This document shows positions 1 to 64,000 of a stretch of DNA of 64,000 nt, piece by piece (position 1 is the first letter of the stretch; every line of letters begins with the position of its first letter). Below the pieces are notes generated by a model, which was given only the letters and a program-made list of their open reading frames with translations, was not told the DNA's origin and made no database searches. The DNA is taken from positions 1-64,000 of the forward strand of contig NZ_WEZF01000022.1 of NCBI RefSeq assembly GCF_009177065.1. The letters are read 5' to 3'. The DNA is from Tautonia marina (GTDB taxonomy: Bacteria; Planctomycetota; Planctomycetia; Isosphaerales; Isosphaeraceae). The translations under genes were made by a program, and so were the position numbers.

Positions 1-229
1 ACGGGTGCTGGTTCACAAGAGAGTGGAGCGCCGGGAGCGTACGAAAAGCGATGGTCGGCTCATCAATAGCATCGTGACCAAGGGGGGGCTTCAGTCACTT
101 TTTTTCGGATACGGGGGTTTTGCCGGTTGAGATTTTGGAGCCCAGGATGGGAGAACGGAAGGTCGGACGGGTGCGGTACAGCACGTTGAGTCAACCAGAG
201 GGAGACGGTCGTAACGGCCGAGGGACGAA
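1..229. other. Window edge, no gene recognised
   Basis: Short open stretches cross the left edge and stop within about 120 bases. One plus-strand frame could be the last roughly 40 codons of a truncated gene, but its translation is basic and unrecognisable. A T-rich run near 109-116 lies downstream of that possible gene end. The rest is the upstream region of the gene starting at 230, which has a GAGGGA Shine-Dalgarno-like sequence just before its ATG. Confidence 0.3.
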
Positions 230-1618
230 ATGCGAACAACCCTGATGATCGTTCCGGGAGTGGTGCTGGGGCTGCTGGTGGGCTGGCAGGGAGAGGCGAC
301 CGGGCAAGTGCAACCGACCAAGATCGCGCTGGAGTACGCGCCCGCGGCGGTGGACAACCCGATGAAGGGACTGGTCCCTTACGCGGGGCAGGGAAGGGAG
401 TTCCCGCATTCGCTCGAATTTGATTATGTGTCGCTCAGTGAAGTGATGACGGGGTATGAGTCGTTTGACTGGGAACCGCTGGAACGTCGGCTCGATGCGA
501 TCGCGAGCCGAGGGAACCAGGCGGTGTTTCGGGTCTTCCTGGAGTATCCGGGACGGTTGGGGGTGATTCCCGAATTCTTGATCCGGGATGGATTGACGGT
601 CCATCGGTATGTGGTGGCCGACACCGACGGGAAGGAGGTCGAGACGCCGGACTATGAGGACGAACGGTTGCGGCGGGCCTTACGATCGTTCATCTCGGCC
701 CTGGGGGAACGGTACGACGGTGACCCGAGGCTCGGGTTCTTGACGGCGGGGTTGCTCGGGCACTGGGGAGAGTGGCACACGTATCCCCGGAGTGAGCTGT
801 TTGCCTCGAAGGCCGTGCAGGAGGAGGTGCTTGATGCGTTCGAAGGGGCCTTCAGCACAACGCCGGTCCTGTTGCGGTATCCGGCCGGAGACGATCACGA
901 CCGAATGGCCTCGAACGCGGCGCGAGGCTTCGGCTATCACGACGACTCGTTCGCCTGGGCGACTCTGGACACGGGGCGTCGGGAGGATTTCTGGTTTTTT
1001 GTTCCCTTGCTGAAGGCGGCGGGGCCGAAGGCGCTGGAGAAATGGAAGACGCACCCGATCGGCGGCGAGATCCGGCCGGAAGCGTGGGGAAAGGTCTTCG
1101 ACGAGGATCCGGGAGATGATCGCATCCAGAACTTTCGGACGTGCGTGGAGGTGACGCATGCCTCGTGGTTGCTGGATTCGGGGATGTCGCGGAGGAACGT
1201 GCCCGAGTCAAGGCGGCGAAGGGCCGATGATGCCGTGAGAGGGATGGGCTACGAGTTCCATGTGCCGACGGTCGAGATCGGGCCGGATCGGGAGGGGTCG
1301 AGGACGGTGACCGTCGAGATTGATAACCGAGGGGTCGCGCCGTTCTATGTCGATTGGACCCCGGAATTCGGTCTGCTGGGAGAGGATGGAGCGGTGATCA
1401 CGTTCCCTTGCGACGGCTCGTTGATCGGTCTGCTGCCGGGTGATCCGCCGCGGCAGTGGACCGGGACGATCGCCACTGGCTCGGATGAGCCATCGCAATG
1501 GACGCTGATGCTTCGGATTCCGAACCCACTGCCGAACGGCAATCCGATTCGCTTCGCCAACGCGACGCAGGATGCCGACCGGCCGGGGTGGTTGACGCTG
1601 GGGACGATTACCCCCTGA
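230..1618 (+). CDS. Exported DUF4832/DUF4874-type protein
   Basis: This 462-residue protein begins with a hydrophobic signal peptide of about 25 residues (MRTTLMIVPGVV...). The mature N-terminus has the pattern of DUF4874/DUF4832 proteins: a 'NPMKGLVPY' opening, a conserved YRVFLEYPG-like strand near residue 100 (here VFRVFLEYPG) and a 'GLLGHWGEWHT' segment near residue 180. That segment resembles the active face of a glycoside-hydrolase-like TIM barrel. The C-terminal 120 residues look like a beta-sandwich ('VEIDNRGVAPFYVDW'). Enzymatic activity is not established for the family, so a carbohydrate-related role is inference. Its 3' end overlaps the convergent kinase gene by 11 bases. Confidence 0.8.
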   Translation: MRTTLMIVPGVVLGLLVGWQGEATGQVQPTKIALEYAPAAVDNPMKGLVPYAGQGREFPHSLEFDYVSLSEVMTGYESFDWEPLERRLDAIASRGNQAVFRVFLEYPGRLGVIPEFLIRDGLTVHRYVVADTDGKEVETPDYEDERLRRALRSFISALGERYDGDPRLGFLTAGLLGHWGEWHTYPRSELFASKAVQEEVLDAFEGAFSTTPVLLRYPAGDDHDRMASNAARGFGYHDDSFAWATLDTGRREDFWFFVPLLKAAGPKALEKWKTHPIGGEIRPEAWGKVFDEDPGDDRIQNFRTCVEVTHASWLLDSGMSRRNVPESRRRRADDAVRGMGYEFHVPTVEIGPDREGSRTVTVEIDNRGVAPFYVDWTPEFGLLGEDGAVITFPCDGSLIGLLPGDPPRQWTGTIATGSDEPSQWTLMLRIPNPLPNGNPIRFANATQDADRPGWLTLGTITP

Positions 1619-4070
1619 GCGAGTCGAGGACGGAAGCGACGTCGCAATCGCCGACGCCATCGGGAGGTGAGCCAGATCCGGAGTCGGCGGAGGATGATGG
1701 GGCCGTCGCGGTGCCGTTGACCTGATCGAGGAGGATCTGGAGTTGGTCGTCGGCGGTAGGGCTGTCGTCGGTAAGCAGGGCGTCCAGCTCCTCAATGAGT
1801 TCACGTTTCGCGCGGTCAGCCTCCTCGCGCAAGCCCAGATGGATCAGGAAACCGAGAGAATTGGCACGATGGGCGTAAAGCGCGGAAACGTACGAAGCGG
1901 AATGAGGGAACGATTGAACGAGTTGACTCATGATCGCCTCCGACTCCTTCATCGCGGCACATGACTCTTCGCGGAGGTGCAGTTGAGCATATCCGTTGGC
2001 GAGCAGGTGGAGAGTGGCCGCGCGCTCGAACTGTTGCTGAGGAAGGCCGGGATTCAAGTTACTCATCTGGGAGACGGCGACGAGGGCACGCTGGGCGGAC
2101 TGAACGGCCCTGTCCGGGCGCTGTTGAATGAGGTCCAATTGGGTGAGCAGCAGTTCGGTGCGATAAAGGTTGCCATAGAAGAGGGGATCGTCGGGAGCCT
2201 CTGAAACGAGTTGTTGGGCGAGGCCGCGGGCCAGCAGGACATAAGATCGAGATTTATCGAACTCTTGCTGGAACTCATACAAGAATGCAAGGTTGTAGTA
2301 CTGGTAGGCGATGGCGTCGCGGCACTGAGGCTCGGTCGGGCTCTCGGGGTGATCGGCGGCGAGGGCCTGAATGATCTCTAGCGCGCGTTGGTGGTCGGCT
2401 TCGGCGGCGGCGAAATCGGGATTCTCCCCCCAGGCCGAACGAGCGATCCCGCGTTTGGAGAGGCTTCGAAAGAGGTTGTAGCGGTACCAGGGGTCCTTGG
2501 GACGGTCCCTGAGGACGGATTCGAGCAGGGTGATGGAGCGGCTGAGGTGCTTGAGAACGAGATCGATGTACGCGTGGTGATCGCGCCCTTCATAGGATTC
2601 GGCGAGGGTGTAATTGATGAGTGCGGTGCGGTAGCGGAGTTCAATGTCTCGGTCGGCGCCGGGGATGTCGCGGAGGGCGGTCTCGAACAGATCGTGCGTG
2701 GCGAGGATGTAATTGTGCATCGCGTCGGAGCCAAGGGGCACGGCCTTGGAGATGTACTCGGGGGCGAGCACGGCATTCCCGATGAGCTTCCAGGCGAGTC
2801 GCATCGATTCGCGGGCCTGAGCGTCGGCGACGAGGCGTCGGTTCTCGACGGCCAGCAGGGTGAGGGCGGCGATCAGGAGGGTGATTGCCAGAGAACCGGC
2901 AGCGAGGAGCCGGCCGCGGTGTCTTGCGGTCCAGCGGTTCAACTGGGTGATCGGAGACGGGCGGCGGATGGTCAGGGGGAGACCGTCGAGGTAGCGCTGA
3001 AGCTGTTCGGCCATGGCTCCGGCCGTGAGGAACCGCTCGGAAGGGTTGCGGTCCATGGCCTTCAGGGCGATCGTTTCGAGGTCGTAGGGGGCCTGGCGAC
3101 GGTAGAACCGAGGGGGGCGAGGTTCCTCGTGGAGGACTTTCATGCACAGTTCCACATGAGAGCCACCCATGTAGGGAGGACGACCGGCGATGAGGAAGTA
3201 GAGAATGGCTCCGAGGCTGTAAATATCGACCGTCGGCAGGTTACGGCCAGGGCGGGCGCCGAGCTGCTCGGGGGCCGCAAAGGAGGGGGTGCCGACGATG
3301 GCGCCGGGATGGGTGACTATGGAGTGTCCCTGGCGGAGAATGGGACGGGCAAGTCCAAAGTCGGAGACCTTGGGCACCCCTTGTTTGGAGATGAGGATGT
3401 TGGAGGGTTTCAGGTCGCGGTGGACAATTCCCTGGTCGTGGGCGTGGTCGACGGCGAGAGCGATGTCGCGAAGGATGGTAGCGATGCCGCGATCGTCGAG
3501 GGTCGCCCGGTAGTGAGGGGCACTGAGATTCGGACCGTCGACGAACTCCATCACGAGATAGGGAGCGCCGGTGTGGTCGGTGCCGGTGTCGAGAAGCCGA
3601 ACGATGTGCGGGTGCTTGAAGTGGGCGAGCAACTGGCGTTCGGCGTGAAAGCGTCGGATGAGATCGGGGGTCGCGCCGTGTCGGATCTGCTTGAGGGCGA
3701 CGAACTGGAGGGGGGACGATTCGAGGACGGCGAGGTAGACCGATCCCATGCCACCGTGGCCGATGGTGCCGAGGATGAAGTACGGGCCGACCTGATCTCC
3801 GGCCTTCAGTTGGGAATCGTCGGGGAGGTCGAGGATGAGTTGGGTCTCGGGTGCCGATGCCTCGGATGAGGCATCGCCGAGCGCCTGGACGAGAGCTTCG
3901 GCTTCGAGCAGGGCTTCGACCCAGGCGACGAGGATGGGGTCGGAATTCTTGAGCGCCTTGAGTTGGTCGAGGCGTTGGGCGGGATCGAGGTCTCGGATCG
4001 AATCGAAGAGAGCTTCGGCTTCGTTCCACCGAGCCATCGAGTCTCCGTCGGGTTGGTCAGCGATCGACAT
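1608..4070 (-). CDS. Transmembrane Ser/Thr protein kinase with TPR-like C-terminus
   Basis: This 820-residue Hanks-type kinase carries its glycine loop (GTIGHGGMGSVY), the VALKQI lysine, catalytic HRDLKPSN, DFG and the APEQ substrate motif within roughly residues 75-340. A short N-terminal helical region precedes the kinase. One hydrophobic segment follows at about residue 390 (LLAAGSLAITLLIAALTLLA), so the C-terminal 400 residues, made of TPR-like helical pairs, should lie outside the cytoplasm. This kinase-TM-repeat plan is common in planctomycetes. I placed the start at 4070, where GGAG lies 7 bases upstream; the next ATG at 4037 also has a plausible site. The substrate is unknown. Confidence 0.88.
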   Translation of the reverse strand: MSIADQPDGDSMARWNEAEALFDSIRDLDPAQRLDQLKALKNSDPILVAWVEALLEAEALVQALGDASSEASAPETQLILDLPDDSQLKAGDQVGPYFILGTIGHGGMGSVYLAVLESSPLQFVALKQIRHGATPDLIRRFHAERQLLAHFKHPHIVRLLDTGTDHTGAPYLVMEFVDGPNLSAPHYRATLDDRGIATILRDIALAVDHAHDQGIVHRDLKPSNILISKQGVPKVSDFGLARPILRQGHSIVTHPGAIVGTPSFAAPEQLGARPGRNLPTVDIYSLGAILYFLIAGRPPYMGGSHVELCMKVLHEEPRPPRFYRRQAPYDLETIALKAMDRNPSERFLTAGAMAEQLQRYLDGLPLTIRRPSPITQLNRWTARHRGRLLAAGSLAITLLIAALTLLAVENRRLVADAQARESMRLAWKLIGNAVLAPEYISKAVPLGSDAMHNYILATHDLFETALRDIPGADRDIELRYRTALINYTLAESYEGRDHHAYIDLVLKHLSRSITLLESVLRDRPKDPWYRYNLFRSLSKRGIARSAWGENPDFAAAEADHQRALEIIQALAADHPESPTEPQCRDAIAYQYYNLAFLYEFQQEFDKSRSYVLLARGLAQQLVSEAPDDPLFYGNLYRTELLLTQLDLIQQRPDRAVQSAQRALVAVSQMSNLNPGLPQQQFERAATLHLLANGYAQLHLREESCAAMKESEAIMSQLVQSFPHSASYVSALYAHRANSLGFLIHLGLREEADRAKRELIEELDALLTDDSPTADDQLQILLDQVNGTATAPSSSADSGSGSPPDGVGDCDVASVLDSLRG

Positions 4071-4262
4071 GGGCACACTCCGCCTGGACACCCCATCCTC
4101 ATCGAGGGGCACACACAGCTTGCTCAGAGCCACACGGGACGTGCAAACAAACCGATTCGAGGACGACGGGCCAGGGGTTCTGGTGAGAGGGGAGGGATCA
4201 ACCGAGCCTGGCCTGTCGGACGCTTCAAGACAACCTGGGGAGAGGTTCGGACGGCGAGGAAC

Positions 4263-5072
4263 TTAGCGGAGAGCGTCGCGAGGCGTCAACTGATCTCGAA
4301 GCCAGGCGGCGCGGTTGGTGGTGATGGAATCGACGCCGAGATCGACGAAGATCCGGGCGACCTCGGGATCATCGACGGTCCAGACATGGAAGGAGAGGCC
4401 GGCGTCTCGGATCCTCCGGACGAGGTCGGCGTCGTACGGGCCGCGGTAGGCGAGGTCGAGGCCATCGGCACGAATTTCAAGGGCCGTAGAGATCAGGTCT
4501 TCGATCGTGGGGGTCCATTCGCCCGTCTGATCGTCGCGGCGGAAGCCGGAAAGGTAGTACATCTGGAGTTCGGGAAGCCGACGCTTGGCCTCGGCGATCG
4601 TCTCAGCGTGGAAGCTGATGACGGCGAGTTGCTCGGCCGACTTTCCCGAGGCTTCGACGGCCCGGACAAGGGCAGGGACGGCTTCGGGTCCGACCTTGAC
4701 CTCGATCAGGCACAGACCGCCGTCGGGAATGGTGGCGAGGGCTTCTTCGAGGGTGGGCAAGGGCTCGCCGGCCCATTGCTCCCCTTTCCAGGAACCGGCA
4801 TCGAGCGGACGAAGTTGATCGAGGGTCGATTCCTTGACGAGCAGATCAACGCCCGTGGTGCGCTTGGTCGAGGCGTCGTGAATGACGATGAGGCGGTCGT
4901 CGGCGGTGAGATGGACGTCAAGCTCGATGGCCGGCACGCCGCGCTGCCAGGCGAGATTGAAGGCGGCCAGGGTGTTTTCCGGGGCATCGGCCGACTCGCC
5001 TCGATGGGCGACGAAGGGTACCGAGGGGGGCACCTGGACCGCGAGGGCAAGACCAAAGAGCATGGCGACCAC
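4263..5072 (-). CDS. Glycerophosphodiester phosphodiesterase
   Basis: This 269-residue protein is a GDPD-family enzyme, which hydrolyses glycerophosphodiesters to glycerol 3-phosphate and an alcohol. The sequence shows the diagnostic 'AHRGESADAPENTLAAF' N-terminal motif, 'ELDVHLTADDRLIVIHD' with the metal-binding acidic residues and catalytic His, and 'LIEVK' near residue 125. The C-terminal 'VWTVDDPEVARIFVDLGVDSITTNRA' is also typical. A short hydrophobic N-terminus suggests a signal peptide or anchor. The first codon is probably GTG at 5072, with ATG three codons later as the alternative. It lies 192 bases downstream of the convergently unrelated kinase start, on the same strand. Confidence 0.9.
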   Translation of the reverse strand: MVAMLFGLALAVQVPPSVPFVAHRGESADAPENTLAAFNLAWQRGVPAIELDVHLTADDRLIVIHDASTKRTTGVDLLVKESTLDQLRPLDAGSWKGEQWAGEPLPTLEEALATIPDGGLCLIEVKVGPEAVPALVRAVEASGKSAEQLAVISFHAETIAEAKRRLPELQMYYLSGFRRDDQTGEWTPTIEDLISTALEIRADGLDLAYRGPYDADLVRRIRDAGLSFHVWTVDDPEVARIFVDLGVDSITTNRAAWLRDQLTPRDALR

Positions 5073-5353
5073 GAGGAGAGGCTCCGGCGGGGACGAAATT
5101 GTTGAATTTCAGTTAGACCTCCAGGATTGCCGGAGGACGCGCCTCGGTTCAAGATGATTGTCGGTGAGTTTCAGATTGTGCTGGCGAAACGCAACGGTGA
5201 GTCGTTCTAATAAGAACCGTATGCTCGGTTCGGACGGGGCCCCCTGGCGACTGGCTCAGGCGATCGGGGACCCCCGTTTCGCCGCCTCAACGGGTCACGA
5301 ATCCCCGAGCCGTGGTGTGCCCTCCCCAACGTCCGAATCTTGAAGGAGAATGT

Positions 5354-6460
5354 ATGAGAAATCGACTGCTCGCGATCGCCCTGGCGCCGGTTCTTGCACT
5401 AGGGGTTGTGGCCGTCTCGCCCGCCAAGGCCAACGATGATGTCAAGGCGAAGGCCGAAGCGGTCAAGGCCAACCCGACGGCCGAACTGATCAACGACTAC
5501 ATGGGTACGGCCATCGGCGACATCCTGACGTCGATGGAAAACGACGTCAAGGCCGCCGAAAAGGCCCTGGCCGAGCTGAAGGCCGTGGTGGAATCCCTGA
5601 AGCCCGAGGCCGACGACGCCAAGCAACTGGTCGATCGCGCCAAGCAGGTCGTGCCGATCCTGGAGCAGCGAATCGAGCTGTCTCGGACCACGCTGGCCGA
5701 CGTGCAGAAGAAGCTTCAGGAAAATGTGAACGACGCCGAGACCCTGAACCTGTACCGCGAAAAGCTGGTCATGGAGCTCAGCTCGAAGGCCTACAGCGCT
5801 CCGGCCGAGGCCAATGAGCAACTGACCAAGGCCCGTGCCTTCCTGGCCGAGGCGGCTGCCGCGGCCACCGAGAAGCAAGGCTATGCCCAGACCATGCAGG
5901 TGCTCGACCAGATCGGCGGCGCGATCGAGAGCAACCTGGCCCGCGAGCAGATGATCGGCAAGGACGCGGCCCCGCTGTCGGTCGAGGCGTGGGTCAACGG
6001 CGAGCCGCTCACCGATTCGGACCTGAAGGGCAAGGTCGTCTTGCTCGACTTCTGGGCCGTCTGGTGTGGTCCGTGCATCGCCACCTTCCCGCACCTGATC
6101 GAGTGGAACGAGAAGTACGGCGACAAGGGCTTGGTCATCATCGGCCTGACGAACTACTACGAGTTCGGCTGGGATGACGCCTCGGGCCGCGCCGTGCCGA
6201 AGCCCGGCACCACGCCCGAGGAAGAACGGGCGATGCTGGAGAAGTTCGCCGCCTCGTACGATCTGACGCACCGCTTCGCCATTCAGGACGGCGACGCGAT
6301 GTCGGAATTCTATCAGGTGTCGGGCATTCCCCAGGTCGTTCTGATCGACCAGGAAGGGAAGGTCCGGATGGTCCGCGTCGGCAGCGGCGAGCAGAACGCC
6401 AAGGACATTGGCAACCTGATCGCGGAACTGTTGGGCGATTCGGCTCCGGCGGGCGAATGA
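5354..6460 (+). CDS. Exported coiled-coil/TlpA-like thioredoxin protein
   Basis: The ATG at 5354 follows GAAGGAG with good spacing and opens a clear signal peptide ending near 'VSPAKA' (about residue 26). Residues 30-200 are Ala/Lys/Glu-rich and predicted helical, probably coiled coil. Residues 205-365 form a TlpA/ResA-type redoxin domain with the active-site motif WCGPC at 237-241 and the cis-Pro loop 'SGIPQVVLID'. An insert between them ('NYYEFGWDDASGR...EEERAMLEKF') is usual for planctomycete redoxins. It should act outside the cytoplasmic membrane in disulfide exchange. The partner is unknown, although the window also encodes a Cys-rich wall protein. Confidence 0.9.
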   Translation: MRNRLLAIALAPVLALGVVAVSPAKANDDVKAKAEAVKANPTAELINDYMGTAIGDILTSMENDVKAAEKALAELKAVVESLKPEADDAKQLVDRAKQVVPILEQRIELSRTTLADVQKKLQENVNDAETLNLYREKLVMELSSKAYSAPAEANEQLTKARAFLAEAAAAATEKQGYAQTMQVLDQIGGAIESNLAREQMIGKDAAPLSVEAWVNGEPLTDSDLKGKVVLLDFWAVWCGPCIATFPHLIEWNEKYGDKGLVIIGLTNYYEFGWDDASGRAVPKPGTTPEEERAMLEKFAASYDLTHRFAIQDGDAMSEFYQVSGIPQVVLIDQEGKVRMVRVGSGEQNAKDIGNLIAELLGDSAPAGE

Positions 6461-6510
6461 TCGCCTGAAGGAGTCGGGCCCTTCGGCCTTGAGCCCCGAG
6501 CAGCAGACAA

Positions 6511-6552
6511 CCACGGCCGAGGTTCGATCGGATGATCGGGCCTCGGCCGTGG
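6511..6552. terminator. Perfect 12-bp inverted repeat between convergent genes
   Basis: CCACGGCCGAGG at 6511-6522 pairs exactly with CCTCGGCCGTGG at 6541-6552 across an 18-base loop. It lies between the end of the redoxin gene (6460) and the end of the response-regulator gene (6590), so it could end transcription from both sides. There is no strong T tract on either strand, so efficiency as an intrinsic terminator is uncertain. Confidence 0.6.
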
Positions 6553-6589
6553 GTCATTTCCAGGGATGAGCGAACGATCGGACGTCCGA

Positions 6590-7956
<1,367 letters not shown>

Positions 7957-7957
<1 letters not shown>

Positions 7958-8769
7958 CAGGCATTGCCTCCTGGATCGGAGGCGGGCAGTCGGATGAGGA
8001 ACCGCGTGCCTTTGCCAGGCTCGGAGTCAAGCTCGATGGTGCCGCCGTGGGCCTCGATGATGCGACGGGTCATGGGAAGCCCGAGTCCCGAGCCGCGCGG
8101 GCGGGTCGAATAGAAGGGGTCGAAGACGCGAGGGAGGGCATCGGCGGGAATGCCGCATCCGGTGTCGATGACATCGATCACGACGCTGTTCTCGGGATTA
8201 CGGCGGGTCCGGAGAATCAATTCTCCTCCTTCGGGCATGGCGAGCTGAGCATTGCGAATCAGGTTCAAGAGTGCCTGCTTGAACGAATCGACATGCAAGG
8301 CGACCGGCGGCAGGTCGGGATCGGTTTGCAACCGGGTGACGATCCCCTGAGCGAGCGACTGGGGTTCGCAGAAGTCGCGGACGTCTTCGAGGACCGCGTT
8401 GAGGTCGCCGGGCACGAGGTCGAGATCGCTGAGGCGGACGACGCGGAGAAAGTCTTCGAGCAGGTTTTCCAGGCGGTGCGACTCCTTGCGCACCCGATCG
8501 ATTTTCTGCAAGGCCCGGCGTTCGCGGTCGGTCTGGGCGTCTCGAAAGTCCTCGGCGAGGAGGTCGAGGGTCAGACGCATGGTGGACAGCGGGTTGCGGA
8601 TCTCGTGGGCGAGGCCGCCGGCGAACTGGGCGATCTCGGCGTACTGATCACGAAGCCGACGGGCCAGTTCGGGGGGCAGGGGGGCGGCCGGTTCGGGATC
8701 GGTGGCGTGGGAGTCGGCGAGGGCGGGCTCCGGCGCGGGGGAGGCAGGAGCGGCGGGGGATCGTGCCAT
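7957..8769 (-). CDS. Soluble sensor histidine kinase (NtrB/ZraS type)
   Basis: Starting at ATG 8769, which follows GAGGGGAG, the product is 270 residues. Residues 1-35 are Ala/Pro-rich and look like a linker. The dimerisation box has phospho-His at about residue 55 ([19 protein letters not shown]). The HATPase_c domain has the N box ([12 protein letters not shown]), G1 (IDTGCGIP), F box and G2 ([13 protein letters not shown]). There is no transmembrane or PAS domain in this frame, so the kinase is probably cytoplasmic and sensed through a partner. The frame stays open upstream to 9270, but that part lies antisense-like over pnp and has shadow composition. The cognate regulator follows immediately. 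Confidence 0.9.
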
Positions 8770-8859
8770 GGGCGGGCTCCCCTCGGAGCGATCGGGGGGC
8801 GGGGCTCGGTCCGTTCCGGTCGTGTCCGAATGCCCCACGCTCTTCCCAGGCGACGCGAA

Positions 8860-8883
8860 CGGCCCGGTGCGATGACCGGGCCG
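8860..8883 (-). terminator. Hairpin downstream of pnp
   Basis: A perfect 9-bp stem (8860-8868 with 8875-8883) and a 6-base loop sit in the 223-base gap between the pnp stop and the histidine kinase start. On the minus strand the stem is GC-rich but lacks a T tract, so it may be a partial terminator or an RNA 3'-end stabiliser that separates pnp from the two-component genes. Confidence 0.5.
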
Positions 8884-8992
8884 ATTGAGCGTCGAAAAGG
8901 GAGTCGGGGCATTCGAACGGTGTCCCGGCGACCGAAACCCTCGGACCGGGACACACAGAGGAAAACGGGACGATCCAGGAGTGGGTGCTGGA

Positions 8993-11305
8993 TCAGCGAC
9001 GGTCGCGGTCTCGGTCGCGGGGAGGAGGTCCGCCGGGGCCTCGCGGGCCGGGGCCTCGGTCGCCTCGGGGGCCACCAGGTCCACGATCACCGCCGCCTCG
9101 GGGACCACGGTCCCCCTCACCACCGGCGGGCCGGGGCTTCGACTCGACATCGTCTTCGATCCCGCGCTCGGCGAGGGCCTGGCGACGGGAGAGCTTGACG
9201 CGGTCTTGCTCGTCGATGGCGATAACCTTGACGAGCATGGTGTCGCCGACGCGGCAGACGTCGGCCACACTGTTGATATAGCCGTCGGTCAATTCGGAGA
9301 TGTGCACCATGCCGTCCTGGCCGGGCAGGAGTTCGACGAAGGCACCGAAGTCCTTCACGGACATGACGCGGCCCTCGTAGATCTTGCCGAGCTGGACGCC
9401 GGCGGTCATCCCCTCGATGCGGTCTCGGCATTCCTCGGCACCGACGGCCGAGGCGCTGGCGATGGTGACAATGCCGGTGTCTTCGATATCGATCTTCGTG
9501 CCGGTCTCCTCCTGGAGCCGTCGGATCGTCTTGCCACCGGGGCCGATGAGCATGCCGATCTTCTGAGGATCGATCTGGATCTGGATGAGCCGGGGGGCGT
9601 TCATCGAGATCTGGTCGCGGGGCCGCTTGATGGCGCGGAGCATCGAGCGGAGGATCTCGACGCGGGCCTCGCGGGCCTGGTCGAGCGTGTCTCGGATGAT
9701 CTGTTCCGAGAGGCCGATGTTCTTGACGTCGAGCTGGATGCCGGTGATGCCGTGCTGGGTGCCGGCCACCTTGAAGTCCATATCGCCGAAGTGGTCCTCG
9801 TCGCCGATGATGTCGGTCAGGAGGATGTAGCGGCCGGTCTTCGGGTCTTCAACGAGGCCGATCGAGATGCCGCCGACAGGGTCGGTGATGGGCACGCCGG
9901 CGTCCATCAGGCTGAGCGTCGCGCCGCAGACCGAAGCCATCGAGCTGGAGCCGTTGGATTCGAGAATGTCGGAAATGACCCGGATGGTGTAGGGGAAGCG
10001 CTGGGGGTCGGGCAGGATGGGGGCGACGGAGCGCTCGGCGAGCATGCCGTGACCGATCTCGCGACGGCCGGGACCTCGAATCGGCCGAACCTCGCCGACG
10101 GCGAAGTGGGGCATGTTGTAGTCGAGGTAGAACTTCTTCGAGTACTCCTCCATGATGCCGTCGACGCGCTGCTCGTCGGCCCCGGTGCCGAGGACGGTGG
10201 TGACGAGGGCCTGGGTTTCGCCGCGCTGGAAGATGGCCGAGCCGTGGGCACAGGGGAGAACGCTGACCTCGCAGGAGATCATGCGGAGGTCTTTCGGACC
10301 TCGGCCGTCGGAGCGGTAGCCGTCGAGGATCATCTCGCGGGCCACTCGTTCCTGAAGGGCGTAGAAGGCGGTTTTGACCTCAAGGGGAGTCGGCCCGGTG
10401 GGTTCCTGGCCTTCGGGGACCTCGGGGCACAGTTCGGTGACGACCCGCTCTTGCAATGCCTTGACGGCGTTGTTGCGATCCTGCTTGAGCTTGATGAGCC
10501 GGGCCTCCCGGAGGTCGGCCGAATAGCGGCGGTGCAGGTCCTCGACGAGGGGATCGGGCTGCGGCTCGGGGTGCTCCATCGGGGGCATGCCGAGCTTCTC
10601 GCGGAGCTCAAGCTGTAGGTCGATGAGTTCCTGATTGAGCTTGTGGGCTTCGAGGATGGCGTCGAGCATCTCGGCCTCGGGCAATTCCTTGCCGAAGCCT
10701 TCGATCATGGTGACCTTTTCGCGGGTGCTGGCGACGATCAGGTCGAGATCGCTGCGGGTCATCTCCTCGGCGGTCGGGAAGGGGACAAGCTGACCGTCGA
10801 TCCGGCCGAGCCGGATGGTCCCGAGCGGCCCGAGGAAGGGGACATCGGGGCAGATGCAGAGGGTCGTCGACGCACCGATGAGGGTTAGGATATCGGGGTC
10901 GTTGATCCGGTCGGCCGAGATGGGGCTGGCCTGGATCTGGACCTCCATGCGGTAATCGCTCGGGAAGAGCGGCCGGATGGGGCGGTCGGTGAGGCGCGAG
11001 GTGAGAATTTCCTTGGTCGTGGGGCGACCTTCGCGCTTGATGAAGCCACCGGGGAACTTGCCGGCGGCGTAGACTTTCTCGCGGTAGTCGACCATCATCG
11101 GGAAGAAGTCGAGCCCCTCACGACCGGGGGCGACGACGGTGGCGACGAGGGTCATGGTGTCGCCGAGGCGGACCACCACGGCACCGGTGGCCTGCTTGGC
11201 AAGGCGGCCGGTCTCGATGGAAATTGTCTTGCCGCCGATCGTACGTTCGACAACGACAAGTTTCTTGACGGGATTCACGGGAGCGAAAGAACCAGACGTG
11301 GACAT
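8993..11305 (-). CDS. pnp: Polyribonucleotide nucleotidyltransferase (PNPase)
   Basis: PNPase degrades RNA 3' to 5' by phosphorolysis. The 770-residue product has two RNase PH-like cores, a KH domain near residue 560-620 (LIGPGGKTIRRLQEETG) and an S1 domain (GKIYEGRVMSVKDFGAFVEL). The core motifs GRxxxKEILTSRLTDRPIRPLF and the second-core 'SSSMASVCG' are present. It is longer than typical PNPases (about 700) because of a C-terminal tail of about 50 residues, rich in Gly, Arg, Pro and Asp, encoded at 8996-9130. ATG 11305 is preferred over upstream codons because the extra N-terminal 50 residues have no family match. It follows rpsO on the same strand, as in many bacteria. Confidence 0.97.
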   Translation of the reverse strand: MSTSGSFAPVNPVKKLVVVERTIGGKTISIETGRLAKQATGAVVVRLGDTMTLVATVVAPGREGLDFFPMMVDYREKVYAAGKFPGGFIKREGRPTTKEILTSRLTDRPIRPLFPSDYRMEVQIQASPISADRINDPDILTLIGASTTLCICPDVPFLGPLGTIRLGRIDGQLVPFPTAEEMTRSDLDLIVASTREKVTMIEGFGKELPEAEMLDAILEAHKLNQELIDLQLELREKLGMPPMEHPEPQPDPLVEDLHRRYSADLREARLIKLKQDRNNAVKALQERVVTELCPEVPEGQEPTGPTPLEVKTAFYALQERVAREMILDGYRSDGRGPKDLRMISCEVSVLPCAHGSAIFQRGETQALVTTVLGTGADEQRVDGIMEEYSKKFYLDYNMPHFAVGEVRPIRGPGRREIGHGMLAERSVAPILPDPQRFPYTIRVISDILESNGSSSMASVCGATLSLMDAGVPITDPVGGISIGLVEDPKTGRYILLTDIIGDEDHFGDMDFKVAGTQHGITGIQLDVKNIGLSEQIIRDTLDQAREARVEILRSMLRAIKRPRDQISMNAPRLIQIQIDPQKIGMLIGPGGKTIRRLQEETGTKIDIEDTGIVTIASASAVGAEECRDRIEGMTAGVQLGKIYEGRVMSVKDFGAFVELLPGQDGMVHISELTDGYINSVADVCRVGDTMLVKVIAIDEQDRVKLSRRQALAERGIEDDVESKPRPAGGEGDRGPRGGGDRGPGGPRGDRGPGPRGPGGPPPRDRDRDRR

Positions 11306-11537
11306 GCCCACCCTTACCTCGACTCGGCAATAGTGTGCCGGGTGCGTGGGCGATGGCGTACCGGCCTTGAGAAGACCGGGAGGAGAGAATGACGCGGGAG
11401 GGCCGGTCGACCCAATCGGGAACACAAGAAAGCCACGAGCCGAAACAGCCCGCAACCCTCCTGATCAATCAAACACGATCAGGGCGCACCGAGATTCGGA
11501 AACGCCCTAACCGAAGGAGTGGGTCACCGACAGACGG

Positions 11538-11807
11538 TTACTTGCGGAGGCCGAGCCGGCCGATCACTTCGAGGTAGCTCTTGCGGTCGGTCTGTCGCAG
11601 ATACTTCAACAGGCTCGATCGCTTGGAGACCAGCATCAGCAGCCCGCGGCGGCTGGCGTGGTCTTTCTTGTGGGTCCTGAAGTGGTCGGTCAAATCGTTG
11701 ATGCGGGCCGTCAGCAGCGCAATTTGCACCTCGGGCGATCCCGTATCATGTTCCTCGCGCCTGAACGCGTCGATGATCTCCTGCTTCTTCTCTTTGGTGA
11801 TCGCCAT
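11538..11807 (-). CDS. rpsO: 30S ribosomal protein S15
   Basis: This 89-residue protein has exactly the family length and the S15 signature: '[39 protein letters not shown]' followed by 'LLKYLRQTD'. It binds 16S rRNA helices in the central domain early in 30S assembly. ATG 11807 is used; a GTG directly before it would add one residue. It is the first gene of a minus-strand run, with pnp 232 bases downstream. In Enterobacteria S15 regulates its own mRNA through a leader structure, but I see no leader match here. Confidence 0.97.
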
Positions 11808-12082
11808 CACACGCCCCGCAAGGCACCGGCCGAATAATGTGAGAGGCCGTAACTCGAAATCTTTACGCTACGAAGTGAGAGAGTTTACGCGAGGCGGTGT
11901 CCAAGAGCAATGGCAGTTGGTCGAAATTGGCCGGAACCGGAGGGATCGGTCCGGTGTCGAGGGGGAAGGTTGCGCGTTGAGCGAGCGGTTTCGCCGTGTG
12001 GCCAGACGGTTTTGTCTATGATGAACAGCAAGGGCGTTGTGGAGACGGTTGGTTCAGCCGGGAGCGAGCAAGGAGCGGCATC

Positions 12083-13993
12083 TTGAGCGAGGGGCATCGG
12101 GTTTCAAGTCGGAAACGGCTGGAGGAGGTCGCGTCGACGCCAACGGCGACGGGGTCGAACGCGGGAGGACTCGGGCCGGAGCTGCCAAAGACGCGGAATC
12201 GATCGATTTTCGAGCTCTACCGCGCCCTGTTTGCCCTGATGAAGGGGCATCGGGGGATGCTGGCGCTGACGCTGGCGACGTTGACGATCAGCACGAGCCT
12301 GAGGCTGATTCCTCCGGCGGCGACGAAGGTAGTGATCGATTACGTCCTGCTCAAGCGCCCTTTGCCCGAACAGGTGCCAAGCTGGCTGCCAATGCCGCCC
12401 AGCGGCCTCGGGATGCTGACGGCGGTGGTGGTGGTCGTCTTCGCCGTGTCGATCGTCGGGGCGTTGCTGGGGCTCTGGGGGCGATGGCGGGCGACAGTGT
12501 TAACCAAGCAGATCCAGGTGAAGGTGCGTCGCCGGGTGTTCGAGCATGCGTCGAAGCTCCCCTTGCACCGGATCTATCAGCTCAAGTCGGGAGGGCTGTC
12601 GAGCCTCTTGCGCGAGGATGCCGGGGCGCCGGGCGAGATGGTCTTCAACATGATTTACAACCCGTGGCGAGCGGTGACGCAGCTCATCGGGGGGCTGTTG
12701 ATCCTGGCCTGGATTGACTGGCGATTTCTGCTCGGGGCGGCGTTTTTGATTCCGGTAGCGTACTGGGCCGACCGGCTCTGGAATCGGGTCTTACGGCCGA
12801 TTCATCGCCGATCGCGCCGCCAGCGGCAGGAGATCGACGCCAAGAGCGCCGAGACGTTCGGCGGGATTCGCGTCGTGCGGGCCTTCGGCAGGCAGAAGAC
12901 CGAGGCCACACGGTTTGTCCGGGAGAGCCATTTTCTGACGAGGCTGGAGATGCTCGGCTGGTACCGGGCGAGGGCGTTCGATCTGTTCTGGGATCTGTTG
13001 ATGCCGACGGCCTCGGGGATCTTGTTGCTGTACGGCGGCTGGCAGGTCTTGCAAGGGGCGCTCTCGCCGGGGGATCTGATGATGTTCCTGGTGTATCTGG
13101 CGATGCTGCTGGAGCCGATCGCGGTCCTGGCGTCGAACATGACGTCGTTGCAAAACAACCTCTCGGGGTTCGACCGGGTGCTGGACCTGCTGGCCGAGCC
13201 TGCCGAGTTGCAAAGCCGTCCCGGTGCGATCGCCGTGCGAAAAGGTGACGTGAGCGGTCGGATCACGCTCGATCGGCTCCGGTTCCACTATCCGGGGCAT
13301 CCGGAGGAAGTGATTCGGGGGATCGATCTGGAGGTCGAGCCGGGGGAGACGATTGCCCTGGTCGGCCGCAGTGGAGCGGGGAAGACAACGCTTTGCAACC
13401 TCGTTGCGCGGTTCTACGACCCGACCGGCGGCGCGGTCCGGCTGGATGGAATCGACCTGCGCGACATCGACCTGCAACGCTACCGGCGATTACTGGGGAT
13501 CGTTGAGCAAGACGTGTTTTTGTTCGACGGCACGGTGGGAGAGAACATCGCCTATGCCGACCGCCGGGCCTCGCGACGGGCGATCGAGGAGGCGGCCGAG
13601 GCGGCCAACGCGGCAGCGTTTATTGAGGCCTTGCCCGACGGTTACGACACCTTGATCGGCGAGCGGGGGGTTCGCCTGAGCGGCGGACAACGGCAGCGGC
13701 TCGCGATCGCTCGGGCCATTCTGGCCGATCCGGTGATCTTCATTCTTGATGAAGCAACGAGCAATCTCGACTCGGAGAGCGAGCGGTTGATTCAAGGCGC
13801 GCTGGCCGACCTGATGCGCAATCGGACCTCGTTCGTAATCGCGCATCGGCTGAGCACGATTCGAGACGCCGACCGGATTCTCGTCCTCGATGGCGGCGAG
13901 GTGGTCGAGTCGGGCAGTCACGCCGAGCTCATGGAGTCGAGCGGTCTGTACCGGGATATGGTGGAGCTGCAACGCATGGAGGAAGGCTTTTGA
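12083..13993 (+). CDS. ABC exporter, fused permease and ATPase (MsbA-like)
   Basis: The product is a half-transporter of about 636 residues. Six transmembrane helices lie in roughly residues 45-340, beginning with 'GMLALTLATLTISTSLRLIPP'. The ATPase domain has Walker A GRSGAGKTT, Q-loop 'VEQDVFLFDG', signature LSGGQRQR, Walker B 'VIFILDEATSNLD' and switch His 'IAHRLSTI'. It likely works as a homodimer exporting lipid, lipid A-type glycolipid or drugs; the substrate is not visible. I prefer a TTG start at 12083 because AAGGAG lies 7 bases upstream. The frame remains open back to an ATG at 11996 whose extra residues look non-coding. Confidence 0.9.
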   Translation: MSEGHRVSSRKRLEEVASTPTATGSNAGGLGPELPKTRNRSIFELYRALFALMKGHRGMLALTLATLTISTSLRLIPPAATKVVIDYVLLKRPLPEQVPSWLPMPPSGLGMLTAVVVVVFAVSIVGALLGLWGRWRATVLTKQIQVKVRRRVFEHASKLPLHRIYQLKSGGLSSLLREDAGAPGEMVFNMIYNPWRAVTQLIGGLLILAWIDWRFLLGAAFLIPVAYWADRLWNRVLRPIHRRSRRQRQEIDAKSAETFGGIRVVRAFGRQKTEATRFVRESHFLTRLEMLGWYRARAFDLFWDLLMPTASGILLLYGGWQVLQGALSPGDLMMFLVYLAMLLEPIAVLASNMTSLQNNLSGFDRVLDLLAEPAELQSRPGAIAVRKGDVSGRITLDRLRFHYPGHPEEVIRGIDLEVEPGETIALVGRSGAGKTTLCNLVARFYDPTGGAVRLDGIDLRDIDLQRYRRLLGIVEQDVFLFDGTVGENIAYADRRASRRAIEEAAEAANAAAFIEALPDGYDTLIGERGVRLSGGQRQRLAIARAILADPVIFILDEATSNLDSESERLIQGALADLMRNRTSFVIAHRLSTIRDADRILVLDGGEVVESGSHAELMESSGLYRDMVELQRMEEGF

Positions 13994-14055
13994 GAGCGCG
14001 GCAAGGAAGGTCGCCGGTTGTGATCCGATCTCGGTCGAGGCCCCGGGGGATTGCG

Positions 14056-16641
14056 TCAGGAGAGGATCGTTTCGGGTTGGTCGATCCCTTCGAGCGAAAG
14101 GCAATCGCGCAGGGGGAGGGTTTCTGCGGGTGTGGGACGGGCGAAGAAATAGCCCTGTCCACAATCGCACCCGAACTGCTGAAGCATGGCGAGTTGGTCG
14201 GCCGTCTCGATCCCCTCGGCCACGACCCGAAAGCCGAGGGTCTCGGCCAGCGAGGTGACGGTCCGGACGATGGCGGTTTGCCGGGCTGAGATGCCGAGGT
14301 CTCGAATGAAGGACTGGTCGATCTTCAACAGGTCGAAGGGGAACTCGTGGAGGCAGGCGAGCGAGGAATAGCCGGTGCCGAAGTCGTCGATGGCCAGGGA
14401 AAAGCCGGCGGCTCGGAGTTCGTTGAGGGTGGATCGGGCGGCTTGCAGGTCGTGCATGACGGCCCCTTCGGTGATCTCGATGTGGATGTCCGAGGGAAGG
14501 AGGCCGGCGGCCTTGGTCGTGTTCAGAAGCCGGCAGACCAGGTCGGGCACGAGAAGGTGCTGTCGGGCCAGGTTCACACTGACGCCGGGGATGGACAGGT
14601 CCGGGTTTTCCATCCTCCAGCGGGCGAGCTGCCGGAACGATCGCTCGATCATTCGCTCTCCCATCGCGACGATCAGGCCGCATTCCTCGGCCATGGGGAT
14701 GAACTCTTTCGGCGAAATCGGTCCGAGCTCGGGGTGCTCCCATCGGGAAAGGACCTCGAAGCTGAGGACCCGTCCGGTCTGGAGGCAGACGATCGGCTGG
14801 TAGACCAGATCGAGCTGATCGGCGGGAATCGCCTCGCGCAACCCTTGCTCCAGTTGCATCCGCCGCTTGACACGGCGTCGCATGGTTTCATCGAAGACGG
14901 CGAGACTGCCTCGGCAGGAGGTCTTGGCCTCGTACATGGCGGTATCGGCATCTCGAAGGAGGTCTTCGGCCGCCTGGTACTGATCATCCCCCAGGACAAT
15001 GCCGATGCTCGCGGTCGAGAGGACGCGGTACGACTTGATCGTGTAGGGTTTTGCCAACGCTTTGAGGAGGCGACGGGCCACGAGGATTGCGTCATCGGGG
15101 TGCTGAAGCCCTTCGAGCAAGACCACGAATTCATCTCCGCCGATGCGAGCCGCCGTGCTCGAGGAACAGGAGGCACGCAAGACCCCGTCCGTGTCTCGCA
15201 GGTTTTCCCGAAGCCGAGCGGCAATGGCCTTGAGCAAGGCATCGCCGACCTCGTGGCCAAGGCTGTCGTTGACGATCTTGAAGCGATCGAAGTCGAGAAA
15301 GAGCAGCGCGTAGTGATGGTCGGGACGCTCTTGGTGCGTCTGGATGACCTTGCGGACCTGGGAGAGCAGGGCGGAGCGATTCGGCAGGCGAGTCAGTCGG
15401 TCTCGCCGGGCGGCCCGGTGGAGCTGTCGCTGAAGCCGGACCCGATCATGGACATCGCCGATCGACCCGGCAAAGCGAATGGGGGTTCCGTGATCGTCCC
15501 AGACGGCCTGGCCTCGTGATCGGAACCAGCGATAGGAGCCCGACGCCGTCCAGAGGCGAAACTCGATGTCGTAAGGAACACGATCGCGAAGGTGCTTATC
15601 GGTCGCCTCCTCCACTCGGGCGAGATCGTCGGGATGAATTCCCTGGCGGAATCGCTCGCGGACCGAGGTCACGATCGCCTGATTTCGTTCAGCTCCGATC
15701 ATCCATCGCAGTTGCTCGGAGAGGTAGATCGAATCGGAGCGGAGGTCCCAATCCCAGATTCCCTCGTTCGAACCGTCGACGGCCAAGGCGTAGCGATGTT
15801 CGCTCTGGGCCAGTTGATCAACATAGGTCCGCTTGGTTTTCACGTAGAGATAAACCCAGACACCGATCAGGACACTGGCGATGGTGGCCATGATGCAGGC
15901 GATCAACTGGGCGTTCCAGATGGCGGCCGATTGAGCGCGAAGCTCCTGAATGTCCATGTCGACGCCGAGGACCGCTTCCAGCCGCCCTTGATTTCGAATC
16001 GGAATCCAGACCGAGATGAAGGTGCCCCAGGGGTCGGATCTTGGCTCGGGACTGACATAGCAATCGTACGCCTGAATGCGTTGCAGGAGATCGGGAGGGG
16101 CTTCGGGGTAGAGCGTGCCGAGCGTGGCCTGGTCCGGGAGCCCGTTCGGGTTACGAACCTGGGGATCTCCCGAGTCGAGCACAAAGCGAAACCCTTCGGG
16201 AGAAGGGCGCATGGTGTAGATGGAGCGGACATCCTGCGCCGAGGTGACCATGGCTCGGAGCGGTTTGACCAGAGCAAGGTATTCCGGGCTCTTGTGCTGT
16301 TCGGGATGGATCAGCGTTGCGTGGACCCGAGGGTCGATCTGCTGCTTGGCAATGCGGGCAATGGACAGAAGGTTCGTATTCACCGAACGTTGGAACGCGT
16401 CTCGCGCGGTGGCGTAGCACGTCCAGGCACAGCCGATCGAGATCACCAGGAAGCAGAGACCAGCGATGAGCCCTTGCCAGCTCGGCGAGAGGCTGGACAG
16501 GAAGAACGTGAGCCGGCACAGCAGGCTGCCGTCGCAGGGGTCGCTGAGGGAATCGCTCCACCGGACCCGATTCGAGCGCCGAGCCGGGGAAATCGTCGGG
16601 AACGGGCCGGGTATGTCATCGGGGTGATGCGTTCCACTCAC
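14056..16641 (-). CDS. Membrane-bound PAS-GGDEF-EAL cyclic-di-GMP protein
   Basis: Two hydrophobic helices (near residues 55-75 and 240-260) flank an extracytoplasmic sensor region of about 170 residues. A PAS/PAC domain follows, with 'YRWFRSRGQAVWDDHGTPIRFAGSIGDV'. The GGDEF domain keeps an intact GGDEF motif, preceded by an unusual short Ser-rich insert. The EAL domain keeps catalytic features: ExLxR (EVLSR), 'DDFGTGYSSL', 'LKIDQSFI' and 'VVAEGIE'. Both synthesis and breakdown of c-di-GMP are therefore possible. A GTG start at 16641 has GAGGAAAG upstream; a longer frame starts at 16734. It is convergent with the ABC exporter. Confidence 0.9.
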   Translation of the reverse strand: MSGTHHPDDIPGPFPTISPARRSNRVRWSDSLSDPCDGSLLCRLTFFLSSLSPSWQGLIAGLCFLVISIGCAWTCYATARDAFQRSVNTNLLSIARIAKQQIDPRVHATLIHPEQHKSPEYLALVKPLRAMVTSAQDVRSIYTMRPSPEGFRFVLDSGDPQVRNPNGLPDQATLGTLYPEAPPDLLQRIQAYDCYVSPEPRSDPWGTFISVWIPIRNQGRLEAVLGVDMDIQELRAQSAAIWNAQLIACIMATIASVLIGVWVYLYVKTKRTYVDQLAQSEHRYALAVDGSNEGIWDWDLRSDSIYLSEQLRWMIGAERNQAIVTSVRERFRQGIHPDDLARVEEATDKHLRDRVPYDIEFRLWTASGSYRWFRSRGQAVWDDHGTPIRFAGSIGDVHDRVRLQRQLHRAARRDRLTRLPNRSALLSQVRKVIQTHQERPDHHYALLFLDFDRFKIVNDSLGHEVGDALLKAIAARLRENLRDTDGVLRASCSSSTAARIGGDEFVVLLEGLQHPDDAILVARRLLKALAKPYTIKSYRVLSTASIGIVLGDDQYQAAEDLLRDADTAMYEAKTSCRGSLAVFDETMRRRVKRRMQLEQGLREAIPADQLDLVYQPIVCLQTGRVLSFEVLSRWEHPELGPISPKEFIPMAEECGLIVAMGERMIERSFRQLARWRMENPDLSIPGVSVNLARQHLLVPDLVCRLLNTTKAAGLLPSDIHIEITEGAVMHDLQAARSTLNELRAAGFSLAIDDFGTGYSSLACLHEFPFDLLKIDQSFIRDLGISARQTAIVRTVTSLAETLGFRVVAEGIETADQLAMLQQFGCDCGQGYFFARPTPAETLPLRDCLSLEGIDQPETILS

Positions 16642-17060
16642 GCAACTTTCCTCGCAGCTGGGGAACCGGCGGCTCTGAGCGGTCCGAGACGGCGCGGAGC
16701 GTGAGGTCCGAAGGCGATTTTCAGGGGAACTCATCCTTGCTCCGGTCGCTCCGCGTCGAGTCGACCGAGACGGCGATCACGCCAAGCCCCCTGGGATTGG
16801 GCGCGGTGCTTCGTCGACCGATGAAACAACGCGCCGACGACATCCTCCCGCGGGGCTTGGGGTCGAACCTGGGGTTCCCAACAGATCCATAGGTCACATC
16901 CAGGGGTTTGGCAGGCTTGCGGAGCCGAAACGGGCAAACCGGCCCTCCCTTGAACCTGGCTGATGAACAAGGCAGATCGGATCGCAACGGCCGAGGCCTC
17001 GGTGTAGACTCATCTCGAACGAATCGTCGCACGTCGGCATCAAAGGGCGAGGCAACGGGG
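16642..17060. other. 419-base divergent intergenic region with nested inverted repeats
   Basis: No gene is recognised between the GGDEF-EAL start and aroK. The region must hold both promoters. Its main structure is a set of nested repeats: 16782-16790 with 16852-16860 (9 bp), 16794-16797 with 16842-16845 (4 bp) and 16811-16816 with 16835-16840 (6 bp). Together these could fold into one 79-base multi-part stem on either strand. No tRNA or known riboswitch pattern was recognised. Confidence 0.45.
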
Positions 17061-17648
17061 ATGGCAGGAGCGTCGGAGCAGCGAGACGAACCGCGAGGGA
17101 TCGCCCTGGTCGGCTACCGGGCGACCGGGAAATCGACGGTGGGGCGGATCGTTGCGGATCGGCTCGGTTGGGAGTTCGAGGACGCCGACGAGGTCCTGGA
17201 GCGCCGGATTGGCCAATCCATCGCCAGCCTGTTCGCCGAGCAAGGGGAAGGGGCCTTCCGCGACCTGGAGCAAGCCACGCTGGCCGACCTGACCACGCGA
17301 TCGGGCCTGGTGCTGGCCTCGGGGGGCGGGGCGGTCTTGCGAGAGGCCAATCGAACCGCCTTGCGGCGATTCGGGTTCGTCGTCTGGCTGTCGGCCCGGC
17401 CGGAAACACTCGTCGATCGGCTGAGGCGCGATCCTGCCAACCGGCCGGCATTAACCGCCGCCGGGCTCCTTGACGAGGTGGCCACGCTGCTTCGGCAGCG
17501 CGAGGACCATTACCGGTCGGTGGCCGACGCAAGAATCGAGGTGGATGAACACTCGGCCGAGCAGGTGGCCGAGGCTGTGCTGGCGTCGTGGTCGCGCCAC
17601 GATCCGAAACGCGATTCCCTGATCACTCCGCAGGACCCCACACCGTGA
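17061..17648 (+). CDS. aroK: Shikimate kinase
   Basis: This enzyme phosphorylates shikimate with ATP in the pathway to chorismate. The 195-residue product shows Walker A 'GYRATGKST', the shikimate-binding Asp in 'FEDADEVLE', 'FRDLE' with the binding Arg, the 'ASGGGAVL' loop and a lid Arg in 'DPANRPAL'. ATG 17061 is chosen because it lies just before the kinase core and after a G-rich Shine-Dalgarno-like stretch. The frame upstream (to 16908) has no family match. The stop codon overlaps the GTG start of the prepilin peptidase gene (GTGA), so the two are probably translated together. Confidence 0.93.
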   Translation: MAGASEQRDEPRGIALVGYRATGKSTVGRIVADRLGWEFEDADEVLERRIGQSIASLFAEQGEGAFRDLEQATLADLTTRSGLVLASGGGAVLREANRTALRRFGFVVWLSARPETLVDRLRRDPANRPALTAAGLLDEVATLLRQREDHYRSVADARIEVDEHSAEQVAEAVLASWSRHDPKRDSLITPQDPTP

Positions 17649-18589
17649 TCTGGATGTTTCACGCGATCATGCTCCCCCTGACATTCCTCATCGGGGCCCT
17701 GGTCGGCAGCTTCGCGAATGTCTGTATCTACCGCCTCCCCTGGGAAAAGAGTGTCATCTGGCCCCCGTCCTGCTGCCCGGCGTGCCTGGGGTGGATTCGG
17801 GCCAGTGACAACGTGCCGATTGTCAGTGCCCTGTGGTTAAAACGAACGTGCCGATCGTGCGGGATCGCGTATTCCGGGCGTTATCTGGGCATTGAGCTGC
17901 TGGTCGCGGTGCTGTTCGCGGGGATTTATGCGCTAGAGCTGATGGTAGAGCCGCAGTTCCTGCGCGATTCGGAATTGATGGAGCGGCTGGCCCGCGTGGC
18001 CTATCACGCCACCCTGGCAACCTTCCTGGTCGTGGCGACCTTCATCGACTACGACTACGAGATCATTCCCGACTCGGTCACGATGACCGGCATGGTGATT
18101 GGGCTCGGATTCGGCACGATGATGCCCGGCATCCGACCGGTTCCCGCCGGAGCCGAGACGCCGCTTGGCGGGCTCGGGGTGGGGCTCCTTGGCCTGGTGG
18201 TTGGGGCAGGGGTGATCTACGCCGTCCGGGTGCTGGGCTGGGTCCTGTTCCGCAAGGAGGCAATGGGGCTGGGAGACGTGACGCTGGTGGCGATGATCGG
18301 CAGCTTCCTCGGCTGGCAAGTCACACCGCTGACCTTGTTCCTGGGGGCAATTCTCGGCCTGGTCCACGGGGTGATCCGGCTCGTTACGATTCTCGGAGAT
18401 CGCCTGGCGGGCCGGTCGCCTCGGTCGTCGGCCATTCCGTTCGGGCCTTATCTGAGCCTGGCGGCCTTGATCCTGATGCTTGGCTGGCGATGGCTCTGGC
18501 CGGGATGGCTGGCCGAGCTGTTCGAGGTTTATGGCGAGGTGGCGCGCTTCCTGCTCGGGGCGTTGCTCGGTCGGATGGTCGGGGGCTGA
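17645..18589 (+). CDS. pilD: Type IV prepilin peptidase / methyltransferase (A24)
   Basis: This 314-residue integral membrane protein is an aspartic peptidase that cleaves and N-methylates type IV pilin and pseudopilin precursors. It has the N-terminal 'GALVGSFANVCIYRLP' motif and two CxxC pairs in the cytoplasmic loop (CCPAC, CRSC). The two catalytic aspartates are in 'FIDYDYEIIPDS' and 'GLGDVTLVAMIG'. There are about eight hydrophobic helices. The GTG start at 17645 overlaps the aroK stop; ATG 17654 is the alternative. No pilin genes are in the window, so its clients (type IV pili or type II secretion) lie elsewhere. Confidence 0.92.
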   Translation: MIWMFHAIMLPLTFLIGALVGSFANVCIYRLPWEKSVIWPPSCCPACLGWIRASDNVPIVSALWLKRTCRSCGIAYSGRYLGIELLVAVLFAGIYALELMVEPQFLRDSELMERLARVAYHATLATFLVVATFIDYDYEIIPDSVTMTGMVIGLGFGTMMPGIRPVPAGAETPLGGLGVGLLGLVVGAGVIYAVRVLGWVLFRKEAMGLGDVTLVAMIGSFLGWQVTPLTLFLGAILGLVHGVIRLVTILGDRLAGRSPRSSAIPFGPYLSLAALILMLGWRWLWPGWLAELFEVYGEVARFLLGALLGRMVGG

Positions 18590-18719
18590 TGGACCAAGGT
18601 GACTGACTGGGCCGAGTCTTCAGGGAATCCGGGCAAGGGAACCGGATCTGCGGCGAAGATCCGGCATCGGGATGACCGATCAGTCTCCAGGACGATGTTC
18701 AACACAGGAGCCCTCGGCC

Positions 18720-19106
18720 ATGACCTCGCCGTACAAACGTCGCAAGCCGTCGCTTATCCGCAACTTCTGGCTCTATCGCTACGTGATTGCCATTGCGTTT
18801 GTGCTGGGCGTCTTGCTCTGGTTCGTGGTCAGCAACAACGCCCGCGTCGAGGTTTCGTTTCCGTTTGGAATGGGATCGCTGAGTAGTTCGACCGGAATCA
18901 TTATTCTGCTCAGCGCGATGGCAGGGTCTCTGCTGACCATGCTGGCGATGGGTGTGCTGTATGCGCTCAGACGTCTCAAGGCAGGGGTGGAGTCGGCCGA
19001 ATTTGAGAAAGACAGCGTGACGTTCGATGACGAGCTTCCTCCTTCGGATTATGCCTCGAAGGCTCCCGAGGGGTTCGATCAGTCGTCCTGGTCGGATCGA
19101 AGCTAG
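18720..19106 (+). CDS. LapA-like small membrane protein
   Basis: From ATG 18720 (AGGAG upstream) the product is 128 residues with two transmembrane helices (about residues 20-40 and 58-85). Between them is 'NNARVEVSFPFGMGSLSSS', the arrangement of lipopolysaccharide-assembly LapA (DUF1049) proteins. The C-terminal 40 residues are acidic and probably cytoplasmic. LapA proteins in other bacteria work in envelope assembly, but the exact role here is inference. An ATG at 18672 would add 16 residues without family support. Confidence 0.7.
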   Translation: MTSPYKRRKPSLIRNFWLYRYVIAIAFVLGVLLWFVVSNNARVEVSFPFGMGSLSSSTGIIILLSAMAGSLLTMLAMGVLYALRRLKAGVESAEFEKDSVTFDDELPPSDYASKAPEGFDQSSWSDRS

Positions 19107-19299
19107 GCACCGTGCGAGGCAATGCGGACTTGTTCTGGGGTTCTCCCATTTGACACCCGAACGAGTGGCCTGCACGGTTGACTCATCGATCGGGATCGCA
19201 ATCGGCCGGGATGGGGTCGGATGGTCGGGGGGAGCCCGCCTCGAAGCCCGCCCCTTTTGGATTTCCGCCTCGGACCACCGACCCCAGGGCGCCGGACTC

Positions 19300-19965
19300 A
19301 TGACCGTCTTGATCCGATACCGACGGTTGAATGTCGCCTGGCTGCTGGCCGCCTTGATCGCACTTCCCGCGCTGGGATGCTCTGGCGGCAGCGGAGGGAA
19401 ATTTGCCTTGAATCCGAGGCGGGTGGCGATTCGGGAACAACTCAGCCGGCTCGAATTCCAGAATCAGCAACTTAAAGATCAACTGAAGGTCGCCCAGCAG
19501 GAATCGAAACGCCTGACCAACGACCTGCAACTGGCCGAGATCGATAACCGCGATCTCGAACGCCGGGTCGATAGCTTCCGAACGCAACTGGGCCTGCGGG
19601 GATCGTCCGATGAGACGCTCGACGTGGCCCGCCCGTTCCCAGACACCAATCGTCCTGAATCGGGCACCACTCGCCCGGCCGCCCAGCCGCCGACCCGAGC
19701 TCCCTTTACTCGGATTCCCAATCCATCGGCCATCGACGTCTCTCCGCCGCCGGGCCCTTCGGCCGAGGAGTTCTACGGCATTCGCCGGTCGCCGTCTTAC
19801 GATCAGCAGACTCGCCCTCAGATCGAGCCGCCGCCGGTGCAGTATTTCGACCTGAGCCCGTCGGTTTCGGTGGGACGCACGAACCTGGATGTCCGGTCCG
19901 ATGTGACTTCCTCAAACTGGTCGCCGATCTCGGTGGGAGGTTCGTCTCGCATGACGCGGTACTGA
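19300..19965 (+). CDS. Coiled-coil lipoprotein of unknown function
   Basis: The product is 221 residues with a lipoprotein signal (lipobox LPALGC, Cys27). Residues 40-95 form a strong heptad-type coiled coil ('QLSRLEFQNQQLKDQLKVAQ' onward). The rest is a Pro/Ser/Arg-rich, probably disordered tail of about 120 residues. It resembles planctomycete lipoproteins that may link membrane and wall, but I do not recognise a named family. The start was chosen because only ATG 19300 places the signal peptide at the N-terminus. It stands 193 bases after the LapA-like gene on the same strand. Confidence 0.75.
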   Translation: MTVLIRYRRLNVAWLLAALIALPALGCSGGSGGKFALNPRRVAIREQLSRLEFQNQQLKDQLKVAQQESKRLTNDLQLAEIDNRDLERRVDSFRTQLGLRGSSDETLDVARPFPDTNRPESGTTRPAAQPPTRAPFTRIPNPSAIDVSPPPGPSAEEFYGIRRSPSYDQQTRPQIEPPPVQYFDLSPSVSVGRTNLDVRSDVTSSNWSPISVGGSSRMTRY

Positions 19966-20009
19966 TAGGAAAGGTTCATCGCTCGACCTCGAGTTCCCTT
20001 CCACTCTCG

Positions 20010-20059
20010 TGTCTTGATCGAATGAGCGATTCGGCGACGGAGCCGGCCGGATCAAGACA
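20010..20059 (+). promoter_or_regulatory. 10-bp inverted repeat upstream of hisH
   Basis: TGTCTTGATC at 20010-20019 pairs perfectly with GATCAAGACA at 20050-20059. The 30-base interior can form a second short stem (CGGC 20032-20035 with GCCG 20042-20045). The element lies between the lipoprotein stop (19965) and the hisH start (20143). It could be a terminator for the upstream gene, a leader structure, or a protein-binding palindrome. I see no T-box or His-leader peptide nearby. Confidence 0.5.
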
Positions 20060-20142
20060 GGAAGGGGCCTCTCCTGGTAGATTGGATGACCGTTGTGGAC
20101 GCCAGGAGTTGAGACGTCGGGACGAGACGGGACGGTCGGCGG

Positions 20143-20748
20143 ATGATCGCGATTATCGACTACGGAATGGGCAACCTGCGGAGCGTGCAGAAAGCGATCG
20201 AGGCCGTCGGGCATGAGGCCGTCGTGTCGAGCGATCCGGACGTTGTGGGCAAAGCCGACAAGGTGATCTTGCCGGGTGTTGGCGCGTTCGAAGACGCCAT
20301 GGCCGAGCTGAACCGGACCGGCCTGGGAGAAGCCTTCCGCGATCGAGTTGCGTCGGGAGCGCCCGCGCTGGGAGTATGCCTCGGCTTGCAACTGCTCTTC
20401 GACGAGAGCTTCGAGGACGGTCACCATCAGGGGCTCGGTCTGGTCGCGGGAAAGGTGGTGCGGTTTGAACCAAAACCGGGCCTGAAGGTGCCGCACATGG
20501 GCTGGAACACCTTGCGGGTGCTTCGGCCCGCCCCCTTGTTGAAGGGGTTGCCGGAGGAGCCCTCGGTCTACTTCGTGCATTCCTACTACGTCGTTCCCGA
20601 CGATCCGAGCGTCGTGGCAGCCGAGGCCGACTATCCGACCCCGTTTACGGCGATGATCTGGAAAGACAACCTGATGGCCTGCCAGTTTCATCCGGAAAAG
20701 AGTCAGACCCTCGGGCTGGCGATGTACCGGAACTTCGCCGAGCTGTAA
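20143..20748 (+). CDS. hisH: Imidazole glycerol phosphate synthase subunit HisH
   Basis: HisH is the glutamine amidotransferase subunit that feeds ammonia to HisF in histidine biosynthesis. The 201-residue product has the oxyanion-strand motif 'GVCLGLQLLFD' with the catalytic Cys, and 'CQFHPEKSQ' with the catalytic His-Glu pair. The opening 'MIAIIDYGMGNLRSVQKAIE' is also typical. Length matches the family (about 200). hisA follows after 143 bases on the same strand. hisF is not in this window. Confidence 0.95.
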   Translation: MIAIIDYGMGNLRSVQKAIEAVGHEAVVSSDPDVVGKADKVILPGVGAFEDAMAELNRTGLGEAFRDRVASGAPALGVCLGLQLLFDESFEDGHHQGLGLVAGKVVRFEPKPGLKVPHMGWNTLRVLRPAPLLKGLPEEPSVYFVHSYYVVPDDPSVVAAEADYPTPFTAMIWKDNLMACQFHPEKSQTLGLAMYRNFAEL

Positions 20749-20891
20749 GCCTGGGGCCCGTCGTGCTCCGTCGCCCAGGGAGATCACGACGCGGAAGGAG
20801 CCTTGGTCCTTGCGGTGAGGTCCGGGGCGGGATATAGATTCGAAAGATGAGGTCTGGTCAGGTCAGACCAGCCGAAGGGATTGGGACGCCG

Positions 20892-21614
20892 ATGCAAGTC
20901 ATCCCGGCCATTGATTTGAGAGGGGGCCGTTGCGTCCGCCTCGTTCAGGGAGATTACGACCGGGAGACGGTCTTCGGGGAAGATCCGGCGGCAATGGCCG
21001 AGCACTGGGTCGCCGAAGGGGCCACCCGGCTGCACCTGGTTGACCTCGACGGCGCGAAACTGGGCCGTCCGGCAAACGTGGAGAGTGTCCGGGCGATCCT
21101 TGATCGCGTCGATGTCCCGTGTCAGTTGGGTGGCGGCGTCCGAGACGAAGCGACCCTGACGGCCTGGCTCGATGCCGGGCTGGAACGGGTGATCGTCGGC
21201 ACGCAAGCCCTGAAAGACCCGGCCTGGTTCGCAACGATGGCCGAACGGTTCCCCGGCCGCCTGATCCTCGGCCTCGACGCCAAGGATGGGCGGGTGGCGA
21301 CCGCCGGCTGGCTCGACGTGTCCTCGGTGGAGGCGACGAGCCTGGCCGAGGGTTTCGATGCGCTGCCATTGGCCGCGATCATCTACACCGACATCGCTCG
21401 TGACGGCATGCTCGAAGGGCCGAACCTTGAGGCCACCGGAGCGCTTGCCGATCGCCTGAAGACGCCGGTGATTGCCTCTGGGGGCGTGAGCACTCTGGAG
21501 GATCTGGAACGCCTGGCGACCCTGCCCGTGGCGGGCGTGATCGTCGGGCGGGCCTTGTACGACGGTCGTTTCCGGCTGTGCGAAGCTCGGGAACGTGCCG
21601 GCGACCGCTCTTAA
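20892..21614 (+). CDS. hisA: Phosphoribosylformimino-5-aminoimidazole carboxamide ribotide isomerase HisA
   Basis: HisA opens the ribose ring of ProFAR to give PRFAR, the substrate of HisF-HisH. The 240-residue TIM-barrel protein starts 'MQVIPAIDLRGGRCVRLVQGDY' with the first catalytic Asp in AIDL. It has 'QLGGGVRDEATL', the second catalytic Asp in 'YTDIARDGML' and 'IASGGVSTLEDL'. ATG 20892 is the family start; the upstream ATG at 20847 would add 15 unmatched residues. The gap before it has a 6-bp stem (CTGGTC/GACCAG) close to the start. Confidence 0.95.
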   Translation: MQVIPAIDLRGGRCVRLVQGDYDRETVFGEDPAAMAEHWVAEGATRLHLVDLDGAKLGRPANVESVRAILDRVDVPCQLGGGVRDEATLTAWLDAGLERVIVGTQALKDPAWFATMAERFPGRLILGLDAKDGRVATAGWLDVSSVEATSLAEGFDALPLAAIIYTDIARDGMLEGPNLEATGALADRLKTPVIASGGVSTLEDLERLATLPVAGVIVGRALYDGRFRLCEARERAGDRS

Positions 21615-21676
21615 CTCCCCAGTGGCGGGAAGCCTTGGGTTTCTCGGGCTCTCCCGCGATTCGGGCCGAAGGCGAT

Positions 21677-21706
21677 CGCCGGATCTTTGCTTTTCCAAAT
21701 CCGGCG
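21677..21706 (+). terminator. Hairpin between hisA and the EF-G2 gene
   Basis: CGCCGGAT (21677-21684) pairs perfectly with ATCCGGCG (21699-21706) around a T/C-rich 14-base loop. An alternative pairing extends the stem through TTTG and CAAA. It lies 62 bases after hisA and 43 bases before the next start. No T run follows, so it could be a processing or leader hairpin rather than a true terminator. Confidence 0.45.
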
Positions 21707-21749
21707 GGTCGAACTTCCAACGCGACCCACCCCAGAGGGGGGGACAGCC

Positions 21750-23867
21750 ATGGCATCGGGCTCGTATCACATCGAAGACATTCGCAATATCGCCCTGGCA
21801 GGACACGGGGCGTCGGCCAAGACCAGCCTCGCCGACGCCCTGCTCTTTGCGGCTGGACTGGCCCCCCGGCGCGGGTCGGTCGACGAGGGCACGAGCCTGC
21901 TCGACGTCGACGATGAAGAAAAGCGCCGTCATTTTTCGATCGATAGCCACCTGCTCCACCTGGAGTGGGACGGGAAGCAAATCCACCTGATCGACTCTCC
22001 CGGCTACCCCGATTTCATCGGTAGTGCGCTGGGGGCGATTTCGGCGGTTGAGAACGTGTTGATCACCGTGTCGGCTCCGGTGGGGATCGAGGTCAACACC
22101 CGTCGATTGTTCCTGGAGTCGGGCCGGCTCGGCCGAGGACGGTTCATCGCCCTGACGAAGATGGACGCCGACAACGTCGATTACATTCGCGATCTGGAGT
22201 CGATTCGAGAGACGTTCGGTCCCGAATGCGTGCCGTTCAACGTGCCGATCGGCGTCGGGGCCGACTTCAAGGGGGTGGTCGATGTGTTGAACCCGCCGGC
22301 TGAGGTGCCGGACGGGTGCCCGATGTCTCCGGACGAGGCCGCTCGAATCGTCATCGAGCAGATCGTCGATGAAGACGAGGAATTGACCAACCGGTATCTC
22401 GAAGGGGACTCGATCGCGATCGACGAGCTGCGCAAGGCGGCCCACGACGGCATCCTGCGCGGGCATATCGTGCCGGTCGTGTGCCTGTGCAGTAAGAACG
22501 ATATCGGGATCAAGGAGTTGCTCGACCTTCTGGCGACCTGCGGCCTGAGCCCGGCGGACATTCACCGCTTCGGCTTCCCCGCCCAGCCGGGATCGATCGA
22601 GGCGGACGCGGCGACCCCACACGACGGCGAGGACGAGGAGGAGGTCGAAATCGACCCGACGGAAGACGGCGACCTGGTCGCTCAGGTCTTCAAAACGGCG
22701 ATCGACCCGTTTATGGGGAAACTCAGCTTCATGCGGATCATCTCCGGCAAGCTGACCCCGGACACCCCCCTGGTGAACCTCCGAACCGGCAAGGCCAACA
22801 AGCCGGGCCACCTGTACGTGGTACAAGGCAAGCAGCACGAGGAAGTGGGCGAGGCGATTGCCGGCGACATTGTGGCGGTGGCGAAGTTCGAAGACCTGCA
22901 CATTTCCGACACGGTGACCAACGGCGGCCAGCACAGCGCTCCTCACGTCGTCTTGAAGCCGATCAACTTCCCCGCGCCGATGGTCCCTCGGGCCGTCCAG
23001 CCGAAGGCCCGCGAGGACGAGGCAAAGATCGCCGCCAGCCTGGCGAAGATGGCCGAGGAAGACCCGACCTTCACCTATCGCCGTGACGAGCAAACGCATG
23101 AACTTGTCATCAATGGTATGAGCGATCTGCACCTTGACGTGATCTTGCAGCGGTTGAAGAACCGCTACAAGCTCGATGTCGAGACGCACATTCCGCATGT
23201 GCCGTACCTGGAGTCGATCACCGCTCCGGCCGAGGCGGATTATCGGCACAAGAAGCAGACCGGCGGCCGGGGGCAGTTTGCCGAGGTCCACCTGCGCATC
23301 CGGCCTCTCGAACGGGGTGAAGGGTTCAAGTTTGTCGATGCGGTCAAGGGTGGCGTGATTCCCAACAACTACATTCCGGCCGTCGAAAAGGGCTGCCGAG
23401 AGCAAATGGCCAAGGGGGTCATGACCGGCAACCGCGTGGTGGATGTTGAAGTGGAAGTCCACTTCGGCAAGTATCACGATGTCGACAGCTCGGAAGCGGC
23501 CTTCAAGATCGCCTCGGCCGCCGCCTTCCGCAAGGCGTTCGAACAGGCCAGGCCCGCGCTTCTGGAGCCGGTCGTGTCGATGGAAGTGACCGTCCCTGGT
23601 GAGAAGTTCGGCGACGTCTCGGCCGACCTTTCAACCCGCCGCGGCCACATCACCGGCATGGACGCTTTGCCGGGCGGCCTTCAGATCATCAAGGCGACGG
23701 TCCCGCTGGCCGAGGTGCTCTCGTACTCGTCGACCCTCAAGAGCATGACGGGCGGGCAGGGGTCGTACGTCCTCGAATTCCACTCGTATCAACCCGTGCC
23801 GGCGCATGTGCAACAACAAATCGTTGACAAGTATCAGAAGAGCCGGACAGGAGTGGAGGAGGAGTGA
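21750..23867 (+). CDS. Elongation factor G-like GTPase (EF-G2 type)
   Basis: This 705-residue protein has all five EF-G domains but belongs to the divergent EF-G2 group. It starts 'YHIEDIRNIALAGHG', and the EF-G2-style G3 motif reads DSPGYPDF instead of DTPGHVDF. The G4 motif is TKMD (136-139) instead of NKMD. The P-loop reads GHGASAKT (18-25), with Ala where a Gly precedes the Lys. Domain IV has 'TGGRGQFAEVHLRIRPLERG' and domain V has 'MSGxxx'-like 'GHITGMDALPGGLQIIKA'. Canonical EF-G drives translocation; EF-G2 proteins often have weak or different GTPase roles. ATG 21750 follows GAGGGGG. Confidence 0.92.
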   Translation: MASGSYHIEDIRNIALAGHGASAKTSLADALLFAAGLAPRRGSVDEGTSLLDVDDEEKRRHFSIDSHLLHLEWDGKQIHLIDSPGYPDFIGSALGAISAVENVLITVSAPVGIEVNTRRLFLESGRLGRGRFIALTKMDADNVDYIRDLESIRETFGPECVPFNVPIGVGADFKGVVDVLNPPAEVPDGCPMSPDEAARIVIEQIVDEDEELTNRYLEGDSIAIDELRKAAHDGILRGHIVPVVCLCSKNDIGIKELLDLLATCGLSPADIHRFGFPAQPGSIEADAATPHDGEDEEEVEIDPTEDGDLVAQVFKTAIDPFMGKLSFMRIISGKLTPDTPLVNLRTGKANKPGHLYVVQGKQHEEVGEAIAGDIVAVAKFEDLHISDTVTNGGQHSAPHVVLKPINFPAPMVPRAVQPKAREDEAKIAASLAKMAEEDPTFTYRRDEQTHELVINGMSDLHLDVILQRLKNRYKLDVETHIPHVPYLESITAPAEADYRHKKQTGGRGQFAEVHLRIRPLERGEGFKFVDAVKGGVIPNNYIPAVEKGCREQMAKGVMTGNRVVDVEVEVHFGKYHDVDSSEAAFKIASAAAFRKAFEQARPALLEPVVSMEVTVPGEKFGDVSADLSTRRGHITGMDALPGGLQIIKATVPLAEVLSYSSTLKSMTGGQGSYVLEFHSYQPVPAHVQQQIVDKYQKSRTGVEEE

Positions 23868-23906
23868 TCTCCTTTCACGGATGATCTGAACCTGACGCAC
23901 CAATCG

Positions 23907-23938
23907 AAGGCCGGGCGAGCGACGACTCGTCCGGCCTT
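23907..23938. terminator. Terminator-like hairpin between EF-G2 and metH
   Basis: AAGGCCGG (23907-23914) pairs with CCGGCCTT (23931-23938), with an inner CGAG/CTCG pairing. It sits between two convergent gene ends (23867 and 23985), as expected of a bidirectional terminator. The plus-strand tail is only TTTGG. Confidence 0.6.
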
Positions 23939-23984
23939 TGGCATTGGGTTTCCCATCACTGAACGATGAGACGCTTCAGCGCGG

Positions 23985-26900
23985 TCAATCCGGATCGTAG
24001 GAGAGGTTCGGGGAGAGCCAGCGTTCGGCCTCGGCAAGGGTCATCCCTTTGCGGCGGGCGTAGTCCTGAACCTGGTCACGGGTGATCATATCGACGGCGA
24101 AGTAGCGGGCCTCGGGGTGGGCGAAGTAGAAGCCGGAAACCGAGGCGGCGGGCCACATGGCGCAGCTTTCGGTGAGACGGATGCCCGTGGCAGCCTCGGC
24201 GTCGAGCAGTTGCCAGAGGGTACGCTTCTCGGTGTGGTCGGGGCAGGCCGGATAGCCGGGAGCGGGGCGGATGCCGCGGTAGCGCTCGTCAATCAGATCA
24301 TCGTTGGAAAGGTTCTCGGATCGTCCGAAGCCCCAGTCGATCCGGGCCTGTCGGTGGAGGCATTCCGCGAACGCCTCGGCGAAGCGATCGGCGAGCGCCT
24401 TGACCATGATGGCGTTGTAGTCGTCGTGGTCGGCCTCGAAACGGGAGACGATGGGGTCGATGCCGAGGCCGGCGGTCACGGCGAAGGCGCCGATCGTGTC
24501 CAAGCGGCCCGACTCGACCGGGGCGATGTAGTCGGCCAGCGACCGAAAACACTCCTGCCCCTGCCGCTGCCATTGCTGCCGGAGGCAGTGGAAGCGGAAC
24601 CGCTCGGAGGATCGCAGCTCATCCGAGTAGACGATGATGTCGTCCCCCTCGGAATTGGCCGGGAAGAAGCCGTAGACGGCTCGGGCTTTCAGCTCGCCGT
24701 TCTTGATCAGATTCGAGAGCATGGCCTGAGCCTTCTCGAACAGATCGCGGGCCTCGGCGCCGACATAAGGATCTTCAAAAATCTTCGGATATTTCCCTTT
24801 TAGCTCCCAGGTGGAGAAGAAGGGGGACCAGTCAATAAACGGGACCAGATCGGCCAGCGGCATCTCCTCGATGATTCGTTGGCCGAAGAACTCGGGGCGG
24901 GGGAGGTCAACGGTGGCCCAGTCGGTCGGGAAGCGGCGGCGAAGGGCCTCGGCGTAAGGAACGAGGTTCCGTTCGCGGCGCTTGCTGAACGCCTGACGTT
25001 CCTGTTCCTGGGCGGCTTGAATCTGATCGACGTATTCTTTCCTGGTGTCGTCTTTGCGGCTGAGGCGTTCGACGACGCCGACGGATCGGGAGGCGTCCTT
25101 GACGTGGACAACCGGGTTGTTGTAGGCCGGGGCGATCTTGACGGCGGTGTGCTTCGGGCTGGTCGTCGCGCCACCGATCAACAAGGGGATGGTGAAGCCC
25201 TCACGCTGCATCTCACGAGCGACGTGAACCATCTCGTCAAGCGAGGGGGTAATCAGGCCGGAAAGGCCGATCACATCCACCCCGTGTTTCTTGGCTTCGG
25301 CGAGAATTTTTTCACTCGGGCACATGACCCCGAGGTCGATCACCTCGTAATCGTTGCAGCCAAGGACGACGCCGACGATATTCTTGCCGATGTCGTGGAC
25401 ATCCCCCTTGACCGTCGCCATGAGGACCTTGCCACGGACCTGCACCCCTCCGGCAAGGCGCTTCTCCTCTTCCATGAAAGGGGTGAGGTACGCGACGGCC
25501 TTTTTCATCACACGGGCCGATTTGACGACCTGAGGCAGGAACATCTTGCCGGCGCCGAACAGGTCGCCAACGACGTTCATGCCGTCCATCAAGGGGCCTT
25601 CAATGACCTTCAATGGGGAACCGAGGTGCTGGCGGGCCTCCTCGGCGTCTTCCTCGACGAAATCGACAATCCCTTTAATCAGGGCATGTTCGATTCGCTT
25701 GGCGACAGGGGCATCGCGCCAGGAGAGATCCTGGGCCGTGGTTTTCTTGCCGGCGTCCTTGACCGACTCGGCGAACTCGGTGAGGCGGTCGGCGGCATCG
25801 GGGCGGCGATTGAGGAGAACGTCCTCGACCTTCTCACGGAGTTCGGGGGCGATTTCCTCGTACACTTCAAGCTGGCTGGGGTTGACGATCCCCATGTCCA
25901 GCCCGGCCTTGATGGCATGGTAGAGGAAGGCGGCGTTCATCGCCTCGCGGACGGTGTTGTTGCCGCGGTAAGAGAAGGAGACGTTCGAGACACCGCCGGA
26001 GGTCTTGGCCAGGGGGAGTCGCTGTTTCAGTTCCCGAACGGCTTCGATGAACTCGACGGCGTAATTGTTGTGCTCCTCGATCCCGGTGCCGACGGTGAGA
26101 ATGTTCGTGTCGAAGATGATGTCTTCGGGGGGGAATCCGACCTCCTCGGTCAGGAGTTTGTAGGCCCGTTCACAGATGGCGACCTTGTTCTCCTTGTCGA
26201 CGGCCTGGCCGGTTTCGTCGAAGGCCATGACGACGACGGCCGCGCCGAAGCGTCGGACCGTCCGGGCCTGTTCGAGGAATTTTTCCTCCCCTTCCTTCAG
26301 GCTGATCGAGTTGACGATCGCCTTGCCCTGGCAGCAGCGGAGCCCGGCCTCGATGACCTTGAAGTCGGAGCTGTCGATCATCACCGGAATGCGGGCGATG
26401 TCGGGCTCGGCGGCCAGCAGGTTGAGGAATCGGGTCATGGCCTTCGGGCCGTCGATGAGCCCTTCGTCCATGTTCACGTCGAGGATGTTCGCGCCGCCCT
26501 CAACCTGTTCACGGGCGACGGCGAGCGCCTCGTCGTAGTTCTCCTCGCGGATCAGGCGAGCGAACTTGCGAGAGCCGGTGATGTTCGTCCGCTCGCCGAT
26601 CATGATGAAGCCGCTGTCGGGGCGGATCGTCAGCGGTTCCTGCCCGGAGAGGCTCGTCCAGTGCTTTGACTTAGGACGAACGCGAGGCTTGGCCCCTTCG
26701 ACGGCCAGGGCGATCTGACGGATGTATTCCGGCGTCGTGCCACAGCAGCCGCCGATGATGTTCAGCCAGCCGTTGCGGGCGAACTCGCCGATGACTTCGG
26801 CCATCCGCTCGGGAGGGTCGTCGAAGTTGCCGAAACCGTCGGGCATGCCGGCGTTCGGGTGAGAGCTGACGTAACACGTGGCAACATTCGCCAACGATTC

Positions 26901-27689
26901 GAGGTACGGACGGAGTTCGTCGGCCCCGAGGGCGCAGTTGATGCCGACCGAGAGCAGCTCCATGTGCGAGACGGAGTGCCAGAAGGCCTCGATCGTCTGT
27001 CCCGAGAGGGTCCGGCCGCTCTTGTCGGTGATCGTGCCCGAGACCATCACCGGCAGGCGAATGCCGTGGCGTTCGAAGTACTGGTCGATGGCGTAGAGGC
27101 ACGCCTTCATGTTCAGGGTGTCGAAGCTCGTCTCGGGAAAGAGAATGTCGACCCCACCGGCGATGAGGCCGTCGACGGCCTCGGTGTAGGCGTCGACAAG
27201 CTGATCGAAGGTCACCCCTCGGTAGCCGGGGTCTTCGACCTTCGGAGAGATCGAGGCGGTCTTGTCGGTCGGGCCGATCGAGCCGGCAACGAAGCGGGGC
27301 TTGTCGGGGTTCAGAGCCGTCACCTCGTCGGCCACGCGGCGGGCGAGTTCGGCGGCGGCGCGGTTGATCTCGAAGCAATGGTCCTGAAGGCCGTAGTTCT
27401 CCATCGTCAGACGATTGGAGATGAAGGTGTTGGTCTCGATGATGTCGGCCCCGGCATCGAGATAGGCGCGATGGATCGCGGCGATGACGTCGGGACGGGT
27501 GATCGAGAGCAGGTCGTTGCAGCCTTTCAGGTCCTTCGGATGGTCGCGGAAGCGATCGCCGCGGAAGTCCTCTTCGGTCAACGAGTAGGTCTGGATCATG
27601 GTCCCCATGGCGCCGTCGAGCACCAAAACGCGCTGGGCGAGCAATTCTTCCAGAAGGGCTTGGGTGTCGATCCGCTCGGCATGGGACAT
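23985..27689 (-). CDS. metH: Cobalamin-dependent methionine synthase
   Basis: MetH transfers a methyl group from methyltetrahydrofolate to homocysteine via cobalamin. The 1234-residue protein has the full four-module plan. The homocysteine domain has zinc Cys residues in 'GINCALG' and '[10 protein letters not shown]'. The pterin domain opens '[17 protein letters not shown]'. The B12 cap and Rossmann fold carry the His ligand in '[18 protein letters not shown]'. The reactivation domain has '[15 protein letters not shown]'. ATG 27689 is chosen over 27701 because GAGGA abuts the latter. The size is standard for full-length MetH. An unusually long leader lies upstream. Confidence 0.97.
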
Positions 27690-28044
27690 CGTGTGGTCCA
27701 TCCTCAGGACAGGGAGACGCGGGCCTGGAGCAACATCAGGAAACCGGCAGCGGAGGCGCAGCCCCTGGGGTGATCACCGATCGAGGACGAGGGGCCCCGC
27801 TGTCGGCGCCGACCCGAGGCAAAACCTATTGAGAACGACGCAGCGTTCGTCCGAGAAGGCGATGCATCGAGCCCTCCCTGGGAACACGCCTGGTTTCCCT
27901 CAAGGAACGGTACGGAATCGCCTCGGGGTCATCCCCTGCCGCCCCGACCGAAGTCCGCCGGGAGAGGCGATCTCTCCAGGAGGGCCGGAAACGTTCCTTC
28001 GATTCTTAGAAGTCCCTTAGTATCGGACCTTGGCAGTCGGGCTG
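27690..28044 (-). promoter_or_regulatory. 355-base metH leader region, hairpin-rich
   Basis: No gene is seen between the metH start and the end of the next minus-strand gene. The region holds several short stems: GGAGAG/CTCTCC at 27961-27966 and 27972-27977, GAACG/CGTTC near 27832-27847, GGGAA/TTCCC near 27880-27899, and GGGG/CCCC near 27925-27936. I looked for the cobalamin-riboswitch B12 box, the SAM-I core and the SAH core and did not recognise any. It may be an untranslated leader or simply promoter DNA. Confidence 0.4.
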
Positions 28045-28506
28045 TCAACGCGAGGTCAGGCCCGCGGCGTTTGCCAGCAACAGCACGACCACGAGGAGCA
28101 CCGCCCAGAAGCAGGTCTGGACCAGGGGCCGGGGACCGCGAAACCGTCGGGGCCGTTTCTCAACAATTCGCGCTGCCACGGCGGGGCAAACGTGCTGCGT
28201 CCAGCGGCCGAGCCGACCCGATCGACCACAATCGAGGCAGTGGTACCGAAACAGCCTCGGCAGAACAATCACCGCCAGGGCGGGCAGGACCACGAAGGCC
28301 AGAAACAACCCCAGGGGATCGCTCCGGCTCAGGACCACCAGGCGGATCGCTGCCAGCCAGAAGCCGATTCCAAGGAACCCGAGAAAGGGATTGGCCAGGA
28401 TCCTCCGGTACGCTCCCGGATGGACGACGATCGGCAAGGATCGTTCGGAGAGTTGGGGCCGAAAATCGGGATCGAGCGTCGGCGGAGGGGGGGCGAGTTG
28501 CTCCAC
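28045..28506 (-). CDS. Small membrane protein with zinc-ribbon-like motif
   Basis: From a GTG at 28506, preceded by GGAGAG with 8-base spacing, the product is about 153 residues. Two hydrophobic helices near residues 45-65 and 70-90 are followed by a cytoplasmic-looking 'YHCLDCGRSGRLGRWTQHVC' loop, whose three Cys could bind zinc. A last hydrophobic helix near the C-terminus ('TCFWAVLLVVVLLLANAAG') follows. I do not recognise the family. The frame runs far upstream across argB, but that part is antisense shadow. It is divergent from argB. Confidence 0.65.
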   Translation of the reverse strand: MEQLAPPPPTLDPDFRPQLSERSLPIVVHPGAYRRILANPFLGFLGIGFWLAAIRLVVLSRSDPLGLFLAFVVLPALAVIVLPRLFRYHCLDCGRSGRLGRWTQHVCPAVAARIVEKRPRRFRGPRPLVQTCFWAVLLVVVLLLANAAGLTSR

Positions 28507-28686
28507 GAAGGCGGCTCTCCGGAACGCGCCGGCCCGAGGTCGGTCAACGGTCCCTTTGCGTGATCGATCCGAAGGACGGGACAGCGTCTTCCTCCATCGA
28601 ACCACTTTACAAGGCGGGGGTCGTGACGGACAATCAAGTCTTCTGCTTTTCGGGGACTGCAACGGTACATCCGTCGAGGGCTCAGA

Positions 28687-29616
28687 GTGGTGCATGAGGA
28701 AGCGATCCGCAAGGCCGACGTCTTGATCGAAGCGTTGGGCTATATCCGCAAGTTCCATAACCGGTTTACCGTCATCAAGCTGGGCGGTTCGGTCATGGAG
28801 GAACCGGAGACGCTGCGGGCCTTGCTGGTGGACGTGGTCTTCATGCAAACCGTCGGCCTGCGTCCGGTGGTGGTGCATGGCGGCGGGAAAGCGATCTCGG
28901 CGGCCATGCAGAAGGCGGGCCTGGAACCGAAGTTCGTGCAAGGGCGTCGCTACACCGACGAGGCCACGCTGGGAATCGTTGCCGACGTCCTGATCGACGG
29001 TGTGAATGCCGACACCGTGCGGCACATCAACAAGTACGGCGGCCGGGCCGCGGCCTTGCACCCGCGGACGACCTGCTGCCTGCTCGGCTCTCGGATTCGC
29101 CTGAGCGGAGACGATCAGACCCCGATCGACCTGGGGCGCGTTGGCGAGGTGGTCGACGTCGATACCATGACGATCGAGAATCTTTGCCTGGCCGGAATCG
29201 TGCCGGTCTTGCCCTCGCTGGCCATCTGCCAGGAGGACGAAGGGCTCTTGAACGTCAATGCCGACACCGCCGCCGCGGCGGTCGCGCGGCACCTGAAGGC
29301 CGAGAAACTGGTGTTTCTGACCGACATGCCGGGCATTTTGCGCGATCGAAACAACCCGGACAGCCTGATCGAAGGTCTGACCCCCGACGGTTGCCGGGCG
29401 TTGATCGAACAGGGGATCATCGATCGGGGCATGATCCCCAAGGTTGACGCCTGCCTGGAGAGCCTGGAAGCCGGCGTGCGCAAGGTTCACATCATCGACG
29501 GCCGATTGCCGCACGCTTTACTTCTGGAAATCTTCACCGATCGGGGCATCGGGACCGAAATTGCCCCGGCCGGAGCCAGTCGCCGGGTTTTGTTGGAAAC
29601 GGCCTCGGCCCGCTAA
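28687..29616 (+). CDS. argB: Acetylglutamate kinase
   Basis: ArgB phosphorylates N-acetylglutamate, the second step of arginine synthesis. The 309-residue product has 'TVIKLGGSVMEE' (ATP site), 'VVVHGGGKAISAAM' (substrate site), 'LNVNADTAAAAVARHL' and 'MIPKVDACLESLEAG'. The start is a GTG-GTG pair at 28687. The glycine-rich elements are complete. It is the first of three plus-strand arginine genes, with argD 178 bases and argF about 1.5 kb downstream. An N-terminal extension of about 20 residues may relate to arginine feedback control, as in arginine-sensitive NAGKs; this is inference. Confidence 0.95.
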   Translation: MVHEEAIRKADVLIEALGYIRKFHNRFTVIKLGGSVMEEPETLRALLVDVVFMQTVGLRPVVVHGGGKAISAAMQKAGLEPKFVQGRRYTDEATLGIVADVLIDGVNADTVRHINKYGGRAAALHPRTTCCLLGSRIRLSGDDQTPIDLGRVGEVVDVDTMTIENLCLAGIVPVLPSLAICQEDEGLLNVNADTAAAAVARHLKAEKLVFLTDMPGILRDRNNPDSLIEGLTPDGCRALIEQGIIDRGMIPKVDACLESLEAGVRKVHIIDGRLPHALLLEIFTDRGIGTEIAPAGASRRVLLETASAR

Positions 29617-29742
29617 GGCCCGCTTGCCTCGCGATGAATCGACGGCACGAGCCGAACCTTGACACCCGACCCCTCGTCCACTGGTTGGTACGAGCCGCTT
29701 GGTGGTTTGATTCTCTCGCTCGACGTGTTTTCCCTCGCCCTG

Positions 29743-29776
29743 CTGAACCGGCGTCGCACCGCCTCCGCCGGTTCAG
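29743..29776 (+). promoter_or_regulatory. Strong hairpin in front of argD
   Basis: CTGAACCGGCG (29743-29753) pairs perfectly with CGCCGGTTCAG (29766-29776), an 11-bp stem with a 12-base loop. It ends 18 bases before the argD GTG and about 6 bases before its GGAG ribosome-binding site. Its position suggests translational control, RNA processing or attenuation between argB and argD. No T tract follows. Confidence 0.6.
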
Positions 29777-29794
29777 TGTCTTGGAGTTGGACCC

Positions 29795-31003
29795 GTGGCC
29801 CACGTTTCCCATCCCAGTTCGGCCGAAACGATCGAGCAGTTCGAACGCTACGTGATCGGCAACTACCGGCGCTTCCCGGTCTGCCTGGTGCGCGGCGAAG
29901 GCTCGTCCATCTGGGACGCCGAGGGGAACCAGTACCTCGACCTCTTTCCCGGATGGGGCTGCAACGTGCTCGGCCACTGCCCGCCTCGGGTGGTGGAGGC
30001 GGTTCGGGATCAGGTGGGCACGCTGATCCACGTGCCGAACACCTGGTACATGGAGGCTCAGGGAGCCTTCGCCCAGGCCCTTTCCGAGCGTTCGTTCGGC
30101 GGCCAGTGCTTCTTCTGCAACAGCGGAGCCGAGGCGAACGAGGCGGCCATCAAGCTCGCTCGGTTGCACGGGTCGAAGGCGAACCGATCGACAATCGTGA
30201 CGATGACCCACGGTTTCCACGGTCGGACCTACGCCGCGCTTTCGGCCACGGCCCAGCCGAAGTATCACGAAGGCTGCGGGCCGATGTTGCCCGGCTTCAA
30301 GTACATTCCGTACAACGACCTCGCCGCCGCGGCCGACGTGATCGACGAGCACACGGCCGCTGTGCTGGTTGAGCCGATCCAGGGAGAAGGCGGGGTCAAT
30401 ATCCCGTCTCCCGACTATCTGCCCGGTCTTCGCAAGCTCTGCAGCGATCGCGGCGCGTTGCTCATGCTCGACGAGGTGCAAACGGGCCTTGGCCGCACCG
30501 GAAGCTGGTTCGCCTATCAGCATTCGGGAATCACGCCGGACGTCTTGACCTGTGCCAAGGCCCTCGCCGGTGGTGTGGCTTGCGGTGTGATGATCGCCTC
30601 AACCGAGGTCGCCCCTTCGCTCCGTCCAGGGATGCACGCGAGCACCTTCGGCGGCAACCCGATCGCCTGCCGGGCCGGCCTGGCGACGATCGAGACGATT
30701 GAGGCCGAGGGCCTGCTCGATCGCGGCCCGCAGATCGGCCAGCGGTTCCGAGGCCACTTCGAACGGCTGCAAGCCGAGCGGCCGGAGTTGATCCGGGAGA
30801 TCCGGACCCAGGGAGTGATGATCGGCGTGGAACTGACGGTCGATGCCTCACCCGTCGTCTCCGGATGTCTCGAGCGACGGGTGTTGATCAACGCGACCCA
30901 GGGCACGGTCATTCGTCTCTTGCCCTCGCTCACCCTGACGGACGAGCAACTGGACGAGGGGTTCGAGGTGATCGCCGAGGTCATCCGCGCGTTGCGTTCG
31001 TAA
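29795..31003 (+). CDS. argD: Acetylornithine aminotransferase
   Basis: ArgD converts N-acetylglutamate semialdehyde to N-acetylornithine using pyridoxal phosphate. The 402-residue class III aminotransferase shows 'NSGAEANEAAIKLAR', 'HGFHGRTYAALSATAQ', 'VEPIQGEGG', 'LLMLDEVQTGLGRTG' and the PLP lysine in 'TCAKALAGG'. A GTG start at 29795 with GGAG 8 bases upstream is used. It lies between argB and argF. Succinyldiaminopimelate aminotransferase activity is also possible for this family, but the context favours arginine. Confidence 0.94.
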   Translation: MAHVSHPSSAETIEQFERYVIGNYRRFPVCLVRGEGSSIWDAEGNQYLDLFPGWGCNVLGHCPPRVVEAVRDQVGTLIHVPNTWYMEAQGAFAQALSERSFGGQCFFCNSGAEANEAAIKLARLHGSKANRSTIVTMTHGFHGRTYAALSATAQPKYHEGCGPMLPGFKYIPYNDLAAAADVIDEHTAAVLVEPIQGEGGVNIPSPDYLPGLRKLCSDRGALLMLDEVQTGLGRTGSWFAYQHSGITPDVLTCAKALAGGVACGVMIASTEVAPSLRPGMHASTFGGNPIACRAGLATIETIEAEGLLDRGPQIGQRFRGHFERLQAERPELIREIRTQGVMIGVELTVDASPVVSGCLERRVLINATQGTVIRLLPSLTLTDEQLDEGFEVIAEVIRALRS

Positions 31004-31031
31004 TCGCTCGTGATCGCGAGCCGAAGCCGAC

Positions 31032-31053
31032 GCCGCTCGTACCGACGAGCGGC
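31032..31053 (+). promoter_or_regulatory. Strong hairpin in front of argF
   Basis: GCCGCTCGT (31032-31040) pairs perfectly with ACGAGCGGC (31045-31053) across a 4-base loop. It ends 19 bases before the argF ATG, immediately before its GGAG (31059-31062). A weaker GCTCG/CGAGC stem lies just upstream. It mirrors the hairpin in front of argD. Confidence 0.6.
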
Positions 31054-31072
31054 CGACCGGAGTTTGCCGTCC

Positions 31073-32017
31073 ATGCCCCGTCATTTCATCGAGTTGTTCG
31101 ACCTGAAGGCCGACGAGGTTCGGCAGTTGCTCGACCAGGCAATTGACCTGAAGCGTCAAGGGACGCGCGGCCTGCGCGCTCCTCGGCTGGCTGGCCACAT
31201 GCTCGGCCTGGTCTTCGACAAGCCGTCGATGCGCACCCGGATCTCGTTCGAGACGGCCATGACCCATCTGGGCGGCTCGGCCATCTACATGACCGGCAAG
31301 GACGTGGGGATCGGTGTCCGGGAACCCGTCAACGACTTTGCCAGAGTCATCAGTCAGTACGTTGATGCGCTGGCCGTGCGGACGTTCTCGCAAGACCTCA
31401 TCGAAGACCTGGCTCGTCACGCCGACATCCCGATCATCAACGCCCTGACCGACTCGGACCACCCCTGCCAGGCAATGAGCGACCTTCTGACCATCCGAGA
31501 GGCACTCGGCGGCCTCGAAGGGGTAACGCTCGCCTTCGTGGGAGACGGCAACAACGTGGCCCGATCGCTCGCCGTGGCCTCGGCCCTGAGCGGCATGCGC
31601 TTCATTCTGGCCTGCCCGAAGGGGTATGCCTTCCCCGACGAGTTCCGACGCCGATTTGCCGCTCAGTTCCCCGGGGTCGCGCTTCAGGAAACCCACGAAC
31701 CGGCCGATGCCGTCTCGGCAGCCGACGTGGTCTACACCGACGTCTGGACCAGCATGGGCCAGGAAGACGAGGCAGAGGTCCGACGCAAGACCTTCGAGCC
31801 GTACCGGGTCGATGCGACTCTGATGGCCAAGGCTCGGCCCGAGGCCATTTTCCTGCACTGTCTCCCCGCACACCGGGGAGAGGAAGTGACCGCCGAGGTG
31901 ATCGACGGTCCGCAAAGCCTGATCGTCCCGCAGGCCGCCAATCGCTTGCACTTCCAGAAAGCGTTGCTCCTGCATCTGATCGAGGGGGCGTCCACGTCTG
32001 GCGGCGACCGGGGTTGA
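31073..32017 (+). CDS. argF: Ornithine carbamoyltransferase
   Basis: ArgF joins ornithine and carbamoyl phosphate to make citrulline. The 314-residue product has the carbamoyl phosphate motif as 'KPSMRTRISFE' (S-M-R-T-R where S-T-R-T-R is most common) and 'DSDHPCQAMSDL'. It also has 'VGDGNNVARSL' and the ornithine motif 'FLHCLPAHRGEEV', which separates OTCs from aspartate carbamoyltransferases. ATG 31073 is used because the frame upstream of it is short and unmatched. It closes the argB-argD-argF set; argG and argH are not in the window. Confidence 0.95.
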   Translation: MPRHFIELFDLKADEVRQLLDQAIDLKRQGTRGLRAPRLAGHMLGLVFDKPSMRTRISFETAMTHLGGSAIYMTGKDVGIGVREPVNDFARVISQYVDALAVRTFSQDLIEDLARHADIPIINALTDSDHPCQAMSDLLTIREALGGLEGVTLAFVGDGNNVARSLAVASALSGMRFILACPKGYAFPDEFRRRFAAQFPGVALQETHEPADAVSAADVVYTDVWTSMGQEDEAEVRRKTFEPYRVDATLMAKARPEAIFLHCLPAHRGEEVTAEVIDGPQSLIVPQAANRLHFQKALLLHLIEGASTSGGDRG

Positions 32018-32122
32018 CGTTGACGACCGCTCCGGATCGGGCAAGAATCCGACCGCCCTTTTCGCAACGGCCCCGAGCGGCGGAGTCCGCGCCGGGAATG
32101 CGCGTCACGGAGGATTCCGCTC

Positions 32123-33763
32123 ATGCTGGCCCGGTCGAAGCTCCCGGCGCTGCTGGCCGTCAGCGCTCTTGTTCCGTTGTTTGCGCTGGCGATCTGGTTC
32201 CGGATCTCCAGCCTGACGATGCCGGCCCCCAACGGTGACGAGGCCTTCTACGGCGTTCAGGCCGCCAAGTTGCTGGCCGGCGAGGCGATCGCCTCGAAAA
32301 CGGCGTCGGGCAATGTGATCAACTTTCTGGTTCTTGGAACCGAGGTTCCGCTTTACTGGATCTTGGGCCCCTCAAGCTATGTGATCAAAGTTCCGGGGGC
32401 CCTGGCGGGGATTCTCGCGGTCATTGCGGCGTATGTCCTGTGGAAACGGGCGCTGGACCCGCTGACGGCGATCATCGGGGCGACTCTGATGGCCGTGCTT
32501 CCGGTGGCGATCGCCGAATGCCGGATCGGCGCGGAACCGGCCTGGAATCCCCTGGTCGGCGTCATCGTGATGGCCGCGGCCTTCCGGGGCCACCGCCTCG
32601 GACTGGCGCTTGCCTTTTTGCTGTGTTATTACGTTCATCCAACATACCTGTTCCTGCTTCCGGCTGTGGGACTCGTTCTGCTGGCAAAGCTGCTGGAACG
32701 CACCACCAACGACCCGACCGCCCGCTGGCGATCGCTGGCCATCACCACCTGGGGAGCGTTGGCGGTCATCGGCCCGTTGGTCTTGTTAACTCGCGGCCGA
32801 TCCACGATTCAGTGGACGTATCAAACCTATGGCTTCGGCCCAAGCGATTGGCCGCTCTATTTTCTTCGCTACGAACGACTCTTGATGGGGTTTTGCGAGG
32901 TCGGCCCGACGGAAACCTCGATCAGTTATGACCGAACCTTCTGGTTCGGTTTCGGCTCGATCCTCGCCTTCGGGTCGTGGTGCCTTTGGCGTCAACGGCG
33001 GTGGGATCGCCTGGCCTTGATCGGCGGGCTAACGCTATCACTCTGCGGGATGCACCTGGTGACAGGGCCGGACATCTTGCGCCCGTACTTCGTGCGATAC
33101 GGCCTGTATCTGGTCGCGCCGTCGGTGCTGGCGGTGGCCTGCTGTTTGAGGGCGATGCTCGTCATGCCCGAGGGGGGCTGGGCGACGATTGCGCATCGTG
33201 TTCAGACGGTCGGGATGATCGGCCTGGCCTGGGTGCTGCTCCTGGGATTCAAGGTTCATTATCTTGATCACCTGCTCAAGGTTCATGAAGGGCAGGAATC
33301 CCTCTGGACCCTCCGCACCGAGGCGGTCGATCCGAAACACTGGGCCGCGAAGATCGTCAAACGCGACCTCGACGCCGCCCGAGCCGCGGGCCTGGAGGTG
33401 CCGGAACGAACCGTGGTGCTCGGAGAAGACTGGTGGACATATCGTCCACTCCAGTATTTTTTCGGCACGCGCCCGGACATCGAGCCGGGTTCCCTGGAAT
33501 CCTTCGACGGGCCGGGGCGTGATCGCCTGATTCGGGATCATCTGGCCGGTGGCGGTTACGTGGTCGGCACACCCGGCAAGGATGTCATTCTTCGCGTCGA
33601 GGGGCTGTTCCCTCCGGAAGCCCTGACGCACTGGCACGTTCAGGTTCCGCCGTACGCTTGCCTGGCGATTTATCGCCTGAAACGGCAGAATGAAGCGCCT
33701 GAGCCTCAGCCGATTGTCGTCATCCGACCACCGGGGCTCAACGGAGACACGAGGGTCCGCTGA
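32123..33763 (+). CDS. GT39/ArnT-like membrane glycosyltransferase
   Basis: This 546-residue polytopic protein has about ten hydrophobic helices in its first 400 residues. An early extracytoplasmic 'NGDEAFYG' motif corresponds to the acidic pair of GT-C enzymes that use lipid-linked sugars (PMT/ArnT group). The C-terminal 130 residues are soluble and probably periplasmic. The function is likely transfer of a sugar to protein, lipid or wall polymer, but acceptor and donor are not visible. ATG 32123 follows GGAGGA. It lies alone between argF and rph on the same strand. Confidence 0.75.
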   Translation: MLARSKLPALLAVSALVPLFALAIWFRISSLTMPAPNGDEAFYGVQAAKLLAGEAIASKTASGNVINFLVLGTEVPLYWILGPSSYVIKVPGALAGILAVIAAYVLWKRALDPLTAIIGATLMAVLPVAIAECRIGAEPAWNPLVGVIVMAAAFRGHRLGLALAFLLCYYVHPTYLFLLPAVGLVLLAKLLERTTNDPTARWRSLAITTWGALAVIGPLVLLTRGRSTIQWTYQTYGFGPSDWPLYFLRYERLLMGFCEVGPTETSISYDRTFWFGFGSILAFGSWCLWRQRRWDRLALIGGLTLSLCGMHLVTGPDILRPYFVRYGLYLVAPSVLAVACCLRAMLVMPEGGWATIAHRVQTVGMIGLAWVLLLGFKVHYLDHLLKVHEGQESLWTLRTEAVDPKHWAAKIVKRDLDAARAAGLEVPERTVVLGEDWWTYRPLQYFFGTRPDIEPGSLESFDGPGRDRLIRDHLAGGGYVVGTPGKDVILRVEGLFPPEALTHWHVQVPPYACLAIYRLKRQNEAPEPQPIVVIRPPGLNGDTRVR

Positions 33764-33816
33764 CCCACGCAACCTTCTCCGTTGATGGACCAGTCTTCTC
33801 CTTCACGACGGACACC

Positions 33817-34533
33817 ATGAGTCACCGAAACGACGGCCGATCTCCTTCCGAACCCCGCGCCGTGACGATCGAACGGGGGTTTGCCCGCCGCAGCAACGGC
33901 AGCGCCCTGTACCGATGCGGAGGCACCACGCTGCTGGTCACGGCCAACCTCACCGAAGCCGTCCCCGGATGGCTGGAAGGCAAGGGGACCGGCTGGCTAA
34001 CCGCCGAATACATGATGCTGCCGGGCAGCACCTCGCCCCGGAAGGAGCGGCGGGCCGACTCCCGATCGACCGAGATCCAGCGTCTGATCGGCCGGAGCCT
34101 CCGCGCGGCCGTCGATACCCGAGCCCTTGGCCCCCGAACCCTGCACATCGACGCCGAGGTGATCGACGCCGACGGCGGCACCCGCACCGCGGCGATTACC
34201 GGGGCGTTTGTGGCGGTCGTTGATGCCCTTCTGGCGACGATCGGCCCCGATGCCACCCGCGCCGTCTTGAAGGACAGCGTCTCTGCCGTGAGTGTCGGGA
34301 TCGTCAATGGGCAAGCGCTGCTTGATCTCGATTACGTGGAAGACGTGGGGGCCGAGGTTGACCTGAACGTCGTCCGTCTGGGCGGCGGCGGGCTTGTTGA
34401 GGTGCAGGGGACGGGCGAAGGGGGCACCTTCAGCCGCAATCAACTGACCGAACTGCTCGACCTGGCTGAGCACGGACTCGACCTGCTCACGACCGCCCAG
34501 CAGGAGGCCCTCGGCGCCGACTGGCCGTTCTGA
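33817..34533 (+). CDS. rph: Ribonuclease PH
   Basis: RNase PH trims tRNA 3' ends by phosphorolysis. The 238-residue protein follows the family closely: 'NDGRSPSEPRAVTIERGF', 'GWLTAEYMMLPGST', 'RSTEIQRLIGRSLRAAVD', 'ADGGTRTAAITGAFVAV' and 'LDLDYVEDVGAEVDLNVV'. The phosphate-binding Arg residues and active-site Asp are in place. It matches the usual length of about 240. As in many bacteria, the gene for the ITP/XTP pyrophosphatase is nearby on the same strand, here separated by one exported protein gene. Confidence 0.96.
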   Translation: MSHRNDGRSPSEPRAVTIERGFARRSNGSALYRCGGTTLLVTANLTEAVPGWLEGKGTGWLTAEYMMLPGSTSPRKERRADSRSTEIQRLIGRSLRAAVDTRALGPRTLHIDAEVIDADGGTRTAAITGAFVAVVDALLATIGPDATRAVLKDSVSAVSVGIVNGQALLDLDYVEDVGAEVDLNVVRLGGGGLVEVQGTGEGGTFSRNQLTELLDLAEHGLDLLTTAQQEALGADWPF

Positions 34534-34696
34534 GAAGGCACGAGCTTTGGGCAACTCCGAGGGTGGCAATCGCCGGTCCTCGAACCTCGCTCTCGAATTG
34601 CTCTTCGCAGCGGTTGGGGGATGTGTTAAGACACGGCTCGCCCGTCTGCGCGTCGGCTGTCCTCGACCTCACCTCTTGACGCTCTCACGCCGATCT

Positions 34697-34725
34697 CACC
34701 TGAGGAGACGTCATCTCCTCCGGTG
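34697..34725 (+). terminator. Hairpin downstream of rph
   Basis: GAGGAGA (34702-34708) pairs with TCTCCTC (34714-34720) over a 5-base loop, extended by CACC/GGTG after one mismatch. It lies 164 bases after rph and 70 bases before the next start. It could end the rph transcript or be a leader hairpin; the following sequence is GGTTTCG. Confidence 0.45.
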
Positions 34726-34794
34726 GGTTTCGCGTATGACGTGATCACGATCGAACCTTTTGGTACGCGAACCCGTCAGGATGGGGGATCGCCG

Positions 34795-36057
34795 ATGAAA
34801 TCGGTCCTTTTCTCGACCAGCATGGCTCTGGCCCTGGCCGCGACCGCGCCCGGGGCAGTCCTGGCTCAGGTGCGGGGAGGCGCCCCCCGCGGTCCCGCCC
34901 CGACCCCGGTTGCCGAGCCGCTGAACCGTCCGTTCTTCCAGGTGCCTCCGACCCAGCAGCCCCCGGCCCCTAGCCCGGCTCCGGAGGCTGAGGGAACGAC
35001 CGACACCCAGGTCTTCCAGAATGGCGCGGTGCTGCCGGCTCCGGTCGATCCGGGGCAAGAGGCTCCGCCCGCGTTCTTACCGACCGACCCAATTGAGCCG
35101 TACCTCTTGACCCGGCAGGCCGGGCCGTTCATGGTCGCGGCCCACATTTTCCGGGGCGACTACGCCGTGCAGCGTGCCCAGGCGCTGGCGATCGAGCTTC
35201 GATCCGAACATCGGATTCCGGCGTATGTTTACTTTTTGAAGCTCAAGCCCGGCAACAGCAACCAGCGAGGGATTCCGCCCACCTCGGATCGAGAGATCGA
35301 TCAACCGTATGTCAGCCCTCCCGAACTCGACCGCGTGACCGACGAGGCGGTCGTCATGGCCGGCAACTGCGCAACCATCGACCAGGCCAAGGACTTGCAA
35401 ACCCAGATCAAGAAGCTCAAGCCGCGAGCGATTGCCGATCACCACTCGATCTTCCCCTGGCGAAACGGCAAGGGCCTGGATCGAGCCTTTGTGACGACCA
35501 ATCCGCTCCTGCCGGCTCAGGATCTCTATCCCGGCCGAGCCAAGTCGGCCGCCGTTCCGCAACTACCTCCGGGGGCCGTGGTCGATCCCGAAGTGCTTCG
35601 CTCCGGGTTCGTCAAGCCGCTTGATCCCCTGGTCGTTCGCATGAACAAGGGAACGCCGAACAGTATCTACAAGTGCCCGGCACCGTACACGCTGGTCGTC
35701 GCTGAATTCTCCGGTCGGGCGGCGCTGAGTGGTCCGGACGAGTCGGTGATCAACTTCCCGAAGGTCTTCGACAAGAGCCCTCTCCGCACCGCTCACGAAG
35801 ACGCCGAGAAGCTTGCCTCGCTCCTGGCCAAGAACGAGGTTGTGCGCTCGCTGGGAGTGCAGCCCTATGTGTATCATGACCGGACGTCGAGCCGGGTGAT
35901 GCTAGGGGCATTCCAGTCGCCGGAAGACCCGAAGGTCGATCAGGTCCGACAGGCCGCCATGACCATCGAGGTGGAAACCAAGCGTCAGGGCAGCAAGGTG
36001 TTCACCCAGCACCTCGCACCCTCGACCACAGTGTTCGAAGTTCCCCGATCCGAGTGA
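34795..36057 (+). CDS. Exported protein with two SPOR-like repeats
   Basis: ATG 34795 begins a signal peptide (MKSVLFSTSMALALAATAPG...), giving a 420-residue precursor with a Pro-rich segment at about 30-85. Two stretches then look alike. One is near residues 105-220 ('FMVAAHIFRGDYAVQRAQAL' ... 'VMAGNCATIDQAKDLQTQI'). The other is near 305-400 ('YTLVVAEFSG' ... 'EDAEKLASLLAKNEVVRSLG' ... 'VMLGAFQSPEDPKVDQVRQA'). Each has the strand-helix-strand-helix order of SPOR domains, which bind denuded peptidoglycan. The SPOR assignment is inference by eye. No catalytic motif is seen. Confidence 0.65.
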   Translation: MKSVLFSTSMALALAATAPGAVLAQVRGGAPRGPAPTPVAEPLNRPFFQVPPTQQPPAPSPAPEAEGTTDTQVFQNGAVLPAPVDPGQEAPPAFLPTDPIEPYLLTRQAGPFMVAAHIFRGDYAVQRAQALAIELRSEHRIPAYVYFLKLKPGNSNQRGIPPTSDREIDQPYVSPPELDRVTDEAVVMAGNCATIDQAKDLQTQIKKLKPRAIADHHSIFPWRNGKGLDRAFVTTNPLLPAQDLYPGRAKSAAVPQLPPGAVVDPEVLRSGFVKPLDPLVVRMNKGTPNSIYKCPAPYTLVVAEFSGRAALSGPDESVINFPKVFDKSPLRTAHEDAEKLASLLAKNEVVRSLGVQPYVYHDRTSSRVMLGAFQSPEDPKVDQVRQAAMTIEVETKRQGSKVFTQHLAPSTTVFEVPRSE

Positions 36058-36074
36058 TCAATACCATTGAGGCA

Positions 36075-36107
36075 GGCCAGGGCTGATCGCTCTTGACGGT
36101 CCTGGCC
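36075..36107 (+). terminator. Hairpin after the SPOR-like gene
   Basis: GGCCAGG (36075-36081) pairs with CCTGGCC (36101-36107), with a 19-base loop, 18 bases after the stop at 36057. No T tract follows. Confidence 0.4.
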
Positions 36108-36172
36108 CGCCCCCGACACCCGCCACTCCATCCCGAGCCACTCCCATCGAGTTCGCCCCTGAGCCTTTCACC

Positions 36173-36823
36173 ATGAGTGACGCACCCGCAGCGCCGTTTC
36201 CGATCATTCTCGCCACCCGGAACGTCAAAAAAGGGCGCGAGATGATCGGCCTGATCGCCCCTCCCTGGGAGCCGAACCCGCGACTTGATCGCCTAGTTGT
36301 TCTGACGCTTGATGGCTTCCCCGACGCTCCCGAGGTGGTCGAAGACGCCGACACCTTCGCCGGCAACGCCCGAAAGAAAGCGTCGGAAACAGCGCAGGCC
36401 CTCGGTCAGTGGGTCATCGCCGACGACTCAGGACTGACCGTCGATGCCCTGAACGGAGAGCCTGGGGTGTACTCGGCTCGCTATGCCGGATCGCACGGCG
36501 ATGACGACGCGAACAACCGAAAGCTGCTCGATGCCCTGGCCAGCGTGCCCGACGAGCGGCGCGGGGCGGCCTTCGTGTGCAGCCTGGCCCTGTCCGATCC
36601 TTCAGGAAAGATCGTTCTGGAATCCGAGGGCGCCTGCCGGGGTCGCATTGCCCGGCAGATCCAGGGGGAGGGGGGGTTCGGTTACGACCCGTTGTTCATC
36701 ATCCCTGAATATCACAAAACCTTCGGCGAGCTGAGCACCCTGGTCAAGCACCAGCTTAGCCACCGAGCCCGAGCCTTCGAACGACTTCGTCCGGGCCTTG
36801 AACAACTTCTGAGGACCCGTTGA
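36173..36823 (+). CDS. rdgB: Non-canonical purine NTP pyrophosphatase (ITP/XTP)
   Basis: This HAM1/RdgB enzyme removes ITP and XTP from the nucleotide pool. The 216-residue product has the family sequence 'ILATRNVKKGREM', 'ADDSGLTVDALNGEPGVYSARYAG', 'GRIARQIQGEGGFGYDPLFI' and 'KHQLSHRARAFERL'. A short insert after the first motif ('APPWEPNPRLDRL') makes it slightly longer than the E. coli enzyme. It lies close to rph, a common pairing. A strong terminator begins directly after the stop. Confidence 0.95.
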   Translation: MSDAPAAPFPIILATRNVKKGREMIGLIAPPWEPNPRLDRLVVLTLDGFPDAPEVVEDADTFAGNARKKASETAQALGQWVIADDSGLTVDALNGEPGVYSARYAGSHGDDDANNRKLLDALASVPDERRGAAFVCSLALSDPSGKIVLESEGACRGRIARQIQGEGGFGYDPLFIIPEYHKTFGELSTLVKHQLSHRARAFERLRPGLEQLLRTR

Positions 36824-36830
36824 GCGCACA

Positions 36831-36862
36831 AAAAACGCCCCCCGCAAGCGCGAGGGGCGTTT
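36831..36862 (-). terminator. Intrinsic terminator with T6 tail on the minus strand
   Basis: AAACGCCCC (36833-36841) pairs with GGGGCGTTT (36854-36862), with further CGC/GCG pairing inside. Read on the minus strand the stem is followed by TTTTTTG, a textbook intrinsic terminator for the YTV-repeat gene ending at 36994. On the plus strand it can also end the pyrophosphatase transcript (GTTTG). Confidence 0.82.
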
Positions 36863-36993
36863 GATGATCGGATCGTGACGGAAGGGTTCGAGCGAAGCAA
36901 CACCCCGCCCTCTGATGCGTCGGTCCTGTCTGGGTGAATCAAGCCGTCACGTTCTCGTCCCGGTCGGGCCGGTGGTTGGTCAAGGCGCGATTG

Positions 36994-39279
36994 TCAGAAC
37001 CGCTTGCATCCGAAGACCCGGCTGAGCAACTCGCACTTGGGCCGGCAGATTTCGGCCGCGGGCAGAAGGTCGGTCGGGGCACATTGGGCCGAAGCCACAA
37101 CGCTCTTGACCGGCACCTGCGGGGTGGGGCAAACGACCGGCACCACCTCGCAGACCTCAACCGGCACCTGACGGGTGACGGTCCGGGGCACGCAGATCGT
37201 CTTCACGTCAGTGACCTGACGCACGACGGTCTCAGGCACGCAGATCGTCTTCGTGACCGGCACCTGCTTGCAGACCTGGACGGGCACTCGCTTGACGCAA
37301 GGGATCGTCTGAATGTCGCAAACCGTGTAGGGCACGCATCGGGTCCGGACCTCGGGCACCATCTCGCAGATGGTCTGATTGACGACCTTCGTGCGGGTTT
37401 CGGAGACCATCCGGCAGACGGTCACGGGAACCTGTTTGTAGGCCGTCTCGCAGACCGTGCGGCAGACGGTGTAGGGCACCTGCTTGGTGTGGGTCTCCTT
37501 CACCATCCGCACGTGGGTCACCGGAACGGTCTTGTACTGGGTTTCCTTGATCGTCCGGGTGACGGTGTACGGCACCTGGCGGCAGGCCGTTTCCTTGACC
37601 ACCTTGGTCACGGTGGTGGGAACCGTCTGCACAACCTTGTGCGGCACCATGACCGTGGTGGTCACCGGAACCTTTTTGCAAATGCTCCGCGGCACCATGG
37701 TCGTGACCTTGACCGGGACCTGCTTAACACAGGTTCGGGGAACCGTCTGGCAGACGGTGTATGGCACGGTCTTGGTGCGGGTCTCGGAAACCATCCGGCA
37801 GACGGTCACCGGAACCTGTCGAACCCGTTCCTGCGGGACCATGTCGCAGACAGTGTGAGGGACGAGCTTCACCTGGGTTTCGCGGACCATCCGGCAGACG
37901 GACACCGGAACCTGCTCGACCACGCGTTCCTTCACCAGCCGGGTCCGGGTCACCGGAACCTGCTTGCAGATGGTCACGGGGACCTGTCGGCAAACCTGGT
38001 AAGGAACCTGCTTCCGCACGACCTGCGGCACCATGACCGTCCGGGAAACGGTCTGCATGACCGTCTTGGGCACGAAGACCTTCTCGGTGACGACCGAGCC
38101 GGGACTCTGGGCCGATGGAACGACCGCGCCGCCCTTGGCCGGCACCGTGATCCCGGGCACGAACCGGGTGCGGGTGATCCACTCACCACATTCCACCGGG
38201 ACCTGCTCGGTGATGGTCTGGGGGACGGGAACCGTCTCGCAAACCTCTCGGAAGGCCGTCTCGGTGACAGTCTGGTAAATCGTTTCCGAGACGTTCTTGA
38301 AGGTCGTCTCCTGCACCGGCCGGCAGATCTTCCGGGTCCGTGTCTGAAGCACGGTTTCGGTGATCGGACGGCTCACGGTGTAGGGAACTTCCTTCATGAC
38401 CGTTCGCTTGACCGGAACCGTGATCACATCACGGATCGTCTGGAAGGTCGTCTCCTTCACCGGACGGGTGACGGTGTACGGGACGGTCTTGTACGCCGTC
38501 TGCTTGACCGTGTCCATGACCGTGTAGGTTTGCGCCTGCAACACCGTGCGGACCTCCGGAACCGAGATGGTCTCGGTCACGGTTTTGTAGGTCGTGCGGG
38601 GAACAGGCTTCATGACGGTCGTGCAGACAGTTCGCGGAACGACGTGTGTCACCGGCCGTTTGACGACGTACGTCTCGTTCCGGTACCGCGTCTCAGTCAC
38701 GGGGCGGCAGACGGTAATCGGCACCGTCTTGTAGCTCACTTCCTTGACCGGGCGGCAGACGGTGTACGGAACCGTCTTCATGTGCGTCTCGGTAATCGGA
38801 CGCTTGATGGTATAGGGAACGGTCTTCAGGTGCGTCTCGGTGACCGGCCTCATGACGGTGTAAGGCACCGTCTTGGAAACCGTGCGCGTCACCGGCCGCT
38901 GTACCGTGTACTGTTCCTCTCGGAACTCGGTCCGCTGGATCGGTTTCTGGATGGTATAGGGCACCTCCTGGAGGTGCGTTTCGGTGATCGACTGGAGCGT
39001 CGTCACGGTTTGCGGTCGCATCACGGTTTCGTGGACATCACGAACCGAGGTCACCTGCTGGCTTTCAAACACCGTCTCGGTGACAGGTTGCAGTACGGTC
39101 CGACGCCGGACTTCATAGGAAACCGGCCCGGGAAGAATCTCACCACCCATCGGGGCCACAGCCGGCAACCCTTTGCCAGCATGACCATGGCCGACAAACG
39201 CCGCGGCCGGCCGTACAGCCAGCCACGAACCAAGCGGCAACGCAATGAGCGGGATCAAGAGGAGGTATCGCTTCGTCAT
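36994..39279 (-). CDS. Cys-rich YTV-repeat wall protein
   Basis: From ATG 39279 the product is 761 residues: a signal peptide ending near 'RPAAA', then almost entirely short tandem repeats of the type 'KTVPYTV-x-RPV-x-ET' (YTV family, first described in Rhodopirellula). There are roughly fifty repeat strands, and about 30 Cys residues become dense in the C-terminal half ('VPVTVCRMV', 'VPYTVCRTVCETAYKQV'). Planctomycete YTV proteins have been linked to the proteinaceous, disulfide-rich cell wall. A linker with 'PAKGGAVVPSAQSPG' splits the array near residue 390. The repetitive coding sequence keeps the opposite strand open as a long shadow frame. Confidence 0.92.
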   Translation of the reverse strand: MTKRYLLLIPLIALPLGSWLAVRPAAAFVGHGHAGKGLPAVAPMGGEILPGPVSYEVRRRTVLQPVTETVFESQQVTSVRDVHETVMRPQTVTTLQSITETHLQEVPYTIQKPIQRTEFREEQYTVQRPVTRTVSKTVPYTVMRPVTETHLKTVPYTIKRPITETHMKTVPYTVCRPVKEVSYKTVPITVCRPVTETRYRNETYVVKRPVTHVVPRTVCTTVMKPVPRTTYKTVTETISVPEVRTVLQAQTYTVMDTVKQTAYKTVPYTVTRPVKETTFQTIRDVITVPVKRTVMKEVPYTVSRPITETVLQTRTRKICRPVQETTFKNVSETIYQTVTETAFREVCETVPVPQTITEQVPVECGEWITRTRFVPGITVPAKGGAVVPSAQSPGSVVTEKVFVPKTVMQTVSRTVMVPQVVRKQVPYQVCRQVPVTICKQVPVTRTRLVKERVVEQVPVSVCRMVRETQVKLVPHTVCDMVPQERVRQVPVTVCRMVSETRTKTVPYTVCQTVPRTCVKQVPVKVTTMVPRSICKKVPVTTTVMVPHKVVQTVPTTVTKVVKETACRQVPYTVTRTIKETQYKTVPVTHVRMVKETHTKQVPYTVCRTVCETAYKQVPVTVCRMVSETRTKVVNQTICEMVPEVRTRCVPYTVCDIQTIPCVKRVPVQVCKQVPVTKTICVPETVVRQVTDVKTICVPRTVTRQVPVEVCEVVPVVCPTPQVPVKSVVASAQCAPTDLLPAAEICRPKCELLSRVFGCKRF

Positions 39280-39749
39280 GGTCGCTCCGTCAGTTTCTCC
39301 GACGCTCAGAGATGTTTCGGACCCAGACCCTGGAAGGCCGCCAGGCGAGCCCGGGAGGGCATTTCTCAAGGCTCACCCTTTGATTCGGTTCCCCCAATGC
39401 TCTCTCTTGACTGAACGGCCCATTTTCCCCACGCCCCTAAATCGAACGAACCGAACAACTTGCCCATTCGCCACAACCTCGGCCCATTCCCCCCGAATTG
39501 CCGTCTTAATCAGGCGGGACCGCTGAAACCGCGTTCCTGAGTGCGACCGGAGTTCCCCTTCCTGGCGATATCCTCGGCACGAGGGGCGGGGGATGGCCCT
39601 CTCCGGCGGGGGGCAGTAGGCTAGGGGCCTTCAGCAAGATCAAACGAGGGAACCTTTCGTGTCCGAGATCGGTCTGCGGTGGTAAGCGGATCGGGATCGA
39701 GGCGACCTTCGGGGCGTCGGGGTTTCTCGAACGACTAGGGTACGGCTCA
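39280..39749. other. 470-base divergent intergenic region with GCCCATT repeats
   Basis: No gene is recognised between the YTV wall-protein start and the SDR gene start. The heptamer GCCCATT occurs three times in the same orientation, at 39418-39424, 39462-39468 and 39482-39488. The spacings are 44 and 20 bases, about four and two helical turns. These are in the upstream region of the YTV gene and may be operator sites. I could not assign a convincing -35/-10 promoter. Confidence 0.4.
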
Positions 39750-40520
39750 ATGGCGGCAATCGATCGCTTTCGACTTGAGGGACGGGTGGCGTTGATTAGT
39801 GGAGGAGCCCGAGGGCTGGGGCGAGTGATGGCCGAGGCACTGGCCTCGGCCGGCGCCTCGGTTGCGTTGACGGCTCGGGAGCAAGATCGAGCAGATGCCG
39901 TCGCTCGGGAGATCGCTGAATCAACCGGCCAGCAGGTCGTCGGGCTCGCCGTCGAGGTGACGAAGGCCGATCAGGTCGAGGCTGCCGTCGCGGCGACCGT
40001 CGAGCGGTTCGGCAAGCTCGACATCCTGGTCAACAATGCAGGCATCAACATTCGCCGCCCAATCGAACAGCTCGAAGAGTCAGAATGGGATCTCGTCCTT
40101 GACACGAATTTGAAGGGCTCCTGGCTGTTCTGCCGCGCGGCAGTGCCCGTCCTGAAGAAAAACGGCTGGGGACGCATCATCAACGTGTCGAGCATGCTGG
40201 GTGAGATCGGCCTGGCCGAGCGGACCCCCTACTGTTCGAGCAAAGGGGGAATGACCCTGCTGACGAAGACGCTTGCCCTGGAACTGGCCCCGTTCGGGAT
40301 CAATGTCAATGCCCTCTGCCCCGGTCCGTTCGCCACGGAGATCAACCTGCCTCTCCTGAACGATCCGGAGAAAAAGGCCGCGATGGAAGCCAAGGTTCCG
40401 ATCGGCCGGTGGGGTGATCCGGAAGAGCTCGGCCCCGCAGCGGTCTTCCTGGCGTCCGACGCCTCCAGTTACATGACCGGCGCGACCCTCTTTATCGACG
40501 GTGGCTGCACAGCCCAGTAA
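39750..40520 (+). CDS. Short-chain dehydrogenase/reductase
   Basis: This 256-residue classical SDR has the NAD(P)-binding motif 'ISGGARGLGRVMAEALA', 'NNAGINIRRPIEQL', the catalytic Ser in 'NVSSMLGEIG' and the YxxxK pair in 'YCSSKGGM'. 'NALCPGPFATEI' and a C-terminal 'SYMTGATLFIDGG' are also present. It resembles gluconate 5-dehydrogenase and FabG-type enzymes; the substrate cannot be told. No clear Shine-Dalgarno sequence precedes ATG 39750. argJ follows 33 bases later and may be co-transcribed. Confidence 0.9.
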   Translation: MAAIDRFRLEGRVALISGGARGLGRVMAEALASAGASVALTAREQDRADAVAREIAESTGQQVVGLAVEVTKADQVEAAVAATVERFGKLDILVNNAGINIRRPIEQLEESEWDLVLDTNLKGSWLFCRAAVPVLKKNGWGRIINVSSMLGEIGLAERTPYCSSKGGMTLLTKTLALELAPFGINVNALCPGPFATEINLPLLNDPEKKAAMEAKVPIGRWGDPEELGPAAVFLASDASSYMTGATLFIDGGCTAQ

Positions 40521-40553
40521 AACACGGCAGGCGTGGGGCGGAGGAGCATTCTT

Positions 40554-41756
40554 GTGAGCGATTCAACATCATTGGAAATTCCCGCAGGATTTCGAGCCGC
40601 CGGGGTGAAGGCGGGAATCAAGCCGAGTGGGTTACCCGATCTGGCGGTGATCGTGGCCGACTCGACCTGCTCGGCGGCGGGAACGTTTACCACCAACCGG
40701 ATTGCGGCCGCCCCGGTACAGTGGGACCGCGCGATCGTTCCCTCGGAAGCGATTCGGGCCATTGTGATTAACGCCGGAAACGCCAATGCCGCGACCGGAG
40801 CCCAGGGGTTCGAAAACGCGAAACGAACCGCCGAACTGGCCGCGACTCGCCTGAACTGCCAGCCGGAGCACGTCCTGATTGCATCGACAGGAGTGATTGG
40901 CCATCAACTCCCGATGGACCGCATCGAGGCCGGTCTCATCCAGGCCCTCGATGCGGCGACGGACGATCCGAAGGGGTTTCTTGATGCGTCTGAAGCCATC
41001 CTGACCACCGACACCCGACCGAAAATCGTCTCGATGCGTCGGAGGACCGAGACTGGGAAGACCATCCGCCTGCTTGGCCTGGCAAAGGGGGCGGCGATGA
41101 TCGGTCCTCGGATGGCCACGATGCTCGGCTTTCTGATCACCGACGCTCGGGTGCAGATGGGGGCACTCTCCGGAATCCTTCACGACGTGGTCGATGAGAC
41201 ATTCAATTGCATCTCCGTCGAGGGCCACACCAGCACGAATGATTCAGTCTTGATGCTTTCCGGCTCTCGAGGAGAGTTGCCCTTGATGGGTGCCGACCTG
41301 AAGATGTTTGCAGGAATGGTCCGCGACACGTGTGAAAGCCTGGCGCGGATGATCCCAGACGATGGCGAGGGGGCCACGCACCTGATCACCATCGAGGTCA
41401 AGGGATGCCGCGATCGCGAGCAGGCCACCCAAATTGCCCGAGCCGTGGCCGATAGCCCCCTCGTGAAAACCGCCATTCACGGCGCCGACCCGAACTGGGG
41501 ACGGATCGTTTCCGCGGCTGGTTACGCGGGAGTGATGTTCGAAGAATCGGAACTCTCGCTGGAACTTGACGGTGTTCCACTTTATCGCAACGGTGTGCCG
41601 CTCGATTACGACGCCGCCGCCGTCTCGGAGCGAATGAAGGCGAACCGAGAGGTCCGCATCACCCTGACCCTGACGCACGGTGACGCTTCGGCCCGCTTCT
41701 GGACCTGCGACCTGACGGCCGAGTACGTTCGCTTGAATGCCGATTACACGACCTGA
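40554..41756 (+). CDS. argJ: Bifunctional glutamate N-acetyltransferase / ornithine acetyltransferase
   Basis: ArgJ moves the acetyl group from acetylornithine to glutamate, closing the acetyl cycle of arginine synthesis. The 400-residue proenzyme has the self-cleavage site with the nucleophilic Thr in 'KGAAMIGPRMATMLGF', plus 'EGHTSTNDSVLML' and 'IHGADPNWGRIVSAAGYAG'. A GTG start at 40554 is chosen because GGAGGAG lies 7 bases upstream; another GTG at 40533 has no such site. It is separated by about 8.5 kb from argB-argD-argF. Its 3' end overlaps the convergent oxidoreductase by 13 bases. Confidence 0.95.
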   Translation: MSDSTSLEIPAGFRAAGVKAGIKPSGLPDLAVIVADSTCSAAGTFTTNRIAAAPVQWDRAIVPSEAIRAIVINAGNANAATGAQGFENAKRTAELAATRLNCQPEHVLIASTGVIGHQLPMDRIEAGLIQALDAATDDPKGFLDASEAILTTDTRPKIVSMRRRTETGKTIRLLGLAKGAAMIGPRMATMLGFLITDARVQMGALSGILHDVVDETFNCISVEGHTSTNDSVLMLSGSRGELPLMGADLKMFAGMVRDTCESLARMIPDDGEGATHLITIEVKGCRDREQATQIARAVADSPLVKTAIHGADPNWGRIVSAAGYAGVMFEESELSLELDGVPLYRNGVPLDYDAAAVSERMKANREVRITLTLTHGDASARFWTCDLTAEYVRLNADYTT

Positions 41757-43342
41757 GCCCGATCGGCCAGCACACACATCGCCGCGTTCCGACCGTTCAC
41801 CGCCATGACACTGCCGCCGGGATGCGTCCCGGCGCCGCAGAGATAGACCCCCGGCATGGGAGTTCGGCTGAACAGGCGGCGATCCCACATGAACGACGGC
41901 AGACATTCCCCTTGAAAAATATGTCCGCCCGAGAGGCCGACTCGACGTTCGATGTCGGGCGGCCCCAGGACCTCGATCGCTCGCACCACCTCGGGAACAT
42001 TCGAGCAGTGCCGTGCGAGCGAGTCGAGAATCGCGTTGACCACCTCCTCGCGTCGACTGTCCCAATCCCCCTCGGCAAAGGTGTGAGGAACATACTGAGC
42101 GAAGACGCTCATCGTCTGCATTCCTGCGGGAGCAACACTCGGGTCCGCGGTTGTCTGGAAATAGAGTTCCGACCAGAGTCGATCCGGCAACCGTCCGGCA
42201 CGGGCCTGGGCAAACGACGCGGCCCACTCGTCCTTCGTGAGCGGTGTGTTGACCTGGCCTCGATGATGAGGCTCGTCGGTGCCCGGCCGGGCGCGAAAGT
42301 TCGGCAACTCGCTGAGCGCGACGTTGGCCTTGACCGTGCATCCGATCCTCGGGATGGCATCGACCCGATCTCGCCAGGAGGGATCGGCGAGGTTCCCGAG
42401 CATTGCAAGCGTTGATTTCGGATCGGCGTTGGAAACAACCACTGACGTGCAAAGACGTTCACCTGATTCCAGTTCAACTCCCTCACCCGGCACAATCCGG
42501 GCGACGTGCAAACCGCTGACGATGACGGCCCCAGCCTCTCGGGCAGCCTCGGCGATCAGGAAGGAGACCATCCCCATGCCTCCTTCAACATAACCCCAGG
42601 ATCCGGGAATCCCGCCGAGTCGCCCCGATTGGTGATGAAAGTGGATCGAGGCGGTTCCAGGGTCGTGTGGGCTGGCGTTGGTGCCGATCACCCCCTGACC
42701 GAGATAGGCCATTTGAAGGTACTCGGAGCGGAAAAAGCGTTCGACATACTCAACCATCGACCACTCGAACAGCAGTGATCGAGCCTCGGAATCGTTACCG
42801 AGGCGATCCTCAATGACCGCTCGGGACGGTTCCGGATCCAGCCACAAATCCGCGTCATTGGGAGGCCGGAGCGCATCACGAAGCCGTCGCTTGACCTGGG
42901 AAAAGGCTCGGAACCCTTCAAGATCCTCCGGGCAGAGACGGCGGATTTCCGCCTCGCACCGCTCGTCGTCGTCCCAGAGTTGAAGACTCGCCCCATCGTC
43001 AAACGGCACGAACAACCCCGACGTGGCCGGGGTCCAGCGAAGCCCTCGATCGATCAACCTCAGTTCATCCATCACTTTCGGATGCAGCAACCCCAGCAAA
43101 TACGCACAGGGAGACACAGAATAACCTGGCCACGGCTCATGGATCGTACAAGCTCCACCGATCGGATCACGAGCCTCCAGGACCAGAACGTCCATCCCGG
43201 CCCGAGCGAGATAAGCCGCGCACGTCAGCCCATTATGCCCCGCCCCCACGATGATCGCATCCCAGCGTTTCGCGGTCAGTTCGCCGAGCGAAACGTCCTC
43301 GCCCAATCGTCTCCAGGCCGGATGGTTTCGAGAGAACGTCAT
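41744..43342 (-). CDS. CrtI/PYROXD2-like FAD-dependent oxidoreductase
   Basis: This 532-residue flavoprotein has an N-terminal FAD-binding fold ('DAIIVGAGHNGLTCAAYLARAG', 'VLEARDPIGGACTI'). The C-terminal closing motif is 'PGVYLCGAGTHPGGSVMAVNGRNAA', shared by phytoene-desaturase-type enzymes and the PYROXD2 group. It lacks other carotenoid genes nearby, so a pigment role is not supported by context. Its start overlaps the stop of the thiE fusion gene as ATGA, so translation is coupled and the two are probably one transcript. Confidence 0.88.
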   Translation of the reverse strand: MTFSRNHPAWRRLGEDVSLGELTAKRWDAIIVGAGHNGLTCAAYLARAGMDVLVLEARDPIGGACTIHEPWPGYSVSPCAYLLGLLHPKVMDELRLIDRGLRWTPATSGLFVPFDDGASLQLWDDDERCEAEIRRLCPEDLEGFRAFSQVKRRLRDALRPPNDADLWLDPEPSRAVIEDRLGNDSEARSLLFEWSMVEYVERFFRSEYLQMAYLGQGVIGTNASPHDPGTASIHFHHQSGRLGGIPGSWGYVEGGMGMVSFLIAEAAREAGAVIVSGLHVARIVPGEGVELESGERLCTSVVVSNADPKSTLAMLGNLADPSWRDRVDAIPRIGCTVKANVALSELPNFRARPGTDEPHHRGQVNTPLTKDEWAASFAQARAGRLPDRLWSELYFQTTADPSVAPAGMQTMSVFAQYVPHTFAEGDWDSRREEVVNAILDSLARHCSNVPEVVRAIEVLGPPDIERRVGLSGGHIFQGECLPSFMWDRRLFSRTPMPGVYLCGAGTHPGGSVMAVNGRNAAMCVLADRAQVV

Positions 43343-44907
43343 TGCTCAGTGTCCTGCCACTCAACCAGTCGAGCCTTGAACGACTGCGCGGCCAGCCGTG
43401 GTCGATCGGCATGAACCACCGCAGACGACACCGCGATCCGGGTTGCTCCGGCCTCGAGGACCTCGTCCAGATTCTCCTCGGTGATTCCCCCAATCGCAAA
43501 CCAGGGAATCGTGGTTTCCTCAGCGACTTGCCGGACGTAGCTCAGTCCGGCAAAGGCATCAAAATCTTTGGTTCGACTGGGAAAGACTGGACCAACCCCG
43601 AGATAGTTCGCCCCATCTCGGATGGCCGCATCGCGCTGAGAGGGTTCATGTGTCGAAACACCGATCAGCATGTTCGGCCCCACCACGCGGCGAGCATCAC
43701 GCACCGAAAGGTCATCTTGCCCCAGATGAACCCCATCGGCCGACGCGAGCCGGGCCAGGTCTGGCCGATCATTCATGATGAAGCGCACCCCGGCGCGAGC
43801 CGTCAGAATGCGAACCTCTCGCGCTCGCTGGAGGATGACTCGATCGGGGAATCCTTTCTCCCGGTACTGAATCACGTCGGCACCTCCCGCGATCGCCTCC
43901 TCGACAATCCAGGTCAGGTCGCCGAGGGTCGGAAGGCCACCGACCAGGACATACAAACGTGCCTGTTCGAGTGCTCCGCGAGCAACCACGGCGGCCATCA
44001 CGCGCTTCTCAAGCGTATAGACATCATAACGCAAGACTTCGAATCGGCCTGCAAGCCACTGATCGAAGACCTTGGTATACTCTTCCAACGTCCGCAGAGC
44101 TTCGGCGGTCCGTTTGAAATTGGCGATCAAGACAGCCCGAGGATGTTCTCGGGCCCCCTCGTCGCTGGCCATGATGTGGGTGCCGACATCACCCGGCGTG
44201 TCGCGTGCGGTAATCAGCCAATCGGGGTCAAATCCGCGAATCGCGTCGCCGAAGCGGTGCCGGACATCCTTCAACCGTCGGGTCAGACCAGGATCTTCCA
44301 GCACGAATCGCGAGTAATCCTCGATAACCCGCAAACCTTCGCGTGCACGGTTCGCCGATGCGTCGAGAATACGAGCGAGGTCGTTCACTTCTCCGGGATC
44401 GGCCAGCACGGGGGCCGGCAAATCCTCGGACATTGGGATGGGGCCCGACTCCAGCGCGTTGACCCCGGCAATCCGCTCCATCAACAGATCCATCTGGAGC
44501 CCAGCCTCGCTCAGGTGGACCGCAACCGGATCGTTGGAGCCGAGCAATCCGACCAGCAAATGCTCAGTCCCGATGGCTTGCGAGCGATCGAGAGACCGAG
44601 CCCGAATGGTGGCCTCGGTCAGGGTCAAGCGCAGGGAATGGGAATGAGGCAGCCCCCCCCGATCCTCCTCCTCCCCGGTTACCAGCTCCGGTTCGGCCCC
44701 AGGAAGTTCAACCGGCTCCGCAATCGTTCGAAGCTCCTCCAGCGAGATGCCGAACTCGGCAATCATCACCGAGGCCCGGCTCTCGGTTTCCCCGATCAAC
44801 GCGGCCAGGAGATCGATCGGTTCCACAGACTCGGATTGGCGCAGTCGGGCAAGCTGCTCGGCACGTTCGAGAACGCGCTGGGCACCTGCCGTAAATGATT
44901 CCCGCAT
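43339..44907 (-). CDS. thiE: Clp_N-ThiD2-ThiE fusion, thiamine phosphate synthase
   Basis: This 522-residue protein is a three-part fusion. Residues 1-150 hold two Clp repeat-domain motifs ('FTAGAQRVLERAEQLARLRQ' with 'VEPIDLLAALI', then 'TEATIRARSLDRSQAIGTEH' with 'LLVGLLG'), as in ClpC/ClpB N-domains. Residues about 178-302 are ThiD2 ('ILDASANRAREGLRVIEDYS'), linked to HMP-phosphate phosphorylation. Residues about 315-515 are ThiE with 'VIQYREK', 'FIMNDRPDLA', 'DGVHLGQDD', 'GVGPVFPSRTK' and 'WFAIGGI'. ThiE joins HMP-PP and thiazole phosphate. ThiD2-ThiE fusions are known; the Clp_N addition is the odd part. No AAA+ ATPase domain is present. Confidence 0.92.
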   Translation of the reverse strand: MRESFTAGAQRVLERAEQLARLRQSESVEPIDLLAALIGETESRASVMIAEFGISLEELRTIAEPVELPGAEPELVTGEEEDRGGLPHSHSLRLTLTEATIRARSLDRSQAIGTEHLLVGLLGSNDPVAVHLSEAGLQMDLLMERIAGVNALESGPIPMSEDLPAPVLADPGEVNDLARILDASANRAREGLRVIEDYSRFVLEDPGLTRRLKDVRHRFGDAIRGFDPDWLITARDTPGDVGTHIMASDEGAREHPRAVLIANFKRTAEALRTLEEYTKVFDQWLAGRFEVLRYDVYTLEKRVMAAVVARGALEQARLYVLVGGLPTLGDLTWIVEEAIAGGADVIQYREKGFPDRVILQRAREVRILTARAGVRFIMNDRPDLARLASADGVHLGQDDLSVRDARRVVGPNMLIGVSTHEPSQRDAAIRDGANYLGVGPVFPSRTKDFDAFAGLSYVRQVAEETTIPWFAIGGITEENLDEVLEAGATRIAVSSAVVHADRPRLAAQSFKARLVEWQDTEQ

Positions 44908-45073
44908 GGTCTCCCTCGCACTCGGTCCGGCAGGCCCGCCTCCGCGACGGGGCCTCCCTACGTCCCTTCTACTGTACGCAATCAGGGTCGTGCGACGGAA
45001 CGAGATTGAACGTTCGCAGGAACGCCGTCATCATCGGCCGCCATGCGGAACGGATCATCTTCTCTGACACGCG

Positions 45074-46588
45074 TTACTCCCGATGATTCTTCAACCAGTT
45101 AGCATACGAGTGATTACGAGCGCCGGTGTACTCGTACGTCTCAAACATCCAACCGAGCCCGAACATGCGAGGATCCCCCTCGGCACGGAGGATCGCTTCC
45201 ATTTCATCTCGAAGCGTTTCCTTGATGGCACGGAACTCGGGGTCGGCGGCGCGATTGGTCACGCAGTCCGGATCATCAGCGAGGACGTAAAATTCTTCCC
45301 TCGGTCGCTTCCCGAAGCTGAGTCGATAAAACTCGTCGAAACGAAATGTCAGCAATGTTTTTGTCGGACTATTGTCACAGTTGGGGTAGGACGTTTCGGG
45401 ATTTCCGGCAGGCCAGCGATCCGGCTCGTAGTTGTGAATGTAAAGGTATTCAGGCGTTCGAATCGCTCGGACCGGATACCCTGTGTCGTCGGGGCGGCCC
45501 AGGTCATGGCGTTCCTTGCCGATGACCATTCGGTTTCGAGTGGAATCGACCCATCCCGTACCCTGCGCGGTCAATGTTTTGAAGAAACTCTCCCCCGTCA
45601 CCGAATCCGGAACCGCGACTCCAGCGGCCTCCAGGAACGTGGGGGCAAAATCCCGAACGTTAATGAAGTCGTCAATCGTCCGTCCCGAAGGCACCTTGGC
45701 TCCCCACCGAATCGCGAGTGGAAGCCGAAACCCATGATCGTAAATTTGCCCTTTCACCCGAGGAAACGGCATGCCATGATCGGAGGTGACCACGATGATC
45801 GTGTTCTCAAGCTCGCCAATCGCTTCCAGGTGGTCGAGCATTCGGCCCAGGTGCGTATCAAACCATTCCACTTCAAGACCGTAATCGAGCAGATCGCTCC
45901 GGATCGTGGGATGGTCCGGGTAGTAGGAGGGCACGTCCACCGCTTGCGGATCCCGACCGGCACGCAGTCCGGCTCCTGCCTCGTAGTCTCGGTGGGGTTC
46001 GAACGCTCCATACCAGAAACAAAACGGCCGATCGGGATCTCTCACGTCAAGAAACGCTTCAAAGTTCTTGGCGTAATCAACGTTTGACATGGCGAGGAGA
46101 GGGGGGCGTGCTCGGTGTTCGCTGAAGTTCGGCCCGGCGGGATTCCGAGAAAATCCTCCGGCCTGATAATCACCCGGCCCCCAACCTTTCCCCGTGTAGC
46201 CGACGACATAGCCGGCGTCTTCAAGCAGGTCGGGATATACCGGCCATTTCGCGGGAAACAAGCCGAAGTGACAGCATGCTTCCTCCAGTTGCCAGGTGTT
46301 CCGACCCGTCAGAATACTAGCGCGGCAGGGAGAGCATTTGGGGTTCGAGGTGAAACAGTTCGAGAACAAGACCCCTTCGCGTGCGACACGATCAAAGGAA
46401 GGCGTTTGCACCCATGTGCAGCCATAAGCCCCTGCATGATCGGCCGACCAGTCATCCGCGATGGCAAACAGGATGTTCGGTCGATCCGCACCCGAAACGT
46501 CCTCCGATCCGGCTGTGAGGGCTAGACCAACTAGCAGAATCGACCAAACCCATGCACCACGATCGCGTCCCGGATGCCGTCGAATCAT
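45074..46588 (-). CDS. Exported sulfatase
   Basis: This 504-residue alkaline-phosphatase-fold sulfatase has a signal peptide (hydrophobic 12-27) and the metal motif 'PNILFAIADDWSADHAGAYG'. The formylglycine motif is C85-S-P-C-R ('KCSPCRASILTGRNTWQ'), which needs modification by an FGE or anSME enzyme not found here. 'VTSDHGMPFPRVKGQIYDHG' supplies the later metal ligands. It resembles heparan/arylsulfatase-like planctomycete enzymes acting on sulfated polysaccharides. ATG 46588 follows AGGA at a wide spacing of about 10. It is a single gene with no neighbouring sulfatases. Confidence 0.92.
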   Translation of the reverse strand: MIRRHPGRDRGAWVWSILLVGLALTAGSEDVSGADRPNILFAIADDWSADHAGAYGCTWVQTPSFDRVAREGVLFSNCFTSNPKCSPCRASILTGRNTWQLEEACCHFGLFPAKWPVYPDLLEDAGYVVGYTGKGWGPGDYQAGGFSRNPAGPNFSEHRARPPLLAMSNVDYAKNFEAFLDVRDPDRPFCFWYGAFEPHRDYEAGAGLRAGRDPQAVDVPSYYPDHPTIRSDLLDYGLEVEWFDTHLGRMLDHLEAIGELENTIIVVTSDHGMPFPRVKGQIYDHGFRLPLAIRWGAKVPSGRTIDDFINVRDFAPTFLEAAGVAVPDSVTGESFFKTLTAQGTGWVDSTRNRMVIGKERHDLGRPDDTGYPVRAIRTPEYLYIHNYEPDRWPAGNPETSYPNCDNSPTKTLLTFRFDEFYRLSFGKRPREEFYVLADDPDCVTNRAADPEFRAIKETLRDEMEAILRAEGDPRMFGLGWMFETYEYTGARNHSYANWLKNHRE

Positions 46589-46733
46589 TGGAGAACATTC
46601 CTCTCTGAGATGCAGCTTCAGCCACCTGTCCTGGTCAAAGGATGACCGTGAGTCGAACTCTCCGCAAGGCGCTCGAACTCTCGGAGACGTTCGTTCTTCC
46701 CGCCCGCCTCGGCTCTACGCCCAAACCTTCGGC

Positions 46734-47420
46734 TCATGATCGTGAGCACAAGGCCGCCGCGTGCATGATCCGACGGACCGCCTGAACCTCAGTCTTCCCG
46801 GACTCACACGCGGCGGAACCGACATGAAGCTCGTGAAGCCCCATCGCCGTCAAGGCGGGGAAATCGTCATCCTGGATCTTCCCTCCCGCCAGCACAATGA
46901 TCCGTCCTGCCGCTCGGGAATGAAGTTCGCCCAGCCGAACTCTTCCCGCTCGCGCCGACTCCGCCTGCCCGGAGGTCAAGACCCGATCGACCCCGAGGGT
47001 GATCAGTGATTCCAGGGCTTGGACTGGGTCCGGAACCTGATCGAAGGCTCGATGAAAGGTCACGGTCATCGGTCTCGCCTCGGTGATCAGTACGGCGGTT
47101 CGCGCCTCATCCACCGTTCCATCGGGGTTGAGAATGCCCAGCACGACCCCAGCGGCTCCCAGGGATCGGGCAGTCGCAACATCGTGCCGCATGGCCTGAA
47201 ATTCCAGGTCGGAGACGACGAAGTCTCCAGCCTTCGGTCGAATGAGCACATGAACGGGAATCTTCAGCGATTGGCAGGCCACTGCAATGGCACCGGCGGA
47301 CGGAGTCACGCCACCGACTGCCAAATGTTCACAAAGCTCCACGCGATCGGCGCCTCCCGCTCCGGCAGCCAGCGCCGAGGCGAGCCCCTCCACGCAGATC
47401 TCGACGGTCACCTGGGGCAT
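46734..47420 (-). CDS. cutC: CutC family protein
   Basis: The 228-residue TIM-barrel protein matches CutC: 'QVTVEICVEGLASALAAGAG', 'VELCEHLAVGGVTPSAGAI', 'VHVLIRPKAGDFVVS' and 'TVTFHRAFDQVPDPVQALE'. CutC was first linked to copper tolerance, though its biochemical role remains uncertain. ATG 47420 follows GGGAGG at 9 bases and gives the family N-terminus; a codon at 47447 overlaps the upstream gene's stop but adds unmatched residues. It lies 23 bases downstream of the AMP nucleosidase-like gene. Confidence 0.92.
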   Translation of the reverse strand: MPQVTVEICVEGLASALAAGAGGADRVELCEHLAVGGVTPSAGAIAVACQSLKIPVHVLIRPKAGDFVVSDLEFQAMRHDVATARSLGAAGVVLGILNPDGTVDEARTAVLITEARPMTVTFHRAFDQVPDPVQALESLITLGVDRVLTSGQAESARAGRVRLGELHSRAAGRIIVLAGGKIQDDDFPALTAMGLHELHVGSAACESGKTEVQAVRRIMHAAALCSRS

Positions 47421-47443
47421 GATCCGATTCCTCCCGCACGAGG

Positions 47444-48241
47444 TCACTCGAAACGAAGGTGCTTGACCGATTCACCGGAATCGCGAAGTTCGATCAAGGC
47501 ATCAATTCCGATCTCCAGGTGGGGAATGACGTATTTCTCGGAAACGCTTCGATCACTCCGAGACGACTTCACCCCTTCGGGAGTCATCGGGTTATCCGAC
47601 ACGAGCAAAAGTGCTCCTTTGGGAATATGATTGACAAACCCAACGATAAAGATCGTTGCGGTTTCCATGTCAATCCCGAGTGCCCTGGTCTTGCGCAGAT
47701 ACGATTTGAAGGCGGAGTCATGCTCCCAGACACGCCGATTGGTCGTGTAAACGGTCCCGGTCCAGTAGTCTCGGTTGTGTCGAACAATGGTCGAGGACAC
47801 CGCACGTTGGAGCCGGAAGGAGGGCAGGGCGGGGATTTCCGGGGGGATGTAGTCGTTGCTCGTCCCTTCTCCCCGAATCGCTGCAATCGGGAGCACAAAA
47901 TCCCCGACCTTGGTTTTCTTCAATCCACCGCACTTTCCCAGAAAGAGCACCGCCTTCGGCTCGATTGCCGAGAGAAGGTCCATGACCGTCGCGGCCATCG
48001 CGCTACCCATGCCGAAGTTGAGAATCGTCAGATTCTCGGCCACGGCCGATTGCATGGGTCGATCACGCCCCACAATTTCGGCACCAAACCGCTGCGCAAA
48101 CAGTTCAACATACTGAAGGAAGTTTGTGAGCAGAACATAACGCCCGAATTGCTCGATCGGGCGTCCCGTATAGCGAGGTAACCAGTCTCGAACGATCTCA
48201 ACTTTGGTCTTCACGAACCTCACCCCCGAAGCGTCGTTCAT
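47444..48241 (-). CDS. AMP nucleosidase-like phosphorylase
   Basis: From ATG 48241 the product is 265 residues and matches the short AMP nucleosidase group: 'VEIVRDWLPRYTG', 'NFGMGSAMAATVMDLL', 'KAVLFLGKCGGLK', 'IAAIRGEGTSNDYIPPEIPA', 'DMETATIF' and 'LLLVSDNPMTPEGVK'. The family splits AMP to adenine and ribose 5-phosphate, or acts on related nucleosides. The DMET motif is the nucleoside ribose-binding site of the PNP/UDP fold. It probably forms a two-gene unit with cutC. It is divergent from the porin gene. Confidence 0.85.
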   Translation of the reverse strand: MNDASGVRFVKTKVEIVRDWLPRYTGRPIEQFGRYVLLTNFLQYVELFAQRFGAEIVGRDRPMQSAVAENLTILNFGMGSAMAATVMDLLSAIEPKAVLFLGKCGGLKKTKVGDFVLPIAAIRGEGTSNDYIPPEIPALPSFRLQRAVSSTIVRHNRDYWTGTVYTTNRRVWEHDSAFKSYLRKTRALGIDMETATIFIVGFVNHIPKGALLLVSDNPMTPEGVKSSRSDRSVSEKYVIPHLEIGIDALIELRDSGESVKHLRFE

Positions 48242-48438
48242 CCACGCGACTCCCGAGCGTGCCAGGATACCATGATGGTCGGCCATCCCCGCAAACCAGA
48301 CAGACCAAAAAGACAGCAAAATCGTCAAAATCTGCTCAAGCCGTCGACCCGATCCCGCCGAAGATCACGATGAATGTCTCGCAATTCTGCAGGTCGTAGA
48401 AACCGAGCCATCGACAGACCTCGGGCTGAGGAGTCATC

Positions 48439-50118
48439 GTGCCGAACACCGACTGGAGTCGATCCGTCTGGTTCGCACTCTGCCTCGGATCGGTCTTGCC
48501 GATGACGAGATCGGCGGTCGCACAGGAGGCCCCCGAATTTCCCTCCGCGGCAGAACAATCCGCAGGAGCGGAGAACACGGACGATCTGGCCGAACGCGTG
48601 CGACGGCTCGAAGAACTTAACCGCCGCCTCCTTGAGCAATACGACGCCGTCTTGAGTCGCGAGGCGGAACGAGATCAACGCTACCAGGACCTCGAAGCGC
48701 GGTATCGCGGCCTCCTGGATCGGCTAGACGAACCAACCGACGACCTCGTGCGACCGGCTGACACATCCGTGTTGCGGTCGGCCGAGGAACCCGACCCGTT
48801 CGCCGAGGCCGAGGCCGACGAGACACTTGATCGAGTCATCGTAGGCCCCGGTCGTGCGTTCCCAATCTTCGCTCCTGGAACCGAGCCCCGACTCCTCGGC
48901 AAGGTCGGCGAAGGGTTCGAGCTGTTCACCCCAGACGAAGAACTGAGTCTGAGCGTTCGGGTTCTCAATCAGGTGGATTTCAAAGCCTTTGCCCCCGGCG
49001 ATCTCGACCCGGCGACGAGCGGGCTGTATCTCCCTCGAACGCGATTCTACCTCGCCGGTCATCTCACCCGGCCAATCGAATATGAAGTCTCCTTCCAGCG
49101 CAGTCTGGAAGGGGTGCTCGACCTGCTCGATGGCTTCGTGAATTTCCGGTTTAACGAAGGATTTCAGATCAAGTTTGGCCGATCGATCGTCCCCTACAGT
49201 TTTGACTGGTACGACCACCTCGAACCGTACTTCATCACCCCGGAACGATCCCTTTACCCCATGAACTTTGGTCTGTCTCGGCAGGCTGGTCTGATGGCAT
49301 GGGGCTATCTCCGCGACGGACGCCTCGAATATGCCGTCGGGGGATTCTCCGGAGGAACGCTCGGGATTGCCGACATCAACTCCACCCGAGAAGCGGTGGG
49401 ATACCTCAACTGGCGGCCCTTTCTCACTAGCGAACGATTCCCGAGGCTGCGCTATCTCAACCTGGGCGGCTCCTTGGCCGGGGGCCTGACGGTTCGGGAC
49501 AACGAGGAACGCCCGATGCCGCTTCGGACCTCCATTCAAGCGACAGAAAACAGCCGGGAGGCCTCGGCCGCATCGATCAGCTTCCTCGATTTTGAGGAAG
49601 ACGTTCGGTCGTTTGGAGAGCGATATCAGGGAGCGCTTCACCTGGCCTATTACGGAGGGGGATGGTCGTTTGAGTCGGAAGTGCAGGCAGGTCGCTATCA
49701 ATTTGAAAAGCTTGGCTCACCTCGCCGAGCAACCGTTCCGGTGATCGGTTATCACGTGACCGCCGCTCGGTTCCTGACCGGCGAGGAACCGCACGCTCGC
49801 ACCACTATCGTCCCGCTGCGTCCCTTCTCACCGAGTCGGGGTCTCTATGGTCCCGGCGCCCTCGAAGTCTTCGCTCGCATCAGCCAGTTGCAACTCGGAC
49901 GCGAGGTGTTCGAGTACGAGCTTGCCGATCCCGACCACTGGACCCGAGACATCGTGATGACCGACATCGGATTCAACTGGTACGCAAATCGTTATGTCAA
50001 ATTCTATTTCGACTGGCAGCGCTCCATGTTCGGTTCTCCGGTCCTGTTGAACGAACGCACCGGAACCCGCCGAAACAGCAGCGACCTGTTCTGGATCCGT
50101 TGTCAAATCTGGTTCTGA
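48439..50118 (+). CDS. OprO/OprP-like porin
   Basis: This 559-residue outer-membrane protein has a signal peptide, then a coiled coil at about 50-100 ('ERVRRLEELNRRLLEQYDAV'). A beta-barrel region follows with alternating aromatic strands ('FRFNEGFQIKFGRSIVPYSF', 'VRFYFDWQRSMFGSP'-like end) and a C-terminal 'FWIRCQIWF' ending in an aromatic residue, as for outer-membrane barrels. It matches the phosphate-selective porin O/P group by pattern; ion choice is unknown. The GTG start at 48439 has GAGGAG 5 bases upstream. Confidence 0.85.
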   Translation: MPNTDWSRSVWFALCLGSVLPMTRSAVAQEAPEFPSAAEQSAGAENTDDLAERVRRLEELNRRLLEQYDAVLSREAERDQRYQDLEARYRGLLDRLDEPTDDLVRPADTSVLRSAEEPDPFAEAEADETLDRVIVGPGRAFPIFAPGTEPRLLGKVGEGFELFTPDEELSLSVRVLNQVDFKAFAPGDLDPATSGLYLPRTRFYLAGHLTRPIEYEVSFQRSLEGVLDLLDGFVNFRFNEGFQIKFGRSIVPYSFDWYDHLEPYFITPERSLYPMNFGLSRQAGLMAWGYLRDGRLEYAVGGFSGGTLGIADINSTREAVGYLNWRPFLTSERFPRLRYLNLGGSLAGGLTVRDNEERPMPLRTSIQATENSREASAASISFLDFEEDVRSFGERYQGALHLAYYGGGWSFESEVQAGRYQFEKLGSPRRATVPVIGYHVTAARFLTGEEPHARTTIVPLRPFSPSRGLYGPGALEVFARISQLQLGREVFEYELADPDHWTRDIVMTDIGFNWYANRYVKFYFDWQRSMFGSPVLLNERTGTRRNSSDLFWIRCQIWF

Positions 50119-50238
50119 GGGCTGATTTCCCGATGCGGGCTGGACGAAGGCTGCCCGACGGAGGACAATCGCCCGAAAGATGACTCGGCGATGGAATCGA
50201 CACCCACGACGAGCGTGATGAGCCGGGAGCCAGGACAG

Positions 50239-51672
50239 ATGGCGTACAGAAACGGATCAGATCGAAATCGTAACTCGCGCAGAACGTTTCTCGTCGCCTC
50301 GGGCATGGGGGTCGCCGGTCTGCAATTCGGAGCCCCCGGTCTGGCCATCGGGCGAGAGACGGAAGCCGCCGGACGACCGCCAGGGTCCGCCCGCTCGACC
50401 ATCCTGTTCTTCCTCTGCGGGGGTGCCTCACACATTGACACCTGGGATATGAAACCGGATGCCCCGGCCGAATTCCGAGGTCCGTTTCAACCCATCGCCA
50501 CCTCTGCGCCCGGCATCCGGTTGTGTGAACACTTGCCCTTGCTGGCCAGGCAGTCGCATCACCTTGCGGTCATCAATTCGGTGGGCGGGTCCGTCTCCAC
50601 CAACGATCATCATGCAGGCTACTATTATCAATTGACCGGGCATCAACCCGACCCGACGTTCCTGAGCATGGGGAACGATCGCACTCCGCAGCCCGATGAC
50701 TGGCCATTCATGGGAAGCGTGGTCGCGTCTCGGCGCCCCCCTCATCCCAACCTGACCAACGCCATCTCGTTGCCTCACAAGCCAAGCCAAGCCCCCTATA
50801 CACGCCCCGGCCAGTTCGCCGCCCGAATCGGCGTGGAACACGATCCGCTCTACCTGATAGGCGACCGTGAGACCCCCTTAAGGTTTCAAGTTCCGGCCCT
50901 CACCCTTCAGGCCGACGTGAACCACCCGCGACTGCTTGCCCGTCGAGCCCTGCTCGACACCATCGACGACGCTCGCCGCGACCTCGATCAGGTCAGTGCC
51001 GTCCAGACCTACTCCACCCACGAAGAGAAAGCCCTGGGCTTGCTCGCGTCTGCCGGAACCTCTCGCGCCTTCAACCTCCTCGACGAACCCGAAGCCGTTC
51101 GAGCCCGATACGGCGAGACGACCAACGGCATGAGCTTGCTCATGGCCCGCCGACTGGTCGAGGCCGGGGTGCCGTTCATTACTGTCTTCTGGCTCGAAGA
51201 CCGCTCCATCGCCAACCGCTGCAAGAGTGCCGGCGGCTGGGACACCCATGGAAACAACTTCAATTGCTTGAAAGAATATCTTCTTCCCGAATTCGATCGG
51301 GCGGTCTCTGGCTTGCTGGGCGACTTGCACGATCGCGGCCTGCTCGACGAGACGTTGGTGATGGTCACCAGCGAGATGGGTCGCAAACCCCAGATCGGCG
51401 ATCCCCGGTCGGGCGGTGAATCGGGCGCCGGGCGTGATCACTGGACCCACTGCATGAGCGTGCTCCTGGCCGGGGGTGGCATTCAAGGGGGACAGACGTA
51501 TGGATCGAGCGACCGGATTGCCGCCTATCCGGCCGATCGGCCCGTCACGCCCGCCGATGTGACACACACGGTTTACCATGCCATGGGCATTCACGACCTG
51601 GAAGCGACCGATCGTCAAGGGCGCCCCTTCAGCCTCCTGGCCGAAGGGGCCCCCATCCAGAGCCTTTTCTGA
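50239..51672 (+). CDS. Tat-exported DUF1501 protein
   Basis: The 477-residue product opens with a twin-arginine motif 'NSRRTFLVASGMG', so it is probably folded before export. It matches DUF1501, a sulfatase-like fold common in planctomycetes: 'TILFFLCGGASHIDTWDMKP', 'GGWDTHGNNFN', 'LVMVTSEMGRKP' and 'GRDHWTHCMSVLLAGGGI'. ATG 50239 is preferred because GGGAG lies 9 bases upstream; ATG 50191 would add 16 residues. DUF1501 genes usually sit beside a DUF1549/DUF1553 gene, which is absent here. Its biochemical function is not established. Confidence 0.9.
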   Translation: MAYRNGSDRNRNSRRTFLVASGMGVAGLQFGAPGLAIGRETEAAGRPPGSARSTILFFLCGGASHIDTWDMKPDAPAEFRGPFQPIATSAPGIRLCEHLPLLARQSHHLAVINSVGGSVSTNDHHAGYYYQLTGHQPDPTFLSMGNDRTPQPDDWPFMGSVVASRRPPHPNLTNAISLPHKPSQAPYTRPGQFAARIGVEHDPLYLIGDRETPLRFQVPALTLQADVNHPRLLARRALLDTIDDARRDLDQVSAVQTYSTHEEKALGLLASAGTSRAFNLLDEPEAVRARYGETTNGMSLLMARRLVEAGVPFITVFWLEDRSIANRCKSAGGWDTHGNNFNCLKEYLLPEFDRAVSGLLGDLHDRGLLDETLVMVTSEMGRKPQIGDPRSGGESGAGRDHWTHCMSVLLAGGGIQGGQTYGSSDRIAAYPADRPVTPADVTHTVYHAMGIHDLEATDRQGRPFSLLAEGAPIQSLF

Positions 51673-51698
51673 ACTCGCCCCCCTGATCCAACCGGGTT

Positions 51699-54632
51699 TC
51701 ACGGCGACCGCGACTCCGAGGCCCGGAGTGCGTGGATCGTCGCGTACAGATCGAACCGAAGGGGAGATTGGTCCTCGGCCACCAGATCGGTCGAAAGCCA
51801 GAACTGATCGATGGGTTTCAGCCCGTCGATCCGAAGAAAGACGCTCCGGCCATCCTCCTGGGGCTCCGCCGATTGAATCGTGACCGGATCGTGACCGATT
51901 CGGGCCGGGTCACTCGCCGAATAGTGAAACGATCCATAGATGCTCGACCACCGATAGTTCCACTGTTCCGCCCGGTAGCGTTTCACATCGGCAGCAGTTG
52001 CCGCGTCAATCGGCTCTGAGAAACTCAGCAGCAGACCATCTTCATACACCTGAAGGGCGGCCGGCATGTGAATCGGGCGCCCGGTGTAACGCACGCGCTG
52101 AAGGCTGCCATCGGCGGCCGCTCCGGTTTGCCAGCCGTTCAGACCCACCACATAAAGCTGACCATCGATCGGGTGGAAGACCGCTTCTCCCGAGCCCGAG
52201 AGGAAGGTCAGCCCTGGAAACCGCACCGTCGCCGCCTGGTGAATTCCATCAACGACCTCCTGCAAAACCGCATGCAACGTGCATCGGCCCCAGGAGAGGT
52301 GAAGCATGCCGTTCTGATGGTAGTCTCCCCAACGATCTCCGGTGTACCAGACCTGACCGCCGCTCGAATTATCGGCCGCCTTGGGGATGTAACAGAGTGG
52401 GGGATCGGGCACGACTCCCTCGGGCGCTTCAGGAGCACCGGCGAGATAGCCGTAAAATCCCCCTTCGCGGATCAGGTCGATCTTCGATGAGGGCACCCAG
52501 TTCCCCTCGTTATCGGCCACCGTAATCTGATTGTCGGGGCCGATCCCCATGCCGTACGGATGCCGGAACCCCCGGGCCACCACCGAAAGCTCCGATCCGT
52601 CCGCCGAGACCTTGATCAAAGCGCTTCCGTGCGGACCTGCTCCTGATTTGAGAAAGTAGTAATTTCCCTCGATGTCTGTTTCCAGCCGCATGGCGTAGGC
52701 GTGATCAAGCCCTTGAATGACCAGATCGTGATTAAACGATTCGTAGCGATCGGCCTCCCCGTCCTCATTCTCGTCAACCAGTTTCGTGAGTTGATCACGT
52801 CCCAGCACGATGACCGAGCCATTCACCACCTTCAATCCCAACGGCTGGTACAGGCCCGTCGCAAACCGCTGCCACGACACGGCCTGAAGATCACGGTCAA
52901 GACCTCGAACAATCCAGACATCTCCGTGAGCAGTCGCAACTGCGGCCGATCCATCGGGAAAGAAATCAATGGCAGTGATAAAGAACAGTGCCTGAAACGG
53001 GTTCTCGTAGGGAACCGTAACGGTATCAATGACGTAGGGAGACTGACCATCGTCGGCCCCGATCGTCCCGGTCGTGACGATCGGATCTCCCCACCGTCGC
53101 GGCCCCGGCTTCAGCAACTCCTCGATCGCTTCGCCCGCCTCCGTTGATCGTGCCATCGCAAGCACGGCTTCGAGCTGCTCGGCCGGTCCAGACCAGAGGA
53201 ACACCTCGCCCGACCACTCGGTTCCCGCTCCGATGGGGAGACAAACATCTCCTCCCCGAACGACAAGCGACGTGGTTCCAAGGTCCGACCGAACGGCGAT
53301 CGCGTACGCCGTGCCATCCTCTGCGGTGGCGGTGGCGAAGGACAACGATTCCTCGTTCCAGACATCCGCTGGCACCGGCCACTCGGCGAGCGTCAACCAG
53401 GCGGGGGCGGAGAGTCCATCGACCTTGAGCATTCGAGCAACAGCAACCACGTCCCCCTGCCGAGCTTCCCGACACGCCTCGATCACCGTCCCCCCAAGCA
53501 CCCGAGACATCAGCACAACCTGATTCTCATGCAACCTTAGCCCCTGGTAGTCCAGGTTCTTCGGATCAACCGGCTGCGGATCGGGGTGGGAGTCGCTCGG
53601 AGGCGTTCTCCAGAGTTTCCCTGGAGACACATAACTCTGCAGTGATCCCTCCAGGGTCGGCTTTCGAAGCAGCCCGAATCGCATGGAATCGGTCTTCCAG
53701 GTCGATTGGGTCATCCCGGCGACAATCCCGCAACGTTCCAGGTCGAAGACGGCGGTCGTCGAGCGATCCGGACCCAGGAACAGGGTGAACGTCTTCGGCC
53801 CGAGCTGTCGTTGCGGGATCTGCGTGGAATGGCTGACAAATGGCCCCTTGTCGGTTCCTTGCCAGCGGCCGTCGATCCAATCAGGATCTTCTTGAAACTC
53901 GTAGGCACCAAACTTGTGAGGGTAGGGCAGTCCTCGCTGATTCGTCTCGCCGCCGGGGGTCCAGCGCGCCAGGTACTCGGCCTCAGACTCATCATAATTC
54001 CAGAGCACGATCGTCTGTTCATCCGTCACAAACGCCGTGCTCGGTGGGGTGACGACGTCCCGAAGCCCACTGGAAATCCGCACATCGTCAATCAAGACAG
54101 CGTTTGGGCGTCGATCCTCGATCCGAGTTCCCACCGCCAGGCCACTCCGCTGAGGAGGAGCGTTCGGGTGGTCCTCCACCTCCTCGTTGGCTCGAAGTTC
54201 GCCATCGACGACCACCCGCACCCGATTCGATTCGAGTAACAGGGCAACATGATGCCACTGGCCATCACCGATGGGGCCATCGGCCGTGACGATCGCGGGG
54301 CTTAGGCCCGGAGCCCGGAACGCCAGGTCGGCCGACTCGGGCAGGATCACCAGTTCCCAGTGCGACCCCGACGTCGGTGCTTCATGGGAGAGCAAGACCG
54401 CGCCGGCCTCGCGATCGAGCAATTGTGTCCACAGTTCGACCGTCAGCGGACGCTGTTCGAAGCGGTCGTCGGCCGGAGCAATGGTCCCTCCCTTGCGGGC
54501 ATCGAGCGCCTGACCAAAGCGACCATCGACCAGTCCCGGAGCCGGCGGCGAAGGCGAAGCACCGTCGTCCGCCCTCACCGACGCCCCGATTCCCAGGGCG
54601 AGAACGGCCATCGACACAATGCGTATCCTCAT
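51699..54632 (-). CDS. Exported LamG and beta-propeller protein (DUF6797-like)
   Basis: This 977-residue protein has a signal peptide of about 21 residues. A LamG-type lectin domain at about 30-210 carries 'QWHHVALLLESNRVRVVVDG'. A middle region resembles DUF6797 ('AVFDLERCGIVAGMTQSTWK'). A PQQ/sorbosone-dehydrogenase-like propeller at about 550-850 has 'FPDGSAAVATAHGDVWIV', 'RHPYGMGIGPDNQITVADNE' and 'HLSWGRCTLHAVLQEV'. No haem CxxCH motif is present, though such proteins often carry one. It likely binds or oxidises carbohydrate outside the cell. It ends 27 bases from the convergent DUF1501 gene. Confidence 0.82.
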   Translation of the reverse strand: MRIRIVSMAVLALGIGASVRADDGASPSPPAPGLVDGRFGQALDARKGGTIAPADDRFEQRPLTVELWTQLLDREAGAVLLSHEAPTSGSHWELVILPESADLAFRAPGLSPAIVTADGPIGDGQWHHVALLLESNRVRVVVDGELRANEEVEDHPNAPPQRSGLAVGTRIEDRRPNAVLIDDVRISSGLRDVVTPPSTAFVTDEQTIVLWNYDESEAEYLARWTPGGETNQRGLPYPHKFGAYEFQEDPDWIDGRWQGTDKGPFVSHSTQIPQRQLGPKTFTLFLGPDRSTTAVFDLERCGIVAGMTQSTWKTDSMRFGLLRKPTLEGSLQSYVSPGKLWRTPPSDSHPDPQPVDPKNLDYQGLRLHENQVVLMSRVLGGTVIEACREARQGDVVAVARMLKVDGLSAPAWLTLAEWPVPADVWNEESLSFATATAEDGTAYAIAVRSDLGTTSLVVRGGDVCLPIGAGTEWSGEVFLWSGPAEQLEAVLAMARSTEAGEAIEELLKPGPRRWGDPIVTTGTIGADDGQSPYVIDTVTVPYENPFQALFFITAIDFFPDGSAAVATAHGDVWIVRGLDRDLQAVSWQRFATGLYQPLGLKVVNGSVIVLGRDQLTKLVDENEDGEADRYESFNHDLVIQGLDHAYAMRLETDIEGNYYFLKSGAGPHGSALIKVSADGSELSVVARGFRHPYGMGIGPDNQITVADNEGNWVPSSKIDLIREGGFYGYLAGAPEAPEGVVPDPPLCYIPKAADNSSGGQVWYTGDRWGDYHQNGMLHLSWGRCTLHAVLQEVVDGIHQAATVRFPGLTFLSGSGEAVFHPIDGQLYVVGLNGWQTGAAADGSLQRVRYTGRPIHMPAALQVYEDGLLLSFSEPIDAATAADVKRYRAEQWNYRWSSIYGSFHYSASDPARIGHDPVTIQSAEPQEDGRSVFLRIDGLKPIDQFWLSTDLVAEDQSPLRFDLYATIHALRASESRSP

Positions 54633-54852
54633 GCGAGAATCTCCCTAATTTGCCGATCTGTTGCAAACGCGCTCATGGTCGTCATCGACCTCAGTGACGG
54701 GCCGGACCCAACGGCGCCATTGTTGCCGACATCCGCCTCGGAAGACAGGTCGATTCGCTCGACCCGAGACGCGTGGAACCATCAGCGACCGTTCACGTGG
54801 TCGAATTCGACCGCCTCGCTCCTCCGATTCTCCAGGGTGAAGGAGGTGCCCC

Positions 54853-56997
54853 ATGCCCCGTGGTTCGAGATTTCCCGGCTTCCGGAATTCCGTCATGAGA
54901 TCGACCCCCGATCGCAGGCCCTCTCCCGATCGTTGGGAGAGTGAACCGGGCAGTGGGCGATTTCTTTGGCTCACCTGGGGCCTGATGCTCGCCGTGGCAC
55001 TCGGGTTTGTGGGGCGGTTTGGTCCCCGCGTCCCGCTCTGGGACGACTACGACGTGATTCCGGTCCTCACCCAGCACCGACCGATGAGCCTGGAATGGCT
55101 CTGGTCGCTTCACAGCGAGCACCGCCTCGTCTTGCCCCGGCTGGTCCTCCTGGCTGCCTTCCACCTGACCGACGCCGACTTCCGGGCAGGAATGGTCGTG
55201 AATGTCGCGCTCCTGGCAGCACTGGCGGCCCTGGCCCCCCTGGCGATCGGGATGGCAAGGGGAGGATGGCGCTATTCCGACGCCCTGTATCCGCTTCTGT
55301 TCCTCAATCTCGGGCATCATATCAACTTGATTTGGAACATGTCGGTGTCGTACATCCTGCCCGTGGTCCTGAGCGGTTTCACGGCCCTTCTGATCGCAAT
55401 GAAACCCGGATTCCCAGGCCTCGGGCGGGGGGTTCTGATCGGTCTGACACTCCTCTTGCTTCCCCTCTGCAATGCGGCGGGGGTCGCGCTGGCTCCGTTG
55501 CCAGCCCTCTGGTTGCTCGGTGCGGCCGGCATCCATGCCCGATCAGTCCGTGAGGACGCCTGGTCCAGGGCGTTGCCGCTCGCCCTGTTGGCATCGGTGT
55601 CGCTCGTCGTGTCGATGCTTTACTTCGTCGACTACGAACGATCCACGCACCATCCACGACCGCCCGGCCTCTGGGCCATTGGGCGCACAATCTTGCAATT
55701 CCTGGGGACCGGACTGGGAGCGGGGGGAATGGAACTGGGCCTGGTGGGCGGTGGAATCGTTGCTGCGCTGGTCGCGGCGGCATTCCTCGTGCTCGCCCGT
55801 TCCGCGCTGGTCGTCCCGGCCGATCGGTCGAGAGCCTGGGGACTGCTGGCTTGCTGGGGGGCCATGGCGATGCTGATGTTCGGTACGGCCTGGGGACGTG
55901 CCGGCATGGGAGAACGGGCCGGAGCCCAGGAGCGTTACGTGACGCTCGCCACGACGGCCCTCCTGATCAGCGTCGTCGGCTTCGAGCGGTTCGGACCGGG
56001 CTCAACCCGCCGGCTGGTCCCAATGAGCGTGTTCTGCCTGCTCTGTGTCCTGCTCTGGCCGAACACACGATCGGCGATCGAATTCGGCCGATCGACGAAG
56101 CAACAGGCTGAGACCTTTTTCGCAGACCTTCACTCCGGCGTCCCTCGATTCCTGCTCGTTCGACGGCATACTCCCTTCGTTTACCCCTCGCACGACGAAT
56201 TGACCCGACACCTCGCCATGCTCCAGCAGGCAGGAATCGAGCCCTTCGACCGTATCGCCCCCGATCCTCCGTTTCGGGAAGTGGTGCTTGATCTGGAGCC
56301 CAGCCGGCTGCAACTCGCTCGCTGGAACGGGCAGACGATTGAATCACTCGGCGCCGATCCCCAAGTCGTCTTTGAGGTGCCCGACGCCGTTTCACCGATC
56401 GCGGGGATCCGGCTTCGATACAGCCACTCGAATTCGGAAGGGGAGCCCGCACGGTTTAAACTCGCCTGGCGAAGACCCGGTCAGCACCAATTCCCCGCCG
56501 ATCAGGAATATGCCGTCTGGGCCTTGCCGACCGGGACCGGTCGATCGACCACCATCTGGATCGGTGAGGCGGTCGATGCAATCCGCCTCCAACCCGATAA
56601 TCGACCTTGCCACTTCAGGATCGAGCAACTGAGCTTGCTCGTGCCGAGCGCGAGTGCTTCCGATCACCGCGTTCTCGAATCGGCCCCACAGGCCGATTTC
56701 AAACGATCGGCTTCGCTCCCCCTCGCATCAGGCTCGGCGCTGTCGCCATCGACGGCCCGACCAGGCGGCTCCCACCAGGGTCAAGGCCCACATGGCCAGC
56801 GTGGCGGGCTCGGGAGTGGCGAGCGGTCCGTTCTGATGGCACGAGCAGCCATTGCCGTGCTCGGCGACTTGATGACGGCTGGCCAGGAGCCCATCATCCC
56901 ACCGTCGCTGAAAGTCGCGATCCTCAAGCAGGGCGACCGCTTCGTTGCTGAACTCCAGCTCGTCGCTGGTCAGCAGGTTCCAGTTGATGCGCCCTGA
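54853..56997 (+). CDS. Polytopic membrane protein, possible GT-C glycosyltransferase
   Basis: This 714-residue protein has about ten to twelve hydrophobic helices in residues 35-420 and a soluble C-terminal part. An early 'PLWDDYDVIPVL' loop resembles the acidic motif of GT-C enzymes that use lipid-linked sugars. No named family is recognised. The last 90 codons (56728-56997) lie antisense over the PEP-CTERM zincin gene; their translation is low-complexity and shadow-like, so the real protein may end functionally near residue 625. No stop occurs in this frame before 56997. Confidence 0.78.
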   Translation: MPRGSRFPGFRNSVMRSTPDRRPSPDRWESEPGSGRFLWLTWGLMLAVALGFVGRFGPRVPLWDDYDVIPVLTQHRPMSLEWLWSLHSEHRLVLPRLVLLAAFHLTDADFRAGMVVNVALLAALAALAPLAIGMARGGWRYSDALYPLLFLNLGHHINLIWNMSVSYILPVVLSGFTALLIAMKPGFPGLGRGVLIGLTLLLLPLCNAAGVALAPLPALWLLGAAGIHARSVREDAWSRALPLALLASVSLVVSMLYFVDYERSTHHPRPPGLWAIGRTILQFLGTGLGAGGMELGLVGGGIVAALVAAAFLVLARSALVVPADRSRAWGLLACWGAMAMLMFGTAWGRAGMGERAGAQERYVTLATTALLISVVGFERFGPGSTRRLVPMSVFCLLCVLLWPNTRSAIEFGRSTKQQAETFFADLHSGVPRFLLVRRHTPFVYPSHDELTRHLAMLQQAGIEPFDRIAPDPPFREVVLDLEPSRLQLARWNGQTIESLGADPQVVFEVPDAVSPIAGIRLRYSHSNSEGEPARFKLAWRRPGQHQFPADQEYAVWALPTGTGRSTTIWIGEAVDAIRLQPDNRPCHFRIEQLSLLVPSASASDHRVLESAPQADFKRSASLPLASGSALSPSTARPGGSHQGQGPHGQRGGLGSGERSVLMARAAIAVLGDLMTAGQEPIIPPSLKVAILKQGDRFVAELQLVAGQQVPVDAP
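56678..56698. terminator. Hairpin at the zincin gene end
   Basis: AATCGGCC (56678-56685) pairs perfectly with GGCCGATT (56691-56698) over a 5-base loop, about 30 bases beyond the zincin stop on the minus strand. It lies inside the coding frame of the opposite membrane protein gene. No strong T tract follows. Confidence 0.45.
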
Positions 56998-58212
56998 GTC
57001 GAGGAATGTGCCCGACTCATCATGATATTCCACCCCGAAGGCGTGCATCAGCTCGTGCGAAATGTTGTTCGCGACGGCGGTTTCCAGGTCGTTCATCGTC
57101 GTGATGGAATCGGAGACAAAGTTGTCGATGAACGTGAAGCCATCTCCCCCGATGTCGGCAATTCCGATCGCCTGCGGATTTTCCGCGGCCAGTGCTCCCG
57201 AGACGACACTCAACGTATGAGCCGCCGAGCCGGGATCGAGCGTCAAATCCACGTCCAGGCCGCTCTTGCGAAAGCTGTCCTCAACCTTCGAGAGAACCTC
57301 GGTCTTGAACTCGTAGCGTTCCGAGTCATTCGGCGATCGTCCGAGGAGGTTCGAAACCGCTGGGCTCTTGTACCAGGCCTCAGGCGTTCCCTCGGCCAGG
57401 GTACGAGCCGCCGGAAACGGACCATCGGTAAAATTGAGAAAGGCATCGGCCGGACCGGATCGAACGGGCGACGTGAACGGAGCGGCCGACGCAGAAACTG
57501 GAGCCGGAGCGGGTGCTGGAGCCGGCGTCGGCTCCGGGGCCGGAGCCGTTGCAGGCGTCGGCCTCGGAGCGGGCGTCGGCTCAGGAGCGGGAGCGGGCTT
57601 CGACTCGGGTTGAACCGGAGTGGCAATCGAGGCGACCGAATCGAGCCGGTACCCCGAGGTGGGGCGTGTCGATCGCGTTGGCCTCGACGCGTGAGTGAGT
57701 TCTCCCGAGAACAAGGACCCGAGCACCAACGGCTGATACGGAACCACCGAAGCCGACGACTCGGGCAGGGAAACCGAAGCGGTCGCCCGGGGCGAGGCAC
57801 GCTCGGGTTCCGATGGTGTCACCACAGACGCGATGGTCGAGGACGTTTGAGTCGGAGACGGCGTCGGATTGGAGGTTGTGGTAGGTGTCGTGGTCGTCTG
57901 AGTCGTCGTTGCCGTGGCGACCGGGCCGAAGAATCCGATCGTCACCGGGGCATCGGGCCACCCGCCAAGTCGAAACGGCGTCAAGAGGAGCGGTTCGTCT
58001 TGCTCCAGCCGTTCCGAATGTCGGGCGAGTAAGCCCGGATACGATTCCTCGGTCACCTCGCCCCGTCGTTCCTGGCGATCCTGGAGCGACTCGCCAACAC
58101 GCTCCATCGTTCCCCACGGACCGACTTCCTGGCGCGGCTGTGCCGAGGCGGTGCTCACCGCCACGATGGCGGAAAGGATCGGGACGATGAGCAATAACCT
58201 TCGGACCATCAT
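56728..58212 (-). CDS. PEP-CTERM-sorted zincin metalloprotease
   Basis: From ATG 58212 (GGAGG 6 bases upstream) the product is 494 residues. It has a signal peptide, a Thr-rich stretch, a Pro/Ala 'PAPEPTPAP'-type linker at about 210-260, and a zinc protease core with 'NISHELMHAFGVEYHDE' (HExxH, then G and a His as possible third ligand). The C-terminal 'PEPATLAMWALTLVGAAWSG' plus Arg-rich tail is a PEP-CTERM sorting signal for exosortase processing. Substrate unknown. Upstream codons to 58419 are open but lack family features. The 3' end overlaps antisense with the gene on the plus strand. Confidence 0.87.
   Translation of the reverse strand: MMVRRLLLIVPILSAIVAVSTASAQPRQEVGPWGTMERVGESLQDRQERRGEVTEESYPGLLARHSERLEQDEPLLLTPFRLGGWPDAPVTIGFFGPVATATTTQTTTTPTTTSNPTPSPTQTSSTIASVVTPSEPERASPRATASVSLPESSASVVPYQPLVLGSLFSGELTHASRPTRSTRPTSGYRLDSVASIATPVQPESKPAPAPEPTPAPRPTPATAPAPEPTPAPAPAPAPVSASAAPFTSPVRSGPADAFLNFTDGPFPAARTLAEGTPEAWYKSPAVSNLLGRSPNDSERYEFKTEVLSKVEDSFRKSGLDVDLTLDPGSAAHTLSVVSGALAAENPQAIGIADIGGDGFTFIDNFVSDSITTMNDLETAVANNISHELMHAFGVEYHDESGTFLDSGRINWNLLTSDELEFSNEAVALLEDRDFQRRWDDGLLASRHQVAEHGNGCSCHQNGPLATPEPATLAMWALTLVGAAWSGRRWRQRRA
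57500..57602 (-). repeat. Imperfect GGAGC/GGCGTCGG repeats coding the Pro/Ala linker
   Basis: Short GC-rich units (GGAGC, GGCGTCGG) repeat imperfectly and encode the alternating Pro-Ala-Glu linker of the zincin. Such tracts expand and contract easily, so linker length probably varies between strains. Confidence 0.7.
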
Positions 58213-58637
58213 CGTCGACCTCCGTGTCTTCCGATGACCGACCGCACTTCCTGGCATGTCGGTTTGCCGGAGAGCCGACCTCTCCGGGAATTGCGTTGAA
58301 CACTTGTCGAGGGGGATTCGAGAGGTGTTCGCTGAAGGGAATCGACTTTGGAGCATTTCTGATGCCATCACCTGCTCGGCCCCCGAAAATCGCTGGATCG
58401 TCTCGCTAAAGTCGTGCAATAACTCATTTCAGGGTTTCGAGTAACGCCAATCGTTCGCGGAACGCGCTGAAACGTGTCTTGCTCCGGTCTTATCTCTTGA
58501 TCGTCATCCAGTCCTACCAATTTTGACAATCGATCGGTAAAAACGGGATGAGAGGATTCTGGCAACCCGGCGTTAGGGTTGCGCGCAAGAGGGGCGATCG
58601 GCACCTTTGCCCGATGCCCCGGATCGAAGGAGAGTCG
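58213..58637. other. 425-base divergent intergenic region
   Basis: No gene is recognised between the zincin and the small plus-strand gene at 58638. A perfect TTGACA at 58523-58528 points to the plus-strand gene, but no good -10 hexamer lies 16-18 bases downstream. A nested inverted repeat (GTTTC 58434-58438 with GAAAC 58469-58473, enclosing CGTTC/GAACG at 58452-58456 and 58460-58464) could be an operator or hairpin. Confidence 0.4.
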
Positions 58638-58910
58638 ATGTTCGTTACCGTCATCACGGTTCATCGTGGTCAGTCGCAGGCGCAGCAATTCGAAGCGCCG
58701 ACGATCAAGGATTGTCTGGTTGCCTGGGCCGGTCGGCTGATCGTCGAGGGCATGACCGATGAGTCCCAAACCCGTTTGCGAGGAAAGATGGCCGACTTCG
58801 ACTTGCCTCCCGTCGACGGCTTTCGGCACCTCTGGCGATTCCAGAGCGATTTGGGGCTGGGTGGCGATCCGGACGCCAAGGTTTATGTCATCGAGACCCT
58901 CCGGATGTGA
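58638..58910 (+). CDS. Small hypothetical protein
   Basis: From ATG 58638, which follows AAGGAGAG, the product is 90 residues with no signal peptide or membrane segment. It reads as an alpha/beta protein ('MFVTVITVHRGQSQAQQFEA', 'KVYVIETLRM' at the end). I do not recognise a family. The good ribosome-binding site and coding-like composition support it being real. An ATG at 58548 would add a basic N-terminus without a ribosome-binding site. Confidence 0.6.
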   Translation: MFVTVITVHRGQSQAQQFEAPTIKDCLVAWAGRLIVEGMTDESQTRLRGKMADFDLPPVDGFRHLWRFQSDLGLGGDPDAKVYVIETLRM

Positions 58911-59036
58911 GCCTCGCTCCCCAGCCAGGCTCTTGACAAGGGCTTCTCGGGAAGACTCTCCTGAGTTCCGGATCGACGAATCGGTCGATCCGGACACCCA
59001 CCCCTCCCACTGTGCGCACTCCTCAGAGGCTCTGGC

Positions 59037-60395
59037 ATGACCCTTGCGCTTCGACTCCTCGCCTGCTTCTCGATCGTGATCCTGCTCGGCCTGCCGACGG
59101 CATCGACCTCGACCGCCCTCGCTGCCGATGACGATGCGCCGGCCGTTCTGGCCGATCCTCCCGTCCGCTGGTGGAAAGGGAATCTGCACACGCACTCCCT
59201 CTGGAGCGACGGCAACGACTTTCCCGAGATGATCGTCGATTGGTACGTCCGCAACGGCTACAACTTCCTCGCCCTCTCGGATCACAACACCCTCAGCCAG
59301 GGGGCCCGCTGGATGGACCGCGCCGAGGTCGATCGTCGATCCGGCAATCGTGGGTTCGATCGCTATGTCGAGCGCTTCGGCCGCAGTTGGGTCGAGACCC
59401 GCACGGTCGACGGGGTCGAGCAGGTTCGGCTCAAGCCCTTGACCGAATTCCGCGCCCTGTCCGAGCAAGCCGGCCGCTTCGTCTTGATCCAGGGGGAGGA
59501 AATCACCGATCGCTTCGAGCGGAAACCAATCCACATGAACGCCAGCAACCTGCTGGAATACATCCCCCCGCAGGGAGGGGACTCGGTCGTTGAGGTCATG
59601 GACAACAACCTCAAGGCCGCCGAGGAGCAGGCCAGACGACTCGGCATCCGCATCCTCACCCACCTGAACCACCCGAACTTCGGCTACGCCATCACCGCCG
59701 AGGAACTGGCAAAAGCAGTCCGTGAGCGTTTCGTCGAGGTCTACAACGGCCACCCCGGTGTCCACCATGGAGGAGACGACACCCACGCCTCGGTCGAACG
59801 CCTCTGGGACATCGCCAACACTCTTCGCATTGCCGTACTCAAGGCTCCTCCGCTGGCGGGCCTGGCCACCGACGACTCGCACAACTACTTCGGTGTCGAA
59901 GGCTCCTCCCCCGGCCGGGGCTGGGTCATGGTCCGCGCCCGGCACCTGACCCCTGAATCGATCATCGACGCCATCGAGTCGGGCGACTTCTACGCCTCCA
60001 GCGGTGTGACGCTCGACGACGTTCAGTACGACGCAGAGTCCGGCGTCCTTGAGGTGAAGATCGCTCCCGAGCCGAACGCCTCCTACACGATTGAATTCAT
60101 CGGCACGCGAGACGACATCGACCCGACCGCCGAGCCGGTCCTCGACAACAACGGCAACCCGCTCGACGTGACCGGCCGCTACTCCAACGAACTCGGCGCC
60201 GTCCTGGCCACGGTCGAGGGGACCGACGCCCGCTACGAGCTGAAGGGGGACGAGCTTTACGTCCGGGCCGTCATCACCTCGAGCCTCCCGCCCGAGAACC
60301 CTTCGTTCGAAGGCCAGCACGCCCAGGCCTGGACCCAGCCGGTCGGCTGGGAGAAGTGGATCAATCAGGCCCAGCCCGCTGCGTCCGACGACTGA
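59037..60395 (+). CDS. Exported PHP-domain phosphoesterase-like protein
   Basis: This 452-residue protein has a signal peptide (to about residue 30) and a PHP domain. The metal motifs are 'NLHTHSLWSDG', 'FLALSDHNTLSQG', 'EEITDRF', 'ILTHLNHPNFGY', 'YNGHPGVHHGGDD' and 'LATDDSHNYFG', so all usual His/Asp ligands are present. The C-terminal 100 residues form a beta-rich domain. PHP proteins hydrolyse phosphoesters; the exported planctomycete form has no known substrate. It ends 30 bases from the convergent acylase gene, with a weak GAGCCG/CGGCTC stem between them. Confidence 0.87.
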   Translation: MTLALRLLACFSIVILLGLPTASTSTALAADDDAPAVLADPPVRWWKGNLHTHSLWSDGNDFPEMIVDWYVRNGYNFLALSDHNTLSQGARWMDRAEVDRRSGNRGFDRYVERFGRSWVETRTVDGVEQVRLKPLTEFRALSEQAGRFVLIQGEEITDRFERKPIHMNASNLLEYIPPQGGDSVVEVMDNNLKAAEEQARRLGIRILTHLNHPNFGYAITAEELAKAVRERFVEVYNGHPGVHHGGDDTHASVERLWDIANTLRIAVLKAPPLAGLATDDSHNYFGVEGSSPGRGWVMVRARHLTPESIIDAIESGDFYASSGVTLDDVQYDAESGVLEVKIAPEPNASYTIEFIGTRDDIDPTAEPVLDNNGNPLDVTGRYSNELGAVLATVEGTDARYELKGDELYVRAVITSSLPPENPSFEGQHAQAWTQPVGWEKWINQAQPAASDD

Positions 60396-60424
60396 TCGAG
60401 CCGGGCCCATCGAGTGAGGTCGGC

Positions 60425-62854
60425 TCACCATCCGGCCTCCTCGATCGGCCATCGCAACACAGCCCGATCCACCGCAAGACGCTCAACGGCCTCCCGAGAC
60501 AGGGGGGCCGGGTGAAGTTGTCCCTCGGTCCAGAGCGCTCGGGTGACCTTCGAAGAATTCTCCGCATTCCCGAGGGGCAGCAACGACTCCGACGCATCCG
60601 GATCATCCAGACGAACGAACTGAACGTACGCCCGCTGCACGTCCGACCGAATCGTCCCTCCATCGGGACAGAGCAGGGGGGGGATCGTCTCGTCCTGGTC
60701 GGGAGCGATGGGCGGAAGCGGATCGAGCCCTCGGTGACTCGGAATCGGCCTCGCCATCAATGCACTCCGCAACCCCTCCGTCCAGGCCGTCGGATCGTCA
60801 CCATAGCGCGCCGTTGCCGATTCCCAGGCGGTGACCAGCGCGTTCTCAACGAACGCCCGCTCCTCCGCTCGCAGAGGAGCCTCCGGATCGGCCTCGATCC
60901 GCGCGATCGCCTCGCGAAGCCATCGCGACAGACCCGACTCGCCCCCGCCGTACTCGCCGGCGAGTGGAGTCGCCATGATCCGGAAGAAGGTTGATAGCTC
61001 CAGCGCCACCGGCGTCCCAGGGTCGTCCCACACCGACCGCGCCCCTCGATCGAGCCAAGGCTCTAGCAGGTCGAGCGCCCGAACGGCCTCGGGAGCCAGG
61101 TCTTCACCGACTCGATCCCGCAAGTGAAGCCCCAGCCTCACCAGCGATCGTCGGGCCGGATTGACCGGATCGTCGGCAATCGCCCGCACCTGCTCGGGGG
61201 TGAACGGCCCGTCCCGCGACACAAGTTCCCGAAGCCGCCACGATCGGATCGTATCACCGAGCGATCCGGTCGAAATGCCGAGCGAAATCGGATACACGCT
61301 GTCGATCGGTCGGTGATTCGCGCTGAAGACGACGGCTGCGGCCGGGGCGATCACATGCGGGGCCAGGTCATGCGGCACGAAGCCCCGCCACTCGGTTCGA
61401 GCCGTCGAGCCGTCCAGGGCCCATGAGCCTCCCCGTTCTGCCTCGGGCGATCGCACAGGAAAGGCGCCGATCGTCCGGAAGCCGAGGGTGCCGTCTCGAT
61501 CCCCGAACACGATGTTCGCCGAAGGAAAGCGCCAGTTCTTCAGAGAGTCATCAAACGCCGACGCGTCGTCCGCCCGAATCATGGCGAAGGCCGCCTGAAT
61601 CGTCTCGCGATCCGGGTCGCAAAGCGGGACTCGGCGCAGGGCAACCTCACCCTCGTCCGGGTTCGCAAACGCGAACGCCGTCACGACCGGGCCGAGGTGC
61701 GTCTCGCGGACGGTCATTGAGACCGAGTCCCCCCCCTTGACAGCGATCGTCTCCTCGCGGACCTCCATCGACCGCCAATGGCCATCGACCTCGTAGGCAT
61801 CGGGATGGTTGGGATCGGTCTTGAGGCGGAACAGATCCGCCTGATCGGCCCCCAGCGCGGTCAAGCCCCAGGCCACCCGATCGCTGAAGCCGATCAGAAA
61901 GGCCGGGCTACCGGGAACGCCAATCCCCCTCGCGTTGAACGTTGCGCCAGCAATGTGACATTCATAGAACAGTGGAGGATTCGCCACCACCGTCTGCGGC
62001 ATGCTGACGAGGACCGTCGATCCGGTCGTCGATCGATCTCCCCCGACGGCCCAGACATGGCTGAAGCTTGGCCCCTCCGGCACACCGGGCAGAGTCTTGG
62101 CGTCCTCATCCGTCAGTTCATACCCTTGATCTCGAAGAAACGTGCGGACCCGATCGAGCCAGGCCGAATCAATCTCCTCGGCTTGAATCACCGCGGCCGA
62201 GTCGTCGGGAGCAATCAAAGCCGGATCGAACCGCCCTCGATCGCGGTTGCGGTTCCGCCAGGCAATCAGGTCTCGCGTGCCGTCGGTGGCGAAGAACTGT
62301 CCGAGATGCCACCAGGCGAGCAGGCAGTCGGCGGGGGTCCAGGCATCGGGCCTCGTCCCGTAGCGTTCAAAGAGCGGATCGAGTTCGAGCCGGTTGGCCT
62401 GCTCCGACCAGGCCGCGTTGACCCCGGCACAATAGGCCTCCAGCAAGCCCCTCGTGTCCTCATCAAGTGCCGCCACGACCCGATCCGCCGCTCGTGTCCA
62501 GCCGAACGTCCGGTTCTTGCGGTCAAGGTCGAGCGTTGATTCGCGTCGGCCGTCAAGTGGCTGATCGCCGATCGTCTCCGCCAGACGGCCCTGCATGATC
62601 CGACGGGTCAGGTGCATCTGAAAGGCTCGATCGGTGGCCGTCGCCGCACCAAGCCCGAACATCGCCCCTTCGTCTGTCTCGGCGAAGACATGAGGCACGC
62701 CCCACGGATCGCGGAGCACCTCCACCTGCTTCCCGACCGCCACCGACCCGCTCGGCCCCCCGAGGCCGACGATCAGGACGACCAGGCCCTCGATCCCCCG
62801 CATCCCCCATCGGCTCGAACACTGCCGCGCGTCGTGTTGCGTGCGCCTTGCCAT
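60425..62854 (-). CDS. Penicillin acylase family N-terminal-nucleophile hydrolase
   Basis: The 809-residue precursor has a hydrophobic N-terminus (about 20-40), the alpha-subunit opening 'VEVLRDPWGVPHVFAETDEG', and the processing site where Ser265 becomes the nucleophile ('PSFSHVWAVGGDRSTTGS'). The usual SNxW reads SHVW here. Oxyanion Asn is likely in 'VVANPPLFYE'. The family hydrolyses amide bonds of penicillins, acyl-homoserine lactones or related acyl amides; the true substrate is unknown. It should autocleave into two chains after export. The methyltransferase gene lies 94 bases upstream on the same strand. Confidence 0.88.
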   Translation of the reverse strand: MARRTQHDARQCSSRWGMRGIEGLVVLIVGLGGPSGSVAVGKQVEVLRDPWGVPHVFAETDEGAMFGLGAATATDRAFQMHLTRRIMQGRLAETIGDQPLDGRRESTLDLDRKNRTFGWTRAADRVVAALDEDTRGLLEAYCAGVNAAWSEQANRLELDPLFERYGTRPDAWTPADCLLAWWHLGQFFATDGTRDLIAWRNRNRDRGRFDPALIAPDDSAAVIQAEEIDSAWLDRVRTFLRDQGYELTDEDAKTLPGVPEGPSFSHVWAVGGDRSTTGSTVLVSMPQTVVANPPLFYECHIAGATFNARGIGVPGSPAFLIGFSDRVAWGLTALGADQADLFRLKTDPNHPDAYEVDGHWRSMEVREETIAVKGGDSVSMTVRETHLGPVVTAFAFANPDEGEVALRRVPLCDPDRETIQAAFAMIRADDASAFDDSLKNWRFPSANIVFGDRDGTLGFRTIGAFPVRSPEAERGGSWALDGSTARTEWRGFVPHDLAPHVIAPAAAVVFSANHRPIDSVYPISLGISTGSLGDTIRSWRLRELVSRDGPFTPEQVRAIADDPVNPARRSLVRLGLHLRDRVGEDLAPEAVRALDLLEPWLDRGARSVWDDPGTPVALELSTFFRIMATPLAGEYGGGESGLSRWLREAIARIEADPEAPLRAEERAFVENALVTAWESATARYGDDPTAWTEGLRSALMARPIPSHRGLDPLPPIAPDQDETIPPLLCPDGGTIRSDVQRAYVQFVRLDDPDASESLLPLGNAENSSKVTRALWTEGQLHPAPLSREAVERLAVDRAVLRWPIEEAGW

Positions 62855-62948
62855 GAGTGCGGCCCTTCAACACGGCAAAACCGATCGCGAGCGCAGGCCC
62901 GCAACCAAGCGTTGCCTTGCCCCTGGCTTCGGAAGTTCCAAGAAGACG

Positions 62949-63797
62949 TCAGACGCGCGCGGCCAGCTCCTGGTCGCTTCGCTTGCGGGCGAGGACGAAG
63001 ACCGTGTGCCGATCGTTCCAGGGAGAGCCAAGCCAGGCAATCAGCTTCAAGAGCGGGAAGGTCAGGACCGTCATCGGCAGGATGGCCGAGCGGAAGACCT
63101 TGTGCTGGATCCGGGTCACGATGGTCGTTCCCAGAGTGCCGAACCGCAAGTGATCGACCGGCTCTAGGCCGCAATCCTCCATCAGACGTTCCAGTTGCTC
63201 CAGGGTGTAGCCATTGCGCACGTGCCAGCCATCCTCGGTACGAGTGACGCGCAGGTGGTCGGCATTGGCCTGGTAGTCGCGGTCGGGAGTCGTGATGTAG
63301 ACCAGCCCGTCCTCGTTGAGCAGGGTTCGAATCTGCCGCATGGCGGCGCGATCGTCCCGAATATGCTCAATCACATCGAACAGCAAGACCTGATCGAACG
63401 ATCCCTGCGCGTCCGGGTCGTTGGCCAGGTCGTCGAGCCGCTGCACGCGGAACTCCATCGACGCCCCCGCCTCACCCAGGAACGAGGCCATCTCCTCGCA
63501 CGACTGGCGTTCCCAATCGTGAATCGTGATCCCCAGGCAGGTCGCCCCGCGTTTCACGGCTTCGTGGGCAAAGTAGGCATTGCCACACCCACAATCGAGC
63601 GTTCGTACCGGGGCCTCCGGGGTGCCTCGCTGAAGCATCGAGACCACCGCCGCCTTGTCCCGACTCACCCAGTTGATGCCGGGCCAGAGCCAGTATTTCA
63701 ACGTCAGCCGCAACCGGGTCGCCAGGCTCATGGTGCTGCGGCTCGATTCAGAGGACGAGCCCAGAGCGTGGTGAGATGCGGTATCGATGCCGGTCAT
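62949..63797 (-). CDS. Class I SAM-dependent methyltransferase
   Basis: From ATG 63797, with AAGGAG 8 bases upstream, the product is 282 residues. It has motif I 'LDCGCGNAYFAHEAVKRGA', a post-I acidic region, 'FDQVLLFDVIEHIRDD' (motif IV) and 'LLNEDGLVYITTP', as in UbiE/Coq5-type methyltransferases. A C-terminal hydrophobic patch ('AILPMTVLTFPLLKLIAWLG') may touch the membrane. The substrate is not evident. An earlier start at 63845 is less likely for lack of a ribosome-binding site. It is the last gene before the window end. Confidence 0.85.
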   Translation of the reverse strand: MTGIDTASHHALGSSSESSRSTMSLATRLRLTLKYWLWPGINWVSRDKAAVVSMLQRGTPEAPVRTLDCGCGNAYFAHEAVKRGATCLGITIHDWERQSCEEMASFLGEAGASMEFRVQRLDDLANDPDAQGSFDQVLLFDVIEHIRDDRAAMRQIRTLLNEDGLVYITTPDRDYQANADHLRVTRTEDGWHVRNGYTLEQLERLMEDCGLEPVDHLRFGTLGTTIVTRIQHKVFRSAILPMTVLTFPLLKLIAWLGSPWNDRHTVFVLARKRSDQELAARV

Positions 63798-64000
63798 GGT
63801 GTCGACTCCTTCAACATCGTCGGTCCGTCCGTGGCGCCGAGTCATCGTGATGAGGCGAAACCTATCAGATCATCTCAGACTCGACAAGGGAAACTGTACG
63901 CCCCCCCCCAGGCAATTCTCACCAGTCCTTCTCCCCTAGCTCATGGAGACCAATTCCGCGCCTTCAGACCCCCATTGCGATCTTCCCCGCGGCTTCGAAA
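63798..64000. other. Window edge, no gene recognised
   Basis: No recognisable gene. The region holds the upstream sequence of the methyltransferase gene and a C-rich run (63901-63910). Confidence 0.3.

Follow-up and report, generated by a model that had tools for sequence, protein, structure and literature searches.

Both parts of the protein described here have known counterparts: ThiD2-ThiE fusions are already on record, and so are Clp N-domains that stand without an ATPase. The chloroplast proteins ClpT1 and ClpT2 are stand-alone Clp N-folds of the latter sort; they bind the ClpPR core and carry no enzyme. Mycobacterial ClpC2 is likewise a Clp N-domain without AAA+ domains and, as portrayed in PMC10030653, it has a dimerisation domain of its own, acts as a repressor and as a sponge for cyclomarin, and includes no metabolic enzyme. 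Known ThiD2-ThiE fusions correspond to PRK02615 (PF17792 plus PF02581), a model that begins at ThiD2, and the HMP-P kinase activity of ThiD2 is described in PMC12345177. In the open-access literature we found no metabolic enzyme that carries a ClpC N-domain across a bacterial class, although domain databases may list such an arrangement. Here we describe one in the class to which Tautonia marina belongs.

A thiamine enzyme preceded by a Clp N-domain

The window, a stretch of 64,000 nucleotides of the T. marina genome, encodes on its minus strand a 522-residue protein in which a Clp N-domain, a linker, ThiD2 and ThiE follow one another in a single frame (43339..44907, read from 44907 down to 43339). 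The frame starts with ATG and has no internal stop, and Pfam and a full-length structural model agree on its make-up. The N-domain (residues 1-152; 44452..44907), recognised by Pfam, model, fold matches and BLASTP alike, consists of eight helices that form two four-helix repeats: repeat 1 lies at about 44719-44907 and repeat 2 at about 44452-44646, with helices at residues 7-63 and 90-151 respectively in the AlphaFold2 model. A linker modelled with low confidence (residues 153-177; 44377..44451) leads to a ThiD2 domain of the HMP-P kinase family (residues 179-301; 44005..44373; PF17792, E 3.2e-40) and then to the barrel of ThiE, thiamine phosphate synthase (residues 328-497; 43417..43926; PF02581, E 9.8e-58), all on the minus strand.

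A preliminary description of this DNA had proposed two Clp repeats, ThiD2 and ThiE in one frame, with no ATPase domain. Pfam, the eight-helix model and the fold matches bear this out, as they do the domain order and coordinates, which were given there without a strand. All three families match the one chain, with Clp_N (PF02861) hitting two stretches at E 6.4e-8 and 33.1 bits, above the curated cut-off of 20.7; against the N-domain alone the profile gives E 2.1e-9. A Pfam scan of the whole 522-residue chain finds no AAA+ domain, the remainder being ThiD2-ThiE, and the protein has neither the two AAA+ modules nor the M-domain of a ClpC unfoldase. Three frames in the source genome carry Clp_N: two of about 900 aa, of the ClpC and ClpB type, and the fusion.

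The three-part fusion is real. The Pfam score, the AlphaFold2 model and the structural matches rule out a chance Clp_N match, and homologues likewise carry the parts as one frame and not as separate genes. The fusion recurs in one frame in 89 of the 118 class genomes, and also in contigs that were named independently, among which the closest relative is from Tautonia sociabilis (74%); this rules out an assembly artefact or two separate genes.

By its sequence, the enzyme part is a genuine ThiD2-ThiE thiamine enzyme. Residues 174-515 match the thiamine phosphate synthase equivalog PRK02615 with 372.9 bits (NCBIfam cut-off 335); what sets the protein apart from that model is the 175 residues of Clp N-domain and linker that come first. 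The ThiD2 coordinates were reproduced in whole-genome ThiD2 searches, B. subtilis ThiE structures match residues 314-514 (E about 1e-35), and the fusion is the sole TMP-TENI match in the source genome. Eight ThiE residues, which we take from B. subtilis ThiE to be active-site residues, are invariant in a 59-row alignment (R349, K351, N379, D380, S418, K447, G473 and G474). The source genome additionally encodes a classical full-length ThiD (Phos_pyr_kin, E below 1e-70). Just 9 of the 59 class genomes searched have such a gene, so that the others probably depend on the fusion as their sole HMP-P kinase.

The N-domain resembles that of ClpC

Structure prediction agrees with the assignment of the N-terminal part. 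The AlphaFold2 model of residues 1-152, computed with 88 domains as input, shows eight helices arranged as two repeats, with a pLDDT of 90.5 and a pTM of 0.85. Its four top-ranking matches among solved structures are N-domains of ClpC or ClpC1 (B. subtilis and S. aureus ClpC, M. tuberculosis ClpC1), with Z scores from 20.9 down to 20.0 for 139-142 aligned residues, so that the two-repeat fold is present at full length. Below these come the N-domains of ClpB, ClpC2 (Z 18.5), ClpA, ClpT (ClpT2 Z 16.9, ClpT1 Z 16.2) and ClpV. The full-length model, built from 59 rows, has a pLDDT of 91.7 and a pTM of 0.71. Within residues 151-170 the block means of pLDDT drop to 59 and 56, and residues 158-160 fall below 50; these values, together with the pTM, fit a model in which the N-domain hangs on a flexible linker.

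Sequence comparison points in the same direction. The best profile matches of the N-domain among PDB structures are ClpC, and by BLASTP it shares 30% identity with the ClpC of its own genome (147 aa, 50.4 bits, E 9e-12) versus 23% with the ClpB (120 aa, 28.5 bits). A profile of 89 N-domains from which a recent clpC copy (L234, see below) had been left out scores 96.5 bits against ClpC and 59.7 against ClpB; a profile that took in this copy gave 114 versus 62 bits. When the best single stretch is taken from the L234-free profile the scores are 66.5 and 59.7 bits, and because this margin is small we regard a ClpC origin of the older N-domains as likely rather than proven. A ClpB-type N-domain was rejected, as the direct comparison prefers ClpC and the NCBIfam ClpB and ClpA models score far under their cut-offs (22.3 and 13.7 bits). 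No ClpC model appears among the NCBIfam single-sequence matches of the fusion protein. Among the aligned ThiDE N-domains, 76 of 88 match PF02861 at E 0.01 or better and the remaining 12 do not; in a mixed set of 96 full-length rows, 55 match the profile at E 0.01.

Distribution of the fusion in the class

ThiD2 was found in 205 of the 392 genomes of a phylum sample and in 146 of the 148 genomes of the class sample. We fetched the loci of 118 of these 146 and of 20 ThiD2-positive genomes outside the class, and called the N-domain with a purpose-built profile at E 1e-3 (L184 and L229 were counted as positive). The survey across Planctomycetota that the preliminary description had suggested thus gave 89 of 118 sampled class genomes with an N-domain before ThiDE, and 0 of 20 elsewhere in the phylum. 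Four long frames outside the class (L247, L250, L252 and L254) showed no extra Pfam domain.

Counted family by family, the domain is found in every sampled genome of f1, the window's family (18/18), f101 (26/26), f102 (3/3) and f104 (4/4), as well as f5 (2/2), f109 (2/2), f108 and f111 (1/1 each), in 31 of 33 genomes of f2 and in one of three of f4. It is absent from f3 (0/16), f106 (0/6) and the single genomes of f105, f107 and f110. The Clp N-domain-ThiDE architecture is old and widespread within the class.

A divergent clpC gene and the origin of the N-domain

Comparison of ThiD2 with Clp_N coordinates across genomes revealed a clpC gene lying head-to-head with thiDE. We scored a divergent clpC frame within 1.5 kb of thiDE as adjacent; the fetched regions extend about 5 kb each way and some stop at contig ends (such as L153, L180 and L224), so that the resulting count, at least 47 among the 118 class genomes and spread across 11 families, is a lower bound. 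None of the 20 loci outside the class has this arrangement. By family it occurs in f2 (20 genomes), f3 (11), f106 (6), f5 and f109 (2 each) and in f4, f105, f107, f108, f110 and f111 (one each). This head-to-head neighbourhood, along with the inverted clpC copy that we found in f111, is what is newly seen here.

In f111, sequence comparison makes the ThiDE N-domain recognisable as the 5' end of the neighbouring clpC, copied in inverted orientation. At locus L234 (genome G498) the N-domains of ThiDE and of the adjacent ClpC share 56% identity over 151 aa, and at the DNA level 230 bp match at 71% with the two copies inverted (E 1.5e-24). The other genome of this family, G500, which belongs to the same genus, shows the pattern again: its N-domain has 51% identity over 149 aa with the divergent ClpC next to it, and short stretches of the DNA match in inverted orientation. 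Between themselves the two captured domains share 45% identity. A rough FastTree phylogeny with few columns places L234 among ClpC N-domains (support 99) and every other ThiDE N-domain separately, and the rows closest to L234 in a tree of the enzyme part bear the older N-domain type.

The f111 copy indicates that a fusion of this kind can come about when thiDE captures the N-domain of its neighbour: the clpC 5' end would have been duplicated in inverted orientation, so that a further N-domain came to lie in frame before thiDE. Because L234 falls on the ClpC side while its sister rows carry the older type, we infer an old capture, likely also from ClpC, that was followed by a later capture or replacement in f111. 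Capture probably occurred at least twice. The donor is evident in this one family, and for the remaining families clpC is the presumed one. A head-to-head clpC-thiDE pair with a recent inverted copy thus offers a concrete and checkable mechanism of domain capture.

The neighbourhood and the domain do not simply go together. In f1, f101, f102 and f104 the N-domain is kept with clpC adjacent in 0 of 51 genomes, the source genome included, and conversely 23 of the 29 class genomes that lack the domain adjoin clpC. The 47 adjacent genomes therefore divide into 24 with and 23 without it, and independent pairs drawn from rough trees (FastTree, quick searches) show no association between N-domain presence and adjacency. 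All this would be expected if clpC and thiDE were neighbours by history and the N-domain had arisen as a side effect of an inverted arrangement prone to mutation, neither of them bearing on regulation. The intergenic stretches add to that case: using patterns that we assume to represent the CIRCE and CtsR motifs, we found no similar motif in any of the 47, the one LexA-like palindrome being a chance occurrence. We nevertheless hold such an accident of gene order to be improbable, as the divergent pair is kept over 11 families, and the only comparably common neighbour of thiDE is a gene of 243 aa on the clpC side (27 loci).

Within one genus, six genomes share several conserved blocks in a clpC-thiDE intergenic stretch of about 600 bp. 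Rfam gave no match within the window and no TPP riboswitch in 14 neighbour loci, where just one tRNA and one sRNA family were detected.

Fast evolution of the N-domain and loss of ClpC contact residues

Compared pairwise across 23 genomes that have both genes, ThiDE N-domains are on average 28% identical, ThiD2-ThiE parts 51% and ClpC N-domains 96%. We estimated dN/dS for 84 genome pairs with an enzyme identity of 75% or more, of which 76 gave a finite dS (the same genomes recur in different pairs, which are thus not independent). The N-domain has a median of 0.34 (0.03-0.73) and lies below 1 in 76/76 pairs, while the enzyme part has a median of 0.15 (0.03-0.33) and the lower value in 74/76. 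Judged by these values, the ThiDE N-domain is under purifying selection yet evolves far faster than its counterpart in ClpC.

According to PMC12583610, phosphoarginine (pArg) is bound in the ClpC N-domain by two pockets, one with E32 (pArg2) and one with E106 and T7 (pArg1), K85 and R9 make resting-state contacts, and K85 is also contacted by cyclic peptides. Numbered by alignment to the source genome's own ClpC (88 rows including L234), Glu remains at the E32 position in just 4 of 88 ThiDE N-domains, the window's domain having Ile. At E106 there are 59 Glu and 17 Asp, so that Glu is replaced in 29 of 88; the window's domain has Glu. The T7 position holds Thr in 60 and Ser in 28, the R9 position Gly in 48 and Ala in 32, and the K85 position Arg in 27 and Lys in 7, the register at the start of repeat 2 being less sure. 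The window's domain thus has Glu in one of the two pockets, not in both as a pArg receptor of the ClpC type does. As aligned, the ThiDE N-domain keeps the fold and, in part, one pocket, without the full contact set of ClpC. Conserved positions (T6, A9, R11, A16, leucines, A99 and TEHLL) seem to us to be mainly of a fold-making type.

These data speak to two further explanations. One is that the domain was captured and has no link to ClpC: a self-folding extension that aids folding, solubility or assembly, or that is kept since its misfolding would harm the protein. Rapid sequence change under a preserved fold, the loss of ClpC-specific contacts and conservation at fold-making positions are all consistent with it, as is the repeated occurrence of families that lack the domain and still keep the enzyme. 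Against it, the domain is retained in 89 of 118 genomes, f1 and f101 together keeping it in 44 of 44, and f111 has a fresh clpC copy despite sister rows of the older type, for which a neutral extension has no need. On balance such a structural role is a serious, if tentative, possibility.

The other explanation takes mycobacterial ClpC2 as its model, where a Clp N-domain without an ATPase binds cyclomarin A and thereby protects ClpC1 (PMC10030653). Here the domain would be a decoy or sensor that binds peptides, toxins or pArg-marked clients otherwise engaging ClpC, with the enzyme as its carrier. The place of ClpC2 among the structural matches and a near-universal arginine kinase gene in the class lend it some plausibility. 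The pArg2 glutamate has been lost in 84 of 88 domains, however, and that of pArg1 has been replaced in a third of them (29/88), change is fast at the place of K85, where cyclic peptides make contact (PMC12583610), and we see no reason for a decoy to sit on a vitamin enzyme. We therefore consider this explanation unlikely.

A possible link to the ClpC network

A third reading, which we put forward cautiously and short of an even chance, is that the N-domain is a protein-binding module that links the enzyme to the ClpC network. Folding independently and joined to the enzyme by a flexible linker, it would bind ClpC clients, adaptors or ClpC itself, and the amount or activity of the vitamin B1 enzyme would thereby respond to proteostasis. 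As several known ClpC contact residues are lost, such binding would have to use contacts of its own. Binding of ClpC partners by the domain, should it occur, would couple thiamine supply directly to protein quality control.

The conserved head-to-head clpC neighbourhood, the recent copy from the adjacent clpC in f111 and the dN/dS values below 1 count in favour of this tether. A McsB-type arginine kinase gene, present in 147 of 148 class genomes, can be listed with them, but it does not discriminate between functions, being also present in families without the N-domain. Several observations count against a tether: a module bound to the conserved partners of ClpC should change more slowly than a mean identity of 28% implies, when ClpC's own N-domain stands at 96%, the N-domain exceeds the enzyme in dN/dS in nearly all pairs, most of the contact residues examined are lost, whole families lack the domain (among them genomes beside clpC), and the domain persists where adjacency is gone, with no association in independent pairs. 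Taken together, the enzyme may plausibly be tethered to the ClpC network, and the odds are much the same for a structural module put to new use. The preliminary description had named an unrelated oligomerisation or ligand domain as the alternative to such a tether, and this reading stands on an equal footing. It is more doubtful that repeated inverted duplication of the neighbour placed the enzyme under the ClpC system, as a general route by which enzymes adjacent to an unfoldase gene could gain a module that reads proteostasis. As a lead from another organism and another thiamine enzyme, THIC is among the CLPC1 interactors reported in a chloroplast trap study (PMC8889267).

Finally, the gene next after the fusion encodes an FAD-dependent oxidoreductase (P0002; 41744..43342, minus strand), and its ATG overlaps the stop codon of the fusion gene (ATGA). 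This overlap makes it likely that the two genes are co-transcribed.

At E 0.001, a sequence comparison of the window's fusion protein with solved structures gave chains of the ThiE and ClpC types only, and its ThiD2 domain (window 44005-44373) had no sequence relative at that threshold. In the predicted model this domain is entirely helical. The window's own genome also encodes a classical ThiD (G000:C30:48317-49075, genome:contig:positions), a gene found in only 9 of the 59 class genomes searched; G394, one of the two class genomes without ThiD2, also encodes one. The stop of the fusion gene and the start of the downstream FAD oxidoreductase gene (window 41744-43342, minus strand) overlap. 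The oxidoreductase gave a weak Thi4 match (27.8 bits vs a cut-off of 26.2) that is confined to the nucleotide-binding motif.

Neighbour comparison of the thiDE loci showed a conserved gene of ~243 aa flanked by thiDE and clpC in families f3, f4, f5 and f105-f111 (for example, at locus L171:6216-6944, plus strand, with the same gene at 26 more loci); its product looks like a membrane/TPR protein. In genome G257, thiDE and clpC flank a frame of 297 aa, measured stop to stop (L175:3416-4306, minus strand), which is oriented like clpC and carries three Clp_N stretches without an ATPase. The adjoining ClpC is 80% identical to the first part of this frame over 79 columns. Short frames of 156-236 aa with strong Clp_N matches, too short for an ATPase, were also seen in other class genomes (G227:C40:165321-165962, G411:C1:408937-409095 and G418:C24:4842-4994), and represent either stand-alone Clp N-domain proteins or fragments.
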